DNA of 64,000 bases. Source: a bacterium HR15. GTDB taxonomy: Bacteria > Armatimonadota > Fimbriimonadia > Fimbriimonadales > GBS-DC. Shown piece after piece: positions 1 through 64,000 of the stretch. Position 1 is the first letter of the stretch, and each line of letters opens with the position of its first letter. The stretch is taken from NCBI GenBank assembly GCA_002898555.1, contig BEHR01000005.1, positions 1 through 64,000 of the forward strand. Reading direction: 5' to 3'. A model generated the notes under the pieces. That model saw nothing but the letters and a program-made list of their open reading frames with translations. It made no database searches and was not told where the DNA came from. A program made the translations under genes and the position numbers.

Positions 1-47
1 GCTGTCATCGATTGGGTGTAATAAGGTACAAATGTAGCAGGCGGAAA

Positions 48-104
48 TGGCAACCATCAGCGCAACACCCGCCTGCCAACAGACCAAAACGATGGAGGAC
101 GGCG
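48..104 (+). repeat. Leader repeat, copy 1
   Basis: This 5' leader resembles the one at 1354-1411. Both start ATGGCA, share the 13-mer CCCGCCTGCCAAC and the block ACCAAAAC, and end in a GGAGG-type ribosome site just before an exported-protein gene. An ATG at 47 opens a short reading frame that runs into the main gene in another frame. Whether the leader is regulatory, a translated upstream peptide or a duplication relic is not known. Confidence 0.5.
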
Positions 105-1343
105 ATGAGAAGATGCACAAAGCTGATGGTAACAGTCAGCGCTTTGGGGATAGCACTTTTGGTTGCAACACCGATTCGGGTGATGGGGCAACCACCTGGC
201 TTAGGTGAGAGTGAATCTATGTCAGATGAAGAACCGATCCTAACTATTCCTGAAGATATATGCGATATAGCAATTGAACCAATGGCAGTTGATCTGCTAT
301 TGAATGACCCTATAGACTTCTATGCCATCTATATGGTTCCCGTGCCTTGTGAGCCACCCCCCGCTGAATATAAATGTCAAGGTTGCCGAGATAAAGGCGG
401 AACGGTCTACGAGTGCTATGCTGATCCTGTTCCCGATGAAGTGATCCGTCAGATGAGGGAAACGGATCAATTGCTCCTCACTACGGGGTATACAGTGGAA
501 CTACACTGTGACCGCGAAGATGTCCCCTTCCGAGAAGCACGCCAGCGCTATCGGGTATTAGCCACCTGCCGGGAGGGTCAAGCGGCGATTCACGAGAGCC
601 AGTTTAGCCATCCTACTCACCCTTCTTATCGATTCCTGAAGAACTATCTGACCAACACCACACCTCAAATAATTGTGGATGGCAAGCCGTGGATCCCCTA
701 TCCTGAAGGTTCCCCTTTGCCCTTTATGCGCCCGATTGAACGAGTCTACTACGAGCATAAAAAACGGAAGCTCTTTGTCCAAGCGATGCGTCTTGAAACG
801 ATATGGGTTGCCTCTAATGATCGGATTAGTCATACTGACCCTGCAAGCAGCAACCTGAGCGTCCTCATAGAGCGTTCTCGCAGGTGGTGTGAGGCGGCAA
901 CTTGGTTTGATCGAAGTATGTGCGCCCTGGGGCGATTCGTGTCCAGCGAGCTGGGGAAGGGACTTTCGGCATCTTGGCTCCAGGACGGACGGATTCTGCT
1001 TGTTGCCGACCATCACTTATATCCAGAGTGGGAATGGCATCTTGTGGTGGATCCTCGTTTGCGTTACCTGACCGTTCAAGCGGAGCTTGTAGAGCGCAAG
1101 ACGAAAAAGATCCTGCAGCGGTGGCAAAACAGCGGTGTGATGCAGGGTGAAATCCCACTGGCGCAACAGGCTGTGTGGACGGAGGAAGCCAGCCAAAGCT
1201 CTGCGCAGCTGGTGGTGGAATGCCGTTCGTATGAACTGTGTTTCGATAAAAATCTGCATGAAGAGATTTTCCAGCGCATAAAGAAGGCTAAGTCCTTTCG
1301 GGACATGCGCGTAGAGCCATTCGTTGATATTCAGGTAAAATAA
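105..1343 (+). CDS. Secreted or membrane-anchored protein of unknown function
   Basis: I do not recognise the family. The start at 105 is preferred over upstream in-frame codons because GGAGG lies at 94-98 and because it puts a classical signal sequence at the N-terminus (MRRCTKLMV, then a hydrophobic stretch ending around VMGQPP). The mature protein, about 385 residues, is rich in Glu, Pro and Trp and has several cysteines, including a C-x2-C (KCQGC) near residues 85-90, which suggests disulfides or metal binding after export. It is followed by two more exported-protein genes on the same strand and shares a leader with the next one, so it probably belongs to a small lineage-specific secreted set. 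GC content looks lower than in the housekeeping genes. Confidence 0.7.
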   Translation: MRRCTKLMVTVSALGIALLVATPIRVMGQPPGLGESESMSDEEPILTIPEDICDIAIEPMAVDLLLNDPIDFYAIYMVPVPCEPPPAEYKCQGCRDKGGTVYECYADPVPDEVIRQMRETDQLLLTTGYTVELHCDREDVPFREARQRYRVLATCREGQAAIHESQFSHPTHPSYRFLKNYLTNTTPQIIVDGKPWIPYPEGSPLPFMRPIERVYYEHKKRKLFVQAMRLETIWVASNDRISHTDPASSNLSVLIERSRRWCEAATWFDRSMCALGRFVSSELGKGLSASWLQDGRILLVADHHLYPEWEWHLVVDPRLRYLTVQAELVERKTKKILQRWQNSGVMQGEIPLAQQAVWTEEASQSSAQLVVECRSYELCFDKNLHEEIFQRIKKAKSFRDMRVEPFVDIQVK

Positions 1344-1353
1344 AATATCAAGA

Positions 1354-1411
1354 ATGGCAGTGATGCGCTGCCCCGCCTGCCAACGAACCAAAACAGAGGA
1401 GGAGGATAGAG
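1354..1411 (+). repeat. Leader repeat, copy 2
   Basis: Second copy of the leader at 48-104. It contains CCCGCCTGCCAAC, then ACCAAAAC and GAGGAGGAGG before the ATG at 1412. Its upstream frame (ATG at 1354) would begin MAVMRCPACQRTKTEEE; the corresponding frame of copy 1 reads MATISATPACQQTKTMED. The similarity at peptide level may simply follow from the DNA similarity. Confidence 0.5.
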
Positions 1412-1885
1412 ATGAAACGGTTCCTTATGAAGTTAATCAATGGTTGGCAATGGAAGTGGTGTTTTGTGAGCGTGTTCCTATTGGCATCACATGCCGCGAT
1501 GGGAATGCCACATCCATGGCTCCAACAGCAAAACGCACCCGATCGGCCGCGGCGTGTCACGCTCAGAGATCACAAATGCGTCCCCATGCCAAGGGGTGCG
1601 CCATTTATTTTTGCAGAATGCGTTTATGTTAGCCCGCCTGCGCCTTCTGCAGCAGGGGACTATTGCGTTGGAAGCTGTTACAAGGGAGTATATCTCGAAA
1701 GCTTCAAGATGTGTGTATTCCAACGAGGCTCCACTTGTTCCGCTGAGGAAAAAGAGGTCAAGATCAAGATAACAGCGGTGGCTCCCTGTGTAGAAGAGGA
1801 GAGAAGGAACACTTGCAAATGTGGAGAATGGAGTAAGTTAGAGAAGCCACGAGAGGGAACATTGAAGCTGCCGAGGTGTGACTAA
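1412..1885 (+). CDS. Small cysteine-rich exported protein, unknown function
   Basis: A 157-residue protein with no family I recognise. The start is fixed by a strong GAGGAGGAGG site 7-10 bases upstream. The N-terminus has basic residues (MKRFLMK) followed by a hydrophobic signal segment (CFVSVFLLASHAAMG). The mature part contains about ten cysteines, including CVGSC and a C-terminal CKCGE, so a disulfide-bonded extracytoplasmic protein is likely. It lies 68 bases after an exported-protein gene and only 21 bases before the next, consistent with one transcript. No catalytic motif is visible. Confidence 0.65.
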   Translation: MKRFLMKLINGWQWKWCFVSVFLLASHAAMGMPHPWLQQQNAPDRPRRVTLRDHKCVPMPRGAPFIFAECVYVSPPAPSAAGDYCVGSCYKGVYLESFKMCVFQRGSTCSAEEKEVKIKITAVAPCVEEERRNTCKCGEWSKLEKPREGTLKLPRCD

Positions 1886-1906
1886 TATGTGGCAGGGGTG
1901 GCGTTC

Positions 1907-3049
1907 ATGCGTGCAGGGTGGACTGTTGGTTTCATAGGGGCCTGGCTAGGATGTGCACTGTTAGGTAGTGGCTCTATGTCTACAGAGCCACTACCTCAGC
2001 AGAAGGCACAACGGGCTCCATTCCAGGTTTACTATGACGCCCGGGAACGGCTAGCAGCGACAATGACCTTTGAATGGGTATCGTCCGGCGTGGTGCATAT
2101 TCCAGCGGACTCTATTGCCCGGTGGAACCAAACTTTCCTGAAGCAGCGATTATCATTTTCGGGAGAAGCGATTTTACCTTCGGAAGAAGCGCTTTTACCC
2201 GAGGTGGACATATTCACCGAAGTAAGTGAGTCTTACCTCATAGAGCGCACTCCAGAAAGATTGCGTCTTAGAATGCTTCGGCAATCTGTCAATCTGGAGA
2301 AAGCGCGGAACCCGCACGCTGAAAACTCCACCTATCAGGAGGATATCTACTTTCAAGGAAATACAGTGATTCTCGTTACATACGACACTGACGGCGCCAT
2401 CGCTCGTGTGGAAATTAGCGAATCGGGAGAGAAAGATGTGCTTGGTTTAGGTTCTCCTTCAGGGACGGATAATCCATGTAAGCTTGTGTTTATGGGAGGC
2501 GTCTCGCCTCTACGTCTTAGGGGGTCTTCACCGCAAGAGTGGCGATTATCTGAAGCCACCCCCGAAGAATGGGTTTTCGAACGGATCAAAGTAACGGAGA
2601 CGATGCCTCAAATCAAAGTTCACCTTGATCGGCGTTATCAAGACGCTCCTTCAAGGATAGAGATTATCTACCCCGGCGGGGCTACCTACACTTGGCGAAC
2701 CCTCAAGTATAAGCGTATTCAGGGAATGTGGTTTCCCTCAGAGGTCGAACTTGTTTACGAGGCGATGGATGAGCGGGGGCGAGACAAATTTATCTTAGTA
2801 CGTGCTGTTCGAACGAAAGAGGTTAATATAGATATTCCCGAAGGCACCCCTGTTGATGATCGGCGCAAGGAGGGATTGGGCGCTTGGGGATACTTTGAAT
2901 CGTCGGAGGGGATAGATGAAGACAGCTTACCAGAATCAGATGAAGACGAAAGAGATGGCTCGGACAAGGCAACGCGATGGGATAGTACGCTTATGCAGAC
3001 GATTTCTGGCGGGCAAAAAGGCAAGAAGCGGGGAGGGGGCGGCTCATAA
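1907..3049 (+). CDS. Exported protein, distantly LolA-like, unknown function
   Basis: The start at 1907 is chosen over a GTG at 1889 because AGGGGTGG precedes it and it begins the signal sequence (MRAGWTVGFIGAWLGCALLG). AWLGC could be a weak lipobox. The body is mostly beta-rich. A C-terminal section (IEIIYPGGATYTWRTLKY, GMWFPSEVELVY, a V-x-I-x-I-P stretch) has the rhythm of lipoprotein-carrier or outer-membrane-sorting domains, but this is only an impression. The tail is acidic, then very basic and glycine-rich (GKKRGGGGS). Last of three consecutive exported-protein genes. Confidence 0.6.
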   Translation: MRAGWTVGFIGAWLGCALLGSGSMSTEPLPQQKAQRAPFQVYYDARERLAATMTFEWVSSGVVHIPADSIARWNQTFLKQRLSFSGEAILPSEEALLPEVDIFTEVSESYLIERTPERLRLRMLRQSVNLEKARNPHAENSTYQEDIYFQGNTVILVTYDTDGAIARVEISESGEKDVLGLGSPSGTDNPCKLVFMGGVSPLRLRGSSPQEWRLSEATPEEWVFERIKVTETMPQIKVHLDRRYQDAPSRIEIIYPGGATYTWRTLKYKRIQGMWFPSEVELVYEAMDERGRDKFILVRAVRTKEVNIDIPEGTPVDDRRKEGLGAWGYFESSEGIDEDSLPESDEDERDGSDKATRWDSTLMQTISGGQKGKKRGGGGS

Positions 3050-3144
3050 AAGGGTGTGGTCGTTGCAACGGGTAGTGCTGGTCCTCATGACGGGGGAGTG
3101 ACGATGGTTGCCCGTCGTCGCAGGAAGGGTTAGCATAAGCGTTA

Positions 3145-3801
3145 TTATTCCCCACAGCGAATAGTAAAGTGAAGCAGCGTCTCGTCGGGCGGGATCGCGC
3201 GCGAGGCATCGCCCTCCATGAACAGGTTGCAGTAGGCGGTCTTCAGCGTGTTGAAGTCGCGCTCCGTGATTTGCAACGGAATGCCCGAAATGAAGGTGGG
3301 GTACATCATATCTTCAGGATTATCGCTGTGCCCGCCAATACCCAGAGCATGCCCGAACTCATGCGCTGCCACACTCCGAATATCTACCGCGCTGTTGCCC
3401 TTGACACCGATGCTGATCGTCGCGCTCACCAGCTGTCCGTTCGTGCGGAAGGTATATTCGGTCAGTCCGTCGCGCGTGGTTGGGTCGAAGTGCACCACGA
3501 TCTGCGCACGCTCCTGCGAATCGACCAGCCGATAGCGGATTTTCATCTCACTTCTCTCCACCCACTGGTCGAACCCTTGCAACGCGAAGCTTTGGCGCAG
3601 CTCGGTATAGTTTGCGTCTCTAACGAAGTAGACACTTACTGGAAATCCGCTCCAGTGTAGCAATCGCTCCAGTCGCGGCACATAGTTGGGGGTAAAGGTC
3701 TCGGCAGTGCAGACCGCCTGCTGACCCGATTGCACCCCACCACATCCACTGAGGATGAGGGCAAGCAAACTCAGAAGCCCATACCACCATCGTCTGCGCA
3801 T
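3145..3801 (-). CDS. Matrixin-like zinc metalloprotease lipoprotein
   Basis: A 218-residue protein with a lipoprotein signal (MRRRWWYG, hydrophobic core, lipobox LSGC) and the metzincin zinc site HEFGHALGIGGH near residue 147, with Met in the following DMMYP segment as the expected Met-turn. This is the matrixin (M10) pattern, so a lipid-anchored extracytoplasmic endopeptidase is expected. The ATG at 3801 is preferred to that at 3807 because GGGAG is 7 bases upstream of 3801 but touches 3807. It ends in a double TAA. Divergent from rpmE. Natural substrate unknown. Confidence 0.85.
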   Translation of the reverse strand: MRRRWWYGLLSLLALILSGCGGVQSGQQAVCTAETFTPNYVPRLERLLHWSGFPVSVYFVRDANYTELRQSFALQGFDQWVERSEMKIRYRLVDSQERAQIVVHFDPTTRDGLTEYTFRTNGQLVSATISIGVKGNSAVDIRSVAAHEFGHALGIGGHSDNPEDMMYPTFISGIPLQITERDFNTLKTAYCNLFMEGDASRAIPPDETLLHFTIRCGE

Positions 3802-3838
3802 CGCCATACTCCCGTTTCGATTTTAGGCAATGGACTGG

Positions 3839-3844
3839 TATAAT
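3839..3844 (+). promoter_or_regulatory. -10 element of rpmE
   Basis: TATAAT in the divergent region between the matrixin gene and rpmE, 23 bases before the rpmE start, which also has an AGGAGG site. No clear -35 hexamer was identified. Confidence 0.55.
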
Positions 3845-3867
3845 TTACCCTATAGGAGGCGAGAGGT

Positions 3868-4086
3868 ATGAAACCAGGTATCCATCCGAAGTATGTGATT
3901 GCGACGGTGCATTGCGCGTGTGGCAACACCTTCCAGACGCTTTCGACCAAAGAGGAGATTCGGCTGGAGGTGTGCGCGGCGTGTCATCCCGTGTTCACGG
4001 GCGAGGGCACGCGCCGCGTGGTGGACACCGAAGGGCGTGTGGAACGATTCATGCGCAAATATCAAAACTATGGGAAGCAGCCATGA
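3868..4086 (+). CDS. rpmE: 50S ribosomal protein L31 (bL31)
   Basis: A 72-residue protein beginning MKPGIHPKY, typical of bL31. It keeps the cysteines of the zinc-binding form (HCACGNTF and [10 protein letters not shown]), so this is the C+ paralogue. It ends with the usual basic RFMRKYQ tail. AGGAGG precedes the start. The TGA stop overlaps the next start (ATGA), indicating translational coupling to the DUF1385 gene. rpmE next to a DUF1385 gene is a recurrent bacterial arrangement. Confidence 0.96.
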
Positions 4087-5048
4087 GTGAGGCACAGCAA
4101 CGCTACTGGCGATATGGGGGGCAGGCAGTCATCGAGGGTGTGATGATGCGCAGCCCCCGCTATTTCGCTATCGCCTGCCGTGCGCCCGATGGCTCGCTCG
4201 TGGTGCATTCGGAACCACTGACCAACACGCTCATTGGCAAGCTGCAATTTCTGAACCGCCCCTTCCTGCGCGGGATCTTGATGCTTATCGACGCGCTCGC
4301 ATTGGGCATCAAGTCGCTGCACTTCTCCAGTCAGGTGCAATTACAGGGCAACCCGCACGGGAAGCCGATGCCCCGCTCCGTGCAAGATATCGCGATTGGC
4401 ACTTCAGCGGCTTTCGGGCTGGGGCTGGGCATTCTGCTCTTTTTCGTGTTGCCCACCCTGTTGACCGACTGGCTCAAGCGCGAGGGTTGGGGCAGTCTCG
4501 AACAGAACCTGCTGGATGGTCTGCTGCGGATCGCCATCTTTCTGGGCTATATCGGGCTGATTGGGTTCATGCCGGACATCTATCGGGTGTTCCAGTATCA
4601 CGGGGCGGAACATAAAGCGATCAATGCGCTGGAGGAGGGTTTCCCCGTTACCGTAGAGCATGCCCAAGCGCAGACGCGCTTGCATCCACGCTGCGGCACC
4701 AGCTTCGTGCTGTTAGTACTAATCGTGAGCATTCTGGTCTTTGCCTTGCTTGGTCGCCCGCCGGCCTATATTCGTATCCCAATGCACCTTGCGCTATTGC
4801 CCTTGATTGCCAGCCTGGTGTACGAGGTGATTCGGCTGGCGGGGATGTTTCGGAGTGGCTGGCTCACGCGCGTGTTGCTTGCGCCGGGCTTATGGAGCCA
4901 GTACCTGACCACGCGTGAGCCGAGCAGGGATCAGATCGAAGTGGCGGTCGCGGCATTGCGTGAAGTGATGGCATTAGAGGAAGGGTTTGCGCCTGCCCGC
5001 CAAGAAAAGGGCGCAGAGTGTCGAGAGCATGCAGGTTCCGGTGGGTAG
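4083..5048 (+). CDS. DUF1385 family membrane protein
   Basis: A 321-residue integral membrane protein of the DUF1385 (YqhQ-like) family, recognised from the N-terminal [14 protein letters not shown] signature and the motif [13 protein letters not shown], with a following [12 protein letters not shown] block. Several hydrophobic segments fill the region from about residue 95 to 270. Biochemical function is not established for the family. The in-frame ORF extends further upstream, but ATG 4083 overlaps the rpmE stop and starts the conserved domain. In many bacteria prfA and prmC follow this gene; here the RNase P RNA does. Confidence 0.88.
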
Positions 5049-5078
5049 GGGAGGGGGCGATCCTCTTATCTACTCGGT

Positions 5079-5170
5079 TGCAAATTTTTCTCTGACTCAG
5101 ACGGCAAAATTTTCTTTTCCGACCCAGCAGCAAATTTTTTTTCTCTGACCCAGACGGGTACCCCGGAGAA
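5079..5170 (+). repeat. Intergenic modular repeat, locus A (three units)
   Basis: Three adjacent imperfect units, each GCAAA, a T-rich run, then CTCTGACCCAG or TTCCGACCCAG. The last unit continues into CAGACGGGTACCCCGGAG. Related sequence occurs at 14672-14738 and, inverted, at 55138-55192. All copies are intergenic. This one ends about 14 bases before the -10 element of the RNase P RNA gene. Confidence 0.75.
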
Positions 5171-5183
5171 ACAATTTCACAGG

Positions 5184-5189
5184 TATAAT
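5184..5189 (+). promoter_or_regulatory. -10 element of rnpB
   Basis: A perfect TATAAT six bases before the first base of the P1 helix of RNase P RNA, the expected distance for a transcription start. No good TTGACA was found at the -35 distance. Confidence 0.7.
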
Positions 5190-5195
5190 TTGGAT

Positions 5196-5545
5196 GGGCT
5201 GCTGGCTGGGCGGCGGCTCCCTGCCGCGTGCAGGGGGAGGAAAGTCCGGGCTTCGCAGGAGACTGTGCTGGGTAACCCCCAGGCGCCTGAATGGGCGACG
5301 GAAAGTGCCACAGAAACGCAGACCGCCCCTTTGGGGTAAGGGTGAAATGGTGCGGTAAGAGCGCACCAGCGTGCGCGTGAGCGCTCGGCTGGGCAAACCC
5401 CACAGGAAGCAAGGTCAAATAGGGAGGGGATGACGCGCTCCGCCGACCCTCCGGGTTGACCGCTGAAGGCTTCGCGTAAGCGAGTGCCTTAGAGAGATCG
5501 CCGCCACGAACAGAACCCGGCTTACACGCCAGCAGCCCTCCATCC
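5196..5545 (+). ncRNA. rnpB: RNase P RNA (bacterial type A)
   Basis: The catalytic RNA of ribonuclease P, which matures tRNA 5' ends. Conserved blocks are present in order: GAGGAAAGTCCGGGC near 5229, AGAAACGCAGACCGCC near 5312, GGTAAGGGTGAAA followed by GGTGCGGTAAGAGCGCACC, then GGCAAACCCC, and AGAACCCGGCTTA near 5511. The 5' GGGCTGCTGGC pairs with the 3' GCCAGCAGCCC to form P1, which bounds the gene. Ends are accurate to a few bases. Confidence 0.97.
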
Positions 5546-5661
5546 CAAACTAAGCAAGCGGGTCGCGTCGCGGCTCCAACGCTTAGCTACGCAGCGGAGC
5601 GGGCATATTAACGACATGACGCACTGATTGACGCCTTCACAGGAGCAGGCAAACGCGCTGC

Positions 5662-5829
5662 TTACCCGTTAGGGGGTTCAGTCCGCTTCGGCGAGTCGGA
5701 GGAGACTGTCTTATCCGACTCGCCGGAGGAGCCAGACGGGCTGGATGGCTCCACCGAGGTGAAGGTGTAGTAATGAATGAGTCGACCATCCTCTTTCTGC
5801 TCGGTGCGCTTATGCATACGCCAGCGCAT
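5662..5829 (-). CDS. Small hydrophilic protein, unknown function
   Basis: A 55-residue reading frame starting MRWRMHKRTEQKEDGRLIHY, followed by a Ser/Pro/Glu-rich tail. The start is supported by a strong AGGAGGG site located inside the last codons of the ROK kinase gene, whose stop lies 2 bases before this ATG; this is a typical coupled arrangement. No family recognised. The compact basic N-terminus and disordered acidic tail fit a small regulatory or accessory protein. Confidence 0.6.
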   Translation of the reverse strand: MRWRMHKRTEQKEDGRLIHYYTFTSVEPSSPSGSSGESDKTVSSDSPKRTEPPNG

Positions 5830-5831
5830 AG

Positions 5832-6869
5832 TTAGCCCTCCTGAACCCCTTGCCATGCGAGTGCGGCTCCGCCTAAGATGCCCGCATCGTCGATGCGCTC
5901 AGCGGGCACGATGCGGCACATCTCCAACAGCGTCGGGATGGCGTAGTCGCGCGCGGCGCGCCGAATCGCGTCGAACAGCACCGCGCCTGCCTTCGCAATC
6001 TGCCCGCCAATCGCGACCACTTCCGGGTTAAAAATGTTGATAAAGCTCGCCACCGCGACGCCAAGATAGAACCCCGTTTCCTCCCAGATTTCACGCGCGA
6101 CGGGGTCACCTTGCTCCGATGCTTCCGAGACCAGTTTGGGCGTGATTCGGGCGGGGTCGCCTCCACAAAGTTGGGCGAGCAGGCTGTTTGGGGCACGCCG
6201 TATCTTTTCGCGAGCGCGTTCGATAATGGCGTCGCGCTTGGCAAGGGCTTCAATACAACCCGTTGCCCCGCAGCCGCAGCGGGGACCACCCATCAGCACG
6301 ACAGTATGCCCCAGCTCGCCCGCACCGCCGCTGGCACCCACCAGCAATACACCACCTTGCCAGTGGGCGTTGCCTTGCACCTGCTCGCGGGTTAGCACCA
6401 CACCACCGCCGATGCCCGTGCCCAGTGTCAGCATCACCAGCCCTTTCGCCTGCCCACGCCCCACACCATAGTAATACTCACCCAGCGCGGCAAGATTGGC
6501 GTCGTTGCCCATCTGCACAGGAATCCCTAATCGCTGTTGGATGGCGTCGCCCAGCGGGATTTCGCGCCACTCGTAAAACAGTCCCTCGCGCCACTCCCCG
6601 AAGTTGGGCGCCCAGCGTACCACACCGTGCAGGCTATCGATGTGCCCGGGCGCAGCAATGCCTATCATTTGAATCGCGCTTCGCGGGACGCCCGCTGCCC
6701 GAATCGACTCTTCTATCGTGCCCAGAATCGCATCCAAGGTAGCGGGAAAACCTTCCTGCGCCCGTGAAAGCTGCTGCGCCGGCTTTCCTTGAATCGCGCC
6801 CTGCCGGTTCACAACGGCAGCACGCACATTCGTCCCGCCCAGATCAACCCCAATCACATAGCGTGCCAT
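5832..6869 (-). CDS. ROK family sugar kinase, probable glucokinase
   Basis: A 345-residue ROK kinase. The N-terminal phosphate loop is IGVDLGGTNVRAAVV, a GTGIGGG segment lies mid-protein, and the ROK zinc motif is complete (GPRCGCGATGCIEAL). It is expected to phosphorylate glucose or a related hexose with ATP in the cytosol. The N-terminal loop fixes the start at 6869. There is no Shine-Dalgarno, but a TATACT box lies 7 bases upstream, so the mRNA is probably leaderless. Longer in-frame ORF upstream is non-homologous repeat sequence. N-acetylhexosamine or mannose kinase activity cannot be excluded. Confidence 0.9.
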   Translation of the reverse strand: MARYVIGVDLGGTNVRAAVVNRQGAIQGKPAQQLSRAQEGFPATLDAILGTIEESIRAAGVPRSAIQMIGIAAPGHIDSLHGVVRWAPNFGEWREGLFYEWREIPLGDAIQQRLGIPVQMGNDANLAALGEYYYGVGRGQAKGLVMLTLGTGIGGGVVLTREQVQGNAHWQGGVLLVGASGGAGELGHTVVLMGGPRCGCGATGCIEALAKRDAIIERAREKIRRAPNSLLAQLCGGDPARITPKLVSEASEQGDPVAREIWEETGFYLGVAVASFINIFNPEVVAIGGQIAKAGAVLFDAIRRAARDYAIPTLLEMCRIVPAERIDDAGILGGAALAWQGVQEG

Positions 6870-6876
6870 CGCTGGC

Positions 6877-6882
6877 AGTATA
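6877..6882 (-). promoter_or_regulatory. -10 element of the ROK kinase gene (leaderless)
   Basis: TATACT on the minus strand, 7 bases before the ATG at 6869, with no ribosome site between. This spacing places the transcript start at or next to the start codon. Confidence 0.5.
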
Positions 6883-6938
6883 CCTCGCACACGGTATATG
6901 AGACGGCAAAATTTTGTCTGCTCAAGAGGCACCCTCAT

Positions 6939-7005
6939 TGGGGGCGCACACGCAGGTGCGCCCCTACTCACCTTGTTGCAGGGGCAGACCCGGGTGTCTG
7001 CCCTG
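6939..7005. repeat. Pair of intergenic palindromes
   Basis: Two GC-rich inverted repeats in tandem: GGGGGCGCAC with GTGCGCCCC (6943-6966 region), and GGGCAGAC with GTCTGCCC (6984-7005 region). They lie between the divergent ROK kinase and lipoprotein genes. They resemble REP-type elements, with no T-run to make either a convincing terminator. Confidence 0.6.
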
Positions 7006-7053
7006 TAAAAGCATGTCTGCCCGATGAGAGGATTTGCCTCTCTTCTAAACAGG

Positions 7054-7059
7054 TATACT
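7054..7059 (+). promoter_or_regulatory. -10 element of the lipoprotein gene (leaderless)
   Basis: TATACT 8 bases before GTG 7068 (5 before TTG 7065), with no Shine-Dalgarno, consistent with a leaderless transcript. Confidence 0.5.
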
Positions 7060-7067
7060 ACCCCTTG

Positions 7068-7757
7068 GTGAAGGGGCATCTCCTCTGCATCGGCGGGTTG
7101 CTGGGGCTATGGATGGCAGGCTGCGCGCGGTTTCCCGCCACGCCAGCTGGTGGGGGCGTGCGCCGGTTGGTGATCGAAATGCAGGTCGCTGGGCGCATTC
7201 GCCCCGAATATACCTACTTCGTGCTGTTCAATCTGAGCAACGACCCGACGGGGCAGCAGGGTCCCGTGCCCGTCGTGCGCCCTCCATGGGGCAACGGCTT
7301 CGCCGCCGGAATGTTCACCCACTTTATGCGCTATGATACCCTGCAACCGCAGGGTGGCTATGGACTTTATCGCGTCGTGGACGGCACAAACCTCTCCGTC
7401 TTTCAGTATATCGGCGCGCCGCGCATGTCGGAGCCAGTGGGAACCAACGGCAACCGCTTACGATTTGAGGTCGATCTGACCCAGTTCATTCCCGATCCCG
7501 ATGAGGCACGTGCAATGGTCTATGTCCAGGTGAATTTTATCGCCACAGATCGCGTGCCCTTAGACCCCAACGATCCCACGCCGAAGGTGTGGGATGCACT
7601 GGGCGATAGCCGGGTGGAGATTAATCGCTACCTAAATATCCGTATCGACCAGAATCGCATTTTTCGGAATGGGGACACGGGCGTAGAGGTCGCGGGTGAT
7701 GTGGCGGACCCCGATCTGGACATTGTGGATTGGCGGATAGAGGTACGCACGCTATGA
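7068..7757 (+). CDS. Lipoprotein of unknown function
   Basis: About 229 residues. The likely start is GTG 7068 (TTG 7065 is the alternative), because this gives a short lipoprotein signal (VKGHLLCIGGLLGLW) ending in the lipobox MAGC. A longer ORF upstream runs through repeat DNA and is rejected. The mature part is beta-rich (YTYFVLFNLSNDPTG, RLRFEVDLTQFIPDP) and ends with an ISD-like edge strand, so an extracytoplasmic beta-sandwich is likely. Its stop overlaps the start of the MFS-HEAT gene (ATGA), so the two are co-translated and may work together at the membrane. Confidence 0.7.
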   Translation: MKGHLLCIGGLLGLWMAGCARFPATPAGGGVRRLVIEMQVAGRIRPEYTYFVLFNLSNDPTGQQGPVPVVRPPWGNGFAAGMFTHFMRYDTLQPQGGYGLYRVVDGTNLSVFQYIGAPRMSEPVGTNGNRLRFEVDLTQFIPDPDEARAMVYVQVNFIATDRVPLDPNDPTPKVWDALGDSRVEINRYLNIRIDQNRIFRNGDTGVEVAGDVADPDLDIVDWRIEVRTL

Positions 7758-10111
7758 AAGGTTCGACGCTCTCGCGGTTGGAGGTGATGCGAGGGCTTCG
7801 CTGGGCGAATTGGGACGCTATCTTTTTTACGCTCTATCTGGCGTTGACGGGTGGCGCGTTCCAGATCGGGTTGGCTCGGTTGCTGGGCGCGAACGATCTC
7901 TGGTTGGGCATTATCACCGCGGTTCCCTCGCTCACGGGCGCGATTCAGTTCCTGACGGCATATCTGGCGGATGTGACACGCAGTCGGCGTGCGCTGGTGC
8001 TGCGCTTCGCGTTCTGGTCGCGCTTGCCGTGGGTGCTGATCGCGCTACTGCCTTTGATGAATGAGCAGTTGCCGCGCAAGGAGTTGTTCGCCGCGTTGCT
8101 GATTCTCTCGTCGGTCTTTGGTTCCTTCTCGGCGCCCGCCTTTTTGGCATGGTTGACCGATCTGGTGCCGCCCGATCATCGGGGGCGATATTTTGGCAGG
8201 CGCAACATGATTTTGGGGTTGGTGGCGGCGGCAGCAGCCCTCCCGCCTGCCCTGTTTCTCGATCAGGCGGTGAAATACGGGCGATTTCCACCCGCGTTGG
8301 GGTTCGCCACCCTGTTCGGATTAGGCACGCTCTGCCTCTTCCTATCGCTCTGGTCGCTTTCGCGAATGCCCGATGTCCCCCACGAGCCATCTGCCCGTCG
8401 GGGGCTGCGTGGGTTGCTTGCCTTCTACAGGGAGCCATTCCGCAGCCCGAACTTTCGCAATCTGCTCATGTTCAATACCACCTTCGTGTTTGGGCAGATG
8501 TTCGCGGGGCAATTTTTTACCGTCTATATGCTGGAGCAGATTCGGATGCCCTATCTGATGGTGCAGGTGGCGGGGCTGATTGCCGCGCTGTTCAGCAGCT
8601 TGGGGATGCCGTTTTGGGGCTATTTGGCGGATAAGTTCGGCAATCGTCCCCTACTCCTGCTATCGGGTACAGGCGTGGTGTTTTTGCCATTCCTGTGGTT
8701 CCTAACTCATCCGCAGCGGTATCTGTGGAGCGTGAGCGTGATTTATGGGATCCAGGTGCTTGCGGGCTTCTTGTGGGCAGGAGTGGGTTTGACCCAGTTC
8801 AATCTGAATGTGGCGGTCGCACCACGCGAGCAGCGTGCGCTCTATATGGGCGCGCTCTCAGCGGTTGTCGCGGTGGTGGGCGGTCTGGCAACCCTGCTGA
8901 GTGGTGCACTGATGGAGTTCATGAAGCCGTTCGTGCCTGACCCGGCACGATTCTTTGTGCTGTTTAGCGGGGCAGCGGTGTTCCGACTGCTTGCGTTGCC
9001 CTGGCTGGCGAGAGTGCATGAAGCTCAAGGTTTGCCCACGAGCTATGTGCTCACCCGGCTACGCTCCTCGGTGCGCCCACGCGGGTGGCTCGCGATGCAC
9101 CAGCTGCGTCGTCGTGCGGATGAAGCAAGCCGATTGCAGGCGGTGCGCACTTTAGCCGAGGAAAAGGCGGCGCTGGCGGTGGAGGAACTGATACAGGCGC
9201 TGCACGACCCATCGAGTGAGGTGCGTCGGGAAGCTGCGCGCGCACTGGGCGAGATCGGTGACCCACGCGCCATCCCCGCCCTGCTGCAGATGCTACAAGA
9301 CCCCACGGTCGATATTGCCGCGGAATGCGTCGAGGCGCTGGGTAAAATCGGCAGTTCCGACGCCATTCCGCACCTGTTGCCCTTGCTGAATGCGGAGCGT
9401 ATCGAGACACGCCTGGCGGTCGTGCATGCACTGCGCCAGATTGGTGACCCGCGTGCGTTACCGGCGCTGCTCGAACGGCTGCAGAACGCCCCTGGACCGC
9501 TGGAGCAATCGCGCTTGCTGGAGGCGATTGGGCATCTGGTCTCCCAGGCAGGGACTGCCGTGATTCCGCAAGCCGAGGTTTCCGCTCCCCTCGTGCGCCG
9601 GCTTTCTGCGCCTCATCCTGAAGTGCGTGCGGAGGCAGCCAACGCGTTGGCGAATCTATCGCCTGATCCGAGCCTTGCTGACGCGCTGCGCGGGCAGCTC
9701 CGTGAGGAGCAGGAGCCAGCGGTTGTGGCGATACTGGCACGCGCGTTAGCGCGCCACGGCTCGGAAATGGATATTCCGCTGCTCGTCGACGCGCTGACCC
9801 GCAGCCACTCTCCTATTGGGCGACAACAGATTGCGCTCTCGATTGCGCGCTTGCTTCAGCGGCACGATAAGCTTTACGCGCTGTTCACAGCGGAGGAGAT
9901 GGTGCGTGACCGCTTGATTGAGCGGGCGCTGGCGCCCCGCCTGCGCGAATCGCCTGCCCTCCTGGACGCCCTGCGTGCCTACGCCTATGGCGACTATGGC
10001 TCCGCCATCCAGATTTTGCTGAATACGCTGCCTCATCATCCCCGCCTGCGCTGGTTGCGCCACGCGCCTCCAACGCTGGAGACCTGGTTGCTGGCGGTGA
10101 GCCTCGTTTAG
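7754..10111 (+). CDS. MFS transporter fused to HEAT-repeat domain
   Basis: A 785-residue protein. Residues about 15-420 form a 12-helix major facilitator transporter, with the loop-2 type motif LADVTRSRRALVLR and a related YLADKFGNRPLL in the second half. Residues about 440-700 are HEAT/PBS-lyase-type repeats (EVRREAARALGEIGDPRAIPALL, TRLAVVHALRQIGDPRALPALL and others), which normally act as protein-binding solenoids. The C-terminal 80 residues are unassigned. The start is ATG 7754, which overlaps the stop of the lipoprotein gene. The repeats are expected on the cytoplasmic side. Substrate cannot be inferred. Confidence 0.87.
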   Translation: MKGSTLSRLEVMRGLRWANWDAIFFTLYLALTGGAFQIGLARLLGANDLWLGIITAVPSLTGAIQFLTAYLADVTRSRRALVLRFAFWSRLPWVLIALLPLMNEQLPRKELFAALLILSSVFGSFSAPAFLAWLTDLVPPDHRGRYFGRRNMILGLVAAAAALPPALFLDQAVKYGRFPPALGFATLFGLGTLCLFLSLWSLSRMPDVPHEPSARRGLRGLLAFYREPFRSPNFRNLLMFNTTFVFGQMFAGQFFTVYMLEQIRMPYLMVQVAGLIAALFSSLGMPFWGYLADKFGNRPLLLLSGTGVVFLPFLWFLTHPQRYLWSVSVIYGIQVLAGFLWAGVGLTQFNLNVAVAPREQRALYMGALSAVVAVVGGLATLLSGALMEFMKPFVPDPARFFVLFSGAAVFRLLALPWLARVHEAQGLPTSYVLTRLRSSVRPRGWLAMHQLRRRADEASRLQAVRTLAEEKAALAVEELIQALHDPSSEVRREAARALGEIGDPRAIPALLQMLQDPTVDIAAECVEALGKIGSSDAIPHLLPLLNAERIETRLAVVHALRQIGDPRALPALLERLQNAPGPLEQSRLLEAIGHLVSQAGTAVIPQAEVSAPLVRRLSAPHPEVRAEAANALANLSPDPSLADALRGQLREEQEPAVVAILARALARHGSEMDIPLLVDALTRSHSPIGRQQIALSIARLLQRHDKLYALFTAEEMVRDRLIERALAPRLRESPALLDALRAYAYGDYGSAIQILLNTLPHHPRLRWLRHAPPTLETWLLAVSLV

Positions 10112-10512
10112 TTCGAAGAGCGAGCCGCTTTTTTGGCAAGGCAATCGGCAGCCCGATTCTGCTCACGCCGTTGATGAGAAACTTCTATGCGCGGGATGCG
10201 CGATGCGAGCTGGCGCGCTTGTTGAAATAGTTTCTGTAAATTCGGACTGCGCACCGCATACTCGCCCTGCCACTGACGCGCAAGCAGCTCACTATCCGTA
10301 TGCCATACCAGATGCTCCACGCGGAATCGAATCGCCTCTTCCAGCCCGCGTATCAACGCATGGTACTCCGCCTCGTTGTTCGTCGCGACGCCAATCGGCT
10401 CGCTCCGCTGCACGAGGATATTGCCCTGTTCATCCTTCAAGATAACTCCGATACCCGCTGGACCGGGGTTGCCTATTGATGCGCCATCGGTATAGAGGTA
10501 GGCTTTGCGCAT
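10108..10512 (-). CDS. rnhA: Ribonuclease HI
   Basis: A 134-residue RNase H that degrades the RNA strand of RNA-DNA hybrids. Catalytic acidic residues are visible as D9 (LYTDGAS), the Glu of NNEAEYHAL (about 49), D72 (HTDSELL) and D122 (NRAADCLAKKA). The TNNEAEY form resembles the compact archaeal-like or YpdQ-like branch rather than the E. coli enzyme. It starts 6 bases after the stop of the TPP enzyme gene, so they form an operon, and its stop overlaps the stop of the convergent MFS-HEAT gene. Confidence 0.93.
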   Translation of the reverse strand: MRKAYLYTDGASIGNPGPAGIGVILKDEQGNILVQRSEPIGVATNNEAEYHALIRGLEEAIRFRVEHLVWHTDSELLARQWQGEYAVRSPNLQKLFQQARQLASRIPRIEVSHQRREQNRAADCLAKKAARSSN

Positions 10513-10518
10513 GGTGGT

Positions 10519-12111
10519 TCAGAACAGGTTCGGCACGGTCGGGTCGATGCCGACATCGAGCAGGGTAGGATGGTCGGCTTGCAGGGCGCGTGCGAGCGCT
10601 TCTTCCAGCGCGTCTGGGGTCTCGATGCGCTCTGCGGACGCGCCCATCCCCTGCGCAAGAGCCACCAGATCGAGATGGGGCACATCCATTCCTTGCAGGT
10701 GTGTTTCCGTGCCCGGATAGAACGCCTTCGCGAAGCTTTTGAGGATGTTATAGGCGCGATTGTTCAGCACAAGGAAGAGCACCGCTGCCTTTTCTTGCAC
10801 CGCGCTCCAAATCGCTTGCACGGAATACATGACGGAGCCATCCCCAACGACACAGACCACGGGGCGATGCGGTTGGGCAAGCTTGATGCCGACCGCAGCG
10901 GGCATCGCCCAGCCCAGCCCACCGCTGCCAGAGGTGTAGTAATCGCCTGTGGCTGGGATACGCACATATTCGCGCAGGCATAGACTGGCAGAGACCGCCT
11001 CGTCCACGAGAACGGCGTTTTTAGGCAGCAGGCGCGCGAGTGTGTGCAACACAAAGAAAGCTCCCATCTGACTGCGGACGCGGGCCGCTTCGGCGCGGCG
11101 GCGCGCCTCCTCTACGGCTCGGGAGGGCAGTTGATAGTCGCGAGCAGATACATGCTCCTTTAGCCAGCCGAGCGCCGCCTTGATGTCGCCCACGAACGCT
11201 GCCTCCGCCGGGGCGCGCGACGCCTCCAGCGGGTCATCGGTGATGAGCATTGCACGCACACCAGGCGGCAAGAGCGCGCCCGGGAAGTAGGGATAGAGCA
11301 GGAAAAGCGGCGCACCGACCACGAGGATGAAATCGTACTGGCTCAGTGCCTGCAGCAGGCGCGGCACGGCGGGCAACAGCATGCCCTCATACAGCGGATG
11401 GTCGGTAGGAAAGGCGAGGCGCGAGTTAATGGGCGCATGATAGACCGCGCAGCCCAGCTTCTCTGCAAGCGCAGTCGCCTCCTGCACCGCGTTCGCGCTA
11501 CCCACTCCTGCGCCCAGCACCAGGGCAGGCTTCTGCGCCATCGCCAGTGCATCGAGGATGCGCTCCAAACCCTGCGGCATGCCAGGCGGGCTTACTTCGC
11601 GCAGGCGGGGGGGTTCAGCAGGGGCGTCCCAGAAGTTCATCGGAATCGAAACCAACACAGGTCCACGCGGAGGGGTTATCGCCAACTGGTATGCCTGTTC
11701 CAAGGCATCGGGCACATCGGTAGGTTGCACCACTTCATAGGCATACTTGGTCACAGGACGCGCCATCCCCACCAAATCGCCTGCTAAAAGCGGCTCGTGA
11801 AACAGGTGGCGCGTGTCCTGCTGACCACAGGTGACAACAAGTGGCGAGCGGTTTTTCAGGGCGGTATACAGCATCCCAACGGCGTTGCCTAACCCCGGCG
11901 CAACATGGAGGTTAATCAGCGCGGGTTTACCCGATGCCTGCGCATAGCCATCCGCCATCGCGACGGCAACGCTCTCCTGCAACGCCAGCACATAGTGAAC
12001 CCTATCGGGTAATCCCACCAGAAAGGGCAGCTCGGTGGAACCAGGGTTGCCGAACAGATAGCGGATGTCCCGTGCCTCCATCCACTGAAAGGTCGCCTCG
12101 CGGATGTTCAT
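10519..12111 (-). CDS. Thiamine pyrophosphate enzyme, benzoylformate decarboxylase-like
   Basis: A 530-residue TPP-dependent enzyme with the three-domain POX/BFD layout. The N-terminal domain carries LFGNPGSTELPFL, the E of the LALQESVAVAMADGYA segment that activates the cofactor, and NLHVAPGLGNAVG. The C-terminal domain carries the TPP and metal motif GDGSVMYS through VLNNRAYNI. Closest in feel to benzoylformate or phenylpyruvate decarboxylases and related 2-oxoacid decarboxylases; acetolactate synthase is less likely because the FAD-domain hallmarks are absent. The start at 12111 follows the conserved N-terminus. Co-transcribed with rnhA. Confidence 0.85.
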   Translation of the reverse strand: MNIREATFQWMEARDIRYLFGNPGSTELPFLVGLPDRVHYVLALQESVAVAMADGYAQASGKPALINLHVAPGLGNAVGMLYTALKNRSPLVVTCGQQDTRHLFHEPLLAGDLVGMARPVTKYAYEVVQPTDVPDALEQAYQLAITPPRGPVLVSIPMNFWDAPAEPPRLREVSPPGMPQGLERILDALAMAQKPALVLGAGVGSANAVQEATALAEKLGCAVYHAPINSRLAFPTDHPLYEGMLLPAVPRLLQALSQYDFILVVGAPLFLLYPYFPGALLPPGVRAMLITDDPLEASRAPAEAAFVGDIKAALGWLKEHVSARDYQLPSRAVEEARRRAEAARVRSQMGAFFVLHTLARLLPKNAVLVDEAVSASLCLREYVRIPATGDYYTSGSGGLGWAMPAAVGIKLAQPHRPVVCVVGDGSVMYSVQAIWSAVQEKAAVLFLVLNNRAYNILKSFAKAFYPGTETHLQGMDVPHLDLVALAQGMGASAERIETPDALEEALARALQADHPTLLDVGIDPTVPNLF

Positions 12112-12248
12112 AGCCGTCAGGTTTCGACGCGAACGGAATGGGTTCCTGCTTCGAAAGCTGGGGGATAGAGCCTGTCTCGCTGGCTCCCTCCAATGTCCGA
12201 CTCGCCAGCTGAGCAAGGTTTAATATATTTTGGTCAGGGAGGATGACG

Positions 12249-13622
12249 ATGGGCTGGCTGGATAAGTTGTTTGGGCTAAGGGAGTCGGGCACGACGGTTC
12301 GGCAGGAGGTGCTTGCCGGGTTGACCACCTTCCTCACGATGAGCTACATCATCTTTGTCAATCCCGCTATTTTGAGCGCGGCAGGGATGGACAAAGGGGC
12401 GGTGATGGTCGCCACTTGCCTCTGCGCTGCTGCGGTGAGCATTCTAATTGGCTTGCTGGCGAACTATCCGATAGCGGGCGCGCCCGGCATGGGGCATAAC
12501 GCCTTCTTTGCCTATACCGTCTGCCTCATGATGGGCTACACATGGCAACAGGCACTGGCAGCCGTATTTATTTCGGGCGTGTTATTTATTCTGCTCTCGG
12601 CAGTGCGCTTCCGCGAGGCGATTGTGGACGCGATTCCCGAATCGCTCAAACATAGCATCGCGGTGGGCATCGGCTTGCTCATCACCCTGATTGGGCTGGA
12701 ATGGGGTGGTTTCATCCAGGCGGGTCTGGGCACGCTGGTGCAGATTGGCGACCTGAGCAGTCCCAGCGTTCTGGTGGCGAGTGTCGGCTTCATTGTGATG
12801 GCGATTTTGACGGTGCGAGGCGTACGCGGCGCCATCTTGCTTGGACTAATCACCAGTCTGATAGTCGCGCTGCTTGTGGGACTGACCAGCATGGAGCCGT
12901 TGCGCGCCCAGAGCTGGCTACCCCCTTCAGTGGAACCAACCCTATTGAAACTCGATCTGAAGGGCTTACTGGGACATGGCGTGGAGCTAATTACCATTGT
13001 GTTTATCTTTTTCCTGACGGCGGTGTTTGACACGGTGGGCACGCTTATCGGGGTCAGTGCACAGGCGGGGTTGCTGCGCGACGGTAAGCTGCCGCGTGCA
13101 GGTCGCGCTTTACTCAGCGATGCGATTGCCACCACGCTGGGCGGCTTGCTTGGCACCTCCACCATCACCGCCTATATTGAGAGCGCGGCGGGCGTCTCGG
13201 CAGGTGGACGCACCGGCTTGACCGCCATCGTCACAGGCTTGCTAATGCTCGCCGGGCTGTTTCTCTATCCATTGGTTGCCGTGATGACCGCAGAAACCTC
13301 CGTTACCTGGACGCTGGCGCCAGGCGTGGAATTCCCCTTCAAACAGTACCCTATTATTGCGCCCGCGCTCATTTTGGTAGGCGCATTTATGTTGACAGGA
13401 GTGCGCCATATCCGCTGGGATGATCTCACGGAGGCACTGCCCGCTTTCCTAACCATCGCGATGATGGCGTTTACCGTCAACATCACAGAAGGCATCGCGG
13501 TTGGTTTCATCAGCTATGTCGTGTTGAAACTCGTTGCGGGGCGGCTGCGCGAGATTCACTGGATGGTCGCTATCTTCGCCCTGGTATTCCTCGTTCGCTA
13601 TATGATTGAGGCGATGGGGTAA
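12249..13622 (+). CDS. NCS2-type purine permease (AzgA/PbuG-like)
   Basis: A 457-residue membrane transporter for adenine, guanine or hypoxanthine, driven by proton symport in characterised relatives. Family marks are the N-terminal LAGLTTFLTMSYIIFVNP, then GAPGMGHNAFFAY, FDTVGTLIGVS and GTSTITAYIESAAGV. There are about 12-14 hydrophobic segments. The start is ATG 12249, since GGGAGG sits 6 bases before it and directly abuts the alternative ATG 12243. Divergent from the TPP enzyme gene; the 137 bases between contain an AT-rich TTTAATATATTTT stretch where promoters probably lie. The neighbouring psuG gene also serves nucleobase salvage. Confidence 0.92.
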   Translation: MGWLDKLFGLRESGTTVRQEVLAGLTTFLTMSYIIFVNPAILSAAGMDKGAVMVATCLCAAAVSILIGLLANYPIAGAPGMGHNAFFAYTVCLMMGYTWQQALAAVFISGVLFILLSAVRFREAIVDAIPESLKHSIAVGIGLLITLIGLEWGGFIQAGLGTLVQIGDLSSPSVLVASVGFIVMAILTVRGVRGAILLGLITSLIVALLVGLTSMEPLRAQSWLPPSVEPTLLKLDLKGLLGHGVELITIVFIFFLTAVFDTVGTLIGVSAQAGLLRDGKLPRAGRALLSDAIATTLGGLLGTSTITAYIESAAGVSAGGRTGLTAIVTGLLMLAGLFLYPLVAVMTAETSVTWTLAPGVEFPFKQYPIIAPALILVGAFMLTGVRHIRWDDLTEALPAFLTIAMMAFTVNITEGIAVGFISYVVLKLVAGRLREIHWMVAIFALVFLVRYMIEAMG

Positions 13623-13748
13623 GGGGTACGGGTTGTGCCTGCTCTCGCAGGTGCTACGCTGCTTCGCGAACTAACAAGCGAGAAGCGGTGCATCGGTCGC
13701 TCGGCTCGCGCCAAGATAGCGATGCCGCTTACTGTGCAGCCGATGGTG

Positions 13749-13754
13749 TATACT
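13749..13754 (+). promoter_or_regulatory. -10 element of psuG (leaderless)
   Basis: TATACT 7 bases before the psuG ATG, with no ribosome binding site. Same geometry as at the ROK kinase and ubiX starts. Confidence 0.5.
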
Positions 13755-13761
13755 TCCTGCG

Positions 13762-14643
13762 ATGCAAGCGGATGTGCGGGTGCAAAGAGCCGATACGGTT
13801 GCGCTGGAGACAGCGGTGCTGACGCATGGGTTGCCGCGCCCATTCAACCTGCAAGCCGCCCTGCAGATGGAAGACGCCGTGCGTTCCGAAGGCGCAACAC
13901 CCGCCACGATTGCCTTGCTGCATGGAGTTCCTACAGTCGGGCTGACCTGCGAGGAACTGCAGCAACTGGCTCAAGAAACGGATACCCGCAAAATTGCCCG
14001 CCATAATCTGACAATCGCGATGGCGCTTGGCTGGACTGGAGGCACAACGGTCTCCGCCACCGTATTGATTGCCCATCGCGCGGCGTGTATCCCGATTATG
14101 GCAACGGGAGGCATCGGGGGCGTGCATCGGGGTGAACGGCACGATATCAGCGCAGATCTGCTCACTCTTGCGCAGACGCCGATGCTGGTTGTCTGTTCAG
14201 GAGCGAAGGCGATTCTGGACCTGCCTGCTACGCGTGAGATGCTGGAAACGCTCGGCATTCCCATCGTGGGCTATCGCACAGACGAGATGCCAGGCTTTTA
14301 CACGCCTCACACCGGTCTGTCTGTCGACGCGACGGTTCAGACGCCGGACGAGGCGGCGTCCCTCTGGCAGCGGCACTGCACCACTAACTTGGGCAACGGT
14401 ATGCTGCTGGTTCAGCCGCCACCAGCGGAATATGCTTTGGATGCGAATGAGCTGGAAGCGATGTTGCAGCAGGCGATTTTGGAGGCGGAGCGGTTGCACA
14501 TTCACGGGGCAAAGCTTACGCCTTGGCTGCTCCATCGGCTGGGCGAACTGAGCGATGGGCGCACCCTGCAGGTGAATCTTGCTTTGCTTGCCGAGAACGC
14601 CCGTCTCGCCGCGCAAATTGCCCGCTGCTTTGCCCCTTCCTAA
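13762..14643 (+). CDS. psuG: Pseudouridine-5'-phosphate glycosidase
   Basis: A 293-residue enzyme of the PsuG/IndA family, which reversibly cleaves pseudouridine 5'-phosphate to uracil and ribose 5-phosphate. Diagnostic segments are VALETAVLTHGLPRP (usually E-S-T; here E-T), GVPTVGLTCEEL, the Lys-containing DTRKIARHNL, FATGGIGGVHRG-like MATGGIGGVHRG, DISADL, and VCSGAKAILDLPATREMLETLG. Length is normal. Usually paired with the kinase psuK, which is not adjacent here. It follows a nucleobase permease gene, fitting a salvage role, although it has its own promoter. Confidence 0.93.
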   Translation: MQADVRVQRADTVALETAVLTHGLPRPFNLQAALQMEDAVRSEGATPATIALLHGVPTVGLTCEELQQLAQETDTRKIARHNLTIAMALGWTGGTTVSATVLIAHRAACIPIMATGGIGGVHRGERHDISADLLTLAQTPMLVVCSGAKAILDLPATREMLETLGIPIVGYRTDEMPGFYTPHTGLSVDATVQTPDEAASLWQRHCTTNLGNGMLLVQPPPAEYALDANELEAMLQQAILEAERLHIHGAKLTPWLLHRLGELSDGRTLQVNLALLAENARLAAQIARCFAPS

Positions 14644-14671
14644 AACGGAGGCGAGTTGAGGCAGGCCTCTG

Positions 14672-14738
14672 TGCAAAATTTTCCTTTCCGACCCAGTGGG
14701 CAAAAATTTTTTCTCTGACCCGGACGGGTGCCCCGGAT
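14672..14738 (+). repeat. Intergenic modular repeat, locus B (two units)
   Basis: Two units of the family at 5079-5170: GCAAAATTTTCCTTTCCGACCCAG, then GCAAAAATTTTTTCTCTGACC followed by CGGACGGGTGCCCCGGA. It lies between psuG and the prepilin gene, about 90 bases before the prepilin start. Confidence 0.75.
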
Positions 14739-14830
14739 CAGAAGAACATTTTGGTTCACCAAGTGAATTTTCGAACAGCCTTGCAGGAATGGCACAAAAG
14801 TTGCCGTATCTGCCTTATGGAGGAGAGACT

Positions 14831-15622
14831 ATGAGCAAGCGACGCGCCGGTTTCACACTGATTGAGTTGCTGGTAGTGATCGCCATTATTGCCATTCTGG
14901 CGGCGATCCTGTTCCCCGTGTTTGCGCAAGCGCGTGAAAAAGCGCGCCAGACCCAGTGCATGAGCAATATGAAGAACCTTGCCTTGGCTGCACTGCAATA
15001 TGTGCAGGACTACGATGAGCGGTTTCCCTTCAGCATCTATCTGACGGTGCAGAATAACGCGCCCTGTATCTTCACTTTGTTCAACGCGATGTTCCCGTAC
15101 ATCAAGAACACCGATATCCTGCTCTGCCCCTCAGATCGACAGGCGTTCAATGTGGTTCAGAGCTTCGGGCAGTTTGGCGTACCTGTCTGTTCCATCACCG
15201 GGTTTCAGTACACAGGTTATATTTTCAACTGGTGCGTGTTCGAGAACGGGGATGTACCTGGGTTGCTAACCGCCAGTCCGCCGGTTTCGATGGCGCAGAT
15301 CGAGTTCCCGGTGGAGACCTCGATGCTCTACGATGGCACCTTGGGTCCACCGCCAACTATCCAGTCGTATCTGCAGGCACGGCACAATGAGTTAGCCCCT
15401 GCTAACTTTGTTGATGGGCATGCTCGCACGGTGAAGGGCAAGCTGCGCCAGCCCCCGAACAACACCGCAACCACATGGGATGGTAAGACAATCAGGATTT
15501 ACGATGTTGGTGAACCAGGTCCTTATCAGGGTCAGTTCAACCTGTGGGGCATCGCGGCGAAACGAGCCAACGGTACATGGTGTCGTAACTGCCCCAATCG
15601 GGGCAATAACGGCAACTGTTAG
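14831..15622 (+). CDS. DUF1559 prepilin-like protein
   Basis: A 263-residue type IV pilin or pseudopilin-like protein. The short basic leader (MSKRRAG) is followed by the prepilin peptidase site G/FTLIEL and a hydrophobic helix, then [10 protein letters not shown], typical of the DUF1559 family that is expanded in Armatimonadota and Planctomycetota. The C-terminal domain has the characteristic late H-x-DG ([10 protein letters not shown]) element. Start is supported by GGAGGAG six bases upstream; the longer ORF upstream runs through a repeat. No pilus assembly genes lie nearby. Role in surface structures is inferred. Confidence 0.93.
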
Positions 15623-15660
15623 CCCGCCTCATGGGGTCGTTTGGATAACCCCTCTCCTTC

Positions 15661-15691
15661 AGGTTCCTCCTTTTCCAGGGGGAACCTTTTT
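15661..15691 (+). terminator. Rho-independent terminator after prepilin gene
   Basis: AGGTTCC pairs with GGAACCT around a CCTTTTCCAGG loop and is followed by TTTTTG. Sequence-related hairpins end two other genes at 26109-26152 and 53622-53660. Confidence 0.8.
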
Positions 15692-15712
15692 GTTGAGGAG
15701 GTTGCTTTCTGG

Positions 15713-15718
15713 TATAAT
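15713..15718 (+). promoter_or_regulatory. -10 element of nuoL
   Basis: TATAAT 22 bases before the nuoL ATG, between the prepilin terminator and a GGAGAGG ribosome site. No clear -35 box. Confidence 0.55.
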
Positions 15719-15740
15719 CAGGCTGCCTGCGGAGAGGACG

Positions 15741-17729
15741 ATGGAAACGCACAGACTGCCGACCGAGTTGGTGATATTCATTCTGGGGCTACCCTTTGCT
15801 GGCTGTTTATTCCATGCCCTCTTTGGTGGATGGTTGGTGCGCGTCTTAGGGGAACGCGCAGGCAAGTGGCTGGTGGGCGCTGTCGGCACAGGCGTGGTGT
15901 TCGCCGCACTCTGGCTTAGCATCGTGTTGCTCCAGACGATGTTGAACCTGCCGGAGGAGGCGCGTCGGGCAAATCACACCCTTGCCGACTGGCTTGCAAT
16001 TGGCTCGGTGCATGTGCCCTTCGAGTTCATCATAGACCCCCTTTCGGTGCTGATGTGCCTTGTGGTAACGGGTATTGGCGGGCTAATCCACCTGTATGCC
16101 ACAGGCTACATGGCAGAGGACACCGACTACCCACGCTTTTTCACCTATTTCAACCTGTTCATCTTTTTCATGCTGACACTGGTGCTGGCGGGCAACTTTC
16201 TGGTGATGTTTATCGGTTGGGAAGGGGTGGGGCTGTGTAGCTATTTGCTGATTGGCTACTTCTACCGAAACGCCGACTGGAAATATAACACCGATTCGGC
16301 GAACAAGGCATTTATTGTGAATCGCATCGGTGATCTGGGCTTCCTGCTGGCGATGTTCATTATTTTGGTGATATTCGGCTCGCTTTCGTTTGAGGAGGTG
16401 AACAAGCGGGCAGCGGAGGTGCTGGGCGTGGGCACGGGCATCGCTACCGCGGTGGCATTGCTGCTCTTTCTGGCAGCGACAGGCAAGTCGGCCCAGCTGC
16501 CCCTGTACTTCTGGTTGCCCGACGCGATGGCAGGTCCCACACCCGTTTCCGCGCTGATTCACGCGGCAACGATGGTCACGGCAGGTGTCTATTTGCTGAC
16601 GCGCGTGCATCCGTTGTTTGAGATCGCGCCCGCTGCGATGGTTGTGGTGGCGGTGGTGGGGGCGTTCACCGCGATTTTTGCGGCCAGTATCGCCTTGGGT
16701 CAGACCGACATCAAGCGCGTTCTGGCGTTCTCCACAGTGAGCCAGCTGGGCTATATGTTTCTGGCGTGCGGTGTAGGCGCGTTCTGGGTTGGGATGTTCC
16801 ATGTGGCGACGCACGCTTTCTTCAAAGCGCTGCTCTTTCTGGGCGCAGGTTCGGTGCTGATCGCGCTACATCATCGGGGCGACATTCGCCAGATGGGCGG
16901 TTTGCGCCGGTATCTGCCCATCACGGCAGCCACGATGGTGGTCGGGCTACTGGCAATTAGTGGCTTTCCACCCTTTTCGGGCTACTGGTCGAAAGAGGCA
17001 ATCCTACTCAGCGCATACGGCAGCCGCTTGACGGAATGGATCCCTCTACTGTTCTGGATAGGCATCGCGACGGCGTTGCTGACGGCGTTCTATATGACGC
17101 GCTTGACCTGGCTGGTGTTTTTTGCTCCTTCCTTTGCCTCTGCATCCACGCACACCGGAGGTGAAACTCCGCCTGGGCATGCGCCGGGGCGCGAGCGCTA
17201 CTGGGTGGTGCTTGGCGTGCTGATTGTGCTGGCGATTGGCTCGACGCTGTTCGGTTGGGTGCTGCCCAGCGAGACAGATATTCACGAGTTTCTGAAGCCT
17301 GTGGCAACACCCGTGCATTTAGGGAGCGAAATGCTGGGCGAGTCAGAGGCAGGCAAGGTGTTGGTGACGGGGGCAGCGTTGCTCGCTGCGCTGCTCGGCT
17401 TAGGGCTGGGCATCGCCCGCTATCGTGTCGGGATGCCCCCTCGCGAAACGCAGCTTCAGGGTCTTTGGGGCGTGCTGCACCGACAGTGGGGCTATGATGG
17501 CGCGATGCGTTGGCTTGGTGTACAGCTTGGTGGCGCGTTCGCATGGGTGATCGGCGTACTCATTGAAGGGCTGATCGACGGGCTGGTCGATCTGGTGGGT
17601 GTGCTGACGCGCGAGTTAGGCAACCTGGTGCGCGGGTTGCAGAGCGGCTATGTGCGTTCCTACGCGCTGATGATGATGCTGGGCGCGCTGATTATGCTGA
17701 TTGTCGCTTTCATTTATGGCTGGCGATAA
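15741..17729 (+). CDS. nuoL: NADH-quinone oxidoreductase subunit L
   Basis: A 662-residue membrane subunit of respiratory complex I or a related antiporter-type complex, with about 14-16 hydrophobic segments. Typical segments are FNLFIFFMLTLVLAGNFLVMFIGWEGVGLCSYLLIG in the first third, then KSAQLPLYFWLPDAMAGPTPVSALIHAATMVTAG, which carries the conserved proton-channel Lys and the HAATMVTAGVYL block, and later FPPFSGYWSKEAI. Length matches NuoL, including a C-terminal lateral helix region. It has its own promoter and GGAGAGG site. No other nuo genes are near, so it is either a detached member of the nuo set or a paralogue. The GTG-initiated next frame begins 12 bases after its stop. Confidence 0.93.
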   Translation: METHRLPTELVIFILGLPFAGCLFHALFGGWLVRVLGERAGKWLVGAVGTGVVFAALWLSIVLLQTMLNLPEEARRANHTLADWLAIGSVHVPFEFIIDPLSVLMCLVVTGIGGLIHLYATGYMAEDTDYPRFFTYFNLFIFFMLTLVLAGNFLVMFIGWEGVGLCSYLLIGYFYRNADWKYNTDSANKAFIVNRIGDLGFLLAMFIILVIFGSLSFEEVNKRAAEVLGVGTGIATAVALLLFLAATGKSAQLPLYFWLPDAMAGPTPVSALIHAATMVTAGVYLLTRVHPLFEIAPAAMVVVAVVGAFTAIFAASIALGQTDIKRVLAFSTVSQLGYMFLACGVGAFWVGMFHVATHAFFKALLFLGAGSVLIALHHRGDIRQMGGLRRYLPITAATMVVGLLAISGFPPFSGYWSKEAILLSAYGSRLTEWIPLLFWIGIATALLTAFYMTRLTWLVFFAPSFASASTHTGGETPPGHAPGRERYWVVLGVLIVLAIGSTLFGWVLPSETDIHEFLKPVATPVHLGSEMLGESEAGKVLVTGAALLAALLGLGLGIARYRVGMPPRETQLQGLWGVLHRQWGYDGAMRWLGVQLGGAFAWVIGVLIEGLIDGLVDLVGVLTRELGNLVRGLQSGYVRSYALMMMLGALIMLIVAFIYGWR

Positions 17730-17741
17730 GAGGTTGCCCAA

Positions 17742-17837
17742 GTGAGCGAGGCGTGGTTGATTCTGCCCGGATTAATATTGCTCGTAGCCGGCGGTGAATG
17801 GCTGGTGCGTGGTGCATCGCGGTTGGCAGCGGTAGCG
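17742..17837 (+). pseudogene. Truncated Ca2+/Na+ antiporter start (CaxA-like stub)
   Basis: After an AGAGGT ribosome site, a GTG begins MSEAWLILPG, LILLVAGGEWLVRGASRLAAV, which matches the first helix of the YrbG/CaxA-type calcium-sodium antiporters (GLxLLxxGgelLVrGA). The similarity stops near 17837, and the remaining 46 codons of the frame read like unrelated sequence. The family is normally over 300 residues with two alpha repeats, so only the extreme 5' end of the gene survives. The breakpoint sits between nuoL and a histidine kinase gene. Confidence 0.6.
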
Positions 17838-17946
17838 TGGCATACTCACCCGCAAGGAATCGAACCGCTCATGACGAACGATCTATATCATGGTAAGTGG
17901 CGAGTAAATCCTACTCACTACTCATTCAAGGTGCCGATAGAAACGG

Positions 17947-19167
17947 ATGGCTGGACAACAGACGCGACGGGCGCATAAACAAAAGAGAGCGCAATTCCAA
18001 GCGCGAATCGCCGAGCTGGAGGAGCAGGTGGCACGCTACCGTACCTTCCTCCAGCTGGCGAATGAGGGCATCTGGTACTACGAATCGGAGCGCCCCATCC
18101 CCATCACCCTGCCCATCGAGGAGCAGATTGAGTGGATGTTGCGTTATGGTTATCTTGCTGAATGCAACCCCGCCTATGCCCGCATGTACGGTTTCGATGA
18201 CCCCACACAACTTATCGGCACGCGCTTAGGCGAGCGCCTCGTTGAAGGGCATCCGCTGAACGAGGCGATGTTCCGTCAATTCATCCTGAACGGTTATCGG
18301 CTGGAAAATGTGGAGACGGTGGAGCGCGATAAGGAGGGCAAGGAGCGTCGCTTCCTCAACAGTGCGGTAGGGGTCATCGAGAACGGCTACCTGATACGCG
18401 CATGGGGCGTGCAGACAGATATCACTGATCTGCGACGCCTGCAGGAGGAACTCGCCACCATTCAGCGTTTGGAAAGCATCGGGCGATTAGCGGGAGGCGT
18501 GGCGCACGACTTCAACAACCTGTTGACCGCCATCATGGGCTACACAGAGCTGGCAATGGAACAGACCCACGAGGAGCGCGTGAAGCGGTACTTGGAGGGG
18601 GTGATGAAAGCCGGCGAGCGGGCGGCAGAGCTGGTGCGCCAACTGCTTGCCTATGCCAGAAGGCAGATTATGCAGCCTGTGCCCCTCGATGTCGGGAGGT
18701 GGCTGTCCGAAATGGCGGACATGCTGCGACGGCTGCTGCCCGACAATGTGCGCCTCGTGATGGAAGTCGACCCAGCGGTGGGCGTGCTCTATGCCGACCC
18801 CGGACAGATGACCCAAGTGCTCCTTAATCTGGTGACGAACGCACGCGACGCAATGCCCATTGGAGGCGTGCTGACCATCCGCCTCTCTCGGCGGAAGGAA
18901 TGCCCTTGTCAAGAGGACGCCACGCACCCCCCCGACAGACGAGAGCGCATCGTGCTGGAAGTTGCCGATACGGGCATAGGTATTCCCCCTGAGGTGTTGC
19001 CTCATATCTTCGAACCCTTCTTCACCACCAAGCCCATCGGACAGGGCACCGGATTGGGACTGGCAGCGGTACAGGGCATCGTGCAGCAGATGGGTGGACA
19101 CATCCATGTGGAAACCGAGCAAGGCAAGGGCACGCGCTTCTTAATTTGCCTCCCTCAGCCATTTTAG
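17947..19167 (+). CDS. PAS-domain sensor histidine kinase
   Basis: A 406-residue two-component sensor. An N-terminal coiled coil (ARIAELEEQVARYR) leads to a PAS domain (about residues 35-160; LANEGIWYYE to RAWGVQTDITDLRR). The HisKA phosphoacceptor box is GGVAHDFNNLLTAIMGY. The ATPase domain has an N-box (LLNLVTNARDAMP), the G1 box (VADTGIGI) and GQGTGLGLAAV. There is no membrane segment and no receiver domain, so it is a cytoplasmic orphan kinase of the HDFNN type. The start has no good ribosome site and lies just after a disrupted region, so the N-terminus is somewhat uncertain. Confidence 0.9.
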   Translation: MAGQQTRRAHKQKRAQFQARIAELEEQVARYRTFLQLANEGIWYYESERPIPITLPIEEQIEWMLRYGYLAECNPAYARMYGFDDPTQLIGTRLGERLVEGHPLNEAMFRQFILNGYRLENVETVERDKEGKERRFLNSAVGVIENGYLIRAWGVQTDITDLRRLQEELATIQRLESIGRLAGGVAHDFNNLLTAIMGYTELAMEQTHEERVKRYLEGVMKAGERAAELVRQLLAYARRQIMQPVPLDVGRWLSEMADMLRRLLPDNVRLVMEVDPAVGVLYADPGQMTQVLLNLVTNARDAMPIGGVLTIRLSRRKECPCQEDATHPPDRRERIVLEVADTGIGIPPEVLPHIFEPFFTTKPIGQGTGLGLAAVQGIVQQMGGHIHVETEQGKGTRFLICLPQPF

Positions 19168-19200
19168 TCGCGCTCATCTCCCGTCGCGGCTCAAGCGTGT

Positions 19201-19647
19201 TCAGGGCAGCTCCAGATCGTAGAAGCGGTCCGCGGAGGGGTCCAGATGGCGTAGCAGCACCCGATATGCCTGTTCGATTTGGGCGTGGATCTGTTCGGCT
19301 TTCGCACGCTCTGGCGTGCCCTCCGGGAAGCGGCTCGGCTCGCTTTTCGCCGCCAGTTGCCGATAGGTGCGCCGTATCGTAGGCAGATCGGCATTTTCGG
19401 GCAGTCCCAACACCCTGTAAGCGCGTCGAACGGGGTCAACGGGCTCAGGCGGTGAAGCGGATGGACGCAGTGAGGTGGCAGGCGGCGCAGACACGCTGGG
19501 TGCGCCCGGGTCGCGTTCCAGCTCACGAATTGCCTCCGCACGGGCATGCGCTTCGGCTTCCTCCTCGCGCATCAGCGACTCCAGCCGTTCCCAGTGTTCC
19601 TCGATAAAGGCACGCATCAAGCGGGTAATGCGTTTGCCCAGCGCCAT
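19201..19647 (-). CDS. J-domain-like protein with degenerate HPD motif
   Basis: A 148-residue protein. The N-terminal 45 residues are a basic then highly charged helix (MALGKRITRLMRAFIEEHWE). A Pro/Ser linker follows. The last 75 residues resemble a DnaJ J-domain (DPVRRAYRVLGLPENADL, TIRRTYRQLAAKSEPSRFPEG, AKAEQIHAQIEQAYRVLL). The place where the Hsp70-activating HPD should be reads SEPSRF, so classical DnaK stimulation is unlikely. The start ATG overlaps the stop of the upstream gene (TGATG) and has GAGGTGA before it, so it is translationally coupled to the beta-barrel-like protein. Confidence 0.65.
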   Translation of the reverse strand: MALGKRITRLMRAFIEEHWERLESLMREEEAEAHARAEAIRELERDPGAPSVSAPPATSLRPSASPPEPVDPVRRAYRVLGLPENADLPTIRRTYRQLAAKSEPSRFPEGTPERAKAEQIHAQIEQAYRVLLRHLDPSADRFYDLELP

Positions 19648-20513
19648 CACAGTTCACCTCGCAACCCGATCCCCATGAATTGAAGTGTACCCTGCTGACC
19701 CCGCACCACCAGATCCACGCTCAAATGCTCGTCCAGTTGCTGACGCAGATTCAGACGCCAGCTCAGCCGTTCGCTCGCCGTTTGGTAAGTCAGTAGCAGT
19801 TCGGGCTGGAGTGGCATCGTGAGTGGTTGCCAGCGCAGGGCGAACCAATGCGTGTCGACCATTCGGTTACCACCGCTGTAGAGCCATTCCAGCTGGAGTC
19901 GATGACTGCCCAACTCGCGCATCAGGTCAGCCCCGTAGAGATGCTGATAGCCTTCAGGGTGGCGTGGGCTTTCGGGCAGCTCCCACGCGGCGAAGGCATG
20001 GGGATCGGTGCCGAAATGTCGCCCGATGCCCACCGCGACGCCACCATTCGCGGTGCCCACTCGCACATAGATGCCTTGCTGACGCTCCTTGCCATTAAAA
20101 AGATAGGCGACGCGCATCGGCAGGTTGCCAATTGCGAACCGGGTGGGCAATTGCACCGCGTTCACGCTCTCGCTAAGCAGCAGTCCCGCCCCGAAAGGCA
20201 CATAGAACTTCCCAATCCGCCAGCCATCCAGCTTTTCGAGATAGGCTTCGTCGAGCGCGGTGCGCGTGCGGTCGCGTGGGATATTTTGCAGTCGCTGGGC
20301 GATATATGCACCATAGCCCGCCTCGTGATAGAACTGGAGAGAGACGACGGAATGGCGGGCAAGGTCATCATACCAGCGCAGCTGCGTGGTGTGCTCATCG
20401 GTGCGCACTTGGGTGCGTAAGCGCGCGCCCAAAAAGACCGCGGGCTGCTGTGCATAGAGCATGCTCCCCAGCATCGCCACCAACCCCATGCTGACGATAG
20501 TTCGCTGCATCAT
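19647..20513 (-). CDS. Exported protein, probable outer-membrane beta-barrel
   Basis: A 288-residue protein with a signal peptide (MMQRTIVSMGLVAMLGSMLYAQ). The body alternates polar and hydrophobic residues in short strands with aromatic girdle residues (SVVSLQFYHEAGYGAYI, HRLQLEWLYSGG, SERLSWRLNLRQQL, LQFMGIGLRGEL), the usual look of an outer-membrane barrel or porin-like protein. No specific family recognised. It starts 15 bases after the Ig-like gene and overlaps the J-like gene, making a three-gene operon. ATG 20510 is an equally possible start. Confidence 0.65.
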   Translation of the reverse strand: MMQRTIVSMGLVAMLGSMLYAQQPAVFLGARLRTQVRTDEHTTQLRWYDDLARHSVVSLQFYHEAGYGAYIAQRLQNIPRDRTRTALDEAYLEKLDGWRIGKFYVPFGAGLLLSESVNAVQLPTRFAIGNLPMRVAYLFNGKERQQGIYVRVGTANGGVAVGIGRHFGTDPHAFAAWELPESPRHPEGYQHLYGADLMRELGSHRLQLEWLYSGGNRMVDTHWFALRWQPLTMPLQPELLLTYQTASERLSWRLNLRQQLDEHLSVDLVVRGQQGTLQFMGIGLRGEL

Positions 20514-20528
20514 GGGGATATTACCTTT

Positions 20529-22034
20529 TCAGGGATTGCCGGAGAGGGGTGGGGTGGCAGGACGCACGGTGACCGTTGCCTTCGCCTGGACGGGGCGACC
20601 GTCCTGATCGTAGGCGGTAAGGGTGTAGGTTGTGGTGCTGCTGGGGGTCACGGTGAACTCGCCCGTTGTGGGCGATACCTCGCCGATGCCGTTATCGATC
20701 TCCACGCGCCGCGCGTTCTGCACTTCCCAGCGCAGCGTCGCGCTCTCGCCCGCAGCGATCTCGCTCGGTTCAGCCACGAACCGAATAATCTGCGCCTGTG
20801 AGGGGTCAATCACCTCCACGCGCAGGGTCTTGCTCACCGTCTTGCCCGCGCTGTTGCGTGCGATAAGTTCGTAGGTGGTGGTTCGCGAAGGGCGATGCTC
20901 AAAGCCAGGGGTTAGTGGGTCCAGCTTCTGACCCGGCGGCACAAGAATTAGCTCCGTCGCGTTTTTGACTTCCCAGCGGAGGATGACCGATTCGCCGCGC
21001 TTGACCTGGGGCGAATCGGCAAAAAACTTCGTGATAATGGGTGGAGGCGGTTCGGGCGCGTTCTGCACAATCACCACGACTTCCGCCATCCGCTCGCCAT
21101 ATCGATTGCGGGCAATGAGCCGATAGGTGGTCGTGCTGGTCGGCTGCACCTGCACCGAGCGTGTCTTGTTCGGGTCGAACTCACCCACGGCAGGTTCAAT
21201 AACCACCTGCTCCGCGTTGCGCACACTCCAGCGCAGGGTGGTCTTCTCGCCGGCAGTGATTTGCGCTGGCTCCGCGACAAAGACTTGAATTTCGACGGGG
21301 CGCGGGCGGGTGTATGCCCACACCGCGACGAGCAGCGCGAGCATGAAAAGAAACACGACGGTGGCGGGGCTAATTAATCCGCGTCGCTCTAACTGACCCT
21401 GCACATGGGACGAGCGCAGGGGGTCTTCCACACTGCGTGCCGTGACGGTGAAGCTGTAGAGGGCAGGATTGGTCAAGAAGGGCATCTGACGCGGCTGGGA
21501 GGAGAGCACCACCGTGCGCGTCTCGCCCGGCGCCAGATAGACCTGCTCATGCTCCCATTCGAACGCCAGCGCGTCTTCGGGGTCAGAGGCGTACAGATGG
21601 ATGGTCTGCTCCGTGTTGCCGAGATTGCTGATGGTGACCTCGTAGTGTGCCTGCTTGCGTAGGGGCGAGACCACACCGCGTTTGGGTGCGAGTTCAAGGG
21701 TCAGCATGCTATAGGGGCGAATGATGAGACTGGCTTGCGCCACGCTGCTGCCCCCATTTTCCAGCGAGCGCGCCCGTATCACAATAGGGTAGGTGCCTGC
21801 GCGGCTCTCTGCGCTGCGTGGCGGACGGAATAGGATGCGCTCCTGCACCTCCTCGCCCGGTGCCAGGGCGAACGAGGGGATCGGGATGGCGCACCACTCG
21901 GCATCGATGCCTTCCACCTCCAGCGCCACCTGGTCGGGCTGATCGCCCTCGTTGCGTACAATCGCCATGAGTTGAGCCGACCCGCCCGGCTCCACCTGCA
22001 CCTCGTCCTGCCCCAGTCTGACGCGAATCGCCAT
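20529..22034 (-). CDS. Membrane-anchored protein with repeated Ig-like domains
   Basis: About 501 residues. The first about 215 residues form two NEW3-like or beta-sandwich domains (VEPGGSAQLMAIVRNEGDQPDQVALEVEG, then LAPGEEVQ and later LAPGETRTVVL). A single membrane helix follows (VVFLFMLALLVAVWAYTRP). The C-terminal 250 residues are three related Ig-like repeats, each with ITAGE or a similar S-A-T-LRW strand and a closing STTTYxLxA strand. There is no signal peptide, so orientation is uncertain. First gene of an operon with the barrel-like and J-like genes. ATG 22034 is preferred over TTG 22046; the TACAAT box lies 12 bases upstream and no ribosome site is present. Confidence 0.72.
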   Translation of the reverse strand: MAIRVRLGQDEVQVEPGGSAQLMAIVRNEGDQPDQVALEVEGIDAEWCAIPIPSFALAPGEEVQERILFRPPRSAESRAGTYPIVIRARSLENGGSSVAQASLIIRPYSMLTLELAPKRGVVSPLRKQAHYEVTISNLGNTEQTIHLYASDPEDALAFEWEHEQVYLAPGETRTVVLSSQPRQMPFLTNPALYSFTVTARSVEDPLRSSHVQGQLERRGLISPATVVFLFMLALLVAVWAYTRPRPVEIQVFVAEPAQITAGEKTTLRWSVRNAEQVVIEPAVGEFDPNKTRSVQVQPTSTTTYRLIARNRYGERMAEVVVIVQNAPEPPPPIITKFFADSPQVKRGESVILRWEVKNATELILVPPGQKLDPLTPGFEHRPSRTTTYELIARNSAGKTVSKTLRVEVIDPSQAQIIRFVAEPSEIAAGESATLRWEVQNARRVEIDNGIGEVSPTTGEFTVTPSSTTTYTLTAYDQDGRPVQAKATVTVRPATPPLSGNP

Positions 22035-22046
22035 AAAACTGGACAA

Positions 22047-22248
22047 ATTGTACCCTAAGGGGATTCACGATGTGCATTGCACCACATTTTGAGGCGAAGG
22101 CATGTAACTCAGTCTGCTTCCTCTCCTACAGCGGGCGAGGCTCCCATCAAGCCGAAAAAAACTTACAGGCAAGATGCCTCGGCTACCAAGCTGGGACCCT
22201 CATGTGAGTAGCCACTGATAAGGAAACCGCTTCTTCACTCACCTGCTC
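22047..22248. other. Intergenic region with a possible weak terminator
   Basis: About 200 bases between two minus-strand genes. On the minus strand AGGCATCTTGCCT is followed a few bases later by TTTTTTT (22158-22179), which could end the dockerin-protein transcript. An outer AGCCGA/TCGGCT pairing encloses it. Otherwise nothing recognisable; the TACAAT of the Ig-like gene is at 22047-22052. Confidence 0.35.
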
Positions 22249-24822
22249 TCAACACCCACTGCCGAAGTTGAACAGCACAGTTAGCAGATCGGTATCGTCG
22301 ACGATGCCATCGCTGTTGAGGTCAGCATCCTCGGATGTGCCGCCGAAATGGCGCAACACGACCAGCAGGTCGGCATCATTTACGCATCCATCGTTGTTCG
22401 CATCGCCCCGCTGGGGCACAGCATATTGCACGATGTAGGCGTCTTGTCCACCCGTTTCAGTGACGGTTGCGCCACTCAACACAAACCGCCTCCCGTCAGG
22501 CTGCACCAGCAGTTTTGCAGTGTTAATATAACCCATTGGGCCGGCGAACGCGGTCGCCCATTCCTGTGTTCCATCAGGGCGATAGCAAAGGATTGCTACT
22601 TGATTGTCGAAGCGGTGAGGGGTGAGCCAGCGCATGGCGTAGAGGTAGAGGTTGCCCGCTGCATCCAGGGATGGTGTCCAGTTGAAGCTCGCGGTCTCGC
22701 TGAGGGTGCGCCGCCAGTGTAGCACGCCCGAATCGGAGAGCGCATACAGCGTCTGCGCATCCCTTTCTTGCACAATCAGATAGCACGCGCCCGAATCTGC
22801 AACTTGTAACGCCCATGCGCGCCCTGGCAGGGCGAGTTGCCAGAGTTGCGTGCCCGTGAGGGCATAGCGTCGTATGACAACCTGATTCTCTGTACCTACC
22901 CGAATCGACGCGGCAACTGTAAGGCGCGATTGAGCGTCCACGCCCATCAGGAGATCGTTTGTGTCCCTGAAAGTTTCTACCCATGCCAATCGTCCGTCCG
23001 CTTCATAGCGCAGAATCCGCCACTCAGCGGAGGGTTGGAGGTAAATCGCAGCATATAACCCACCATCGGGCGACGCGATGCCCGGCAGGTTAGGTCCGGC
23101 AGCTGTCTCCGAAACGGTATGCGTCCAGCGCAGAGTTCCATCAAAACCGATTTTAAGGATGTGCGGCAACCTCCTATTATCGGCAGTTTGCTGATAGCCC
23201 AGTATGAAGATCGAGTCGTCGCTTCCAATCAACAGCGGCGTGCTGCTGCGTTCGCTCATAGGATAGCGCTGTTGCCACACGAGGGCGCCGGAAGGCGCAT
23301 AGCGTGACACAACCGCCTCATTGTCGCGCAAGCGCATGGCAAACAGGTCGCCCGCGCCGCTGCTCTGGATGGCGTCCGTGTCTTCCTCCACTTCCCAGAG
23401 CAGGTTGCCCTGTCCATCGTAGCGCTGCAGGCGAGAGTGGAAACTCAGCTCAAAGATAGGGGACGCTATGATACACGCATACACCCCACCCGCGCCGTCG
23501 GGCACAACGGTGGCGGAATCGCGAGTAGGCTCAGTGAAAGTATACACTTGATCGAAACGCAAGTTGCCCGTACCATCGTAGCGCACGGCGCGCAGCGCGT
23601 CTCCCTCGCGCCACAGGCTCAGGCTCTCCCCATCAGGAAATGCCAAGAGGCCATAAGTCTCGAACGATGCGCCTACGGGGATCGCGCGCGTGCGTGTCCA
23701 CTCCACTCCACCGTTGGCATCGAAGCGGATGAGTTTGTACTGGGTGGGCTGCACGGAGCGATCGGGCGTCAGGAACCATAGCGAATCGGAGTTCGGTGCA
23801 GCGGCAAGTGCAGGGCTGGCGTACTCCCACCCTCTTTGCAGGAGTCCGAGCGGTGCCGCCGACCAGCGCAGCGCACCGTTCGGTTCATGCATGGCTGCCG
23901 CCGAGTAAAAAGTGAATAGTTCATCAGAGTGGTTGTATCGAATGGCCGCCGCAAACCGCCCACTCGAAAGCATGACCCAACTTGCGCTCGCAAAAAAGGA
24001 CCTAGGTGGAAGCCAGCCGTTCACGCGAGTCCAAGTGCCATTGGTGCGCGATACCAGCCACAGACTTGTGCCGGTTGCAATCATGATCTGCCCTTGAGGT
24101 GTCTCGCCCACGATACGCCCCCGATCAAGAGGGAGTGTATCTCCTTGACTCCGCCATAGGAGATTGCCCGACGCGCTCAGGCGGATGAATTCCGGGAAGT
24201 AGGCACCGGGAAACGATTCAGAAGGGATACCTCCCAACACAATCACCCCTCCCTCGGAATCTACAAAAATATCGAACGCATACCGATTGGGCATACTGTA
24301 AGTCCACAGCAGCTCGCCTTCCGCATTTGTGCGGACAACAATCACCTGAAGGGCTATCCGGGGGGAGCCAAAAAGTAGATAGCGGTTGCCTTGGGTATCT
24401 ACGGCAGCGGTAACCAATGACTGAAATCCTGGTGGGGGCGGGAGCTGCAGCCGCTCCGCACGAATCAACTCGCCTTGAGGTGTGTAGTGCAGAATCCCAT
24501 TGGATAAGAACACCATCAGGTTGCCGTCGGGTCGCTGCTGCGCGCCCACAGGGATTCCGGGTAAATCCCAGCGGTGCTTCCAGCGCAGCGTCCCTTGCGC
24601 ATCGAGGCTCAGCACGACAGGTGTAGTCGCCCCATAGGCACCGACATGGTATGAGTTGCCTGTGACATCGTAAAGGTGAAATCCCAATGCAGCCGATCCT
24701 GCGGTTGAGCCCGCGTTATACAACACGCGCCACTGCTCCACAGGTCGCTGAGCGCACATAGTCGCCATCCAGCACAGCGCCCACATACTCGCGAACTGTC
24801 GCATGGTAAGTAACCTCACCAT
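22249..24822 (-). CDS. Large secreted repeat protein with C-terminal dockerin-like domain
   Basis: A protein of about 857 residues with an N-terminal signal sequence (MRQFASMWALCWMATMCAQ). Most of it is a series of beta-propeller-like repeats of the pattern LRWKHRW, PDGNLMVFLSNG, GTLRWTHTV, resembling PQQ/SBBP-type blades. The last 55 residues carry two EF-hand-like dockerin elements (DANNDGCVNDADLLVVL and DLNSDGIVDDTDLLTVL) before FGSGC. The protein probably acts outside the cell; the dockerin may bind calcium or mediate anchoring. Start is either ATG 24822, which has TATCTT 5 bases upstream (leaderless pattern), or ATG 24804. Confidence 0.8.
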   Translation of the reverse strand: MVRLLTMRQFASMWALCWMATMCAQRPVEQWRVLYNAGSTAGSAALGFHLYDVTGNSYHVGAYGATTPVVLSLDAQGTLRWKHRWDLPGIPVGAQQRPDGNLMVFLSNGILHYTPQGELIRAERLQLPPPPGFQSLVTAAVDTQGNRYLLFGSPRIALQVIVVRTNAEGELLWTYSMPNRYAFDIFVDSEGGVIVLGGIPSESFPGAYFPEFIRLSASGNLLWRSQGDTLPLDRGRIVGETPQGQIMIATGTSLWLVSRTNGTWTRVNGWLPPRSFFASASWVMLSSGRFAAAIRYNHSDELFTFYSAAAMHEPNGALRWSAAPLGLLQRGWEYASPALAAAPNSDSLWFLTPDRSVQPTQYKLIRFDANGGVEWTRTRAIPVGASFETYGLLAFPDGESLSLWREGDALRAVRYDGTGNLRFDQVYTFTEPTRDSATVVPDGAGGVYACIIASPIFELSFHSRLQRYDGQGNLLWEVEEDTDAIQSSGAGDLFAMRLRDNEAVVSRYAPSGALVWQQRYPMSERSSTPLLIGSDDSIFILGYQQTADNRRLPHILKIGFDGTLRWTHTVSETAAGPNLPGIASPDGGLYAAIYLQPSAEWRILRYEADGRLAWVETFRDTNDLLMGVDAQSRLTVAASIRVGTENQVVIRRYALTGTQLWQLALPGRAWALQVADSGACYLIVQERDAQTLYALSDSGVLHWRRTLSETASFNWTPSLDAAGNLYLYAMRWLTPHRFDNQVAILCYRPDGTQEWATAFAGPMGYINTAKLLVQPDGRRFVLSGATVTETGGQDAYIVQYAVPQRGDANNDGCVNDADLLVVLRHFGGTSEDADLNSDGIVDDTDLLTVLFNFGSGC

Positions 24823-24938
24823 AGTCTAAGATATGCGCTTCCCCGAGAAAATCCTGCCAAACGAGATTCCTCACCCCGCGCGAAATGATGCTGCTGTTCA
24901 GGATGCAAAAGGTCGCCGGGGATGTCCGTCCTGTAAGG

Positions 24939-24944
24939 TATCCT
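24939..24944 (+). promoter_or_regulatory. -10 element of ubiX (leaderless)
   Basis: TATCCT 7 bases before the ubiX ATG with no Shine-Dalgarno, the same spacing as at psuG and the ROK kinase. Confidence 0.45.
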
Positions 24945-24951
24945 GCAAGAT

Positions 24952-25554
24952 ATGGCACGAACGGGCAGGTTGGTGGTGGGCGTTACGGGCGCAAGCGGAG
25001 CCATCTATGCCGTGCGGTTCCTGCACTATGCGCAGTTGCATTTCCAGGAGGTCTATCTCATCTGTTCCGATCAGGCGATTCAGGTGCTGCAGACCGAGCT
25101 GGAGCGGAACATCACACGCAACACGCTCAGCGCGGAGGCGTTGCTGGGTGCGTCTTGGCAGGGGTTGAAGGTGTTGGAGCCGCACGACTATTTCGCGCCC
25201 CCTGCCAGTGGCAGCTTCCGCCACGATGGAATGGTGATTATCCCCTGTTCGATGGGCACGCTGGGGCGCATCGCCAACGGTGCATCGGACGACCTGATGA
25301 CCCGCGCCGCCGATGTGTGCCTCAAGGAGCGACGCCCGCTTATCTTAGTGGTGCGCGAAACACCTTTCAATCAGATACATCTGCGCAATATGCTCCTTGC
25401 AGCGGAGGCAGGCGCGACAATTCTGCCCGCGAACCCCTCTTTCTACAACCGCCCGCGCACGCTGGAGGAGGCAGTCGACACCGTGATTGCCCGCATCCTA
25501 CAGCATCTGGGCGTGGAGCAGTCGCTTGTACCCGAATGGGGAGTGTCTGACTGA
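24952..25554 (+). CDS. ubiX: UbiX-type flavin prenyltransferase
   Basis: A 200-residue member of the UbiX/Pad1 family, which makes prenylated FMN, the cofactor of UbiD-type decarboxylases. The FMN-binding N-terminus is VVGVTGASGAIYAVR. Further family marks are VIIPCSMGTLGRIANGASDDL, LKERRPLILVVRETPFNQIHL and the late Tyr/Arg segment PSFYNRPRTLEE. Length is standard. No ubiD is in the window. Convergent with smpB, with 26 bases between them. Confidence 0.94.
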   Translation: MARTGRLVVGVTGASGAIYAVRFLHYAQLHFQEVYLICSDQAIQVLQTELERNITRNTLSAEALLGASWQGLKVLEPHDYFAPPASGSFRHDGMVIIPCSMGTLGRIANGASDDLMTRAADVCLKERRPLILVVRETPFNQIHLRNMLLAAEAGATILPANPSFYNRPRTLEEAVDTVIARILQHLGVEQSLVPEWGVSD

Positions 25555-25580
25555 AGGAATCGTCTGCGCGTATAGGGAAG

Positions 25581-26045
25581 TTATCCCCGCATCTCACGGC
25601 GCAGCTCGCGCTCGATGTCGCGCTGGCGGATGGCTTCGCGCTTGTCGTACTTGCGTTTGCCTCGTGCCAGCCCAATCTCCAGTTTCGCTTTACCGTTGCG
25701 GAAATAGAGTCGCAGCGGAATAATCGTATAGCCCTTCTGCTCCGCTTTGCTGCCCAGCCGTTCAATCTCCCACTTATGTAGCAGCAGTTTGCGTTTACGG
25801 CGCGGCTCGTGCCCGAAGCGTGCGGCAGGCTCATAGGGCGCGATATGCATATTATGCACCCACATCTCCCCGTTCTCCACGCGGCAGTAAGCATCGGTTA
25901 GGCTCACCTTGCCCGCTGCGACCGACTTCACCTCCGAACCGACCAGCGCGATACCCGCTTCAAAGGTATCCTCAATGTGGTACTCGTGGTACGCCTTGCG
26001 GTTCGTGGCGATGAGCTTGATGCCACCTTCGGACCGCTTTGCCAT
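25581..26045 (-). CDS. smpB: SsrA-binding protein SmpB
   Basis: A 154-residue tmRNA-binding protein for ribosome rescue by trans-translation. The protein has N-terminal [52 protein letters not shown] and the basic C-terminal tail with [18 protein letters not shown] 26045 is preferred to GTG 26048. There is no ribosome site, but a TACAAT box lies 8 bases upstream, so the transcript is probably leaderless. No ssrA gene was seen nearby. Confidence 0.96.
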
Positions 26046-26108
26046 CACGGGGAATTGTACCTGACGGCAGCCCCCTCCTGCAGCTTCCTCCCGTAAGCGA
26101 GATGCGCC

Positions 26109-26152
26109 AAAAAACTAAATTGGGGTTCCCCCTCGGCAAGGAGGAACCCCAA
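26109..26152 (-). terminator. Rho-independent terminator after dockerin protein gene
   Basis: On the minus strand TTGGGGTTCC pairs with GGAACCCCAA and is followed by TTTAGTTTTTT. A second hairpin (AAGGGGTTCGC with GCGAACCCCCTT, 26154-26193) lies between it and the gene. The core matches the terminators at 15661 and 53622. Confidence 0.85.
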
Positions 26153-26209
26153 GAAGGGGTTCGCAACGCCAGAGCGGCTTCGCGAACCCCCTTGCTGCGC
26201 TCGACTCCA

Positions 26210-27361
26210 TTAACAGCCGGTGCCGAAGTTGAACAACGCCTGCAGCAGGTCGGCATCATCCACGGCGCCATCGCAGTTGACATCCGATGCGTTCTCGCCC
26301 GGATTGCCTGTCCAACCGAAGGCGAACAGAATGTTCAGGATGTCTGAGTCATCCACGCAGCCCTCGCCAGTCGTATCGCCACCAGTCGGTGTGCAGCTCG
26401 GCGCCGACACCCAGAACGCCATCATGCCGCCCAGAACACGCGGCGGCACATCGCATACCGAATAGGTGTAGTCGTAGCACTCATCAAACGCGGTGTGGTT
26501 CCCATCGGTAGGATTGTCGTCGTCGAACTGTATAGGTGTGGAGCTGCCGATGTTACCCGCGTCCTGCATGCTCCAGAGCATCGGCTGGGCACCCGAGGCC
26601 AGCGTAACTGCGCCCGTGTTGGGATCGTACGCCTGGGCATAGATGACGACCCAGCCGCCCAACAGCTCGGTGCCCGGATCCCCGTCATCGGCAGGGGTAG
26701 CGGGCAACGCGATGCCACCTATCGCACTCAGACAGACCGGTGAATAGTAGTAACCTGCCCCAGCATTGAGAACCCCATAATCCAAAACGACCCCATCGAT
26801 GAAGGGGTTTCCATCGAACACATCGTGCACATCCTGACATTCGGCGTCGAACGCCTCCACCGTCAGAATCAGGATGATGCACTGTTGGCTGCCACTTGGT
26901 GGATTGGTCAGGCCGGGGTTCCAGAACCAAGCGTGTGTCAGTGAGGAGGCAGTTGCGCCGTTATACTGGGGATCTACTAGGGTCTCGATGTCATTTGCCC
27001 AGTAAGGGTTATGGTAGGTGGGACCGAAGTACCAGCGGGTGCCGGGTGCAAAAGTGGAACTGCAGTTCGAACCACCAATAGGATTACCTGCATCGTCGGT
27101 ACCGAAATGGTCGAACACGAGGGTCTCGTTCGGGTCGCAAGGACCTGCGGGCGCAAAGTCGCCCAGCTCGATCCACGGGGTGACGGGCACGATGCGCCCA
27201 TTCTCCCAGCGCACCTTCATCATGCGCTTGGGCATCACGCGTTGAATCTGACCAGAATCCACGAGTTGCAGCTCAGCCGACTTGCGGCTATCCGCGAACG
27301 CAAAAGAGGCGCACAGAACGGCGCCTGCCGTACAAGCCATAAGCCATCGGTTCATCATCAT
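26210..27361 (-). CDS. Secreted protein with C-terminal dockerin-like domain
   Basis: A 383-residue exported protein. Signal peptide MMMNRWLMACTAGAVLCASFAFA. The central part is a beta-rich, cysteine-containing domain (WIELGDFAPAGPCDP, APGTRWYFGPTYHNPYWAND) without a family I recognise. The C-terminal 60 residues contain two dockerin-type calcium loops (TGEGCVDDSDILNILFAFG and DVNCDGAVDDADLLQALFNFG) and end in TGC, like the other dockerin protein in this window. AGGAGG precedes the start. The 5' UTR carries a strong hairpin, and a TATAAT lies about 65 bases upstream. Confidence 0.82.
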   Translation of the reverse strand: MMMNRWLMACTAGAVLCASFAFADSRKSAELQLVDSGQIQRVMPKRMMKVRWENGRIVPVTPWIELGDFAPAGPCDPNETLVFDHFGTDDAGNPIGGSNCSSTFAPGTRWYFGPTYHNPYWANDIETLVDPQYNGATASSLTHAWFWNPGLTNPPSGSQQCIILILTVEAFDAECQDVHDVFDGNPFIDGVVLDYGVLNAGAGYYYSPVCLSAIGGIALPATPADDGDPGTELLGGWVVIYAQAYDPNTGAVTLASGAQPMLWSMQDAGNIGSSTPIQFDDDNPTDGNHTAFDECYDYTYSVCDVPPRVLGGMMAFWVSAPSCTPTGGDTTGEGCVDDSDILNILFAFGWTGNPGENASDVNCDGAVDDADLLQALFNFGTGC

Positions 27362-27376
27362 ACGATCCTCCTTTCG

Positions 27377-27418
27377 GCAGGCATTGTTTGGATTGGGGAG
27401 GCTTCCCCGAATGCCTGC
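27377..27418 (-). promoter_or_regulatory. 5' UTR hairpin next to the ribosome site
   Basis: GCAGGCATT pairs over 9 bases with AATGCCTGC, enclosing a smaller GGGG/CCCC stem. It lies between the TATAAT at 27427-27432 and the AGGAGG of the dockerin gene, so it is transcribed and could affect translation or mRNA stability. No known riboswitch class recognised. Confidence 0.6.
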
Positions 27419-27426
27419 ACGGTACT

Positions 27427-27432
27427 ATTATA
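27427..27432 (-). promoter_or_regulatory. -10 element of the dockerin protein gene
   Basis: TATAAT on the minus strand upstream of the hairpin leader. Just beyond it is a short perfect palindrome, ATTCCGC/GCGGAAT, which may mark the end of the preceding transcript. Confidence 0.5.
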
Positions 27433-27476
27433 CCCTATTCCGCCGCGGAATGTTCGGTTTCTGTTTGGGTGAGTCG

Positions 27477-30400
27477 CTATTCGCGTCCCAGCCCCAGCAG
27501 CTCCATTAGCGAGGGCAGGCGCACTTCGGGCATGCCCAGCATGTACTGGGCGTTCAGAGCCTTTTCGATGGTGTCGATCGCCTCGCTGTAGTGGGCGCGT
27601 GTGTAGTCGTCCTGTACCTTCGGCAGTGCCTGCTTCAGCTGGGCATGCAGGCGACGCAGGTGATAGCGTGCCAACATTTTGGCGTCGTCGGGCGCAGCCG
27701 AGCTTTTGACCAGCATGTCGGTCAGCTGCTCCAAGTGTGCCCGTTGCAGCAGGCGTCGCAGTGCGTTCACGGGCTTACCCGTGTTGGCTTCTGACCAGAT
27801 GGCGTCCTGCAGCGTGCGGAACATCTCGGCTAAGGTGAAGGCGTTTTTCGTGTTGCCGAGTTTGAACTCGTTATTGACCACGCGCCGCAGGGTGTCGGGA
27901 GCGAATAGGCGGGTCAGGGTGAGGCGCTGGATATTGCTGATGAAATCACGCACGGGGGCGTCGGGCGGAATCGGTCCGCCGCCGCGCGCAGGGTTCGGCG
28001 CGAGCTTGTCATAGTAGCTCTTCGGTAGGTTGAACGCGCCCTCCGAAAAGAGATACTGCACCAGCAGGTGCAGCGCACGGCGCTGCGTCGCGCTGTCCAC
28101 AGGCTGCAGAGGCGGCTGCGCGTTCGGGTCGCCCCGGAAGTTGCGCCGAATTTGCAACCCGCCGATGAAGCGGGTCAACTGAACCGCTGTCGTGCTGTAG
28201 TTTGCCAGAGTGCCAAAGAAGACACGGGTGAATTCATAGTAGCTTTCGCCAGGGCGCGGGAAGCGGTTCGGCAGAGCGCGTAGCAACTCATTGGTGTCTT
28301 TCAGCAGAAGCTCCCAGTAATCGATGGGGTCGCGCCCCAGATCAAAGCGCGTCACATAGGGGTCAAAACGGTCAGCATACTCGTCGGTCTCGAATGCCAG
28401 CCCCGGTTCGGTGTTGCGGCGCGCAATCTCGTTCAGAGAGGGCTTCTCCGCCTCGGGGGTGGGGACCCCGAACTCCTTATAGCCGTACTCGATCGCCCAG
28501 TAGTCATAGGGGCCTATGGTCGGGTTCCAATAGACGGTGTTCGGGGCATGCAACGCCATCTGATTGAAGGGGTCATACTCCATCACGCTGGCGACGGTGC
28601 CCTGCTTGCGTACCAGTTCGCCATTCGCCAGTTCGTCCAGCGAGTGGTATCGGCTGGCAGCGAAGTTATGGCGCAGTCCCAGAATGTGTCCCATCTCGTG
28701 CATGACCACCGAGCGCAGGTAATCTTTCACAAACTGGTCTTCGGTGGTGCGGGTGGCGTTGCGTCGAGGCGCGAGCAGTTCCATCATCAAGTAGCCTGTC
28801 CATGCACGGAACATGGAGCCTTCGGCCAGCGTACAGACGCGCGGGTCGAACGGGACCAGCCCCTTCTCCCACGCCTCCGCCTCGCGGAATGCGGCTAAGG
28901 GATCGATGCTGCGCTGATAAATGATTCGGGTAATGCGCGCCATGTTGCCATCCACCGTGATGCTGGCGTTCAGAATCTGCCCTGTGAGCGGGTTGGCGCG
29001 GAACAGCGCGACGGCATAGCCGTTATTAGGGGAGGAGACCCAGCGGATGACATTATAGCGCATATCGGCGTGGTCCCAGTCGGCATCGTCGGGCATCTGC
29101 TTGACCACGATCGCGTCCTTGATACCAACTTTTTCGAACGCCTTGTTCCATTCGAGGATGCCCTCGCGTATGGCGTCGCGATACTCTTCGGGAATGGCGT
29201 TATCGAGCCAGAAGACGATAGGCTCTTTAGGCGGTGAGAGAGGCGCGTTCGGATCGGCTTTCTCCAGGTGCCAGCGCAGGATATAGCGTTTCTCCTGCTC
29301 TGGCTGGTCGGTGGTGAAGTCGGTGAATTCGGTGTAGAAATAGCCGACGCGGGGGTCGAACAGGCGTGGTCGATAGCCGTTATTGGTGGGCAGTTCCCAC
29401 AGGTTGTAGTTGACGGTGAGAGGGAGGCTGCGTGGGTCCGCCAGCTCCGCACCGCCGGCTAAGCCCGCGATCAGTCCCATCAGACCGCCTCCACGCTGCG
29501 GACCGCCCGCGAAGTGATATGCCGTCTGCACGAAAATATTGTTCGGGAACGCTTTGACGGCAAGATAGGCGGTCTTCTCACGGTCGATGGTGTAACTGCC
29601 GCCTGCTGCCGCGCTCGCAAGCTGCTGAATCTGCATCACATCGGAACGGAAGAAGTTCGACACATCGATAAGGAAGGTCTTGCCCTCCTTGTCCTTCGCT
29701 TCGATCTTGAACGCTTCCAGATAGGCGTCTGCAAAGGAGCGTCGCACAGAGCGGGCAATGGGCTTGTGGGGATCTGCTTGGAAGCGAATATTCGGCACAA
29801 CCAGCAGGATTTGCTCATCACGGCGCACAAACTTGAACACGAGGTCGTTGATGGGCGTGCCAGCGGCGAGGAAGAAAGTGGGGATGCCCTCGCTGACCGT
29901 TGCTTGCAGGAAGTAGAGCTTCTCCAGTTGGTCTTCACGAATCGCCATATAGAGCGTGTCCTTCCCTGCTTCCTTCTTGCGGTAGAGTGTGAATAGCCCC
30001 TCCAGCTTCTCGAACTCCTTCACCACCTCGTCGATGGTTTTCTCTTTCTTTTTCTGTTCGGACTTGTCGGACTTTTCAGCCTTTTCGGGCTGTTCGGTTT
30101 TTTCGGGTTGCTCGGCTTTCTTGTCGGTGGGCTGCTGTTCAGCAGGCTTGGCTTCAGGTTTCGCGGTGGGCTGTGGCTGGGTGGGTTTTCCCTCCTCGCC
30201 TTCGGGCAGGGGCGAGCCTTCGATGCGCTCCACTTCGAACCGAGCTTTTGCCGTCGCCCCTCCGCCCGGCGCGCCGAAGCTCATCCCTTCGATCTGGGCA
30301 GAGGCATAGACGGTATCTCCTGTGCGCACCTCCACCAGCAGCTCGGTGGTCGCGCTGAAATTGGTATCATCCTTTGCGGTGTAGTTGCTCTCGATGCGGG

Positions 30401-30950
30401 CGACGCGAATACCTTTCCACTGCTCGAAGCCTTTGAGCGTATACTCCACCGTGCCGGGCACCGTGCCCAGCTTCGAATCCTCTTTGAAGGTGTAGCTCCA
30501 TTTGTCGCCTGCACCAACGGGGTTTGCGGGAAAAATCACACTGAACGCCTGCCCGATATGAGCGGAGCTGGAATCTTCTTGCTCGCGTTCCGACTCGCGG
30601 GAGATGGGTTCGCCGTTGGGCTTGATAACCGTTACCGTGCGCTCTTTGAGTGCCTCTTCGGGGGTCGGCGTCTTGTTGCCGTTAAAGGTCACCTCATAAG
30701 ATTCGGTGGTCTGTTCCTGCTTGATGTTGCCCTCAGGGGTGACTTCCAGGATTTTTTGCACGGCGACGCTGGTGATTTCCATTGTGAAGGTTCGCCCGGC
30801 GGCTTCAACGGTAATATTGGCGTTGAGCCGGTAGCGCATTGTTTGCCCGGCTTTGGCGCGATAGACGAGTTGCACCTTCTCCTGCGCATATGCGCTAAGG
30901 AGTATGACAACAAGCAACAAGCCTGCAAATGGTCGAATTGCCTTTTGCAT
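27477..30950 (-). CDS. Large exported metzincin-type metalloprotease (DUF4953/DUF5117-like)
   Basis: A 1157-residue exported protein (signal MQKAIRPFAGLLLVVILLSAYA). The first about 240 residues form an unassigned beta-rich domain. A low-complexity Pro/Lys/Glu linker follows (about 250-305; EKTEQPEKAEKSDKSEQK). The remainder resembles the DUF5117-DUF4953 class of large bacterial zinc proteases. The zinc site is HEMGHILGLRHNF at about residue 750, with HExxHxxGxxH complete, and GSMFRAW and SVMEYDPFN flank it as expected. Substrate unknown. AGGAGGG precedes the ATG, which lies 2 bases after the stop of the glycosyltransferase gene. A TATAAT inside that gene (near 30990) could add a promoter. 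Confidence 0.87.
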   Translation of the reverse strand: MQKAIRPFAGLLLVVILLSAYAQEKVQLVYRAKAGQTMRYRLNANITVEAAGRTFTMEITSVAVQKILEVTPEGNIKQEQTTESYEVTFNGNKTPTPEEALKERTVTVIKPNGEPISRESEREQEDSSSAHIGQAFSVIFPANPVGAGDKWSYTFKEDSKLGTVPGTVEYTLKGFEQWKGIRVARIESNYTAKDDTNFSATTELLVEVRTGDTVYASAQIEGMSFGAPGGGATAKARFEVERIEGSPLPEGEEGKPTQPQPTAKPEAKPAEQQPTDKKAEQPEKTEQPEKAEKSDKSEQKKKEKTIDEVVKEFEKLEGLFTLYRKKEAGKDTLYMAIREDQLEKLYFLQATVSEGIPTFFLAAGTPINDLVFKFVRRDEQILLVVPNIRFQADPHKPIARSVRRSFADAYLEAFKIEAKDKEGKTFLIDVSNFFRSDVMQIQQLASAAAGGSYTIDREKTAYLAVKAFPNNIFVQTAYHFAGGPQRGGGLMGLIAGLAGGAELADPRSLPLTVNYNLWELPTNNGYRPRLFDPRVGYFYTEFTDFTTDQPEQEKRYILRWHLEKADPNAPLSPPKEPIVFWLDNAIPEEYRDAIREGILEWNKAFEKVGIKDAIVVKQMPDDADWDHADMRYNVIRWVSSPNNGYAVALFRANPLTGQILNASITVDGNMARITRIIYQRSIDPLAAFREAEAWEKGLVPFDPRVCTLAEGSMFRAWTGYLMMELLAPRRNATRTTEDQFVKDYLRSVVMHEMGHILGLRHNFAASRYHSLDELANGELVRKQGTVASVMEYDPFNQMALHAPNTVYWNPTIGPYDYWAIEYGYKEFGVPTPEAEKPSLNEIARRNTEPGLAFETDEYADRFDPYVTRFDLGRDPIDYWELLLKDTNELLRALPNRFPRPGESYYEFTRVFFGTLANYSTTAVQLTRFIGGLQIRRNFRGDPNAQPPLQPVDSATQRRALHLLVQYLFSEGAFNLPKSYYDKLAPNPARGGGPIPPDAPVRDFISNIQRLTLTRLFAPDTLRRVVNNEFKLGNTKNAFTLAEMFRTLQDAIWSEANTGKPVNALRRLLQRAHLEQLTDMLVKSSAAPDDAKMLARYHLRRLHAQLKQALPKVQDDYTRAHYSEAIDTIEKALNAQYMLGMPEVRLPSLMELLGLGRE

Positions 30951-30952
30951 TG

Positions 30953-31681
30953 CTATTCCCTCCTATAGGTTGGGCAAATGCCCGAAGGGCAATTATACCA
31001 TGCCTTGCGCACTCCCGCCATCGCAAGGCATACATCGCGCAGCTGGCGGGCGCGGTGCAGGAAGCCTTTCAGCGTGCGTCCATAGGCACGGTGTTCGAAG
31101 GGCGTTTCGATCTCCAGAATGCGTGCGCCCAGCAGGCAGGCATCCAAGGTCAGCCCCAGCTCCAGTCCGTAGCCCGGCGCAAAGCCGCGCAGTCGGGTCA
31201 GCAATTCGCGTCGGATCGCCCGTTGACCACTGAGGGGTGCGCGAAACTGCCTGCCCGTGCGCAGGCGCAGGTAGCACCGCGCGAGATGCACCACGAGGCC
31301 AAACCCACCCGTGCGCCCCGCAGGAGGCAGCACGCCGATGGTCATATCGGCATATCGTAGTTGAACCGGGGTCAGCAAGCGCGGTGCATAGCGCGCGCTG
31401 CTGCCCAGATCGGCATCCAGAAAAAGATAGTTCTCCGCCTCGATGAGCTGCCAGCCGAGCCAGAGCGCATCGCCCTTGCTGCCGGTACGCGGCAAGTAGT
31501 TGCTGACCGAAACCACCTGCGCGCCTGCCTGCAACGCCCTTTCAGCCGTCGTATCCACACTCCCGTCGTCAAGCACCAGCACAGGGGCATCGGGAAGAGC
31601 CTCGCGCAGTGCGTGAAGCGTTTCGCGAATGCTCTCTGCTTCATTACGGGCAGGGATGAGAATGGCGACGCGCACGCTCAT
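30953..31681 (-). CDS. Family 2 glycosyltransferase
   Basis: A 242-residue GT-A glycosyltransferase. The nucleotide-sugar motif is VAILIPARNEAESIRETL; VLVLDDGSVDTT and the DxD-type LFLDADLG follow. There is no membrane helix, unlike dolichol-phosphate-type enzymes, so it is soluble or peripheral. The start ATG overlaps the stop of the MctB-like gene (ATGA), and the stop lies immediately before the protease gene, so all three are in one operon. The acceptor is unknown; a cell-envelope polymer is a reasonable guess. Longer upstream ORF overlaps the neighbouring gene and is rejected. Confidence 0.87.
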   Translation of the reverse strand: MSVRVAILIPARNEAESIRETLHALREALPDAPVLVLDDGSVDTTAERALQAGAQVVSVSNYLPRTGSKGDALWLGWQLIEAENYLFLDADLGSSARYAPRLLTPVQLRYADMTIGVLPPAGRTGGFGLVVHLARCYLRLRTGRQFRAPLSGQRAIRRELLTRLRGFAPGYGLELGLTLDACLLGARILEIETPFEHRAYGRTLKGFLHRARQLRDVCLAMAGVRKAWYNCPSGICPTYRRE

Positions 31682-32577
31682 CGCAACGACTCCAGCAGCG
31701 TGTCTGGGACAGTTGATTCGGCGGTCGGCTTCAAGCCGTAGTGTCCCGATTCGCCACTTAGCAACGCGAGTAAAGCACTTTTGCCCAGTGCCAGATCGAT
31801 GCAATCGACACTGGGCACTTCGGTCGCCTTGCACAAAGGGATGATGGAGAGGCGCGTGCCGAACGGTTCGCCTGCGACCAGCAAAATGTTATCCTCCGAG
31901 GTACCCTGCTGGGTCGGAGAAGAGAATCTTGGTCGTGGAGTAGGTGTCAAACGCCGTATGCCGGATTGCAGCGCCGCGATGAGTTCGCTATCAGATTGGA
32001 GCCACTCCTCGCGGGCAGAGCGGCTCGTATAGCCACCCACCCATATGAGGATGTCTACCGCGCGGCTGTAGTCGCCCGATAACTGGACACCTTGTTGACG
32101 GCTCAGCACGGTGCGCGCCCCTGCGGACATCGCGGGGTTGAACAGGTCGGGCAGATTGTTAAGGATTATCGTTTGCCTTTCGGGATCGATGCGCGCCCAT
32201 TCGACCCGTGTAGTAGAAAGCAGTTCCGCGCCCGCTTCGGTCAGCCATTGTTCGATTCCCTGGGCTGCGCTGCGGTCGTCGGTGGTGATAAGCAAGGCGA
32301 CGCGCTTCCCTCTCAGCAGGCGCGGGTTCAAGGGTGGCAGCAAGCGTGCAAGCAGGCTGTCGGTGCGTGCCAGCGCTTGCTTCAGATTGTCGCGTTCCGA
32401 CTCTGCTTGACGCAGCTCTTCCGTACGCTGGGCAAACTGTTCATCAAGCCGCTTCAGTTGCGCAGCAATCTGATCGGGAACCGCAGGTGAGAGGTACAGC
32501 CCGCCAATCAGTAAGCCGACCGCAAGCCCCAGCAGCACCGCCGATAAACTTGCCACATGATATCGCCAGTCGCTCAT
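31678..32577 (-). CDS. MctB-like (DUF3186) copper transport-type protein
   Basis: A 299-residue protein beginning SDWRYHVASLSAVLLGLAVGLLIGG, the hallmark N-terminal helix of the MctB/DUF3186 family (channel-forming or copper-transport protein in mycobacteria). A coiled coil follows (about residues 38-75; RLDEQFAQRTEELRQ), then a Rossmann-like domain (KRVALLITTDDRSAAQGI, GVQLSGDYSRAVDILIWVGG). In many bacteria the gene sits beside a SteA-type protein and glycosyltransferases, and here a glycosyltransferase follows. First gene of a three-gene operon. A role in envelope assembly is as likely as copper transport. Confidence 0.82.
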   Translation of the reverse strand: MSDWRYHVASLSAVLLGLAVGLLIGGLYLSPAVPDQIAAQLKRLDEQFAQRTEELRQAESERDNLKQALARTDSLLARLLPPLNPRLLRGKRVALLITTDDRSAAQGIEQWLTEAGAELLSTTRVEWARIDPERQTIILNNLPDLFNPAMSAGARTVLSRQQGVQLSGDYSRAVDILIWVGGYTSRSAREEWLQSDSELIAALQSGIRRLTPTPRPRFSSPTQQGTSEDNILLVAGEPFGTRLSIIPLCKATEVPSVDCIDLALGKSALLALLSGESGHYGLKPTAESTVPDTLLESLR

Positions 32578-32654
32578 ACTAATACCCTATCACTCCGCCC
32601 CACCTTCTCTATTCAGCAAAAGGATTGCCTTTCCTGCGGAGATGCCGATGGGGG

Positions 32655-32660
32655 TATAAT
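32655..32660 (+). promoter_or_regulatory. -10 element of the DUF4870 gene
   Basis: TATAAT 32 bases before the start at 32693, in the divergent region with the MctB-like gene. Confidence 0.5.
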
Positions 32661-32692
32661 GGGCATCGTCTTGGCAATAAAGTGTCTTTCCG

Positions 32693-33061
32693 ATGAACCA
32701 AAACGGACCGACATCGGATGAGCGGCTGTGGGCGATGTTGGCGCACCTCTCTGCCCTGCTGGGCTATGTGGTCCTGCTGGGGCAATATATTGCGCCACTG
32801 GTCATCTACCTCGTCTATCGGGAACGTTCGCGCTTCGTAGCGTTCCATGCATTGCAAGCCCTCTATTTCCAGCTCGCGCTATTGGTATTGTGGGTCATCG
32901 TGTGTATCTTTGCCTTCATCACTTGCGGTCTGGGGGCGATATTGGCTCTGGTGCCCATCGTGCTGAATCTGGTATTCGTGCTGCTGGCTGCCATCCATGC
33001 CAATAACGGCGAGTGGTATGAACTACCCATCGTGGGTGCAATTGCAAAAACGAGTGTGTAG
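32693..33061 (+). CDS. DUF4870 small membrane protein
   Basis: A 122-residue protein with three hydrophobic helices. The opening SDERLWAMLAHLSALLGYVVLLG, then APLVIYLVYRERSRFVAFHALQALYFQ, is the conserved DUF4870 (Tic20-like) core. Function is not established. No strong ribosome site. Its stop is immediately followed by the glnE start, so the two are probably co-transcribed. Confidence 0.85.
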   Translation: MNQNGPTSDERLWAMLAHLSALLGYVVLLGQYIAPLVIYLVYRERSRFVAFHALQALYFQLALLVLWVIVCIFAFITCGLGAILALVPIVLNLVFVLLAAIHANNGEWYELPIVGAIAKTSV

Positions 33062-33064
33062 GTG

Positions 33065-36000
33065 ATGACTGGTTTTCCCTCGGAACGCGAAGAGCGGCTC
33101 TGGCGCAGGTTGCGTGGGGAGGGAGTACAGGCGGAGCTGTTTGACCGCTTTGCGCCTATCATTCTTCAGGTGCTCCACGACGCGCCCGATCCTGCCCGCC
33201 TGCTTATCTATCTGGATCGCTGGTTGGAAACAGTGGGCAACCCGTTGACCTACTATCGTCTCTTTGCCGATACACCCGCTGTGCTGAAAGCCCCGTTGAA
33301 GTTGTTCGCCCTCTCGCCCTACATGGCGGATACCTTGCTGCAAAACCCCGAAATGATGGAGCTGTTGTTAGACCCTGCGCTGCTGTTGCGCGAGCGCGCC
33401 CGTGCCGAGCTGCATCGCGACTTGGCACGCTCCCTGGCACCCTGTTCGTCGTACCTCATGCGCCTGGATCGCCTGCGCCACTTCAAACAGATGGAGTATC
33501 TGCGCATCACCGCGCTGGATCTATTGGGCAAATACACCTTGCCGGAGGTCGCCCGTGCGCTTTCTGACCTGGCGGATGTGTGTGTGCAAGCGGCGCTGGA
33601 GATATGCTTGCAGGAGATGCCACCGCCCATGCTGCCGACGGAGAAGGGACGGATTCCCCTGGTGGTCATTGCGATGGGGAAGTGGGGCGGGCGCGAGCTG
33701 AATTACAGCTCCGATATCGACCTGATGTTCCTCGCAGCGGATGAGGTCCGCGAGCCGACCCAGATGAGAGCGTTCACGCGCCTGTGCGAGCAGGTGGTGG
33801 ACGCGCTCTCACGCCCGATGCGGCGTGGGATAGTGTTCCGTGTCGATTTGCGCCTGCGCCCCGAAGGGCGGTTCGGACCGATCCTGCGCACCCTGCAATC
33901 GGCACGACATTACTACGAGAACTGGGCGGAGCCATGGGAGCGTCAGGCGCTCCTGAAGGCACGCCCCGCCGCGGGCGACCTGCAACTGGGTCAGGCGTTC
34001 CTGCAAGGGATTGCCCCTTTCGTGTATCGTCGACGCACCAGCGCAGAGGAGTGGGAGGCGATTGTAGCGCAGAAGCGTCGCTTGGAAGCGCACTGCCGCG
34101 CCCGAGGCGAATGGGAGACTGACATCAAGAACGGCTGGGGTGGCATTCGCGATATCGAGTTCGGGGTGCAAGGGTTGCAGTTACTGTACGGGGGGCAGTT
34201 GCCGCGCCTGCGCACACCCAACACGCTGGAGGCGTTGCGCCGCCTTCGTCAGACCCGCCTCATCACGCTGGAGGAGGCAAAAGACTTACATGACGCCTAC
34301 TGCTTCCTGCGCACGGTGGAGCATCGGCTGCAGCTCATTTACGGACATCAGACGCACACGCTGCCCGCACAGGGCACTGAGGCACGGTCCCAATTCGCTC
34401 GCTATCTGAATGGAGGGGCAGACCTTGCATCGGGGCGAAGCGAACCGCCCGCGTTCGAGCAGGTCTTGCGAAGGCATCGCGAGGTGGCGCGCGCCTTCTG
34501 GGAGAGGCTATCCGCCCAGTCGGATAGGTCGGGCGAATCGGAAAGGATACCGCTCCCCTTCCAGCCAGAGCAACTCACCCTGCTGGGCACTGAAGAAGGA
34601 CAATCGCTTTGGGAGGCGATTCTGCACGCGATGGGCTTTCGGCAACCTCGGCAGTCTTATGCCCTGCTGCTAATCCCCACAGTCGGCACACAGCATGGGC
34701 TGCCCGATCCTGCCACGCGCCGCGCTTTCGAACGCATCCTGCCTCAGCTGCTCACCGCATGCGCCCGCACGCCTGACCCCGACCTCGCATTGACCAGTTT
34801 GGAACGGTTAGCCGATGCCTTGCCGAACCGCGCCCTGTTGTATGCTGCCTTTGCGGATAGTCCCGAGGTGCTCACACGCCTCACGGAGTTGGCGCAGTCG
34901 CCCGTGTTGTGGGGCTATTTGATGACCCATCTGGAGCTGCTCGACATGCTCTTTGGCGAGGAGATTATCGCTTATGGCGCCAAGACGCGCGAGGCGCATC
35001 GCGAATCGCTGTGCCAGCGTTTAGCCAGCTGTCGCACGATGCGAGCACGCTTGACGAATCTAACGGCGTATGCACGGCGCGAATGGCTGCGCATCGGGGC
35101 GCGTGACCTATGGGGCGAGACCACCCCCACCGAAACGGCTGCCGATCTCACCGCGCTTGCCGACACCCTGCTTTTAGCCAGTTGGGAGGAGGCAGCACGC
35201 CAGCTTGCTGATGAGGGGCTGCCCGATGCCCTCTCCGTTGCCGAACGATGCTTGTTGCTCGGCTTTGGCAGTTTGGGCGCGGGCGACCTCAGTTATGCCA
35301 GCGACTGGGATATCGCCTTCGTCTGCCCCGATGAGTTATCCTTGCCAACCGCTACTGCCCTCGCGGCACGCTTTCTGCAGCTATGTCAGCAGTTTGCCGA
35401 ACAAGGTGCGTTCCGTCCCGTCGATGCACGGCTCCGCCCTGAAGGGGGGGCAGGCGCCTTAGTGCGCACGCTGCACGGCTGGCAGCACTACTTCGAACAG
35501 TATGCTGAGCCTTGGGAGCGACTGTCCGCCATTCGCGCCCGCGTGCTGAATCCCGAATCGCCCCTTGCCCAGCCGTTTCTGCAGATTCTGAACGCCTTTC
35601 GCTATGGCAAGCCGCTTACACCTTCGGAGCGCGAGGCGATTCAGCACATGGCGCTTCGCGCACTGCACGAGCGCGTGCCGCCTGAACAACGCGACCACCA
35701 TCTCAAGCTGGGGCGAGGCGCGCTGGCGACGATTGAGTTCTGGGTGCAGCAGCGTGTGCTGGAGTCCGCCGCTACCCAGTCTGACCCGTCCGACCTGCCT
35801 GACGGCGGCACGCTGGAGATGCTACACTGGCTGCTACACCGGGGCGTGCTGAGCCGCGCCGATTACGAGGTGCTGCATTCCGCGTGGCTCTTTCTCTATC
35901 AGCTACGCAATCGCGTTGCCCTGCTGTTTGAAGCCGTCCCCGACCTGCTGCCTGAAGGCGAGCGACTGGAGAAGCTTGCCCGTAGCCTCGATCTTCACTC

Positions 36001-36070
36001 GGCAGCCGAATTAGAGCAGCGGTATAGAGGGACAACCGGGGCAGTTGCACAAACCGCAAACATGTTATAG
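33065..36070 (+). CDS. glnE: Glutamine synthetase adenylyltransferase/deadenylase
   Basis: About 1001 residues, the normal size for GlnE, which adenylylates and deadenylylates glutamine synthetase in response to nitrogen status. Both nucleotidyltransferase active sites are present: GKWGGRELNYSSDIDLMF near residue 208, and GFGSLGAGDLSYASDWDIAF near residue 735. Each is followed by an R-x-D-x-R-L-R-PEG strand (VDLRLRPEGRFG and VDARLRPEGGAG). Helical linker domains lie between. ATG 33065 is chosen; GTG 33062 directly follows the stop of the previous gene. No glnA or glnB in the window. Confidence 0.95.
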   Translation: MTGFPSEREERLWRRLRGEGVQAELFDRFAPIILQVLHDAPDPARLLIYLDRWLETVGNPLTYYRLFADTPAVLKAPLKLFALSPYMADTLLQNPEMMELLLDPALLLRERARAELHRDLARSLAPCSSYLMRLDRLRHFKQMEYLRITALDLLGKYTLPEVARALSDLADVCVQAALEICLQEMPPPMLPTEKGRIPLVVIAMGKWGGRELNYSSDIDLMFLAADEVREPTQMRAFTRLCEQVVDALSRPMRRGIVFRVDLRLRPEGRFGPILRTLQSARHYYENWAEPWERQALLKARPAAGDLQLGQAFLQGIAPFVYRRRTSAEEWEAIVAQKRRLEAHCRARGEWETDIKNGWGGIRDIEFGVQGLQLLYGGQLPRLRTPNTLEALRRLRQTRLITLEEAKDLHDAYCFLRTVEHRLQLIYGHQTHTLPAQGTEARSQFARYLNGGADLASGRSEPPAFEQVLRRHREVARAFWERLSAQSDRSGESERIPLPFQPEQLTLLGTEEGQSLWEAILHAMGFRQPRQSYALLLIPTVGTQHGLPDPATRRAFERILPQLLTACARTPDPDLALTSLERLADALPNRALLYAAFADSPEVLTRLTELAQSPVLWGYLMTHLELLDMLFGEEIIAYGAKTREAHRESLCQRLASCRTMRARLTNLTAYARREWLRIGARDLWGETTPTETAADLTALADTLLLASWEEAARQLADEGLPDALSVAERCLLLGFGSLGAGDLSYASDWDIAFVCPDELSLPTATALAARFLQLCQQFAEQGAFRPVDARLRPEGGAGALVRTLHGWQHYFEQYAEPWERLSAIRARVLNPESPLAQPFLQILNAFRYGKPLTPSEREAIQHMALRALHERVPPEQRDHHLKLGRGALATIEFWVQQRVLESAATQSDPSDLPDGGTLEMLHWLLHRGVLSRADYEVLHSAWLFLYQLRNRVALLFEAVPDLLPEGERLEKLARSLDLHSAAELEQRYRGTTGAVAQTANML

Positions 36071-36072
36071 GG

Positions 36073-36078
36073 TAAAAT
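36073..36078 (+). promoter_or_regulatory. -10 element of the restriction gene (leaderless)
   Basis: TAAAAT 8 bases before ATG 36087 with no ribosome site, matching the leaderless pattern seen elsewhere in the window. Confidence 0.4.
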
Positions 36079-36086
36079 GACTAGGC

Positions 36087-37120
36087 ATGCGAAGTCCCTA
36101 TCAGCGCACGCCGGAACAACTTAAGAAGGTTGCAATCCAATATTGGCCTCAGGAACTGCGCACTCGTGCAATCTCAGCGCAGGTTCTATCAATGCTCCTA
36201 CAAACACAGCAAAAGTTTATTAGTGTGCTACAGATAGCAGATGGTTCTCCAGAAGGCTGGAAAAGCGTGCTCGCGGGAAGTTCGCTTGCTCCTAACCTTT
36301 TTCTGAAACATCTCATGGTTTTAGCTGATGTGAGTGGTGAAATTCTAAAACGCATCACGCCAATGAGGGAAGATAAGATGGTTTATGTATGGCAAGGTCA
36401 GCAGCATGTGTACAGGTTTAAAAGCATTTATCGGCAGCAGGTAAGTAATTCTAAGCTAAGGGTGGACACAAGGCAAGTTCTGCAATCAACTAATCTAAAC
36501 GACCTGATGGAAGATGTTATTATGTTTATCCTCTTCGGCGGCGCAGCGGTAAACCTAAGCCTGCCTCCCGATCTCCAAGAGCGTTGCACCATTGGTGGTT
36601 TGTTGGGCAACTGCGAGGCGATTGAGCGTTTCGTGCGTCAGCGATATATTGTAGTGAGTGCTATTCTTGGCGGTGCAACATCTAACGAGCTTGGTCAAGA
36701 GATACAAAACTATGTACAGGATTTTCTCGTCCAGCGAGCTGAGCTTAATGGAGTTTGACTCGGAACGGTACCATTCCGGGCGTTTCACAAACAGAGGATG
36801 AACGGGAGATCACCTTTGACATAGTGGCGAAGTCGCCTACGGGTCGCTACTTTGCTATAGAGGTATCGTTTCAGGTGACAACGAATAGTGTTATCGAGCG
36901 CAAGGCGGGACAGGCACAAAGCCGATATAATAAGCTCCATCAACTCGGACACAAGATTGCTTATGTGATTGACGGGGCAGGCAACCTGGAGCGTGAAGCG
37001 GCGTTGCGTACAATTTGTGAATACAGCGACTGTACCGCTGCTTTCAGCCCCGAAGAGTTGGAACTGCTGGTAAAATTCCTGGAGCAACACGGAGGGGATG
37101 AAGATGGCACACTGGAGTGA
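36087..37120 (+). pseudogene. Type II-like restriction endonuclease, frameshifted
   Basis: Two overlapping frames, 36087-36758 (223 codons) and up to 37120 (about 121 codons), fit one PD-(D/E)XK endonuclease. The second half has ITFDIVAKSPTGRYFAIEVSF, with the D...E-x-V core, then ERKAGQAQSRYNKLH and IAYVIDGAGNLEREAAL. The first frame ends AELNGV-stop where the second reads WSLTRNGTIPGVS. Restoring one A in CTTAATGG (to CTTAAATGG) would join them as ELKWSLTRNG. The N-terminal part has a winged-helix feel (LAPNLFLKHLMVLADVSGEILKRI). The adjacent methyltransferase overlaps its end, supporting a restriction-modification pair. A sequencing error could also explain the break. AT content is higher than in neighbours, suggesting transfer. 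Confidence 0.72.
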
Positions 37121-38879
37121 AAATGCGCAGCGTTTACATCTGCAGGAATATCGGGCAGCAAGCCTTGCCGATGTGATGCAGTTTGGTGCATCGCCAGAGC
37201 CTGGGGTTTACCTGTTCTGGTTTCCAGCAGGTCTCACAGATGAGGTAGCTGAGCAGAGTGCAGAGGCTTTCGTTCAGTTTGCTGATGTGTGCAGTCGACT
37301 GCCCGAGGAGTCAGTCATAGCGATTCTAACAACCCCACCCAACGCTGCACGGCTATTACCCTTTCTGGAAAAACCTTTGCAATTTCAGCTCTGGATAGCC
37401 GTAAAAAGTGTACCTAATGCTGGATTATCTAATACTTGTATTCCAAATTGCCACACAGCATTGCTGATATTAACCCGTTACCGGGGTAGTTTGAAACACA
37501 CAAAAACTCGCATTCAGTACACATATTGCCCTGCGTGCCAGCGTACGACGAAAGACTACGGAGGTAAAAAGCATGTTTACCATAAGTATGGGACACTTAT
37601 GTCAGATGTTTGGCGTGATATCGAGATCGACCCCCGCACGCGCGAGGGAATTGAGCCTGTGGTTGATCGCCTGCGCGATTTATTTGGTTTACCGCCATAC
37701 CGGACATTACACTTGGTCAACTTATGTGAATGCGTATCGCTACAGCCCAAACCGCTAATGGTCCATGAATCGCTGTTCCCCTTCGAGTGGGAGGCCCAAC
37801 CTATATCGTTGGAGTCGCGCCTCATCAATGATGACTGCCTGCAGGCAATGCGTGAGATCCCCAGCGATTCGATCGATTTCTGTTTTGCGGATCCTCCTTA
37901 CAATCTACGCAAGAAATACGATCACTGGAATGATGATGTAGATAGTATCGCATATTTCAACTGGTGCGATCGATGGCTTGACGAACTTGCCCGAGTGTTG
38001 AAGCCAGGACGCACACTTGCTGTGCTGAACATCCCACTATGGGCAGTGAGACATTATCAATTCCTTGCACAAAAGCTACGGTTTCAATGCTGGATTGTGT
38101 GGGAAGCGCTTAGCTTCCCTGTGCGCTTGATTATGCCCGCGCACTACACGATTCTCTGCTTTTCGAAGGGGGCGCCGCGCCCCTTGCCCGGGTTAACAAA
38201 CCCAGCGGAACAAGGCTATCTGACCCCACTGGCGGAGAACTTTTGCCTACGCCATTCATGTATACAACAGCGTCGCGCGCGGCAGCTTAATGATAAAGGA
38301 GAGCTGAGCGATCTTTGGTATGACATTCACCGCCTAAAGCATAACAGTTATCGAGTTGATCATCCTTGCCAGTTGCCTCCGATGTTGATGCGGAGGCTTA
38401 TTGCCCTGTTCACGAAGCCAGGCGAGATTGTGCTGGACTGCTTCAACGGGGTGGGTACAACTACTCTGGTTGCCCATCAGATGGGGCGGCGTTTCATCGG
38501 TATCGAGCTTTCCCAAAAGTATCATGAGTTGGCCTTGCAAAGACACCAGCAGGTAGCGCATGGGATAGACCCGTTTGCCAAGCGCAAGGAGGTTCCCAAT
38601 GCAAAGAACAGCCCCGTGCCTCGCTTACCAAAGCAAAAATATATAGTGAGCAAAAAAACGCTGCAGTTGGAAGTTAAACGAATCGCACAGATACTGGGGC
38701 GACTGCCTACTCGTGAAGAGGTGCAGGTAATGGGACGCTACCCAATGGAACTTTATGACAGGTACTTTATCAGCTGGGGTGAGGCATGTGCTGCGGCGCG
38801 CACTACAGGAATGTCAGAGCGACCGCCGCATCTGTGCCAAGCAAAAGAGGAGCAGCTCACACTGGGGATGGATGAGTAG
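37104..38879 (+). CDS. Site-specific adenine DNA methyltransferase with C-terminal DNA-binding repeat
   Basis: About 591 residues. The catalytic domain has motif IV DPPY (FADPPYNLRKKYDHW, about residue 263) before the SAM motif FNGVGTT (about 447), the beta-class order of N6-adenine or N4-cytosine enzymes. The first about 240 residues look like a degenerate second methyltransferase with a zinc-knuckle-like CPAC and no DPPY. The last about 65 residues (QILGRLPTREEVQVMGRYP, SWGEACAAARTTG) resemble the homing-endonuclease-associated DNA-binding repeat. ATG 37104 is preferred, with GGAGGGG 6 bases upstream. It overlaps the broken endonuclease gene, so the methylase has probably outlived its partner. 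Confidence 0.88.
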   Translation: MAHWSENAQRLHLQEYRAASLADVMQFGASPEPGVYLFWFPAGLTDEVAEQSAEAFVQFADVCSRLPEESVIAILTTPPNAARLLPFLEKPLQFQLWIAVKSVPNAGLSNTCIPNCHTALLILTRYRGSLKHTKTRIQYTYCPACQRTTKDYGGKKHVYHKYGTLMSDVWRDIEIDPRTREGIEPVVDRLRDLFGLPPYRTLHLVNLCECVSLQPKPLMVHESLFPFEWEAQPISLESRLINDDCLQAMREIPSDSIDFCFADPPYNLRKKYDHWNDDVDSIAYFNWCDRWLDELARVLKPGRTLAVLNIPLWAVRHYQFLAQKLRFQCWIVWEALSFPVRLIMPAHYTILCFSKGAPRPLPGLTNPAEQGYLTPLAENFCLRHSCIQQRRARQLNDKGELSDLWYDIHRLKHNSYRVDHPCQLPPMLMRRLIALFTKPGEIVLDCFNGVGTTTLVAHQMGRRFIGIELSQKYHELALQRHQQVAHGIDPFAKRKEVPNAKNSPVPRLPKQKYIVSKKTLQLEVKRIAQILGRLPTREEVQVMGRYPMELYDRYFISWGEACAAARTTGMSERPPHLCQAKEEQLTLGMDE

Positions 38880-38963
38880 CCCGGCATGAACAGGGCGCAA
38901 ACAAGAGGCGCCCCACAGCTGCGCAAGACTGCTCACGATGGCCATTTGGGATGTCTCATGAGG

Positions 38964-38969
38964 TACAAT
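38964..38969 (+). promoter_or_regulatory. -10 element of ileS
   Basis: TACAAT 24 bases before the ileS start. The 110-base leader region has no T-box features. Confidence 0.45.
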
Positions 38970-38993
38970 CTTCCCACGCAGTGGAGGCGATGA

Positions 38994-41786
38994 ATGGCAG
39001 GCAACTATCGAGAGACGCTCAATCTACCTAAAGAGGAACATACGATCCCGATGAAGGCGAATCTGCCAGAGCAGGAACCGCGCTGGCAAGCCTTCTGGCG
39101 CGAAATCGATTTGTACCAACGCATGCTGCAAAAGCCTGCTCCAAACGGCGATTTCATCTTGCACGACGGTCCGCCCTACTCCAACGGCGACATCCACATG
39201 GGGCACGCCCTGAACAAAGTGCTGAAAGACTTTATTGTGCGCTTCTACTGCATGCGCGGCTACCGCACCCCGTATGTGCCAGGCTGGGACAATCACGGCA
39301 TGCCTATCGAAAACGCCGTGAGCCAGCAGTTTATGGAGCAAGGGGAAACGCCTACTAAGGTCGAGCTGCGTCAGGCATGCCGTGAATACGCATGGCACTA
39401 TGTGCAAGTGCAGCGCGAACAGTTCAAACGACTGGGGCTGGTAGGCGATTGGGAACATCCCTATCTCACGATGGATTACGGTTTTGAAGCAGGGCTGGTG
39501 CGCATCTTTGGCGAGTTAGTGCAGCGTGGCTATATCTACCGTGCCTTACGCCCCACACTGTGGTGCCCCACCTGCCAGACCGCGCTCGCCGACGCCGAGG
39601 TGGAGTATAACATCAAAATCTCCGATTCTATCTATGTGCGCTTCCCGGTGGTGGCATCGCCTCTGCCAGAGCTGTCCGATTCGGTGGCACAATCCCATGC
39701 CTATCTCCTCATCTGGACGACCACGCCATGGACGATCCCCGCTAACCTCGCGCTGGCGGTTCATCCCGAACTGGATTACGCGATCGTGCGGGTGGGCGAC
39801 GAGCGGTATGTGCTGGGGAACGCCCTCCTGGAACCCGTGCTCAAAACGCTGGGCATCTCCGACTACGAGGTGATTCGGATTCTCAAAGGGCGCGAATTGG
39901 TGGGCACAGTGGCCAAGCACCCGATTTTCGAGCGCGAATCGCCAGTGGTGTTGGCGGACTATGTGAAGGCGGAGGAGGGCACGGGCATCGTCCATACCGC
40001 CCCTGGGCATGGCGCGGAGGACTTCGCGACAGGCAAACAGTATGGGCTGCCTATCCTTTGCCCCGTCGATGCGCAAGGACGCTTCACGGAAGAGGCAGGC
40101 GAGTTCGCTGGGTTGCCCATCGCGCCCGAAGGGAATCAGGCAGTCATCCGGCGCCTCCAAGAACAAGGGCATCTGCTACATCATGGGCTTTATGAACATA
40201 AATATCCCTTCTGCTGGCGATGCGATTCGCCCCTGCTGTTCCGCACGACTGTGCAGTGGTTCATGAGCATCGATCACGACGCGCATCGTCAGCGGGCGTT
40301 AGAGGCGATTCGGGGTGTGCGCTGGATCCCGCCAGAGAGCGAAGCGCGCATCACCGCGATGGTGCAAAGCCGCCCCGACTGGTGCCTCAGTCGGCAGCGC
40401 GCGTGGGGTGTTGGCATCCCCGCTTTCTATTGTGAAGCGTGTGAGGAGCCTCTGCTCCAGCCTGACCTGATCGAGCGTGTGGCAAGCATCATCGAGCGGG
40501 AAGGCTCCGATGTGTGGTTCGAGCGTCCCGCCGACTACTTCCTGCCCAAAGGCATACGCTGTCCCAAATGCGGACACCCATCTTTCCGCAAGGAGACCGA
40601 TGTGCTGGATGTGTGGTTCGATTCGGGCAGCACGCATCGGCTCGTGCTGGAGACGCGCCCCGAACTGCGCTGGCCCGCAGACCTCTACATCGAAGGCTCA
40701 GACCAACACCGCGGCTGGTTCAACTCCAGCCTGATGATTGCTATCGGCACCAAGCACGCCGCGCCTTATCGGATGGTCATCACACACGGCTTCGTGCTGG
40801 ACGGCGAGGGGCGCAAGATGAGCAAGAGCGAGGGCAATGTGGTCGACCCGCTGGAAGTAGTACATCAGTTGGGCGCGGATGTGCTACGCCTCTGGGTCGC
40901 CTCCACCGAGTATTTCGAGGATGTACGCCTCTCGAACGAGATTCTAAAGTTCGTGGCGGACGCCTATCGCCAGATTCGCAATACCCTGCGCTTCATCGTG
41001 GGCAACCTCGCCGATTTTGACCCTGCCCAAGACGCCCTCCCCTATGAACAGTTGCCTGAACTGGATCGCTGGATGCTGGCACGGCTGCAGGAGTACCTGC
41101 GCTATTGCCTGCATGCTTACGAACGGTTCGAATACCACCTGTTCTACCACGAGACGCGCCGATTCTGCAATGTGGAGCTGAGCGCGTTCTATCTGGATGT
41201 GCTGAAGGATCGGCTCTATGCGAGCAAGGCGAATGCTCCTGCGCGTCGTGCTGCACAGACGGTGCTGTACGAGGTCGCCTGCGTGCTGACTCGTTTGCTG
41301 GCTCCTGTTCTGGTGCATACGATGGAGGAGGTCTGGCAACGGCTGCCTGTGCCTGGCAAGCCCATCAGCGTGCATCTCGCCGATTTTCCCGTGGTGCGCG
41401 AAGAGTGGCTGGACAAGAGCCTGCTGGAGCGCTGGTCACGGATCCTGGACCTGCGTGAGGAGGTTCACCGGGTGGTGGAGCAGGCAAAGAACGAGAAGCG
41501 TATCCCGAACCCGCAATCGGCACGGGTGCGTCTCTATGTGGAGGGGGAACTCTATGCCCTCCTGCGCCATTACCCGACGGCTCCAACGCCCGATAACCTG
41601 CTGGCACGGGTGTTCGGTGTATCGCAAGCCGAGGTGCATCCGAGCGAAGGAGGCTTGCGCATCGAGGTGGATGTCGCCCCCGGTGCGAAATGCGCACGCT
41701 GCTGGCTCGTGCTGCCCGATGTCGGCACAGACCCCACCCATCCCGACCTGTGCGCTCGGTGCATTGAAGTGGTGAAGGCTGAATGA
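38994..41786 (+). CDS. ileS: Isoleucyl-tRNA synthetase
   Basis: A 930-residue class I aminoacyl-tRNA synthetase that charges tRNA-Ile and edits misactivated valine. The HIGH-type motif is HMGH (residues 68-71, within DGPPYSNGDIHMGH), the KMSKS loop is at about 608-612 (KMSKSEGNV), and the CP1 editing domain lies between (LLIWTTTPWTIPANLAL, GTGIVHTAPGHGAEDF). The C-terminal zinc finger (CARCWLV and CARC) is present, as in the bacterial IleS1 type. GGAGG lies 6 bases upstream of the start. A housekeeping gene with restriction-modification loci on both sides. Confidence 0.97.
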   Translation: MAGNYRETLNLPKEEHTIPMKANLPEQEPRWQAFWREIDLYQRMLQKPAPNGDFILHDGPPYSNGDIHMGHALNKVLKDFIVRFYCMRGYRTPYVPGWDNHGMPIENAVSQQFMEQGETPTKVELRQACREYAWHYVQVQREQFKRLGLVGDWEHPYLTMDYGFEAGLVRIFGELVQRGYIYRALRPTLWCPTCQTALADAEVEYNIKISDSIYVRFPVVASPLPELSDSVAQSHAYLLIWTTTPWTIPANLALAVHPELDYAIVRVGDERYVLGNALLEPVLKTLGISDYEVIRILKGRELVGTVAKHPIFERESPVVLADYVKAEEGTGIVHTAPGHGAEDFATGKQYGLPILCPVDAQGRFTEEAGEFAGLPIAPEGNQAVIRRLQEQGHLLHHGLYEHKYPFCWRCDSPLLFRTTVQWFMSIDHDAHRQRALEAIRGVRWIPPESEARITAMVQSRPDWCLSRQRAWGVGIPAFYCEACEEPLLQPDLIERVASIIEREGSDVWFERPADYFLPKGIRCPKCGHPSFRKETDVLDVWFDSGSTHRLVLETRPELRWPADLYIEGSDQHRGWFNSSLMIAIGTKHAAPYRMVITHGFVLDGEGRKMSKSEGNVVDPLEVVHQLGADVLRLWVASTEYFEDVRLSNEILKFVADAYRQIRNTLRFIVGNLADFDPAQDALPYEQLPELDRWMLARLQEYLRYCLHAYERFEYHLFYHETRRFCNVELSAFYLDVLKDRLYASKANAPARRAAQTVLYEVACVLTRLLAPVLVHTMEEVWQRLPVPGKPISVHLADFPVVREEWLDKSLLERWSRILDLREEVHRVVEQAKNEKRIPNPQSARVRLYVEGELYALLRHYPTAPTPDNLLARVFGVSQAEVHPSEGGLRIEVDVAPGAKCARCWLVLPDVGTDPTHPDLCARCIEVVKAE

Positions 41787-41813
41787 GAAACATCCCTTTT
41801 GAGGCGGTGAATC

Positions 41814-42173
41814 TCACGCCCGCCTGCCCGTCGAAATGGTCATGACGATGTATTCGATTCCACGCTGTCTGCACCAAAGTTCTGCCGCACTGCGCTTACG
41901 CTTCACATCGTCCGTATCAAGGCGGCTGGGGTCTTTAACTTCTATCAGCGCGATACGCCCGTCCGTGTATTCCACCAGAAAGTCGGGTACATAGCGTCGT
42001 TGGCGTTTCTGGCTATCCATCCATGGGATACTGACCCCATGACGCTTCGTCCACTTGGCGACACTGGGGTCATGCTCCAGATGCTCCATCATGCGCCGCT
42101 CGAGGTCGCTGTCGTACACCTCAAAGTTCCAGGGGCTTTTCGTTGGGTTCTCGAAAATCCCGCGTTTACTCAT
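41814..42173 (-). CDS. Small PD-(D/E)XK nuclease (TnsA-like), cassette gene 5
   Basis: About 119 residues. The nuclease core is visible as RRYVPDFLVEYTDGRIALIEVKDPSRL: the PD, then the E-V-K catalytic pair after an extended strand. An upstream Glu-rich helix (SDLERRMMEHLEHD) precedes it, as in TnsA-like and type III restriction nuclease domains. The start (ATG 42173, or 42179 with GGAGGG further up) overlaps the end of the helicase gene by about 8 bases, so the two are coupled. It probably supplies the cutting activity that the adjacent helicase protein lacks. The same-frame C-terminus MTISTGRRA is short and basic. Confidence 0.75.
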   Translation of the reverse strand: MSKRGIFENPTKSPWNFEVYDSDLERRMMEHLEHDPSVAKWTKRHGVSIPWMDSQKRQRRYVPDFLVEYTDGRIALIEVKDPSRLDTDDVKRKRSAAELWCRQRGIEYIVMTISTGRRA

Positions 42174-44202
42174 CGCCATACTCTGCAATTCCCTCCACCA
42201 GACCAGGCACGCTTTGCACTTTCTTTTTCACCTGTGGCAGGATGCGCCATACGAGTTCAAGTTGCTCGCGTGTGGCGGCGCCCAGTGTCTCGCCGTCCAG
42301 AAACTTCTCGCGAATGTGTTCAATCAGCGCTTTATACACTCTGCCTTTGTACTCGATGGGCGCGTAGCCTGCCTTATCGAGCAGTTCCTCTGCGATTTCC
42401 AGCAGCCGTTGCTTAATCGCGTCGCGCAGCGTATCATCATCTAATTGAAACAATGTCCGATAGGTTTCACCCTTCTCGCGCAGGAGCGTTGGCGGTGCAG
42501 TGTGCGATTCCCAACGATTCTCACTCAATTCCTTCCCGATAACCTCTTCGATATCTACGCGCGTAATCTCCACGCCTTCTAACTCGTACTGAATCGCCTG
42601 TAGGGCAGCTTTCCAGTGCTTCAGGGGTTGCACCTGCGTTTCCGAGACCTGCACAACGAACTCGCCGTCGTCGGAAAAGTTCGGATCGGGATCGGGCACG
42701 CGAATGACCAAGTGCGGTTTCGTTAGTTCTTGCTTGGGCAGTGGTGGAGGCAGGTCTTCGGTCTCGTCGAATAGGTCGTCGATGGAGACATTTTCCCGCT
42801 TTTTGGCGTTGAACATGTCCCATAGCCATTGATGTTCCAGCTTTGGGTGGTCGACGATGGCGCAGATTTGGGGTTCGCTGGGGTCGATATTCTTGCCGCG
42901 CACACGCCGCAGCCCGCGCCCGATGACCTGTTGCCCGTAGACTTTACTGCTGAACTTGCGCAATAGCAGAATCACGCCCACTTCGGGCACATCCCAGCCC
43001 TCGCGCAACATGAGTACGCTTACAACGGCTTTGTACGGTTGCCTGGAATGCTGTGCCTTACCCAGTTCCCGCGCCTTGCGACGGTCCTCCTCATCGCTCT
43101 GCTCGGTTACCAGGAGAGTCTTGACCTTGAAGTAGTGGTTCAGGGTGTGCGCGGCTTTTTCGGCATCGGCGATACAGACCGCTACCACAAACAGGATGGG
43201 CTGATAGCGTCCTTTGGCGCGTCGCTCCTGCTCTTCCAAACGGCGCAGGGCGATTGCCATCTGTTGGCGCATCGATTCGTCATCGGTGACCCACTGAGTT
43301 GCGCTCAGTCCTAATCGGTCTACCTCCTCCCAGTTAATCTCTTCCACGCGCCGCCGCTCACCTGTGCGGGCATCGGTATAGGTCAGTTCCACTGTATGAA
43401 TGCTGGGCTGGTACACGACGGGCGTTTTGATGAGTCCATCGGCGAGAGCGTCCTGCACCGTGTATTCATAAATCAGGTCGCTGTCGGGCGTCTGCCCGTC
43501 GGCGCGTTCGGGCGTGGCAGTGAGGTCGATACGCAGGCGTGTTTTAGGTTTGAGGCGTGCAAGCGTGCTATCCCATTCGGGGGCAGGCGAGTTGTGCGCC
43601 TCATCGTTGAACAGCACGCAGTCGGGGCCGTTCATTAGCGCCGAAAGATTGCTCTGCCCGACCGTGTTGCTGGTGTAAAACTGATGGATGTTGCCCAGCA
43701 CAATATTGGAGCTGAATAAGTTCGCCCAACCGCCCGTATTGCCGCCGCCGAGGGTGGTCAGCACCAAGTCGCCTGCCTGAAAGTCGGCGTCTTGGGGGAT
43801 CAGGTCGCGGTCTCTGAATACCTTACCTCCCTCAAAGTCTGCCTGTAAGCGGTCGCGTACAATCAAGTTGGGGCATAAAATCACGAACTTATGCACTTCG
43901 TGGGCATAGCGCAGCCATGCGATGATTGCCGCCATCAGCGCGGTTTTGCCGCCGCCTGTCACCAGATTTACCAGCAGTCCGTTCCTGCCAATCACCTCTT
44001 TGCCCAATATCTCGTGGGCATACACGACTCGCAGGAACGCTTCCCACTGGTGTCGCCAGAGCGTGCCCTCGCGCGGGGCGAGGTCGTTATCAGGCGCGGT
44101 CAGAAAGTCGATGTAGCGGTAAGTTTCGGGCTTGACCCCAGGATAGCCCTCGCGCCGCCACCGCTCAAACTCTTCCTCATACGGTGTGAATCGGTTCAGC
44201 AT
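42166..44202 (-). CDS. DEAD/DEAH helicase, type III restriction Res-like, cassette gene 4
   Basis: About 678 residues of superfamily 2 helicase. Walker A is VTGGGKT (residues 81-87), motif II NDEAH (about 175), motif III-like LTATPERADG, and motif VI QVIGRGLRRVRGKN. REGWDVPEVGVILLLRKFSS is typical of type III Res and related DNA translocases. The C-terminal about 180 residues have no nuclease motif, unlike normal Res, which ends in a PD-(D/E)XK domain; that domain appears instead as the small downstream gene. ATG 44202 is chosen, with AAGGGTG upstream, because the longer frame overlaps the toxin gene. Confidence 0.85.
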   Translation of the reverse strand: MLNRFTPYEEEFERWRREGYPGVKPETYRYIDFLTAPDNDLAPREGTLWRHQWEAFLRVVYAHEILGKEVIGRNGLLVNLVTGGGKTALMAAIIAWLRYAHEVHKFVILCPNLIVRDRLQADFEGGKVFRDRDLIPQDADFQAGDLVLTTLGGGNTGGWANLFSSNIVLGNIHQFYTSNTVGQSNLSALMNGPDCVLFNDEAHNSPAPEWDSTLARLKPKTRLRIDLTATPERADGQTPDSDLIYEYTVQDALADGLIKTPVVYQPSIHTVELTYTDARTGERRRVEEINWEEVDRLGLSATQWVTDDESMRQQMAIALRRLEEQERRAKGRYQPILFVVAVCIADAEKAAHTLNHYFKVKTLLVTEQSDEEDRRKARELGKAQHSRQPYKAVVSVLMLREGWDVPEVGVILLLRKFSSKVYGQQVIGRGLRRVRGKNIDPSEPQICAIVDHPKLEHQWLWDMFNAKKRENVSIDDLFDETEDLPPPLPKQELTKPHLVIRVPDPDPNFSDDGEFVVQVSETQVQPLKHWKAALQAIQYELEGVEITRVDIEEVIGKELSENRWESHTAPPTLLREKGETYRTLFQLDDDTLRDAIKQRLLEIAEELLDKAGYAPIEYKGRVYKALIEHIREKFLDGETLGAATREQLELVWRILPQVKKKVQSVPGLVEGIAEYGDE

Positions 44203-44212
44203 ACAACACCCT

Positions 44213-44599
44213 TTACAGAGCGCGGTGTTTCCCACGCTTGTTAACCAAGTATACCGTACCGTTCGGCATCCCGTTGGCTAAGTTGACGATGGCTTCTATG
44301 TGATTCACCAGCCACTTGGCGCGTTCCCATCGCCCCAGGTGGTCCCAAAATTGCCCTAACAGGATGACCCGTGCGCCCATCGCCTTCAAATCCGCTGTGG
44401 TATAGCCCCGTGTGGTTTCGTTGCGGTCGCCCGTGACAATAACAAATCCCTGCTGGGTCGCCTTAGGTATCCACTGGTTATCAGGCAAGCCGCTCCAGCC
44501 GCGCTGCCGAATATGCGCCATTTCGACAAGACGCGACTCGCGGTTAACGAATTCCACCAGTCGCTGCGAGATATTCTCATCGAAAAGTAGTTTCTTCAC
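44213..44599 (-). CDS. DUF5615/PIN-like toxin, cassette gene 3
   Basis: About 128 residues from GTG 44599, which gives the typical family opening VKKLLFDENISQRLVEF (TTG 44623 is the alternative). The conserved acidic positions of the PIN-like DUF5615 fold are visible: FDEN at the start, GLPDNQWIPKA mid-domain and FVIVTGDRNE. An HxxQRGWSGLPD stretch corresponds to the usual VRELG-x-x-x-DE region. The family is the toxin partner of DUF433 antitoxins and is predicted to be an RNase. It follows a DUF433-containing gene by 27 bases, in the standard order. Confidence 0.75.
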   Translation of the reverse strand: MKKLLFDENISQRLVEFVNRESRLVEMAHIRQRGWSGLPDNQWIPKATQQGFVIVTGDRNETTRGYTTADLKAMGARVILLGQFWDHLGRWERAKWLVNHIEAIVNLANGMPNGTVYLVNKRGKHRAL

Positions 44600-44626
44600 A
44601 AGCGATATACAGTGTTGTGCCAAATT

Positions 44627-45301
44627 TTACGCGCTCAAGCGCCACTCGCCCTCGTAGCGGACGGCTGCGGAGATGGATTCGATAGGCAGGTCAAAGTATT
44701 CCGCAACACGCTCCAAATCATGTTCCTGCTCCCAGAGGGCGTAGATGATGCGCGTGGGTATCGCATGCTCGGACACCACGGGTTCACCGCCACGAATGGC
44801 TCGATCTAAGTAGATTTGCCGTGCGTACTGCGGTGGATAGTATCTGCGCACATGGTCGTCTTCTATCTCTATTTGCGTTGCCAGTGTTTCAGCGAAATCC
44901 GCCACGAGTTGCCCGATATCGGGTCGGCGCAAGATGTGTTCCGTCTCGCGCACCAGCAATTCACGCCCTCCCACCAGTACACGCCTGCGCGTGAACGGAT
45001 AATCGCCCACTTCTTGCGCCAGCGCCTCTGCTGTCGCTCGCACATGGGGCAACGAGACGCCCAGTGCCACAAACTCGCGTACAAACATCAGTTCGATGAG
45101 CTCGGGGAAGGAAAGCACGCCCCGCTGATGGGTATACGACTGCAGCACAGGCGCAGAGTAGCCCCGTCCGTGCTTTAACGGAAACAGGTAGCCGTCTGCC
45201 CAGCGTGCCACCCGACGGGGTGCAATCCCCAGCAGTCGCGCCGCCTCTGAGTAGGAATAAACGCCGTAGATAAGCCCCGGTTTGATCACTTCCGCCACCA
45301 T
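44627..45301 (-). CDS. HTH plus DUF433 antitoxin-type regulator, cassette gene 2
   Basis: A 224-residue protein. The N-terminus is a MerR-like helix-turn-helix (YSYSEAARLLGIAPRRVARW) followed by a helical segment (FPELIELMFVREFVALGVSL). The C-terminal about 65 residues are a DUF433 domain (LDRAIRGGEPVVSEHAIPT, then DLERVAEYFDLPIESISAAVRYE), the domain of VapB45-type antitoxins. It probably neutralises the adjacent PIN-like toxin and binds DNA to autoregulate. A TATAAT lies 5 bases before the ATG with no ribosome site, so the gene has its own leaderless promoter inside the cassette. Confidence 0.82.
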   Translation of the reverse strand: MVAEVIKPGLIYGVYSYSEAARLLGIAPRRVARWADGYLFPLKHGRGYSAPVLQSYTHQRGVLSFPELIELMFVREFVALGVSLPHVRATAEALAQEVGDYPFTRRRVLVGGRELLVRETEHILRRPDIGQLVADFAETLATQIEIEDDHVRRYYPPQYARQIYLDRAIRGGEPVVSEHAIPTRIIYALWEQEHDLERVAEYFDLPIESISAAVRYEGEWRLSA

Positions 45302-45306
45302 GTAAG

Positions 45307-45312
45307 ATTATA
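45307..45312 (-). promoter_or_regulatory. -10 element of the antitoxin gene (leaderless)
   Basis: A perfect TATAAT on the minus strand, 5 bases before ATG 45301, in the 25 bases between the methyltransferase stop and the antitoxin start. It would allow expression of antitoxin, toxin, helicase and nuclease independently of the methyltransferase. Confidence 0.6.
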
Positions 45313-45326
45313 CACCAGAATTGCCG

Positions 45327-47225
45327 TCAACTCACTTCAATCTCTTCGGACCAGAAGCCTTCACCGCCCTTGTCGTCTTGCACCTTGCAGGCAACCCAAT
45401 AGCGACCAGCATGCGGGAACTTGTATTGCACAGGCGTTGTCGCCTTGTGGAGGGCGTAGCCCTGCGCACTGCGGAACCGCCTGCCGTCGTAGTTGAAATC
45501 CCACTGCACATTAATCAGCTTCGCGCCTGGGTTCTGCACCGTTGTATCGCTGATATCGAACTTGTAGGTGAGGGGAGCGATGCGTTTGTAGGCAATCGAG
45601 ACCAGCGGTGGCAACACGAAGGTGAGAAAGTTCTCGTAATCGGCGTGGTCGGTGGAGAGGCGAGTGATATGCTCGCGGAATCGGGGTGAATCGATGCGTA
45701 TCAGCTCCAGTCGGATGAAGTTGATGTCGGTGTTTTGGCGGGCGCGGAGTTGCTCGGCGGCTGTTTGGGCTTCGGGGGTGAACGCCCACGCAAGCATTAC
45801 ACCTTCGCGCAGGTTCCCCTGCTGATAGTGCGGCGTGCGCCGAATCGCGTTCGCGAACTGGGTCACCTCCTTTGCACCCACGCGCTGATTCGGGTTTGGA
45901 TCGCATACCCACACGGGTATTTTGCCCTTGAAGCCGTGAATCCCTGGAAACTCGTTTTGTGGGTGCGCACCGAAACACCTCAGAATAAAGGCGCGGAACT
46001 CAGCAGCAGGCATCTTCTGCAAGCGGCGCGCCTCGTACACGCCCCAGTGTTCAATCGTGAAATCGGGCACGGGGTTGTCGGTGGTCAGCTGCTCCGCGCC
46101 GCGAATTAGTCGGTCTGCCGTTACGGCAACCGCCACGCGCGACTGGTCGCACGCAATCCACCGCCTGCCCAACCGCTGCGCCACCGCAGGCGTCGTGCCA
46201 CCCCCACAGAAAAAGTCGGCAACCACATCGCCTTCTTTCGTAGATGCCTGAATAATACGCTCAATCAAGGCTTCAGGCTTCTGGGTGGGGTAGCCTATGC
46301 GTTCTTTTGCTACAGGGTTGATAAAAGGTATTTCCCAAACATCTGGAGCGTAAACTGTCCGCTGTTCAGCATACACAATTTTATCCCACTCATCTGGCTT
46401 TATTCGTCCGGATGCTACTGCTTCTGCGAAAGCACTCTTATCATATACTAAGAGCTGGCGCACTCGCTTACCTCCAGACATTATAGTATTCGAATTCCAG
46501 CCCTTTTGTTTTCTCTCTTGCAAATAATCCCTGACAGGAATTTCGACTCTATTAAATACATATTTATCTGTCTTGCTGTAGAAGAGAATAATATCATGCA
46601 TTCGCTGAAAATTAGATTGTACATTCGTCCAGCGACGATAAAACCACACTATTTCATTCCTAAAATTCTCATACCCAAAAATCTTATCCATTTCCACTTT
46701 GATATAGTGGCTGGCGTGCCAGTCGCAGTGGACATAGATGCTGCCTGTTTTTTTCAGCAGGCGTTTCATTTCGTAGAGGCGTGCGTTCAGCCATATCAGG
46801 TAGCCGGGCATGCCGCCTTCCCAGATGTCGTTGAAGGAGCGCACCTCGTTCTGGTCGCCGAAAATCACATTATATTGCCTGCCCGAGAAGAACGGCGGGT
46901 CAATGTAAATCAGGTCGATGCTTTCGCTGGGCAGTTGGCGCATCACATGGAGGTTATCGCCCCAGATGAGGCGGTTCGGCTCCAGTTCGGGATGTCCGAA
47001 CGAGACGCGCTCCACGATTTGGAACGGCAAACTCACCCGCGGGAAGAGTTTGTAGAACCCTTTGCGCTTATCCCAGCCGAGCGGCTCTTTTTCGACGGGG
47101 ATACTGCCGAAGCGCACGGGCGGACGCCAGAACTCTTCCTGTTCCGGCAGCGGTTCTGGTTCCTCGTCGGTTTGCTCAGGTGCAACGAACTCAAGCTCTC
47201 GCTCAAAGCGGGCGTCCTCTTGCAT
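45327..47225 (-). CDS. Type III Mod-like DNA methyltransferase with Ig-like tail, cassette gene 1
   Basis: A 632-residue beta-class methyltransferase. Motif IV is DPPF (IYIDPPFFSGRQYN, residues 109-112), and the SAM motif is FFCGGGTT (about 337-344), preceded by YPTQKPEALIERI. This is the Mod type found in type III and related systems and predicts N6-adenine (or N4-cytosine) methylation. An insertion between the motifs probably carries target recognition. The last about 90 residues (INVQWDFNYDGRRFRS, then FPHAGRYWVACKVQDDKGG) resemble a PKD or Ig-like beta-sandwich, which is unusual for this family. No ribosome site upstream; the first gene of the five-gene cassette. Confidence 0.86.
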   Translation of the reverse strand: MQEDARFERELEFVAPEQTDEEPEPLPEQEEFWRPPVRFGSIPVEKEPLGWDKRKGFYKLFPRVSLPFQIVERVSFGHPELEPNRLIWGDNLHVMRQLPSESIDLIYIDPPFFSGRQYNVIFGDQNEVRSFNDIWEGGMPGYLIWLNARLYEMKRLLKKTGSIYVHCDWHASHYIKVEMDKIFGYENFRNEIVWFYRRWTNVQSNFQRMHDIILFYSKTDKYVFNRVEIPVRDYLQERKQKGWNSNTIMSGGKRVRQLLVYDKSAFAEAVASGRIKPDEWDKIVYAEQRTVYAPDVWEIPFINPVAKERIGYPTQKPEALIERIIQASTKEGDVVADFFCGGGTTPAVAQRLGRRWIACDQSRVAVAVTADRLIRGAEQLTTDNPVPDFTIEHWGVYEARRLQKMPAAEFRAFILRCFGAHPQNEFPGIHGFKGKIPVWVCDPNPNQRVGAKEVTQFANAIRRTPHYQQGNLREGVMLAWAFTPEAQTAAEQLRARQNTDINFIRLELIRIDSPRFREHITRLSTDHADYENFLTFVLPPLVSIAYKRIAPLTYKFDISDTTVQNPGAKLINVQWDFNYDGRRFRSAQGYALHKATTPVQYKFPHAGRYWVACKVQDDKGGEGFWSEEIEVS

Positions 47226-47275
47226 CGTGCTGGGTGGATTCGGCGTTGGGGCTCCTGATTCCTGCGAACCCTGGG

Positions 47276-50200
47276 CTATGCGGCGGTGAGGCGGATCCTC
47301 TCGGTGGTGAGTTCCAGGTTTTGGCGGGCAGGGGCATGGTTGGGGTCTAAATGGAGCGCCTGCTCAAATGCGATTCGGGCTGCATCGTACACGCCCAGTC
47401 GGAAGTAGCAGTTGCCCAGCACGAACCAGCCCTGGGGGTTGTATGGGTCGCGCTCCAGCGCGGCGGAGTAGGCGTCGGCGGCTTCGGCATACGCGCCTAT
47501 CTGATAGAGCACATCGCCCGCGTTGAAGAGGGCGTTCGCGTTCTGCGGATCCTGGTTTATCGCCTTGATGAAATGTTCCAGTCCTTCGGCATACTGCCCC
47601 ATTTCGCACAGGGCGCGTCCCCAGTTGATATGCACCCCTGCTGAAACGGGCTTCCCGTGCCGTTCCAGATAGGCAAAGGCTTCGCAGAGCGCATGGTTAT
47701 TGTGGGTCTGCTCGGCGGCATGTACCCAGCGATGCCACCAGACCTCCTGTTCGGGCTGCAGTTCTGCCAGTCGCGCGTAGAGCGGCAAGGCGCGGTCAAA
47801 GCGTTTCTGTTCCCACCACATGTGGGCGGCGTCCTGCAGCGCGGCGAGCGCGATTTGCGGGTGGCGGCTCGCTTGCTCGTAGTGTTGGGCGGCCTCCTCA
47901 TAGCGTCCCTTGCGACGGAGCCACTCGGCATAGAAGAGGTGCGCCTCGGCGTATTCGGGACGCTCGTGGAGCACGCGCTGTAGGTGCATGCCTGCCTCCT
48001 CCAAACGGTTGAGGAGCAGCAGGGCACGCCCCATCGTCAGATGCCACTTGAAGGTGACCACCGTCGGGTCGCCCGTGTAGCCACTGGACGCAAGCAGCGT
48101 CTCGCCATCCGCACTCAGCAGCCCGATGCGCAAGGCGCACTGACGCGCCTTCTGCAGCGCATCCACCGCCTCCTGCCCCTGACCGTTCAGCAGATAGGAC
48201 TGCGCCAGCGTGAAGTAGATAAGAGGGTGTTCCAGCCCCTGTTTCAGCGCACGCTGCCCAACCTGAATGGCGTCCTCATAGCGCTTCAGCATCTGCAGGC
48301 TGGAGATCCACTGGCTCCAAGCGAGCGGGGCATAGTCTTCGCCTGGGTCAATCTGTTCGCACGCTTGCTGCAGCGCATTGCACGCGCCCTGATAATCGCC
48401 TTGATTGTAAAGAGTATTGCCCAGATTGAACCACTGGAAGGCATCCTGCGGGTTTTCTTGCAGTGTTTGTTGGAGCAGTTGCACATTGCGCTGGCTCTTG
48501 CCGCGCTGTCGCATCACCTCCGCCTCGTAGCCCCAGTGAATGATTTGCGCATTGCGCAGGGTGGCGGGTTTGCCCCCGTGCGCTAATAGGCTGGGCAGGA
48601 TCTGCTCATGGACGCGCCCCTCCCAGCGGGCATACGGCAGCCGACGAAACATGCGGATCGCCCGGTGAATAAAGGCGTCTTGCGGATTGTGCTTGTCCAG
48701 AATGTTGACGATTTCGATGTAGTAGGCGGCAAACTGGGGGTGGCGTGCGCCCTCGCGGATAATGGCACGACTGCGCGGATGGAGCCGCTCATCCGCATCC
48801 AGCACCAATATCCAGTCGCCTGTGGCATGTTGCAACGCGAGGTTGCGTGGCACAGAAAAGTCCTCTGTCCATTCGCACGAAAGCACCTTCGCGCCATATC
48901 GGAGCGCGATTTCGGGAGTGGCATCCGTGGAGCCTGTGTCTACCAGGATAATCTCGTCCACAACGCCCTGCACGCTGTCGAGACATTCGGGCAGGAACTC
49001 GGCCTCGTTTCGAGCGACGATGCAGAGGGTGATGCGCGTGCCGAGCGGTTCATCAGGGATGGGAATATGGTATTGTGCGAGCCACTCTTCTAACGCGCGA
49101 GCACGCTGCGCCGCTTTGCTCTTTGTGCCTGATAGGCAGCAGAAATAGTTTCTGAGCGGCAGCACGACCTCACGCAGCCAATGTGGGTCGGCATAGCCTG
49201 CCCGCAACAATTTCATCACCAGGGGGTATGCCTGCTGCTCGCGCTCGGTATAGAGCAGGATCCACGCTTTCTGCGCCTGGAGATTCGGCGCGTCGGGCAG
49301 CAGGGTGAGCGCCTTGTTCAGCAGCGTTTCGGCATCTTCCCAGCGGTTCTGCTGCAGTAAGGCGTGTACGGCTGCCTCGTACAGATGCGGATTGAGCGGT
49401 TCCGCGTCGATGGCATAGGCGAAAAGTTGCAGTGCGGTCTCGCTGTCTTCGTTCTGCAGTCGGCTCAGCCCGATATGGTAGTAGTCTACTCGGCTGGTCG
49501 CGTTTTCTGCCAACTCCTGCAGGCAGTGCGCCGCGAGGGATGCCGCCTGTGCCCAGCTAAAGTGCGCAACGATATGTTCGCGTGCCGCCGCCCCTTTCTG
49601 TCGCGCTGCCTCTGGGTTGGAGAAGGCGGTGCGCATAGCCTCGATGAGCGCGTCCAGCGACGGTTCCGCCCAGAAGGGAGTGCCGACGACCTCGTAGCCT
49701 TCCACACTGCTCAGTGGGCGCACCTCTGCAGGCAGCAGGTAGGCAGTCTGCTCGTTGCAGAAATCGAGGCACGCGCCGAATCCTGTCGTGATGACTAACA
49801 GTCCGCACGCCATCGCTTCCGCAATCGGTAAACCGAAACCCTCCGCACGGTAGGGGTGCACCAAGCAGTCGGCAGCGTTATAGAGGCTTGCCATTGCCGA
49901 TTCGGGCAGCGTGTCGGGAATATAGAGCAGCGGCGGTGCGGACGGGTCGCGTGCCCACGCCATCAATTGTGCTTGATAGTTGCGCGTGCTGTAGAAATCT
50001 TGGGTGCCGAAATCTTTGACGATAAGCAGTACCTCGTCGCCTGGCTTGAAGGCGGCACGGTATGCCTGCAGCAGCACATCGATGCCTTTGCGTCGGACCG
50101 ACCCCCCAACAAAGAGAAACTTATAGCGTTCGGAAAAGCTCTCGCGCGGCACATTGGTGATGCCGAGCGTGTCCAGTTTGAGGGGAGGCAGATCGGGGCG

Positions 50201-50665
50201 GAACTGGTCCGGGTTGACGCCGTTTGGCACAAGGCGCAGCTGCGATCCGGGCACGCCCGATTTGAGAAAGGTCTCGTACACAAAGCGGGATGGCGTCCAA
50301 AGCTGGGCATTTCGGGCGCGAATCTGTTCCACCCACTCGCGCGGTGCCGCGCCGAACTCCCACGGCTGGATAATAGCCAGCGGTGCCGGCGAAAGGCTCC
50401 AGTCGGGTGGGAACTGATGGCGTACCCACACCTGCCAGCCATTTGCAGGTGGCGGGTTCCCTCCCAGCAACAGGTAGCGACGCAGTGGATGCTGCTCCGC
50501 GTTCTCGATGGGGTCGCCCGCTTCGTTCGCAATCAAGTGCACCTGCCAGTGCGGGTCTAAGAGCAATAACGCGCGAATGAGTTCGCGATTGACCCGTGCG
50601 AGGCTGTGCGCGGAAAAGATACCGCCCTGCCAGAGTGTGGGTGGAAGCGAGCGTTGCTGGGACAT
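47276..50665 (-). CDS. Giant bifunctional glycosyltransferase (GT4 and GT2) with TPR repeats
   Basis: About 1129 residues. Residues 1-370 form a GT-B family 4 glycosyltransferase (KFLFVGGSVRRKGIDVLLQAY and the E-x7-E signature AEGFGLPIAEAMACG). Residues about 375-510 are TPR-like. Residues about 535-700 form a GT-A family 2 domain (LCIVARNEAEFLPECLDSV, ILVDTGSTDATPEIA, LVLDADERLHP). From about 760 to the end there are at least eight TPR units (YNQGDYQGACNALQQA, NPQGWFVLGNCYFRLGVYDAA). Probably glycosylates proteins or surface polymers with the TPRs as scaffold. The start at 50665 has GGAGGG upstream. The stop lies 50 bases from the methyltransferase gene of the cassette. Confidence 0.87.
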   Translation of the reverse strand: MSQQRSLPPTLWQGGIFSAHSLARVNRELIRALLLLDPHWQVHLIANEAGDPIENAEQHPLRRYLLLGGNPPPANGWQVWVRHQFPPDWSLSPAPLAIIQPWEFGAAPREWVEQIRARNAQLWTPSRFVYETFLKSGVPGSQLRLVPNGVNPDQFRPDLPPLKLDTLGITNVPRESFSERYKFLFVGGSVRRKGIDVLLQAYRAAFKPGDEVLLIVKDFGTQDFYSTRNYQAQLMAWARDPSAPPLLYIPDTLPESAMASLYNAADCLVHPYRAEGFGLPIAEAMACGLLVITTGFGACLDFCNEQTAYLLPAEVRPLSSVEGYEVVGTPFWAEPSLDALIEAMRTAFSNPEAARQKGAAAREHIVAHFSWAQAASLAAHCLQELAENATSRVDYYHIGLSRLQNEDSETALQLFAYAIDAEPLNPHLYEAAVHALLQQNRWEDAETLLNKALTLLPDAPNLQAQKAWILLYTEREQQAYPLVMKLLRAGYADPHWLREVVLPLRNYFCCLSGTKSKAAQRARALEEWLAQYHIPIPDEPLGTRITLCIVARNEAEFLPECLDSVQGVVDEIILVDTGSTDATPEIALRYGAKVLSCEWTEDFSVPRNLALQHATGDWILVLDADERLHPRSRAIIREGARHPQFAAYYIEIVNILDKHNPQDAFIHRAIRMFRRLPYARWEGRVHEQILPSLLAHGGKPATLRNAQIIHWGYEAEVMRQRGKSQRNVQLLQQTLQENPQDAFQWFNLGNTLYNQGDYQGACNALQQACEQIDPGEDYAPLAWSQWISSLQMLKRYEDAIQVGQRALKQGLEHPLIYFTLAQSYLLNGQGQEAVDALQKARQCALRIGLLSADGETLLASSGYTGDPTVVTFKWHLTMGRALLLLNRLEEAGMHLQRVLHERPEYAEAHLFYAEWLRRKGRYEEAAQHYEQASRHPQIALAALQDAAHMWWEQKRFDRALPLYARLAELQPEQEVWWHRWVHAAEQTHNNHALCEAFAYLERHGKPVSAGVHINWGRALCEMGQYAEGLEHFIKAINQDPQNANALFNAGDVLYQIGAYAEAADAYSAALERDPYNPQGWFVLGNCYFRLGVYDAARIAFEQALHLDPNHAPARQNLELTTERIRLTAA

Positions 50666-50697
50666 TTGGGTCCCTCCTTTGCGATGGTCGCTGGGCA

Positions 50698-51051
50698 TCA
50701 GCGGCGACTGCCCGCTTTGCGACGCCCACGCGCGCGGCTGGGATGCGTGCCGTTATTGCCCTCGGAGGTGGGCTTCGGCGTGCCGAACCGCTCGCGCAGC
50801 TTGCGTTTCGCACCTGCAATCGTGTACATTTCCTCTTTGAGCAGGCGCTTGATCTCGCGGATAACCTCGATATCTTCGGGGCGATAGCGCCGCTGTCCGC
50901 CCGCTGAGCGGATCGGGCACAGGAACTCGGAGAACTCGCGCTCCCAATAGCGCAGGGTGTGGCTCTCCACCCCTGTCAGATAGCTCGCGACGCTGATCGA
51001 AACAGGTCGCTGCTCAATCGGTAGCTTCTGCTTCTTACTCCGCCTTGGCAT
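50698..51051 (-). CDS. MerR-family transcriptional regulator
   Basis: A 117-residue MerR-type protein. The winged helix is VSIS VASYLTGVESHTLRYWER, followed by the wing GQRRYRPEDIEVIREIKRLL and MYTIAGAKRKLRERFG, typical of the RacA/HspR/MlrA-like short branch that lacks an effector domain. The C-terminus is a disordered, very basic tail (RARGRRKAGSRR). GGAGG lies 6 bases before the ATG. It may control the neighbouring glycosyltransferase gene, which starts 32 bases downstream of its stop, but no operator was identified. Confidence 0.88.
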   Translation of the reverse strand: MPRRSKKQKLPIEQRPVSISVASYLTGVESHTLRYWEREFSEFLCPIRSAGGQRRYRPEDIEVIREIKRLLKEEMYTIAGAKRKLRERFGTPKPTSEGNNGTHPSRARGRRKAGSRR

Positions 51052-51282
51052 GGTAGACCTCCATCAAAGTAGTTGTTGCGAGCCTTTCAGCGCAAGCATG
51101 AAGCCGCTTGCAGAAGGCTCGCAACCGATTATCGGAACTTTTAATGCTTTTCTTTACAGGGAGGTTTCCCCCGCCACCGTACGGCATAATCGCTATCGCG
51201 ACCAGATTGAGACTCCCCGTCTTCAAATTGGAATGGGAATGCTTTTTTACCATTTTGGGGCATTTTTGTCATTCCGAGTGCG
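51052..51282. other. Non-coding region with no recognised element
   Basis: Lies between the MerR gene and a methyltransferase remnant. It contains GTCATTCCGAGTGCGGTGAG near 51270, a sequence type often seen as a dispersed intergenic motif in bacterial genomes. No gene, RNA or terminator was recognised. Confidence 0.4.
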
Positions 51283-51486
51283 GTGAGCATTTTACAAGGC
51301 AATCCGAAAGAAACATGGTATTATTTATCGATGAGTCGCCGATTGCCGTGGTCGGTATCGACAACGGTTCGAAATCCCGCTCGCCTGCGGGACTTTATTA
51401 CTGCTTCCTCAGATCCAGGGGATGTAGTGCTTGATCCCTTCATCGGCACCGGTACAACCGCGGTTGTCGCTCATAGGCTGGAATGA
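51283..51486 (+). pseudogene. C-terminal remnant of a DNA methyltransferase
   Basis: A 67-codon frame whose last about 37 residues (NPARLRDFITASSDPG, then DVVLDPFIGTGTTAVVAHRLE) match the region around the SAM motif FxGxG of beta-class DNA methyltransferases. The conserved continuation (RRFIGID) and the entire catalytic half are missing. The upstream part of the frame is not homologous. Its stop overlaps the start codons of the next gene. This is the third methyltransferase locus in 15 kb and appears to be a leftover of a lost restriction-modification system. Confidence 0.65.
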
Positions 51487-52250
51487 TGAGCACCCAACTG
51501 GCAAAAGCGGACCTGGATTACTTTAAGCGCGGTGCGTGGGAGAACCCACGCTTCTGGAACCGATTAGGCGGTCAGCCCAGCCTGCACGGCAAGAAGGTGC
51601 TGGATCTGGGCTGTGGGCACGGCAGCCTCTGTATCGATATGGCAAAGGCAGGCGCTGCCCGCGTGGTTGGCGTCGATATCAACGCCCGCCTGATCGAATT
51701 CGCCCAGCGCAACCTCGAACTGAACTATCCCGAGCTGGTTGGGCGAGTGGAATTCCACTGCATCCATCTCGCGGAGCTGGACGAGGGCGACTTCGACCTG
51801 ATGACCTCCAAAGACACTTTTGAGCATGTGATGGATTTAGAGGGCGTGTTGCACGAGATGTATAAACGATTCAAGCCCGGCGGCTTGCTCTATGCCGCAA
51901 TAGGTCCCCTGTGGAACAGCCCTTTTGGCGACCATGACCACCTAAAACGGATTTTCGGGGTGAACTTGCCGTGGGCGCACCTCATCGTGCCGCAACGCAC
52001 CGCGATGCGTTGGCTCAGCCGCAAAATGGGGCGCGAGCTGCGTTCTTATCGCGATTTGGGAATGAATATGCTCGCCTTTGCCGATTACAAGCGCATCATC
52101 GAGCAGTCGGGCTTCGAAATACTCTTTTTCAAGCCCAACAACAGTCGCCATCCTGTGCTGCGCCTCTTCGCGCTAATCGCCCGAATCCCCTTCCTAACCG
52201 AGTATTTCACAAACAACCTGTACTGCATTTTGCGTCGTCCGCTGGAGTAA
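51486..52250 (+). CDS. Class I SAM-dependent methyltransferase
   Basis: About 254 residues. The Rossmann SAM-binding motif is VLDLGCGHGSLCIDMAKAGA (motif I), followed by VVGVDINARLIEFAQ (motif II acidic residue) and FDLMTSKDTFEHV with FKPGGLLYAAIG. This is the UbiE/COQ5-like or glycan/lipid-type class, not a DNA methyltransferase. The C-terminal region (MNMLAFADYKRIIEQSGFEI) is typical. Substrate unknown; lipid or polysaccharide methylation is possible. ATG 51486 is chosen over the preceding ATG 51483. It ends 16 bases before the sugar-binding lipoprotein gene, so the two are probably co-transcribed. Confidence 0.85.
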   Translation: MSTQLAKADLDYFKRGAWENPRFWNRLGGQPSLHGKKVLDLGCGHGSLCIDMAKAGAARVVGVDINARLIEFAQRNLELNYPELVGRVEFHCIHLAELDEGDFDLMTSKDTFEHVMDLEGVLHEMYKRFKPGGLLYAAIGPLWNSPFGDHDHLKRIFGVNLPWAHLIVPQRTAMRWLSRKMGRELRSYRDLGMNMLAFADYKRIIEQSGFEILFFKPNNSRHPVLRLFALIARIPFLTEYFTNNLYCILRRPLE

Positions 52251-52266
52251 AGAGGGAGGTTGCGCC

Positions 52267-53583
52267 ATGCAAAGAGCGGACTGGTGGAAGGACGGTGGGG
52301 TGGGGCTTGCTCTGTTAATGTTAGGTGGATGTGCCGGGCGGTTTGAACGGCGCGATGGGCGTACCGTGCTGCGTGTCTGGAGCATGTGGGCAGGTGATGA
52401 AGAAAAAGTGTTTCAAGGCGTGGTTGACTACTACAATCGTGTCCAGAATCGTGTCTATCTGGAGAACTTGGGCGCGGTGGAGGATACGAAGATTATTCGC
52501 TCGATAGTGGCGGGTGCGCCCCCAGACTTTTTCACCTTGCGCGAGCCGGGCTACCTTGCACCATTGGCTGCCAACAACGCTTTGCTGCCACTGGATGATT
52601 GGTTCCGCGAATCGGGCTTGCGCGAGTCGGATTTCGTGCCCGCATCGCTGGAGCAGGGGCGCTATCGCGGACGGCTCTACTCGATGCCTTATCTACTGGA
52701 TGCGCAGGCGTTATTCTGGAACCCCGAACTGTTTCGGAAGGCTGGTTTGCCCCCCAATCGCCCGCCGCGTACGCTGGAGCAGATGCTGGACTACGCCCGC
52801 CAGCTGACCCAGCGCGACGCCACCGGTGAGATTCGCGTGCTGGGTATCCGTCCGCCGGAACTCATTTACATTATTGGAGCGTTCGGAGGGCAGTTTGTGG
52901 ATCCCGTTACGGGCGCGATAACAGCAGACCACCCCGTGAATCTGGAGGCGGCACGCTACTATCGCGCTTTGATCGAGGCGATGGGTGGTGGCAAGCGTGT
53001 GATGGCGTTCACCGCAGGCTTCGGCAACGAACAGGGCACCAACAATCCCTTCTTCCTGGGCAAAATTGCGATGATGTTCAACGGGCAGTGGAACCCGTAC
53101 TGGTTCCAGAAGTATGCTCCGCATGTGCCCTATGATGTGGCGCCTCTGCCTCATCCTGCTCGTCATCCGGAGCGGCAACGCCCCACCTGGATCGGGCAAA
53201 ACATGTTCTGCATCCCGCGGGAATCGAAGCACCCGCGCGCAGCTTGGGAGTTCTTCGTCTGGATGCAGAGCGAGGAGGCCCAGGTATTGTTTGCCGAGAC
53301 GATGCACGGCATCCCGAATATTCGGCGCGTGCTGAAAAACCCACGCTTACGCACCGTGCGCTCACCCGACGAAATCTGGAAGCGCGGCTACGCGAAGTTT
53401 CTCGATCTGGTGGACAGCCCGAATGCCCGCTTCTTCCCTACCACACCCGTCGCCACGCTCTACCTGCACGAATTGGCAACCGCGCAAGATTTCATCATCA
53501 GCGGACACAAAACAGCCGAGCAAGCATTACACGATGTGCAGCAGCGTGTCGCCGCCGAATATCGACGATGGGCATATCGCTAA
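52267..53583 (+). CDS. ABC transporter sugar-binding lipoprotein (family 1)
   Basis: A 438-residue extracellular solute-binding protein. The N-terminal lipobox is LGGC after a short hydrophobic segment. The fold is recognisable from VWSMWAGDEEKVFQGVVDYYN, APPDFFTLREPGYLAPLAAN, PYLLDAQALFWNPELFRKAGL and IAMMFNGQWNPYW. Relatives bind oligosaccharides or sugars and hand them to an ABC permease. No permease or ATPase genes are nearby, so it is an orphan binding protein. GGGAGG lies 7 bases before the ATG. The GH84 glycosidase and GntR regulator a few kb away would fit amino-sugar use, but the link is speculative. Confidence 0.9.
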   Translation: MQRADWWKDGGVGLALLMLGGCAGRFERRDGRTVLRVWSMWAGDEEKVFQGVVDYYNRVQNRVYLENLGAVEDTKIIRSIVAGAPPDFFTLREPGYLAPLAANNALLPLDDWFRESGLRESDFVPASLEQGRYRGRLYSMPYLLDAQALFWNPELFRKAGLPPNRPPRTLEQMLDYARQLTQRDATGEIRVLGIRPPELIYIIGAFGGQFVDPVTGAITADHPVNLEAARYYRALIEAMGGGKRVMAFTAGFGNEQGTNNPFFLGKIAMMFNGQWNPYWFQKYAPHVPYDVAPLPHPARHPERQRPTWIGQNMFCIPRESKHPRAAWEFFVWMQSEEAQVLFAETMHGIPNIRRVLKNPRLRTVRSPDEIWKRGYAKFLDLVDSPNARFFPTTPVATLYLHELATAQDFIISGHKTAEQALHDVQQRVAAEYRRWAYR

Positions 53584-53621
53584 CAGGGTTTCCATAGGCA
53601 GAGGGGGTAGCTATAGAAAGC

Positions 53622-53660
53622 GAAAAAAGTCGGTTCCCCCTCGCACGCAAGGGGGAACCT
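53622..53660 (-). terminator. Rho-independent terminator after the second prepilin gene
   Basis: On the minus strand AGGTTCCCCC pairs with GGGGGAACC around TTGCGTGCGA and is followed by GACTTTTTT. Same core as the terminators at 15661 and 26109. Confidence 0.8.
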
Positions 53661-53716
53661 GGGGGAGGGGATGCAGCATGAGGTCGCAGCCCCTCTGTCG
53701 GGGGTGATTGAGCGGT

Positions 53717-54460
53717 TTATGGATTGTTTTCCTTCATCGGGTCGTACCAGTCGCGTAGGGGTGGATTGCCAGGGATCTGTCGCCATGTGTCGCTAAACAC
53801 ATGCCATTTAGCATGCCCATCCACAAACACATAGTTCGCCCCACCGTTATGCCGTCGAATGGCTAAGGTGGTCGGCTCGCTTCGCGTGGCGTCCCACATC
53901 ATCATGTTCATCTGATTATCCGCCACGCGCGGCGGCGTGCCCCAATACATCGGCATAAAGTGGTCCCCCTCAATCAGCATGCCGGTTCGGCTATTGCGCT
54001 CCGCCAACTCGGCTACATAGATGCATTGGGCAGGGCTAACCACCGCTGCCAATGGGAAGGGGCGCGGGTTCATGGGATTACCATACGGTGGATGGAACGG
54101 GTCCAAGTAGGCGTTGAAGCCATAAGAAGTGGGGCGCGGTGGATCCTCGTTCCATGCCGGACTATTATCCGATGGGCAGCGATGCAACAACTTAGTGCGC
54201 ACATAGGGCTGAACCTGGTCGATCCAGGATGTGGGTATGTTAGACCCTGGATGGTGCATACGCACACTGGGCATCAGCTCGTCCCAGTCTTGAATGTACA
54301 TTGCCACCGCCAGCCCTATCTGGCGACAGTTGGACAGGCATTGCGTTTGGCGTGCCTTCTCGCGTGCCTGCGTAAAAACGGGAAAGAGGATCGCCGCCAG
54401 TATCGCAATAATCGCGATCACGACCAGCAACTCTATCAATGTGAACCCTTTGCCTCGCAT
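53717..54460 (-). CDS. DUF1559 prepilin-like protein
   Basis: A 247-residue prepilin-like protein of the same family as the one at 14831. The leader is MRGKG, followed by [19 protein letters not shown] and [13 protein letters not shown]. The C-terminal domain contains the H-x-DG element ([12 protein letters not shown]) near the end. GGAGGAA lies 6 bases before ATG 54460, and the upstream in-frame extension is rejected for lack of a leader. Transcription ends at the hairpin at 53622. It is solitary, with no pilus assembly genes. Confidence 0.93.
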
Positions 54461-54592
54461 GATGTTCCTCCTCTGTCTGAAGTGTTGCCTCCGATGATTG
54501 GACGCCGACGACGGCGCCCACATACAGCGCTACGCTATGCGAACGGCTTCCGAAGCCGCCCGATATGAGATTTTTTTCAAGGTAAAAGTTGC

Positions 54593-54952
54593 TCAGAGGG
54601 CGCGAGGCGGTGGGTCACGGGGTGCAACAGAACGAGAGATAGGGGAGAGAACGAACGGATGATAGCCAGCAAAAAGCATTAGAGGGGCGGGCACAAGCAG
54701 CGGCTCATGGTGCGCCCAACGCGGCATGCTGAAGCCTGCTGCGACCTGCTGCGCTGCACGATCACACGGGTTGAGAGTGACCGTGTTTGCCACTCCTGAA
54801 TCGACACGGGCACAGCAGCACTGATCACCACCTGCGCAGTCACGACAGAAGCAGCCCGAATGATGGGACATTTGCGCCTTTTGATAGGGGATAGGCGCAA
54901 AGGCGTTAAACCCTCCGATGACCAGCGCTATCCATAGTGCCCAGCGTTTCAT
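54593..54952 (-). CDS. Small cysteine-rich exported protein, unknown function
   Basis: About 119 residues from ATG 54952. It has a short basic start and one hydrophobic segment (MKRWALWIALVIGGFNAFA), then a His/Cys cluster (SHHSGCFCRDCAGGDQCCC) that suggests metal binding, and a Pro/Leu-rich C-terminus with a second hydrophobic stretch (LLVPAPLMLFAGYHPF). The longer ORF upstream lacks a ribosome site. A TATCAT-like box lies upstream, and ACCCGAAAGAGGTCA, also found before the PEP-CTERM gene, lies at 55038-55052. No family recognised. Confidence 0.55.
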   Translation of the reverse strand: MKRWALWIALVIGGFNAFAPIPYQKAQMSHHSGCFCRDCAGGDQCCCARVDSGVANTVTLNPCDRAAQQVAAGFSMPRWAHHEPLLVPAPLMLFAGYHPFVLSPISRSVAPRDPPPRAL

Positions 54953-55301
54953 TTCTGTTCCATTTAGAACGAAGCAATCATGCTCTGCGTTCCCTCTACA
55001 CCCTCCATGATACCCTAATCGGCATGAAAAAATCAAGTGACCTCTTTCGGGTGAATCGCCTTTATTGATAGACACAGAAGAGCGCTATTCGGCTCCTTCT
55101 GGACTACCTTTCGGCTTCCGCGATCTGCTTCGGGGTAGCCCAAAATTTTCTTTTTCGGGGTACCCGTCTGGGTCAAAGAAAAAGTTTCATCGGTCGGGGC
55201 TTGCCTTGGCAGGAGAAGGGCGCAAAATCCCGTATCTTTACAGGGGTCTAAAGCGTCCGAGAGAGTGTATCATGGGAAGGCAGATGCAAGGAGGCGAAGC
55301 G
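54953..55301. other. Intergenic region with repeat and motif
   Basis: Between the divergent Cys-rich gene and the CBS-GGDEF gene. Contents: the 15-base motif ACCCGAAAGAGGTCA (minus strand, 55038-55052), an inverted copy of the modular repeat (55138-55192), and a possible TATCAT -10 box at 55268-55273 for the CBS-GGDEF gene. No further gene recognised. Confidence 0.5.
55138..55192 (-). repeat. Intergenic modular repeat, locus C
   Basis: On the minus strand: GAAACTTTTTCTTTGACC, then CAGACGGGTACCCCG, then AAAAAGAAAATTTTGGGC. It shares the GACCCAGACGGGTACCCCG core with 5142-5165 and the T-rich flank with both other loci, but in the opposite orientation. Confidence 0.75.
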
Positions 55302-56663
55302 GTGAACTCGCGGGCACTGATGGTGGTGGAAGGGCAACCTCCCTTCTATAGCAAAGGAGTGGACCACCTTCTGGCGCCGCGCGCGGAGCGCGAGCCGCTT
55401 ATGCGAACGATTGCCCATCTGGTGAAACCTGTCCGGGTTTGGGTCAACCCCGATCACACTGTGGAGACCGCGCTCATCTTGTTGCGTGGGCACGGGTTAA
55501 GTGGATTGCTCGTAATGGAAGGCGCAGAGGTGCGCGGCGTTGTTGAGGCGCCGCAGCTTCTGGGCGCACGCCTTGAACAGCCTGTCCGTGACCTGTTGCA
55601 GACCGAGATTCCGGTGCTTTCGCCCGATACTCCTCTCAAGGTCGCTGCCGAATGGTTCATGCAGCATCATCGGACCGTGCTGCCTGTAGCGCAGGAGGGT
55701 CATCTGGTCGGGTTGCTCACCGTGTTCGATTTGTTGCCTGAGATCGGACGGAGCTATGACCCGATGACAGGCTTGCCCTGGTCGGATTTTCTGCGCGAAT
55801 GGAGCATCGAGCAACTGGCTGCAGGGCGCGAGATCACCGTGATTTTTTTCGATCTGGACAACTTCGGCATGTTCAACAAGCGTTATGGGCATCTGGTGGG
55901 CGATGAAGTGCTGCGGCGTGTGGCTCAAATTATGAAAGAGGAGATCGATCCCGACACGGAGGTGGTCTGTCGCTGGGGTGGCGACGAGTTCGCGATTGCT
56001 ACCCTGCGTCGGCGTGAGGAGGCAGGACTCTTGGCGCACCACATCAGCCGCCAGATCGCCGCTATCCAGTTGCCCGATGTGGACACCCCTGTCATGGTGT
56101 CCTATGGTTATCAAGGTGGCAAGCGCACGCGCGAGCGCGAGCAAGTTCACTACGCAGCGACCGTGGATAACCTGATTAACCTTGCCAGTCAAGAATGCTT
56201 GCTCATGAAGGGTGCGCAAGGGCGGGCGCAAGGGGCACAGCTGGCTCTCCCCATGCAGGCGGTGACGGAGTCGCGCCCCGCGGAACGGCGTATCCGCATC
56301 CAAACGGTGAGCTACGAGCGAGAAGGCAGACGCGCCCGTGCCCGAGTCTATCTGCAGATGGACAGTACCCCGCTTAGCGGCACGGCAGAAGGCGAGGCGA
56401 ACCTTCCTCGTCTGGTGGCGGAAGCAACCCTGAATGCCCTGCGCCGCGCGTTGCCTACCCCGATTGCCATTACCCTGTTGAGTATCACCGAGACAACTAT
56501 CGACACGGGGTATACCATCGTGAGCGCGGTGCTGCTGTGGGAATCGGAGGGGGTACAGCAAGAACTGGTGGGCAGCGCGTTTTTGCGCGAGGATGCCCCA
56601 CGCTCGGTCGCTGCCGCCGTGCTGGACGCCCTCAATCGCCCTATCGCCCATGTGCTAAGGTAG
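55302..56663 (+). CDS. CBS-pair GGDEF protein, probable diguanylate cyclase
   Basis: About 453 residues from GTG 55302, chosen for the AAGGAGG 7 bases upstream. A pair of CBS-like domains occupies about residues 40-150 (VNPDHTVETALILLRGHGLSGLLVME; LVGLLTVFDLL). The GGDEF domain spans about 150-290, with FFDLDNFGMFNKRYGHLVGDE and an intact RWGGDEF (226-230). The feedback I-site RxxD is absent, so product inhibition is not expected. The last about 150 residues form a separate domain (RIRIQTVSYEREGRRARAR, then EATLNALRRALP and AVLDALNRPIA) that I cannot name. Probably makes c-di-GMP in response to an adenosine ligand at the CBS pair. Confidence 0.85.
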   Translation: MNSRALMVVEGQPPFYSKGVDHLLAPRAEREPLMRTIAHLVKPVRVWVNPDHTVETALILLRGHGLSGLLVMEGAEVRGVVEAPQLLGARLEQPVRDLLQTEIPVLSPDTPLKVAAEWFMQHHRTVLPVAQEGHLVGLLTVFDLLPEIGRSYDPMTGLPWSDFLREWSIEQLAAGREITVIFFDLDNFGMFNKRYGHLVGDEVLRRVAQIMKEEIDPDTEVVCRWGGDEFAIATLRRREEAGLLAHHISRQIAAIQLPDVDTPVMVSYGYQGGKRTREREQVHYAATVDNLINLASQECLLMKGAQGRAQGAQLALPMQAVTESRPAERRIRIQTVSYEREGRRARARVYLQMDSTPLSGTAEGEANLPRLVAEATLNALRRALPTPIAITLLSITETTIDTGYTIVSAVLLWESEGVQQELVGSAFLREDAPRSVAAAVLDALNRPIAHVLR

Positions 56664-56752
56664 CGACTGCCTTCCGGAGAACGAAGCTCCCTGCCAAGCT
56701 GTTGACTTTTCAGCTCACCCACCAGAGAGGGCTTGAATCTCTCAAAGAGAGG

Positions 56753-56758
56753 TATACT
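56753..56758 (+). promoter_or_regulatory. -10 element of tpx
   Basis: TATACT 24 bases before the tpx ATG, which also has AGGAGGAGG upstream. A TTGAAT at 56733-56738 is only 14 bases away, too close for a good -35. Confidence 0.45.
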
Positions 56759-56782
56759 CTACAGCATAGGAGGAGGACGGAA

Positions 56783-57295
56783 ATGGAGCGAGTGAATGCG
56801 GTGACCTTTAAGGGAACCCCTCTGACACTGGTCGGACCCGAACTGAAGCCGGGCGACCCTGCCCCAGACGCGACCTTGGTCACACAAGATCTGCAAACCG
56901 TCCGTCTGAAGGATTACTTCGGTAAGGTGCTGCTGATTAGTGTCGTGCCTTCCCTGGACACAGGTGTTTGCGCGGCGCAGACTCGTCGATTCAACGAGGA
57001 AGCCAGTCGCCTGCCCGATAGCGTGCGGGTGCTGACCGTCAGCATGGATCTGCCCTTCGCCCAGAAACGCTTCTGTGGGGAGGCAGACATCGACAAAATA
57101 GAGGTGCTTTCTGACCATCGGGAAGCGTCTTTCGGACAAGCGTATGGCACGCTGGTTAAAGAGCTGCGCATCGAGACACGCGCGGTGTTTGTCCTCGATC
57201 CATCAGGCACGATCCGCTATGTAGAGTATGTGCCCGAAATCACCCAGCATCCGAACTACGAGGCAGCACTGAATGCGGTGCGTGCCCTGCTGTGA
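56783..57295 (+). CDS. tpx: Thiol peroxidase
   Basis: A 170-residue atypical 2-Cys peroxiredoxin that reduces peroxides with thioredoxin. The peroxidatic cysteine is C63 in SLDTGVCAAQTR, and the resolving cysteine is C98 in FAQKRFCGE. The N-terminal FKGTPLTLVGPELKPGDPAPD and C-terminal FVLDPSGTIRYVEYVPEITQHPNYEAAL are typical of Tpx. A long upstream ORF extension is rejected, as AGGAGGAGG lies just before ATG 56783. Probably monocistronic. Confidence 0.96.
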   Translation: MERVNAVTFKGTPLTLVGPELKPGDPAPDATLVTQDLQTVRLKDYFGKVLLISVVPSLDTGVCAAQTRRFNEEASRLPDSVRVLTVSMDLPFAQKRFCGEADIDKIEVLSDHREASFGQAYGTLVKELRIETRAVFVLDPSGTIRYVEYVPEITQHPNYEAALNAVRALL

Positions 57296-57328
57296 GGCTT
57301 GCCCCAACGAATCGAGGGAAAATAGACG

Positions 57329-58933
57329 ATGCGCTGGCTTCCTGTACCGCATGAGGTAACGACAACCGGCGAACGGCTCCCGTTTGCCGGTTGTCATTCA
57401 GTAAAGTATCCGCCTGGCTGGGAGGCGTCTGTGCGACCCCTGGTCGCGCTGGGCGAGGCATACGGTGGCTGGACGGCATTCATAGACCATGCGCCTGATC
57501 TGCCCGATCAAGGCTACCGGCTGCAGGTGGAGAATGCCCGCATTCGCATCGCGGCAGGCTCGCCGCGTGCCGCCTTCTACGCATGCCAGACGCTGCTGCA
57601 AGCATGGGATGGGAAATCGCTACCCCTGATGCAGGTCACCGATCAGCCCGATTTGGCATGGCGCGGTATCGTGGAGGGGTTCTATGGCGTGCCATGGAAA
57701 CATAGCGCGCGCCTGCGAATGATGGAGTTTATGGGACAAGTGAAGATGAATATCTATCTCTATGCGCCCAAGGATGACCCCTTCCATCGCGAACATTGGC
57801 GCGAACCCTATCCCCCAGAGGAAGCGGAACGACTTCAGGAGCTGATCAACGCTGCACACGAGAACTTTATTGAGTTTGTGTTCTGCATCAGCCCAGGGCT
57901 GTCGATGGTCTACTCCGACCCGGCAGAATTCGATCGACTGACCGACAAGGTGGACGCGGTGCGCCGGATGGGCGTGCGCAGCTTTGGACTCCTGCTGGAC
58001 GATATCCCAGAGCAGCTGGTTCACCCCGCCGATAAACACACCTACCACTCGTTAGCCCAGGCGCACGCTGACCTTGCCAATCGGCTCCATCGCTGGCTAA
58101 AAGAGCGCAACGAGCAGGCGTGGCTGATTGTATGCCCCACTTTCTATCACAATCTGGGCGAGCCACCCTATATAGGCGAACTGGGTGAACTTACAGAACC
58201 AGGTATCTCCATTATGTGGACGGGCAAGAAGGTTGTCTCGCGCGAAATCACCGCAGAGGAAGCAGAACTGTTCAGCCTCGCTATCCGACGCAAGCCCTTT
58301 GTGTGGGATAACTACCCTGTGAATGACTATGAACCGAGCCGCCTGTTGATGGGACCCATCACCGGGCGAGACCACGCGACCCTACAGTACCTGGAAGCGC
58401 TTGTCTCTAACCCAATGAATCAGGCGGAAGCATCGCGCGTAGCACTGGGCACCTATGCCGACCTGCTCTGGAACGCTGATGCCTATGACCCCCAGCGTAG
58501 TTGGAAAGCATCTGTGGCTCATTTGGTAGGCGAGGAGGCAGCACCCGTCATGCTGGAGTTTTGCCAAGAGAATCTCTGGTCACGCCACTGGAAAGCAGAG
58601 CCGCCCGCTTTCGTGAAAGCGCTCGAAGAATGGCAAATGAGCGGTGATGTAGAACCGCTGCGCACCGAACTGGAACGACTGAATAGCCTACCCATACGCC
58701 TACGCCAGGCGGTGAAAAATGAAGGATTAATCGAAGAGATTGAACCCTGGCTGGAACGGATGGAACAAATTACCGCGGTCGGACTACAACTGGTTGACCA
58801 GCTCGAGGAAGAGAACGAGGTGGAATATGCCCTGATTCGGGCTGAGCTGGATGCTGTACGCGCAAACGAAGCGATTGTGTGCGATGGCTGGATCGAACGC
58901 TGGATCCGAGAAGTGCTGGAGGAGGCAGAATAA
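57329..58933 (+). CDS. GH84 family beta-N-acetylglucosaminidase
   Basis: A 534-residue glycoside hydrolase of family 84, the bacterial O-GlcNAcase or hyaluronidase-like class. The N-terminal beta/alpha domain precedes the catalytic barrel from about residue 108 (LAWRGIVEGFYGVPWKH, MNIYLYAPKDDPFHR). The substrate-assisted catalytic pair is D225-D226 in FGLLLDDIPEQL. The VWDNYPVNDYEPSR segment is also conserved. The C-terminal part is helical. No signal peptide, so a cytoplasmic enzyme acting on GlcNAc-containing oligosaccharides is suggested. Followed by the DnaA-box region. Confidence 0.92.
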   Translation: MRWLPVPHEVTTTGERLPFAGCHSVKYPPGWEASVRPLVALGEAYGGWTAFIDHAPDLPDQGYRLQVENARIRIAAGSPRAAFYACQTLLQAWDGKSLPLMQVTDQPDLAWRGIVEGFYGVPWKHSARLRMMEFMGQVKMNIYLYAPKDDPFHREHWREPYPPEEAERLQELINAAHENFIEFVFCISPGLSMVYSDPAEFDRLTDKVDAVRRMGVRSFGLLLDDIPEQLVHPADKHTYHSLAQAHADLANRLHRWLKERNEQAWLIVCPTFYHNLGEPPYIGELGELTEPGISIMWTGKKVVSREITAEEAELFSLAIRRKPFVWDNYPVNDYEPSRLLMGPITGRDHATLQYLEALVSNPMNQAEASRVALGTYADLLWNADAYDPQRSWKASVAHLVGEEAAPVMLEFCQENLWSRHWKAEPPAFVKALEEWQMSGDVEPLRTELERLNSLPIRLRQAVKNEGLIEEIEPWLERMEQITAVGLQLVDQLEEENEVEYALIRAELDAVRANEAIVCDGWIERWIREVLEEAE

Positions 58934-58952
58934 TTTGCTCGCCAGCAAGGAG

Positions 58953-59258
58953 TTATCCACAGAGTTATCCACAGAGTTATCCACAAAGCCCTCTAAAGAG
59001 GGTTCTCCACAGAAGTTATCCACAAGTTATCCACAAGTTATCCACAGAGTTATCCACATTCTTTAGCCACGCTAAATAACCGCCTGTTCGAAAATAGTCC
59101 AAGCGATTCTGAGTTCAAAATGCCCCTATAAACCTTACTTTGTCTTTCGAACAACGAGTTAGTGCCCTCGAGTTATCCACAATATCCACACCCCCTATTA
59201 ATTAAAGGGGCCCTTAAAGGCATGTATAAGGGAATAAAACCTCCTTGCATGTGGATAA
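58953..59258. other. Candidate chromosomal replication origin (DnaA-box cluster)
   Basis: Eight perfect TTATCCACA boxes in one orientation at 58953, 58965, 58977, 59016, 59027, 59038, 59050 and 59173, one inverted box (TGTGGATAA) at 59250, and single-mismatch boxes at 59003 (TTCTCCACA) and 59182 (ATATCCACA). Several are spaced 11-12 bases apart, allowing cooperative DnaA binding on one helical face. An AT-rich stretch with CCCCTATTAATTAAAGGGG (59191-59210) and TTAAAGGCATGTATAAGG follows and could be the unwinding element. It lies directly upstream of recF, a common origin neighbour. The region is non-coding. dnaA and dnaN are not in the window. Confidence 0.88.
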
Positions 59259-59331
59259 CTCACTGGAAGCCGTGCTGACTGACCCAAAAAGCAGGAAAGC
59301 AAATAGAACAGGTGAATCTGGTAGTAGACGG

Positions 59332-60465
59332 ATGCGGGTTAAACGGCTGCGTTTAAGAAACTTTCGCAACTATGCACAGGCGGAGATTGAACCATGTGCA
59401 GGATTGAATGTGCTGGTTGGAGCGAATGCTCAGGGCAAAACAAATCTGTTGGAAGCCCTTTATTATGCCAGCACCTTTCGTTCGCTGCGCCCTGTGCGTG
59501 AAAGCGATTTCGTGCGATGGGGTGAACAGGAAGCGATGATTCATCTCTGTTTTCTTCGGCAGGGCATCGAGGAGGAGTTGCTCGTCAAGATTCCTCTGAA
59601 TGGCAAGCGGATGGTATGGCTGAACGAGCAACCTGTGTCGCGTCAAAGTGAGCTTATTGGACGGTTAAAAGTGGTTTGTTTTACCGCACAAGATTTGCTG
59701 CTTGTTCGGGGTGAACCAGCGGAACGGCGTCGCTTTCTGGATAGCGAACTGAGCCTCATAAGTCCGCGCTATCTCTACTCCGCCGCGCAGTATCGCCGTT
59801 GCTTAGAACAGCGCAACAACCTGCTGCGTGCCCATTTAGAGGGACATGCTGGTTTGGAAAGTCTGCCGGAATGGGACGGGCAACTGGTCAAATATGGCGC
59901 GCGACTGTTCGCTGAGCGTCGCCGCTTTCTGGAACAGCTACAAATGTGTGCTACCGAGGTGCACAGGGCACTGACAGGTGGCAAGGAAGCCTTTCAACTT
60001 CTTTATCAGCCGGGCTTGCTACATAGGAGCCAGCTGCCTGATAAAGAAGAAGATTGGGCAAGTGCGTTTCAAGCGTCGCTGCGCGAGGTCGAATCGGAGG
60101 AGATTCGTCGGGGTATGACCCTTGTGGGACCTCATCGAGATGATTTTCTCATTCTTATCGATGGGCACGAAGCGCGCCTATTCGCCTCCCAAGGGCAGCA
60201 GCGTACATGCGCCCTCAGCTTGCGTCTGGCAGAAGTGCCCCTCATCGAGAAGCGCATCGAGGAAAGCCCTGTGGTGCTGATGGATGATGTGTTTTCTGAC
60301 CTGGACCCTGAACGGCGCATGCGATTGATGCGATTTTTGCAGCCGCGCACACAAACCTTTCTCACTTGTACCAGTCTGTCCGACTTAGCCGACCTGTCCG
60401 ACTCGTCGGAAGCAGCAGCCATCTACCACATTCAAAAGGGGCAGGTGTTCCATGCAACCCATTGA
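59332..60465 (+). CDS. recF: DNA replication and repair protein RecF
   Basis: A 377-residue SMC-like ATPase that helps load RecA at gapped DNA. Walker A is GANAQGKTN (residues 30-38), the signature motif is the SQGQQRT segment, and Walker B is VVLMDDVFSDLD. The start ATG 59332 matches the family N-terminus (MRVKRLRLRNFRNY); the longer frame upstream passes through the DnaA-box region and is rejected. No clear ribosome site. It overlaps the downstream DUF721 gene by 14 bases, so the two are coupled. An inverted DnaA box lies about 75 bases upstream and could affect transcription. Confidence 0.95.
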   Translation: MRVKRLRLRNFRNYAQAEIEPCAGLNVLVGANAQGKTNLLEALYYASTFRSLRPVRESDFVRWGEQEAMIHLCFLRQGIEEELLVKIPLNGKRMVWLNEQPVSRQSELIGRLKVVCFTAQDLLLVRGEPAERRRFLDSELSLISPRYLYSAAQYRRCLEQRNNLLRAHLEGHAGLESLPEWDGQLVKYGARLFAERRRFLEQLQMCATEVHRALTGGKEAFQLLYQPGLLHRSQLPDKEEDWASAFQASLREVESEEIRRGMTLVGPHRDDFLILIDGHEARLFASQGQQRTCALSLRLAEVPLIEKRIEESPVVLMDDVFSDLDPERRMRLMRFLQPRTQTFLTCTSLSDLADLSDSSEAAAIYHIQKGQVFHATH

Positions 60466-61030
60466 GCCGGCAGGGCGATGGCTTTGGGAGGTATTGCGGC
60501 AGCTCGGCATCGAGCGTGAGTTCCGCGCTCATCGCGCCCTAAGCGCATGGGAGACCATTGTGGGTGAATCCATCGCGCGTGTGGCACAGCCATTGCGCAT
60601 AGAAGGTGGAACCCTCTGGGTGGCGGTCAAAAGCAACGCCTGGGCGCAGGAACTGCAATTTCAGAAAGCAATCTTGCTACAACGGCTCAATGAGAAAGCG
60701 GGCAACGACTGTTTTAAAGAAATTCGGTTTGTGGTGCGGTCCCAATTGCGGCATCCATCTTCTGGATCTCCTTCCCAGAGAGAGCATAGGTTTCTCCCGC
60801 AGGATTTGGAGCTCACTTCAGAGGAGCGCGAAGCACTGCAGCAGAGTGTGGCGACCATTGAGGAGCCTGCATTGCGGGAGGCCATCTATCGTGCGCGAGA
60901 GGCATCGCTGCGCTACGAGAAGTGGCGCATCCAAAGCGGTTGGCGTCGATGCGAGCAATGTGGCGAGTGGCATGCCGAATCATCCAGGCGCTGCTTCCTG
61001 TGTCGCGAGCAGGGGCGCGCAGGCAGGTAG
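60452..61030 (+). CDS. dciA: DciA-like helicase loader (DUF721) with zinc-ribbon tail
   Basis: A 192-residue protein. The N-terminal about 95 residues are the DUF721/DciA domain (LGIEREFRAHRALSAWETIVGE, RIEGGTLWVAVKSNAWAQEL). DciA is the ancestral loader of the replicative helicase DnaB. The rest is longer than the usual family and ends in a likely zinc ribbon (CEQCGEWHAESSRRCFLC, two CxxC pairs about residues 172-188). It overlaps recF by 14 bases and lies beside the candidate origin, which fits a role in initiation. Confidence 0.87.
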   Translation: MQPIEPAGRWLWEVLRQLGIEREFRAHRALSAWETIVGESIARVAQPLRIEGGTLWVAVKSNAWAQELQFQKAILLQRLNEKAGNDCFKEIRFVVRSQLRHPSSGSPSQREHRFLPQDLELTSEEREALQQSVATIEEPALREAIYRAREASLRYEKWRIQSGWRRCEQCGEWHAESSRRCFLCREQGRAGR

Positions 61031-61047
61031 ATTCGCTGGCGACGGTA

Positions 61048-62514
61048 GTGCGCCCGCGTGTGGGACTGCAGGTGGCACTGGGGCTTTCCGTTGGCATTGC
61101 CTCTGTAGAGTGGCTTCCCCATGCATCGAATCTAACGGAATGGGCTTATGTTTTTGCAGCTCTCTTGCTCATTCTTGTGCGCCCACGCTGGACACTCATT
61201 GTGCTTGCTGCTTTGCTTGGAAGCTGGCGCTACGCGGCTTGGAATGAAGTGAAGCCTGTGAATCCCGCTTATTTGCCTTCTGGAGCGCATTTACGGGCGA
61301 TTGGGTCTTGGGAGCCGACTCGCACAGGGGGCAGGCTGCTGTGCGCCTTTATGGGCGAAAGAGACGCCTTTTCGAAAGGGTACGCGCTCCTCTATTTTCG
61401 CCAGACGGTGGTGCATCCACCCGACTACGGAGACGAGTTCATTCTGCGGGTAAGTTGGCAGCGACCACAGAATCCACCCGGCATCTCCTTCGACTGGGTG
61501 CGCTACCTGCAGCGCAGGCGCGTTTATTATATTGCTGTCGTTTATCACGATTCCCAGTTTCAGATGGTGCGCTCTCAAGAGACGAGCTGGCAGCGATGGT
61601 TTCAGGGTCTTCGGCGCTCGTTGCATCGGCTATTCTATGCTCGCCTTACCCAGGAGGACGCTGCTGTCATGGAAGGGATCATGGTCGGTGCAACGGGCGA
61701 CTTTCCGCGCTCGCTGCGTGAAGCCTTCATGCGCAGCGGCATCGGGCACATGCTGTCTACCTCTGGATTGCATGTGGCGATGGCACTACAATTGCTCGAG
61801 CTATTGTTGACGCGGTTGGTGGTGCCTTTTCGGTGGCGTATGGGGTTGCTCATTCTTGCGGCGTGGGGCTATGCGTTGCTGGCAGGGCTGCGCCCTCCGA
61901 TTGCACGGGCAGCGACGATGGCGAGCCTTTATCTTGCCGCGCCCCTGCTCAAGCGCGAAGCGGACGGCTTGAACGCGCTCGGCTGGGCTGCTGCCATTTG
62001 GCTGCTCTATGCCCCCTACTCGCTCTTTGAGGTGGGGTTTCAATACTCATTTTGCGCGGTGCTGTTCATCCTGCTGTTTTACCGGCGTGTGGAGCGGGCG
62101 CTGCGGGAGGGCTGGGCGATTTTTGTTCGGCAGGGATGGCTGCGTGCGTCGGGTGAACGGTGGCTCTGTCCGCTGCTCAGCGTCTCACTCTGCGCACAGG
62201 CTGGCATCGGCTTGATCCAACTTTATCACTTCGGTTATTTATCGCTGCTATCGCCACTGGCGAATCTGCTCGCTGCGCCCGCTGCTTACTTGGCACTTGC
62301 GCTGGGCAGCTTTTTCTGGCTCTCTCATGGGGTGGGTGTGCTACCTATCGAGGTGATTTGTGCATGGTTGAAATGGGTTGCGCTGACCTTTGGAGCCGCG
62401 TGGGTTCCTGCCGTTTCGTTCCACTCGCTGCCGTGGTGGCTGGTGCTGGGGTTTTACGGAGTGGTGCTTCTTTTTGCCCCCGAACCGACTGTCGAGGAGC
62501 CAGAGATATGGTAA
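61048..62514 (+). CDS. comEC: ComEC/Rec2-type DNA uptake channel, core domain only
   Basis: About 488 residues from GTG 61048, which begins VRPRVGLQVALGLSVGIA, the usual ComEC opening; the longer frame overlapping dciA is rejected. Family marks are the OB-like DUF4131 region (about 75-190), then the competence domain with ILVGATGDFPRSLREAFMRSGIGHMLSTSGLHVA and YALLAGLRPPIARAATMASLYLAA. About ten membrane helices. The C-terminal metallo-beta-lactamase nuclease domain of many ComECs is absent. Predicted to carry single-stranded DNA across the membrane during transformation. A terminator follows. Confidence 0.88.
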   Translation: MRPRVGLQVALGLSVGIASVEWLPHASNLTEWAYVFAALLLILVRPRWTLIVLAALLGSWRYAAWNEVKPVNPAYLPSGAHLRAIGSWEPTRTGGRLLCAFMGERDAFSKGYALLYFRQTVVHPPDYGDEFILRVSWQRPQNPPGISFDWVRYLQRRRVYYIAVVYHDSQFQMVRSQETSWQRWFQGLRRSLHRLFYARLTQEDAAVMEGIMVGATGDFPRSLREAFMRSGIGHMLSTSGLHVAMALQLLELLLTRLVVPFRWRMGLLILAAWGYALLAGLRPPIARAATMASLYLAAPLLKREADGLNALGWAAAIWLLYAPYSLFEVGFQYSFCAVLFILLFYRRVERALREGWAIFVRQGWLRASGERWLCPLLSVSLCAQAGIGLIQLYHFGYLSLLSPLANLLAAPAAYLALALGSFFWLSHGVGVLPIEVICAWLKWVALTFGAAWVPAVSFHSLPWWLVLGFYGVVLLFAPEPTVEEPEIW

Positions 62515-62517
62515 AAA

Positions 62518-62544
62518 GGAGCGCATCTTGCGCTCCCCAATTTT
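62518..62544 (+). terminator. Rho-independent terminator after comEC
   Basis: GGAGCGC pairs with GCGCTCC around ATCTT and is followed by CCCAATTTT. The T-run is short. It lies four bases after the comEC stop. Confidence 0.65.
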
Positions 62545-62574
62545 GGAAAGTGCTTTCCGCGTCGCCCAAAAGCA

Positions 62575-62595
62575 GGGCATGGTGAACCATGCCCC
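62575..62595 (-). terminator. Possible terminator of the PEP-CTERM gene
   Basis: A perfect 9-10 base palindrome (GGGCATGGTTCACCATGCCC) just after the stop of the PEP-CTERM gene, with TGCTTTTGGG following on the minus strand. The T-run is weak. Confidence 0.45.
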
Positions 62596-62612
62596 TCACC
62601 ATATTCTACACC

Positions 62613-63299
62613 TTATTTGGCGCGGCGCCTTCGCAAAAGTAAGCCGCCCAGTCCGACGCCCAGTGCCAGCAAGCTGGCAGGCTCCGGCACCCAGTCCTGC
62701 TCCACCAGCAGCAGAGAAGCGGTAGACGGTCCAGGATAAGCGGCGCCGTCGATGTGCAGGAAGAAGGTCTCGATTACGAGAATGTTATCGGACGGTGTGG
62801 TCAGTGGGAAGAAACCGTTCTTCTGGAAAGTGCCATCGGCACCTCCCACATAGCCATCGCCGCTGAACACCCAAGTGCCCAGAAATAGCACCTGGTTCGT
62901 GTTCAGATCGACGACCTTCTTGCTCCAGAATATCTGACCGTAGTCCTGCACGAAGCCGCTTACGACGAAGTTGAACCCGGTTAGTGGCGCCTTGCTGGAG
63001 GTGATGGTGTAGGTGCCGGTGAAGGTGCCATTAGCAAAGAAGGTGCCGTCCCCTACGGTGATTGGGGGCGCGCTGGCTGCTGTCAAGAAGGTGATTTTAG
63101 GCAGCACATTGACGGTCCACGTAGCAGGCGCACCTGAGAAGAAGTGCCCGTCGATGGTAAACGGCACATTCACGCTGACATTCCCAGGGTTCAAGTGCCC
63201 TTGGCTGACCGTGACATTCACCGTCCAACCGGACGCTAACGCATGGGCAGCGACCGCCACATACAGAGCGGTACCGAATAGTTTGAGTCTCCTCATCAT
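62613..63299 (-). CDS. PEP-CTERM sorting-signal protein
   Basis: A 228-residue exported protein. Signal peptide MMRRLKLFGTALYVAVAAHALA. The C-terminus is the PEP-CTERM signal: VPEPAS, a hydrophobic helix (LLALGVGLGGLLL) and RRRRAK, which is recognised by an exosortase. The body is beta-rich (SGWTVNVTVSQG, GNVSVNVPFTIDGHFF, GTFTGTYTITSSK) and has no family I know. AGGAGGTG precedes the ATG at 63299. The motif ACCCGAAAGAGGTCA lies upstream at 63325-63339. Associated exosortase genes are not in the window. Confidence 0.88.
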   Translation of the reverse strand: MMRRLKLFGTALYVAVAAHALASGWTVNVTVSQGHLNPGNVSVNVPFTIDGHFFSGAPATWTVNVLPKITFLTAASAPPITVGDGTFFANGTFTGTYTITSSKAPLTGFNFVVSGFVQDYGQIFWSKKVVDLNTNQVLFLGTWVFSGDGYVGGADGTFQKNGFFPLTTPSDNILVIETFFLHIDGAAYPGPSTASLLLVEQDWVPEPASLLALGVGLGGLLLRRRRAK

Positions 63300-63324
63300 G
63301 TTACACCTCCTGATTAGTTTGGGA

Positions 63325-63339
63325 TGACCTCTTTCGGGT
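63325..63339 (-). promoter_or_regulatory. 15-base motif upstream of the PEP-CTERM gene
   Basis: ACCCGAAAGAGGTCA on the minus strand, 26 bases before the PEP-CTERM ATG. The same 15 bases occur at 55038-55052 upstream of the minus-strand Cys-rich gene. It could be an operator or part of a regulatory leader. Confidence 0.4.
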
Positions 63340-63548
63340 TAAACACGAATATGCCTTAGGAGGAGGCACATCCACTCTTTAATGACTCAAAAGGGGGCAA
63401 AAACCGGACAGGCTTTTCGCAGAATCGAGAGGAAATTTGCCAAAATCGGTCCCCATCCGTCGAATTTTTTTGCCCTTTTGGGGGAGCGAAGTTTGCGAGT
63501 ATAATAACCATAGTGCCCTGCTTTTGGCGGGTATAACGGAGAGGACCA

Positions 63549-64000
63549 ATGCTTATCAAGTTGCACGATGAGTTGCCGCGCTATGTGCAGGTGAAGCAGT
63601 GGGTGGAGCGCCAGATTGCCTGTGGGCGGTGGCGTCCGGGCGATGTGCTGCCTCCCGAGCGTGACTTAGCCGCCCAGCTGCAGGTCAGCCCGCTGACGGT
63701 GAGCCGTGCGCTACAGTGGCTGGCGCGTGAGGGAGTGCTGACCCGTAAGCGCCGCGTGGGCACGGTGGTCGCCCAGGAGCTGCCTCCGCACCTGCTGCAA
63801 GCCACCGTCACGCTGCTGGTGCTGGGCATGGGCAACGCGACGCGCCAGACCGCCGATTTCTATTTCGGCGCGCTCCATCGCAGCATTCACACCGAACTGG
63901 CTATGCAGGGTATTCGCACCCTCTGGCTCGATTATCGCTTCGATATTGTCGAACGGGAGTTGCGCTCGGCGGAGATGGTAGGCATTCTGGCGATTGCGCC
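63549..64000 (+). CDS. GntR-type transcriptional regulator, 3' end outside the window
   Basis: The first 151 residues of a GntR-family regulator. The winged helix is complete (YVQVKQWVERQIACGRWRPGD, LPPERDLAAQLQVSPLTVSRAL, EGVLTRKRRVGTVVA). The following TLLVLGMGNATRQTADFYFGALHRSI and RTLWLDYRFDIVERELRSAE suggest a LacI/periplasmic-binding-type effector domain, as in AraR-like sugar regulators, rather than UTRA or FCD. GGAGAGG precedes the ATG, and TATAAT (near 63499) and TATAAC (63531) boxes lie upstream. Probably controls sugar-utilisation genes beyond the window. Confidence 0.88.
   Translation, partial: MLIKLHDELPRYVQVKQWVERQIACGRWRPGDVLPPERDLAAQLQVSPLTVSRALQWLAREGVLTRKRRVGTVVAQELPPHLLQATVTLLVLGMGNATRQTADFYFGALHRSIHTELAMQGIRTLWLDYRFDIVERELRSAEMVGILAIA

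Follow-up and report, generated by a model that had tools for sequence, protein, structure and literature searches.

A DnaA-box array upstream of recF as the probable chromosomal replication origin of an uncultured Fimbriimonadales bacterium

Can a dense array of DnaA boxes that lies just upstream of recF, at a locus that carries neither dnaA nor dnaN, be the chromosomal origin of replication? The array was found in a 64-kb stretch of DNA (the window) from a draft genome (G000; 3.04 Mb, 72 contigs, 98.3% complete) of an uncultured Fimbriimonadales bacterium belonging to the Armatimonadota, for which no experimentally mapped origin was found in the literature searched. We propose from the sequence comparisons described here that the array is very probably the oriC of G000, and that this oriC would occupy an unusual but lineage-typical place. 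The relatives compared were 17 genomes of the same family, 28 genomes of the order that were examined for recF-dciA and outgroup genomes from elsewhere in the Armatimonadota. By RecF, the closest named record in a contig scan is also an uncultured Fimbriimonadales bacterium (62% identical), and a DnaA-box cluster is absent from the contig of that relative.

The 398-bp gap between a gene for a GH84 beta-N-acetylglucosaminidase (57329..58933, + strand), which lies outside the putative origin, and recF contains nine perfect DnaA boxes and two near-boxes, with the array starting 19 bp after the end of the GH84 gene. Exact matches bear out the original prediction of eight perfect forward boxes, mostly 11-12 bp apart, plus one inverted box, all of which lie within 58953-59258 (306 bp). 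Forward copies of TTATCCACA start at 58953, 58965, 58977, 59016, 59027, 59038, 59050 and 59173, and the copy on the - strand occupies 59250-59258; boxes with one mismatch are present at 59003 (TTCTCCACA) and 59182 (ATATCCACA). Successive forward boxes are spaced by 12, 12, 39, 11, 11, 12 and 123 bp, followed by 77 bp to the inverted box. The array thereby consists of a first tract of three perfect boxes with a 12-bp period (58953..58985, + strand), a second tract comprising near-box TTCTCCACA and four perfect boxes with an 11-13-bp period (59003..59058, + strand), a pair formed by a perfect box and ATATCCACA (59173..59190, + strand), and the single inverted perfect box (59250..59258, - strand). 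Between the second tract and the pair are two conserved elements to which no strand is assigned, TTTAGCCACGCTAAATAA (59062..59079) and ATTCTGAGTTCAAAAT (59106..59121). The window holds 17 matches with at most one mismatch versus 8.05 expected in shuffles (largest shuffle, 15), and 11 of the 17 fall in the array. Of the 34 exact boxes in the whole of G000, nine lie within these 306 bp, and the 3.04-Mb draft contains no second box cluster; given this box background, the genome-wide chance of such a cluster is ~1e-23. The array is intergenic, and high-affinity DnaA boxes are clustered in it far more densely than by chance, as is expected of an oriC.

The AT-rich unwinding element that had been predicted for this region stands only in part. 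The AT content is modest (55-62% in 40-bp windows), but a DnaA-trio-like tract (CTA TTA ATT; 59195..59203, + strand; definition in PMC8287927) begins 13 bp after the primary box at 59173 and is the proposed start of unwinding. The search rule for a basal unwinding system (BUS; PMC8287927) asks for a box within the allowed mismatch, a spacer of at most 16 and at least three trios with the central A on the proper strand, and the window copy has a box with 0 mismatches, a spacer of 13 and three trios. A three-trio run arises in ~11% of shuffles, which counts against the oriC reading; since three trios alone could be due to chance, it is the conservation of the trios in the family that supports a BUS in the window. 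At least three trios are present in 10 of 13 family arrays, and the array of one relative (G014) lacks the tract, which again counts against this reading. DNA folding of the unwinding region was no better than that of shuffles, and a promoter and terminator scan of 58800-59500 found nothing. The region resembles the BUS of the Bacillus subtilis oriC (PMC8287927, PMC6669920) in its box pair, in the 13-bp spacer from the primary box and in the CTA/TTA-type trios of most family arrays. It differs from the B. subtilis BUS in that the window copy has three trios, carries in addition a dense cluster of forward boxes and a distal box in inverted orientation, and is without adjacent dnaA or dnaN. As a separate observation, the trio tract in the window is located inside an inverted repeat (59192-59210, CCCCTATTAATTAAAGGGG) that is absent from aligned relatives.

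A homologous element of ~330 bp is present in at least 14 of the 17 same-family relatives, mostly beside other genes, and its layout is near-constant: ~125 bp separate a box cluster from a box pair that carries a DnaA-trio-like tract, and an inverted box follows ~70 bp further on. Pair patterns and alignment revealed this element in 13 genomes of the family, G000 among them; its parts are a box cluster, TTAGC-NNN-GCTAA, TTTGAGTTCAAAAT, a box plus half-box, a trio-like tract and an inverted box. The TTAGC-NNN-GCTAA inverted repeat, which in the window is part of TTTAGCCACGCTAAATAA, is perfect in 11 of the 13 arrays (alignment read by eye), and TTTGAGTTCAAAAT, the family consensus of ATTCTGAGTTCAAAAT, is a near-palindrome. 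All 13 aligned arrays have a box and half-box (TCCACA) at the position of the 59173..59190 pair, an inverted box at the place of 59250..59258, and a distance of 214-222 bp from the cluster end to the inverted box, while the flanks change; the second tract likewise has a homologous cluster in family relatives. A sequence model (R1) built on the 219-bp 3' part of the element gave one strong match per genome in G000 and in 14 of the 17 family relatives (E 4e-26 to 9e-51), in keeping with an oriC that is conserved as a single copy in related genomes; no strong R1 match was found in G002, G006 or G016, and the copy in G010 is interrupted by contig ends.

The neighbors of the element vary. In G000 the array precedes recF in the same orientation, while in G005 it lies 33 bp past the dnaA stop and in the orientation of dnaA, in G004 beside a histidine kinase gene and an M48 peptidase gene, and in G001, G008 and G011 beside a glycosyltransferase gene. 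One tentative interpretation, for which we would claim somewhat less than an even chance, is that the origin in this family is an intact ~330-bp module that changes its chromosomal address between genera and keeps its box spacing and two palindromes. Its addresses would then be the recF, dnaA, histidine kinase/M48 peptidase and glycosyltransferase neighborhoods, on chromosomes whose GC skew is nearly erased. On a 3-kb contig (C39:573-614), G008 also carries four further perfect DnaA boxes in a row, its full array being elsewhere (C89); this second run may be an origin fragment, contamination or a duplicate.

Linkage of box clusters to recF extends beyond the family. Box clusters precede recF in G002, of the same family, and in G018 and G020, which belong to other families, and degenerate versions of the module occur upstream of recF in several families. 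In three genomes of one genus (G057, G019 and G052) of a family that is very probably the Fimbriimonadaceae, the best R1 match is directly upstream of recF; these matches are individually weak (E 0.007-0.02), which counts against the oriC reading. In 19 of 33 genomes (G000 and G002 excluded) the 200 bp before recF contain the motif TTWTCCAC, whereas shuffles gave 0.2 (largest, 4) and control stretches further upstream gave 0; the box-plus-trio pattern was found 19 times against 0.1, and carries less weight because it was chosen after the sequences had been seen. GTTCAA/TTGAAC, part of the ATTCTGAGTTCAAAAT-type element, is enriched upstream of recF in other families as well. Boxes near recF in Fimbriimonadaceae are often degenerate (TTTTCCACC, TTTTCCCC), which suggests a drifted DnaA-box consensus in that family.

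In 16 outgroup genomes, dnaA and recF are at most about 5 kb apart on one strand, and no such arrangement was found in Fimbriimonadales. In a RecF tree the genomes with relocated arrays form one derived clade, around which the recF-linked G018, G020, G002 and G000 are placed; G005 lies apart. The recF linkage looks ancestral for the order and like a remnant of dnaA-oriC-dnaN-recF-dciA, and the simplest reading is that dnaA and dnaN left an ancestral cluster of this kind. Of the presumed ancestral order, the dnaA-oriC orientation is seen in G005 and the oriC-recF orientation in G000, and the dnaA linkage of G005 was either kept or regained. We consider it highly probable that 58953-59258 is the chromosomal oriC, an ancestral relic left upstream of recF when dnaA and dnaN departed from the cluster early in the history of Fimbriimonadales. 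G000 and G002 would have kept the recF linkage; in other genera of the family this element has different genes as neighbors.

GC skew was determined from sampled 20-kb stretches with a two-arm fit and a permutation p. In two complete Fimbriimonadaceae genomes, G036 and G058, the stretches were denser around recF, a caveat to the oriC reading; this makes the local estimate more precise and does not create a sign change. Between 140 and 720 kb the skew in G036 is negative, and between 750 kb and 2.27 Mb it is positive; the best-fit origin is 740 kb, compared with 744 kb for recF and 0.5 kb for dnaA (p <0.0025). For G058 the best-fit origin is 460 kb, compared with 459 kb for recF and 298 kb for dnaA (p 0.005). 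dnaA fits poorly as the origin in both genomes, and the skew of their sampled stretches changes sign at the syntenic locus, as is expected of relatives if the locus is oriC. The proposal that the array is an origin, made in the original prediction, is well supported by the family-wide conservation of the element and by the skew of G036 and G058, complete genomes of relatives, which switches at recF. Other skew results count against it. In G003, whose genome is complete and whose array has relocated (to 2.14 Mb, with dnaA at 1.25 Mb and recF at 0.81 Mb), the skew is weak and the best-fit origin, 2.80 Mb, is ~0.66 Mb from the array; the array has a p of 0.076, and dnaA and recF are rejected as the origin. 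Gene-oriented GC3 skew is also weak in G003, and GC skew is nearly erased. The contig of the window, in a draft genome, shows no sign change at the array (+0.025 on the left, +0.018 on the right). Frequent rearrangement may have erased the skew signal in the family of G000; jagged GC skew was reported for Fimbriimonas ginsengisoli (PMC4072686).

The locus does lack both dnaA and dnaN, as had been noted: its neighbors are the GH84 gene and recF, and neither of the genes that adjoin a dnaA-dnaN-recF-type origin region is beside it. dnaN of G000 is on another contig (C34), where the surrounding 20 kb contain no box cluster, and no dnaA was found in the assembly with PF00308 or a DnaA protein query. 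The missing dnaA leaves room for a second origin beside it, which counts against the oriC reading. One alternative is that the array is a DnaA-titration or regulatory site, either datA-like or serving DnaA control of recF-dciA transcription, and that the true origin lies beside the unassembled dnaA. Apart from the missing gene, the unflipped skew on the contig of the window and the position of the G005 array next to dnaA are in its favor. A stronger cluster beside dnaA at another locus, named beforehand as the result that would speak against an origin here, was not found in the G000 assembly, a finding qualified by the absence of dnaA from that same assembly. In the relatives that have both dnaA and an array, G005 excepted, no box cluster occurs in the sampled ~20 kb around dnaA, and each of these relatives has a single strong model match. 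These observations, the skew switch in the outgroup genomes G036 and G058, and a layout of box pair, trio tract and inverted box that is of the unwinding type rather than that of a bare titration array make a titration or regulatory site improbable.

Another alternative is that the G000 organism truly lost dnaA, so that the boxes would serve in another way or replication would begin independently of DnaA. The draft is 98.3% complete, and dnaA is present in 17 of 17 family relatives. On the other hand, the nine perfect boxes that were kept imply a working DnaA, and with 72 contigs a 1.4-kb gene can fall in a gap. The gene after dnaA in G001 and G004 encodes a glycosyltransferase, and its G000 orthologue is mid-contig beside lysS, which made it uninformative for placing dnaA; gene neighbors cannot decide between a gap and loss because gene order is too shuffled. 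An assembly gap is more likely than loss because the perfect boxes were kept, and there is little chance that loss of dnaA accounts for this locus. Elsewhere in the Armatimonadota, the four genomes of family f25 (G084, G097, G107 and G116) all lack a DnaA ATPase match and a RecF match, and two of them are 96% and 90% complete; the family is a candidate for family-level loss of both genes. At G081:C1:1352441-1352925, in a single-contig genome, and at G078:C30:34355-34895, DnaA is divided between two frames that overlap or adjoin, through a frameshift or sequencing error.

The origin of an integrated element, or a functionless repeat expansion, is a very remote explanation for the array: the neighbors of the element differ between genera, but there is one strong copy per genome with chromosomal genes on its flanks, its spacing and palindromes are conserved across genera, and versions upstream of recF exist in other families.

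What was observed is the array, its conserved homology and layout, the recF linkage in several families and the skew switch at recF in two complete relatives; if the array is oriC, a way in which it would bind DnaA, unwind and fire in the G000 organism can be proposed in addition. DnaA would bind the densely spaced forward boxes of the cluster and, at 59173-59190, the box pair, and would be guided onto the adjacent trio tract from 59195. By analogy with known origins, the DNA may then melt from the trio tract toward the inverted box at 59250, after which the DnaB helicase would be loaded with the assistance of DciA.

The locus shares the order and orientation of oriC, recF and dciA with the canonical dnaA-oriC-dnaN-recF-dciA-gyrB cluster (mycobacteria, PMC5720831; DciA survey, PMC5109545), from which it differs by being without dnaA and dnaN and by having comEC after dciA. 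Origins of the E. coli type (named in PMC8287927) are also apart from dnaA, but their neighbors differ, and the recF linkage described here is common to several families. F. ginsengisoli (PMC4072686) belongs to the same order and has scattered dnaA, dnaN, recF and gyrB genes; its origin was predicted from skew and a single box at 5.13 Mb, between dnaN and dnaA. The comparison of relatives made here differs in pointing to the region upstream of recF (1.93 Mb), and the published origin may need revision. The published one is the single origin prediction found for Armatimonadota in the literature searched, and it places the origin near dnaA; the recF reading would be a correction for the order. 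With recF as the indicator gene, origin positions open to testing could be predicted in many genomes of the order, and the shared element allows origin relocation to be followed across genera.

Profile matches confirm that the array is upstream of recF (59332..60465, + strand; ATG start; TIGR00611, 3.3e-102; SMC_N), that recF overlaps the DUF721/DciA gene dciA (60452..61030, + strand; PF05258, 1e-22) by 14 bp, and that a comEC core-domain gene (Competence; 60922..62514, + strand; PF03772, 3e-49) comes next. The DciA assignment scores 80.3 bits with PF05258, against a curated cut-off of 24. It had been suggested that a neighboring loader gene places initiation and helicase loading in one transcript. 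We rejected such coupling as unsupported: dciA comes after recF in each of the 28 genomes of the order, irrespective of an upstream array, and comEC comes next in nearly all of them, while most of the 28 have no perfect-box array before recF. Joint transcription of origin and loader as something special to the recF locus is not supported. Brezellec et al. (PMC5109545) found dciA in the replication operon, or beside recF or gyrB where the operon is scattered, in 15 of 23 phyla, and documented the recF-dciA linkage as an ancestral remnant of a dnaA-dnaN-recF-gyrB-gyrA operon. Elsewhere in the window, the - strand encodes a small protein with a PEP-CTERM-like tail (VPEPASLLALGVGLGGLLLRRRR; 62613-63299) and a protein with a type IV prepilin-like N-terminus (53717-54523).
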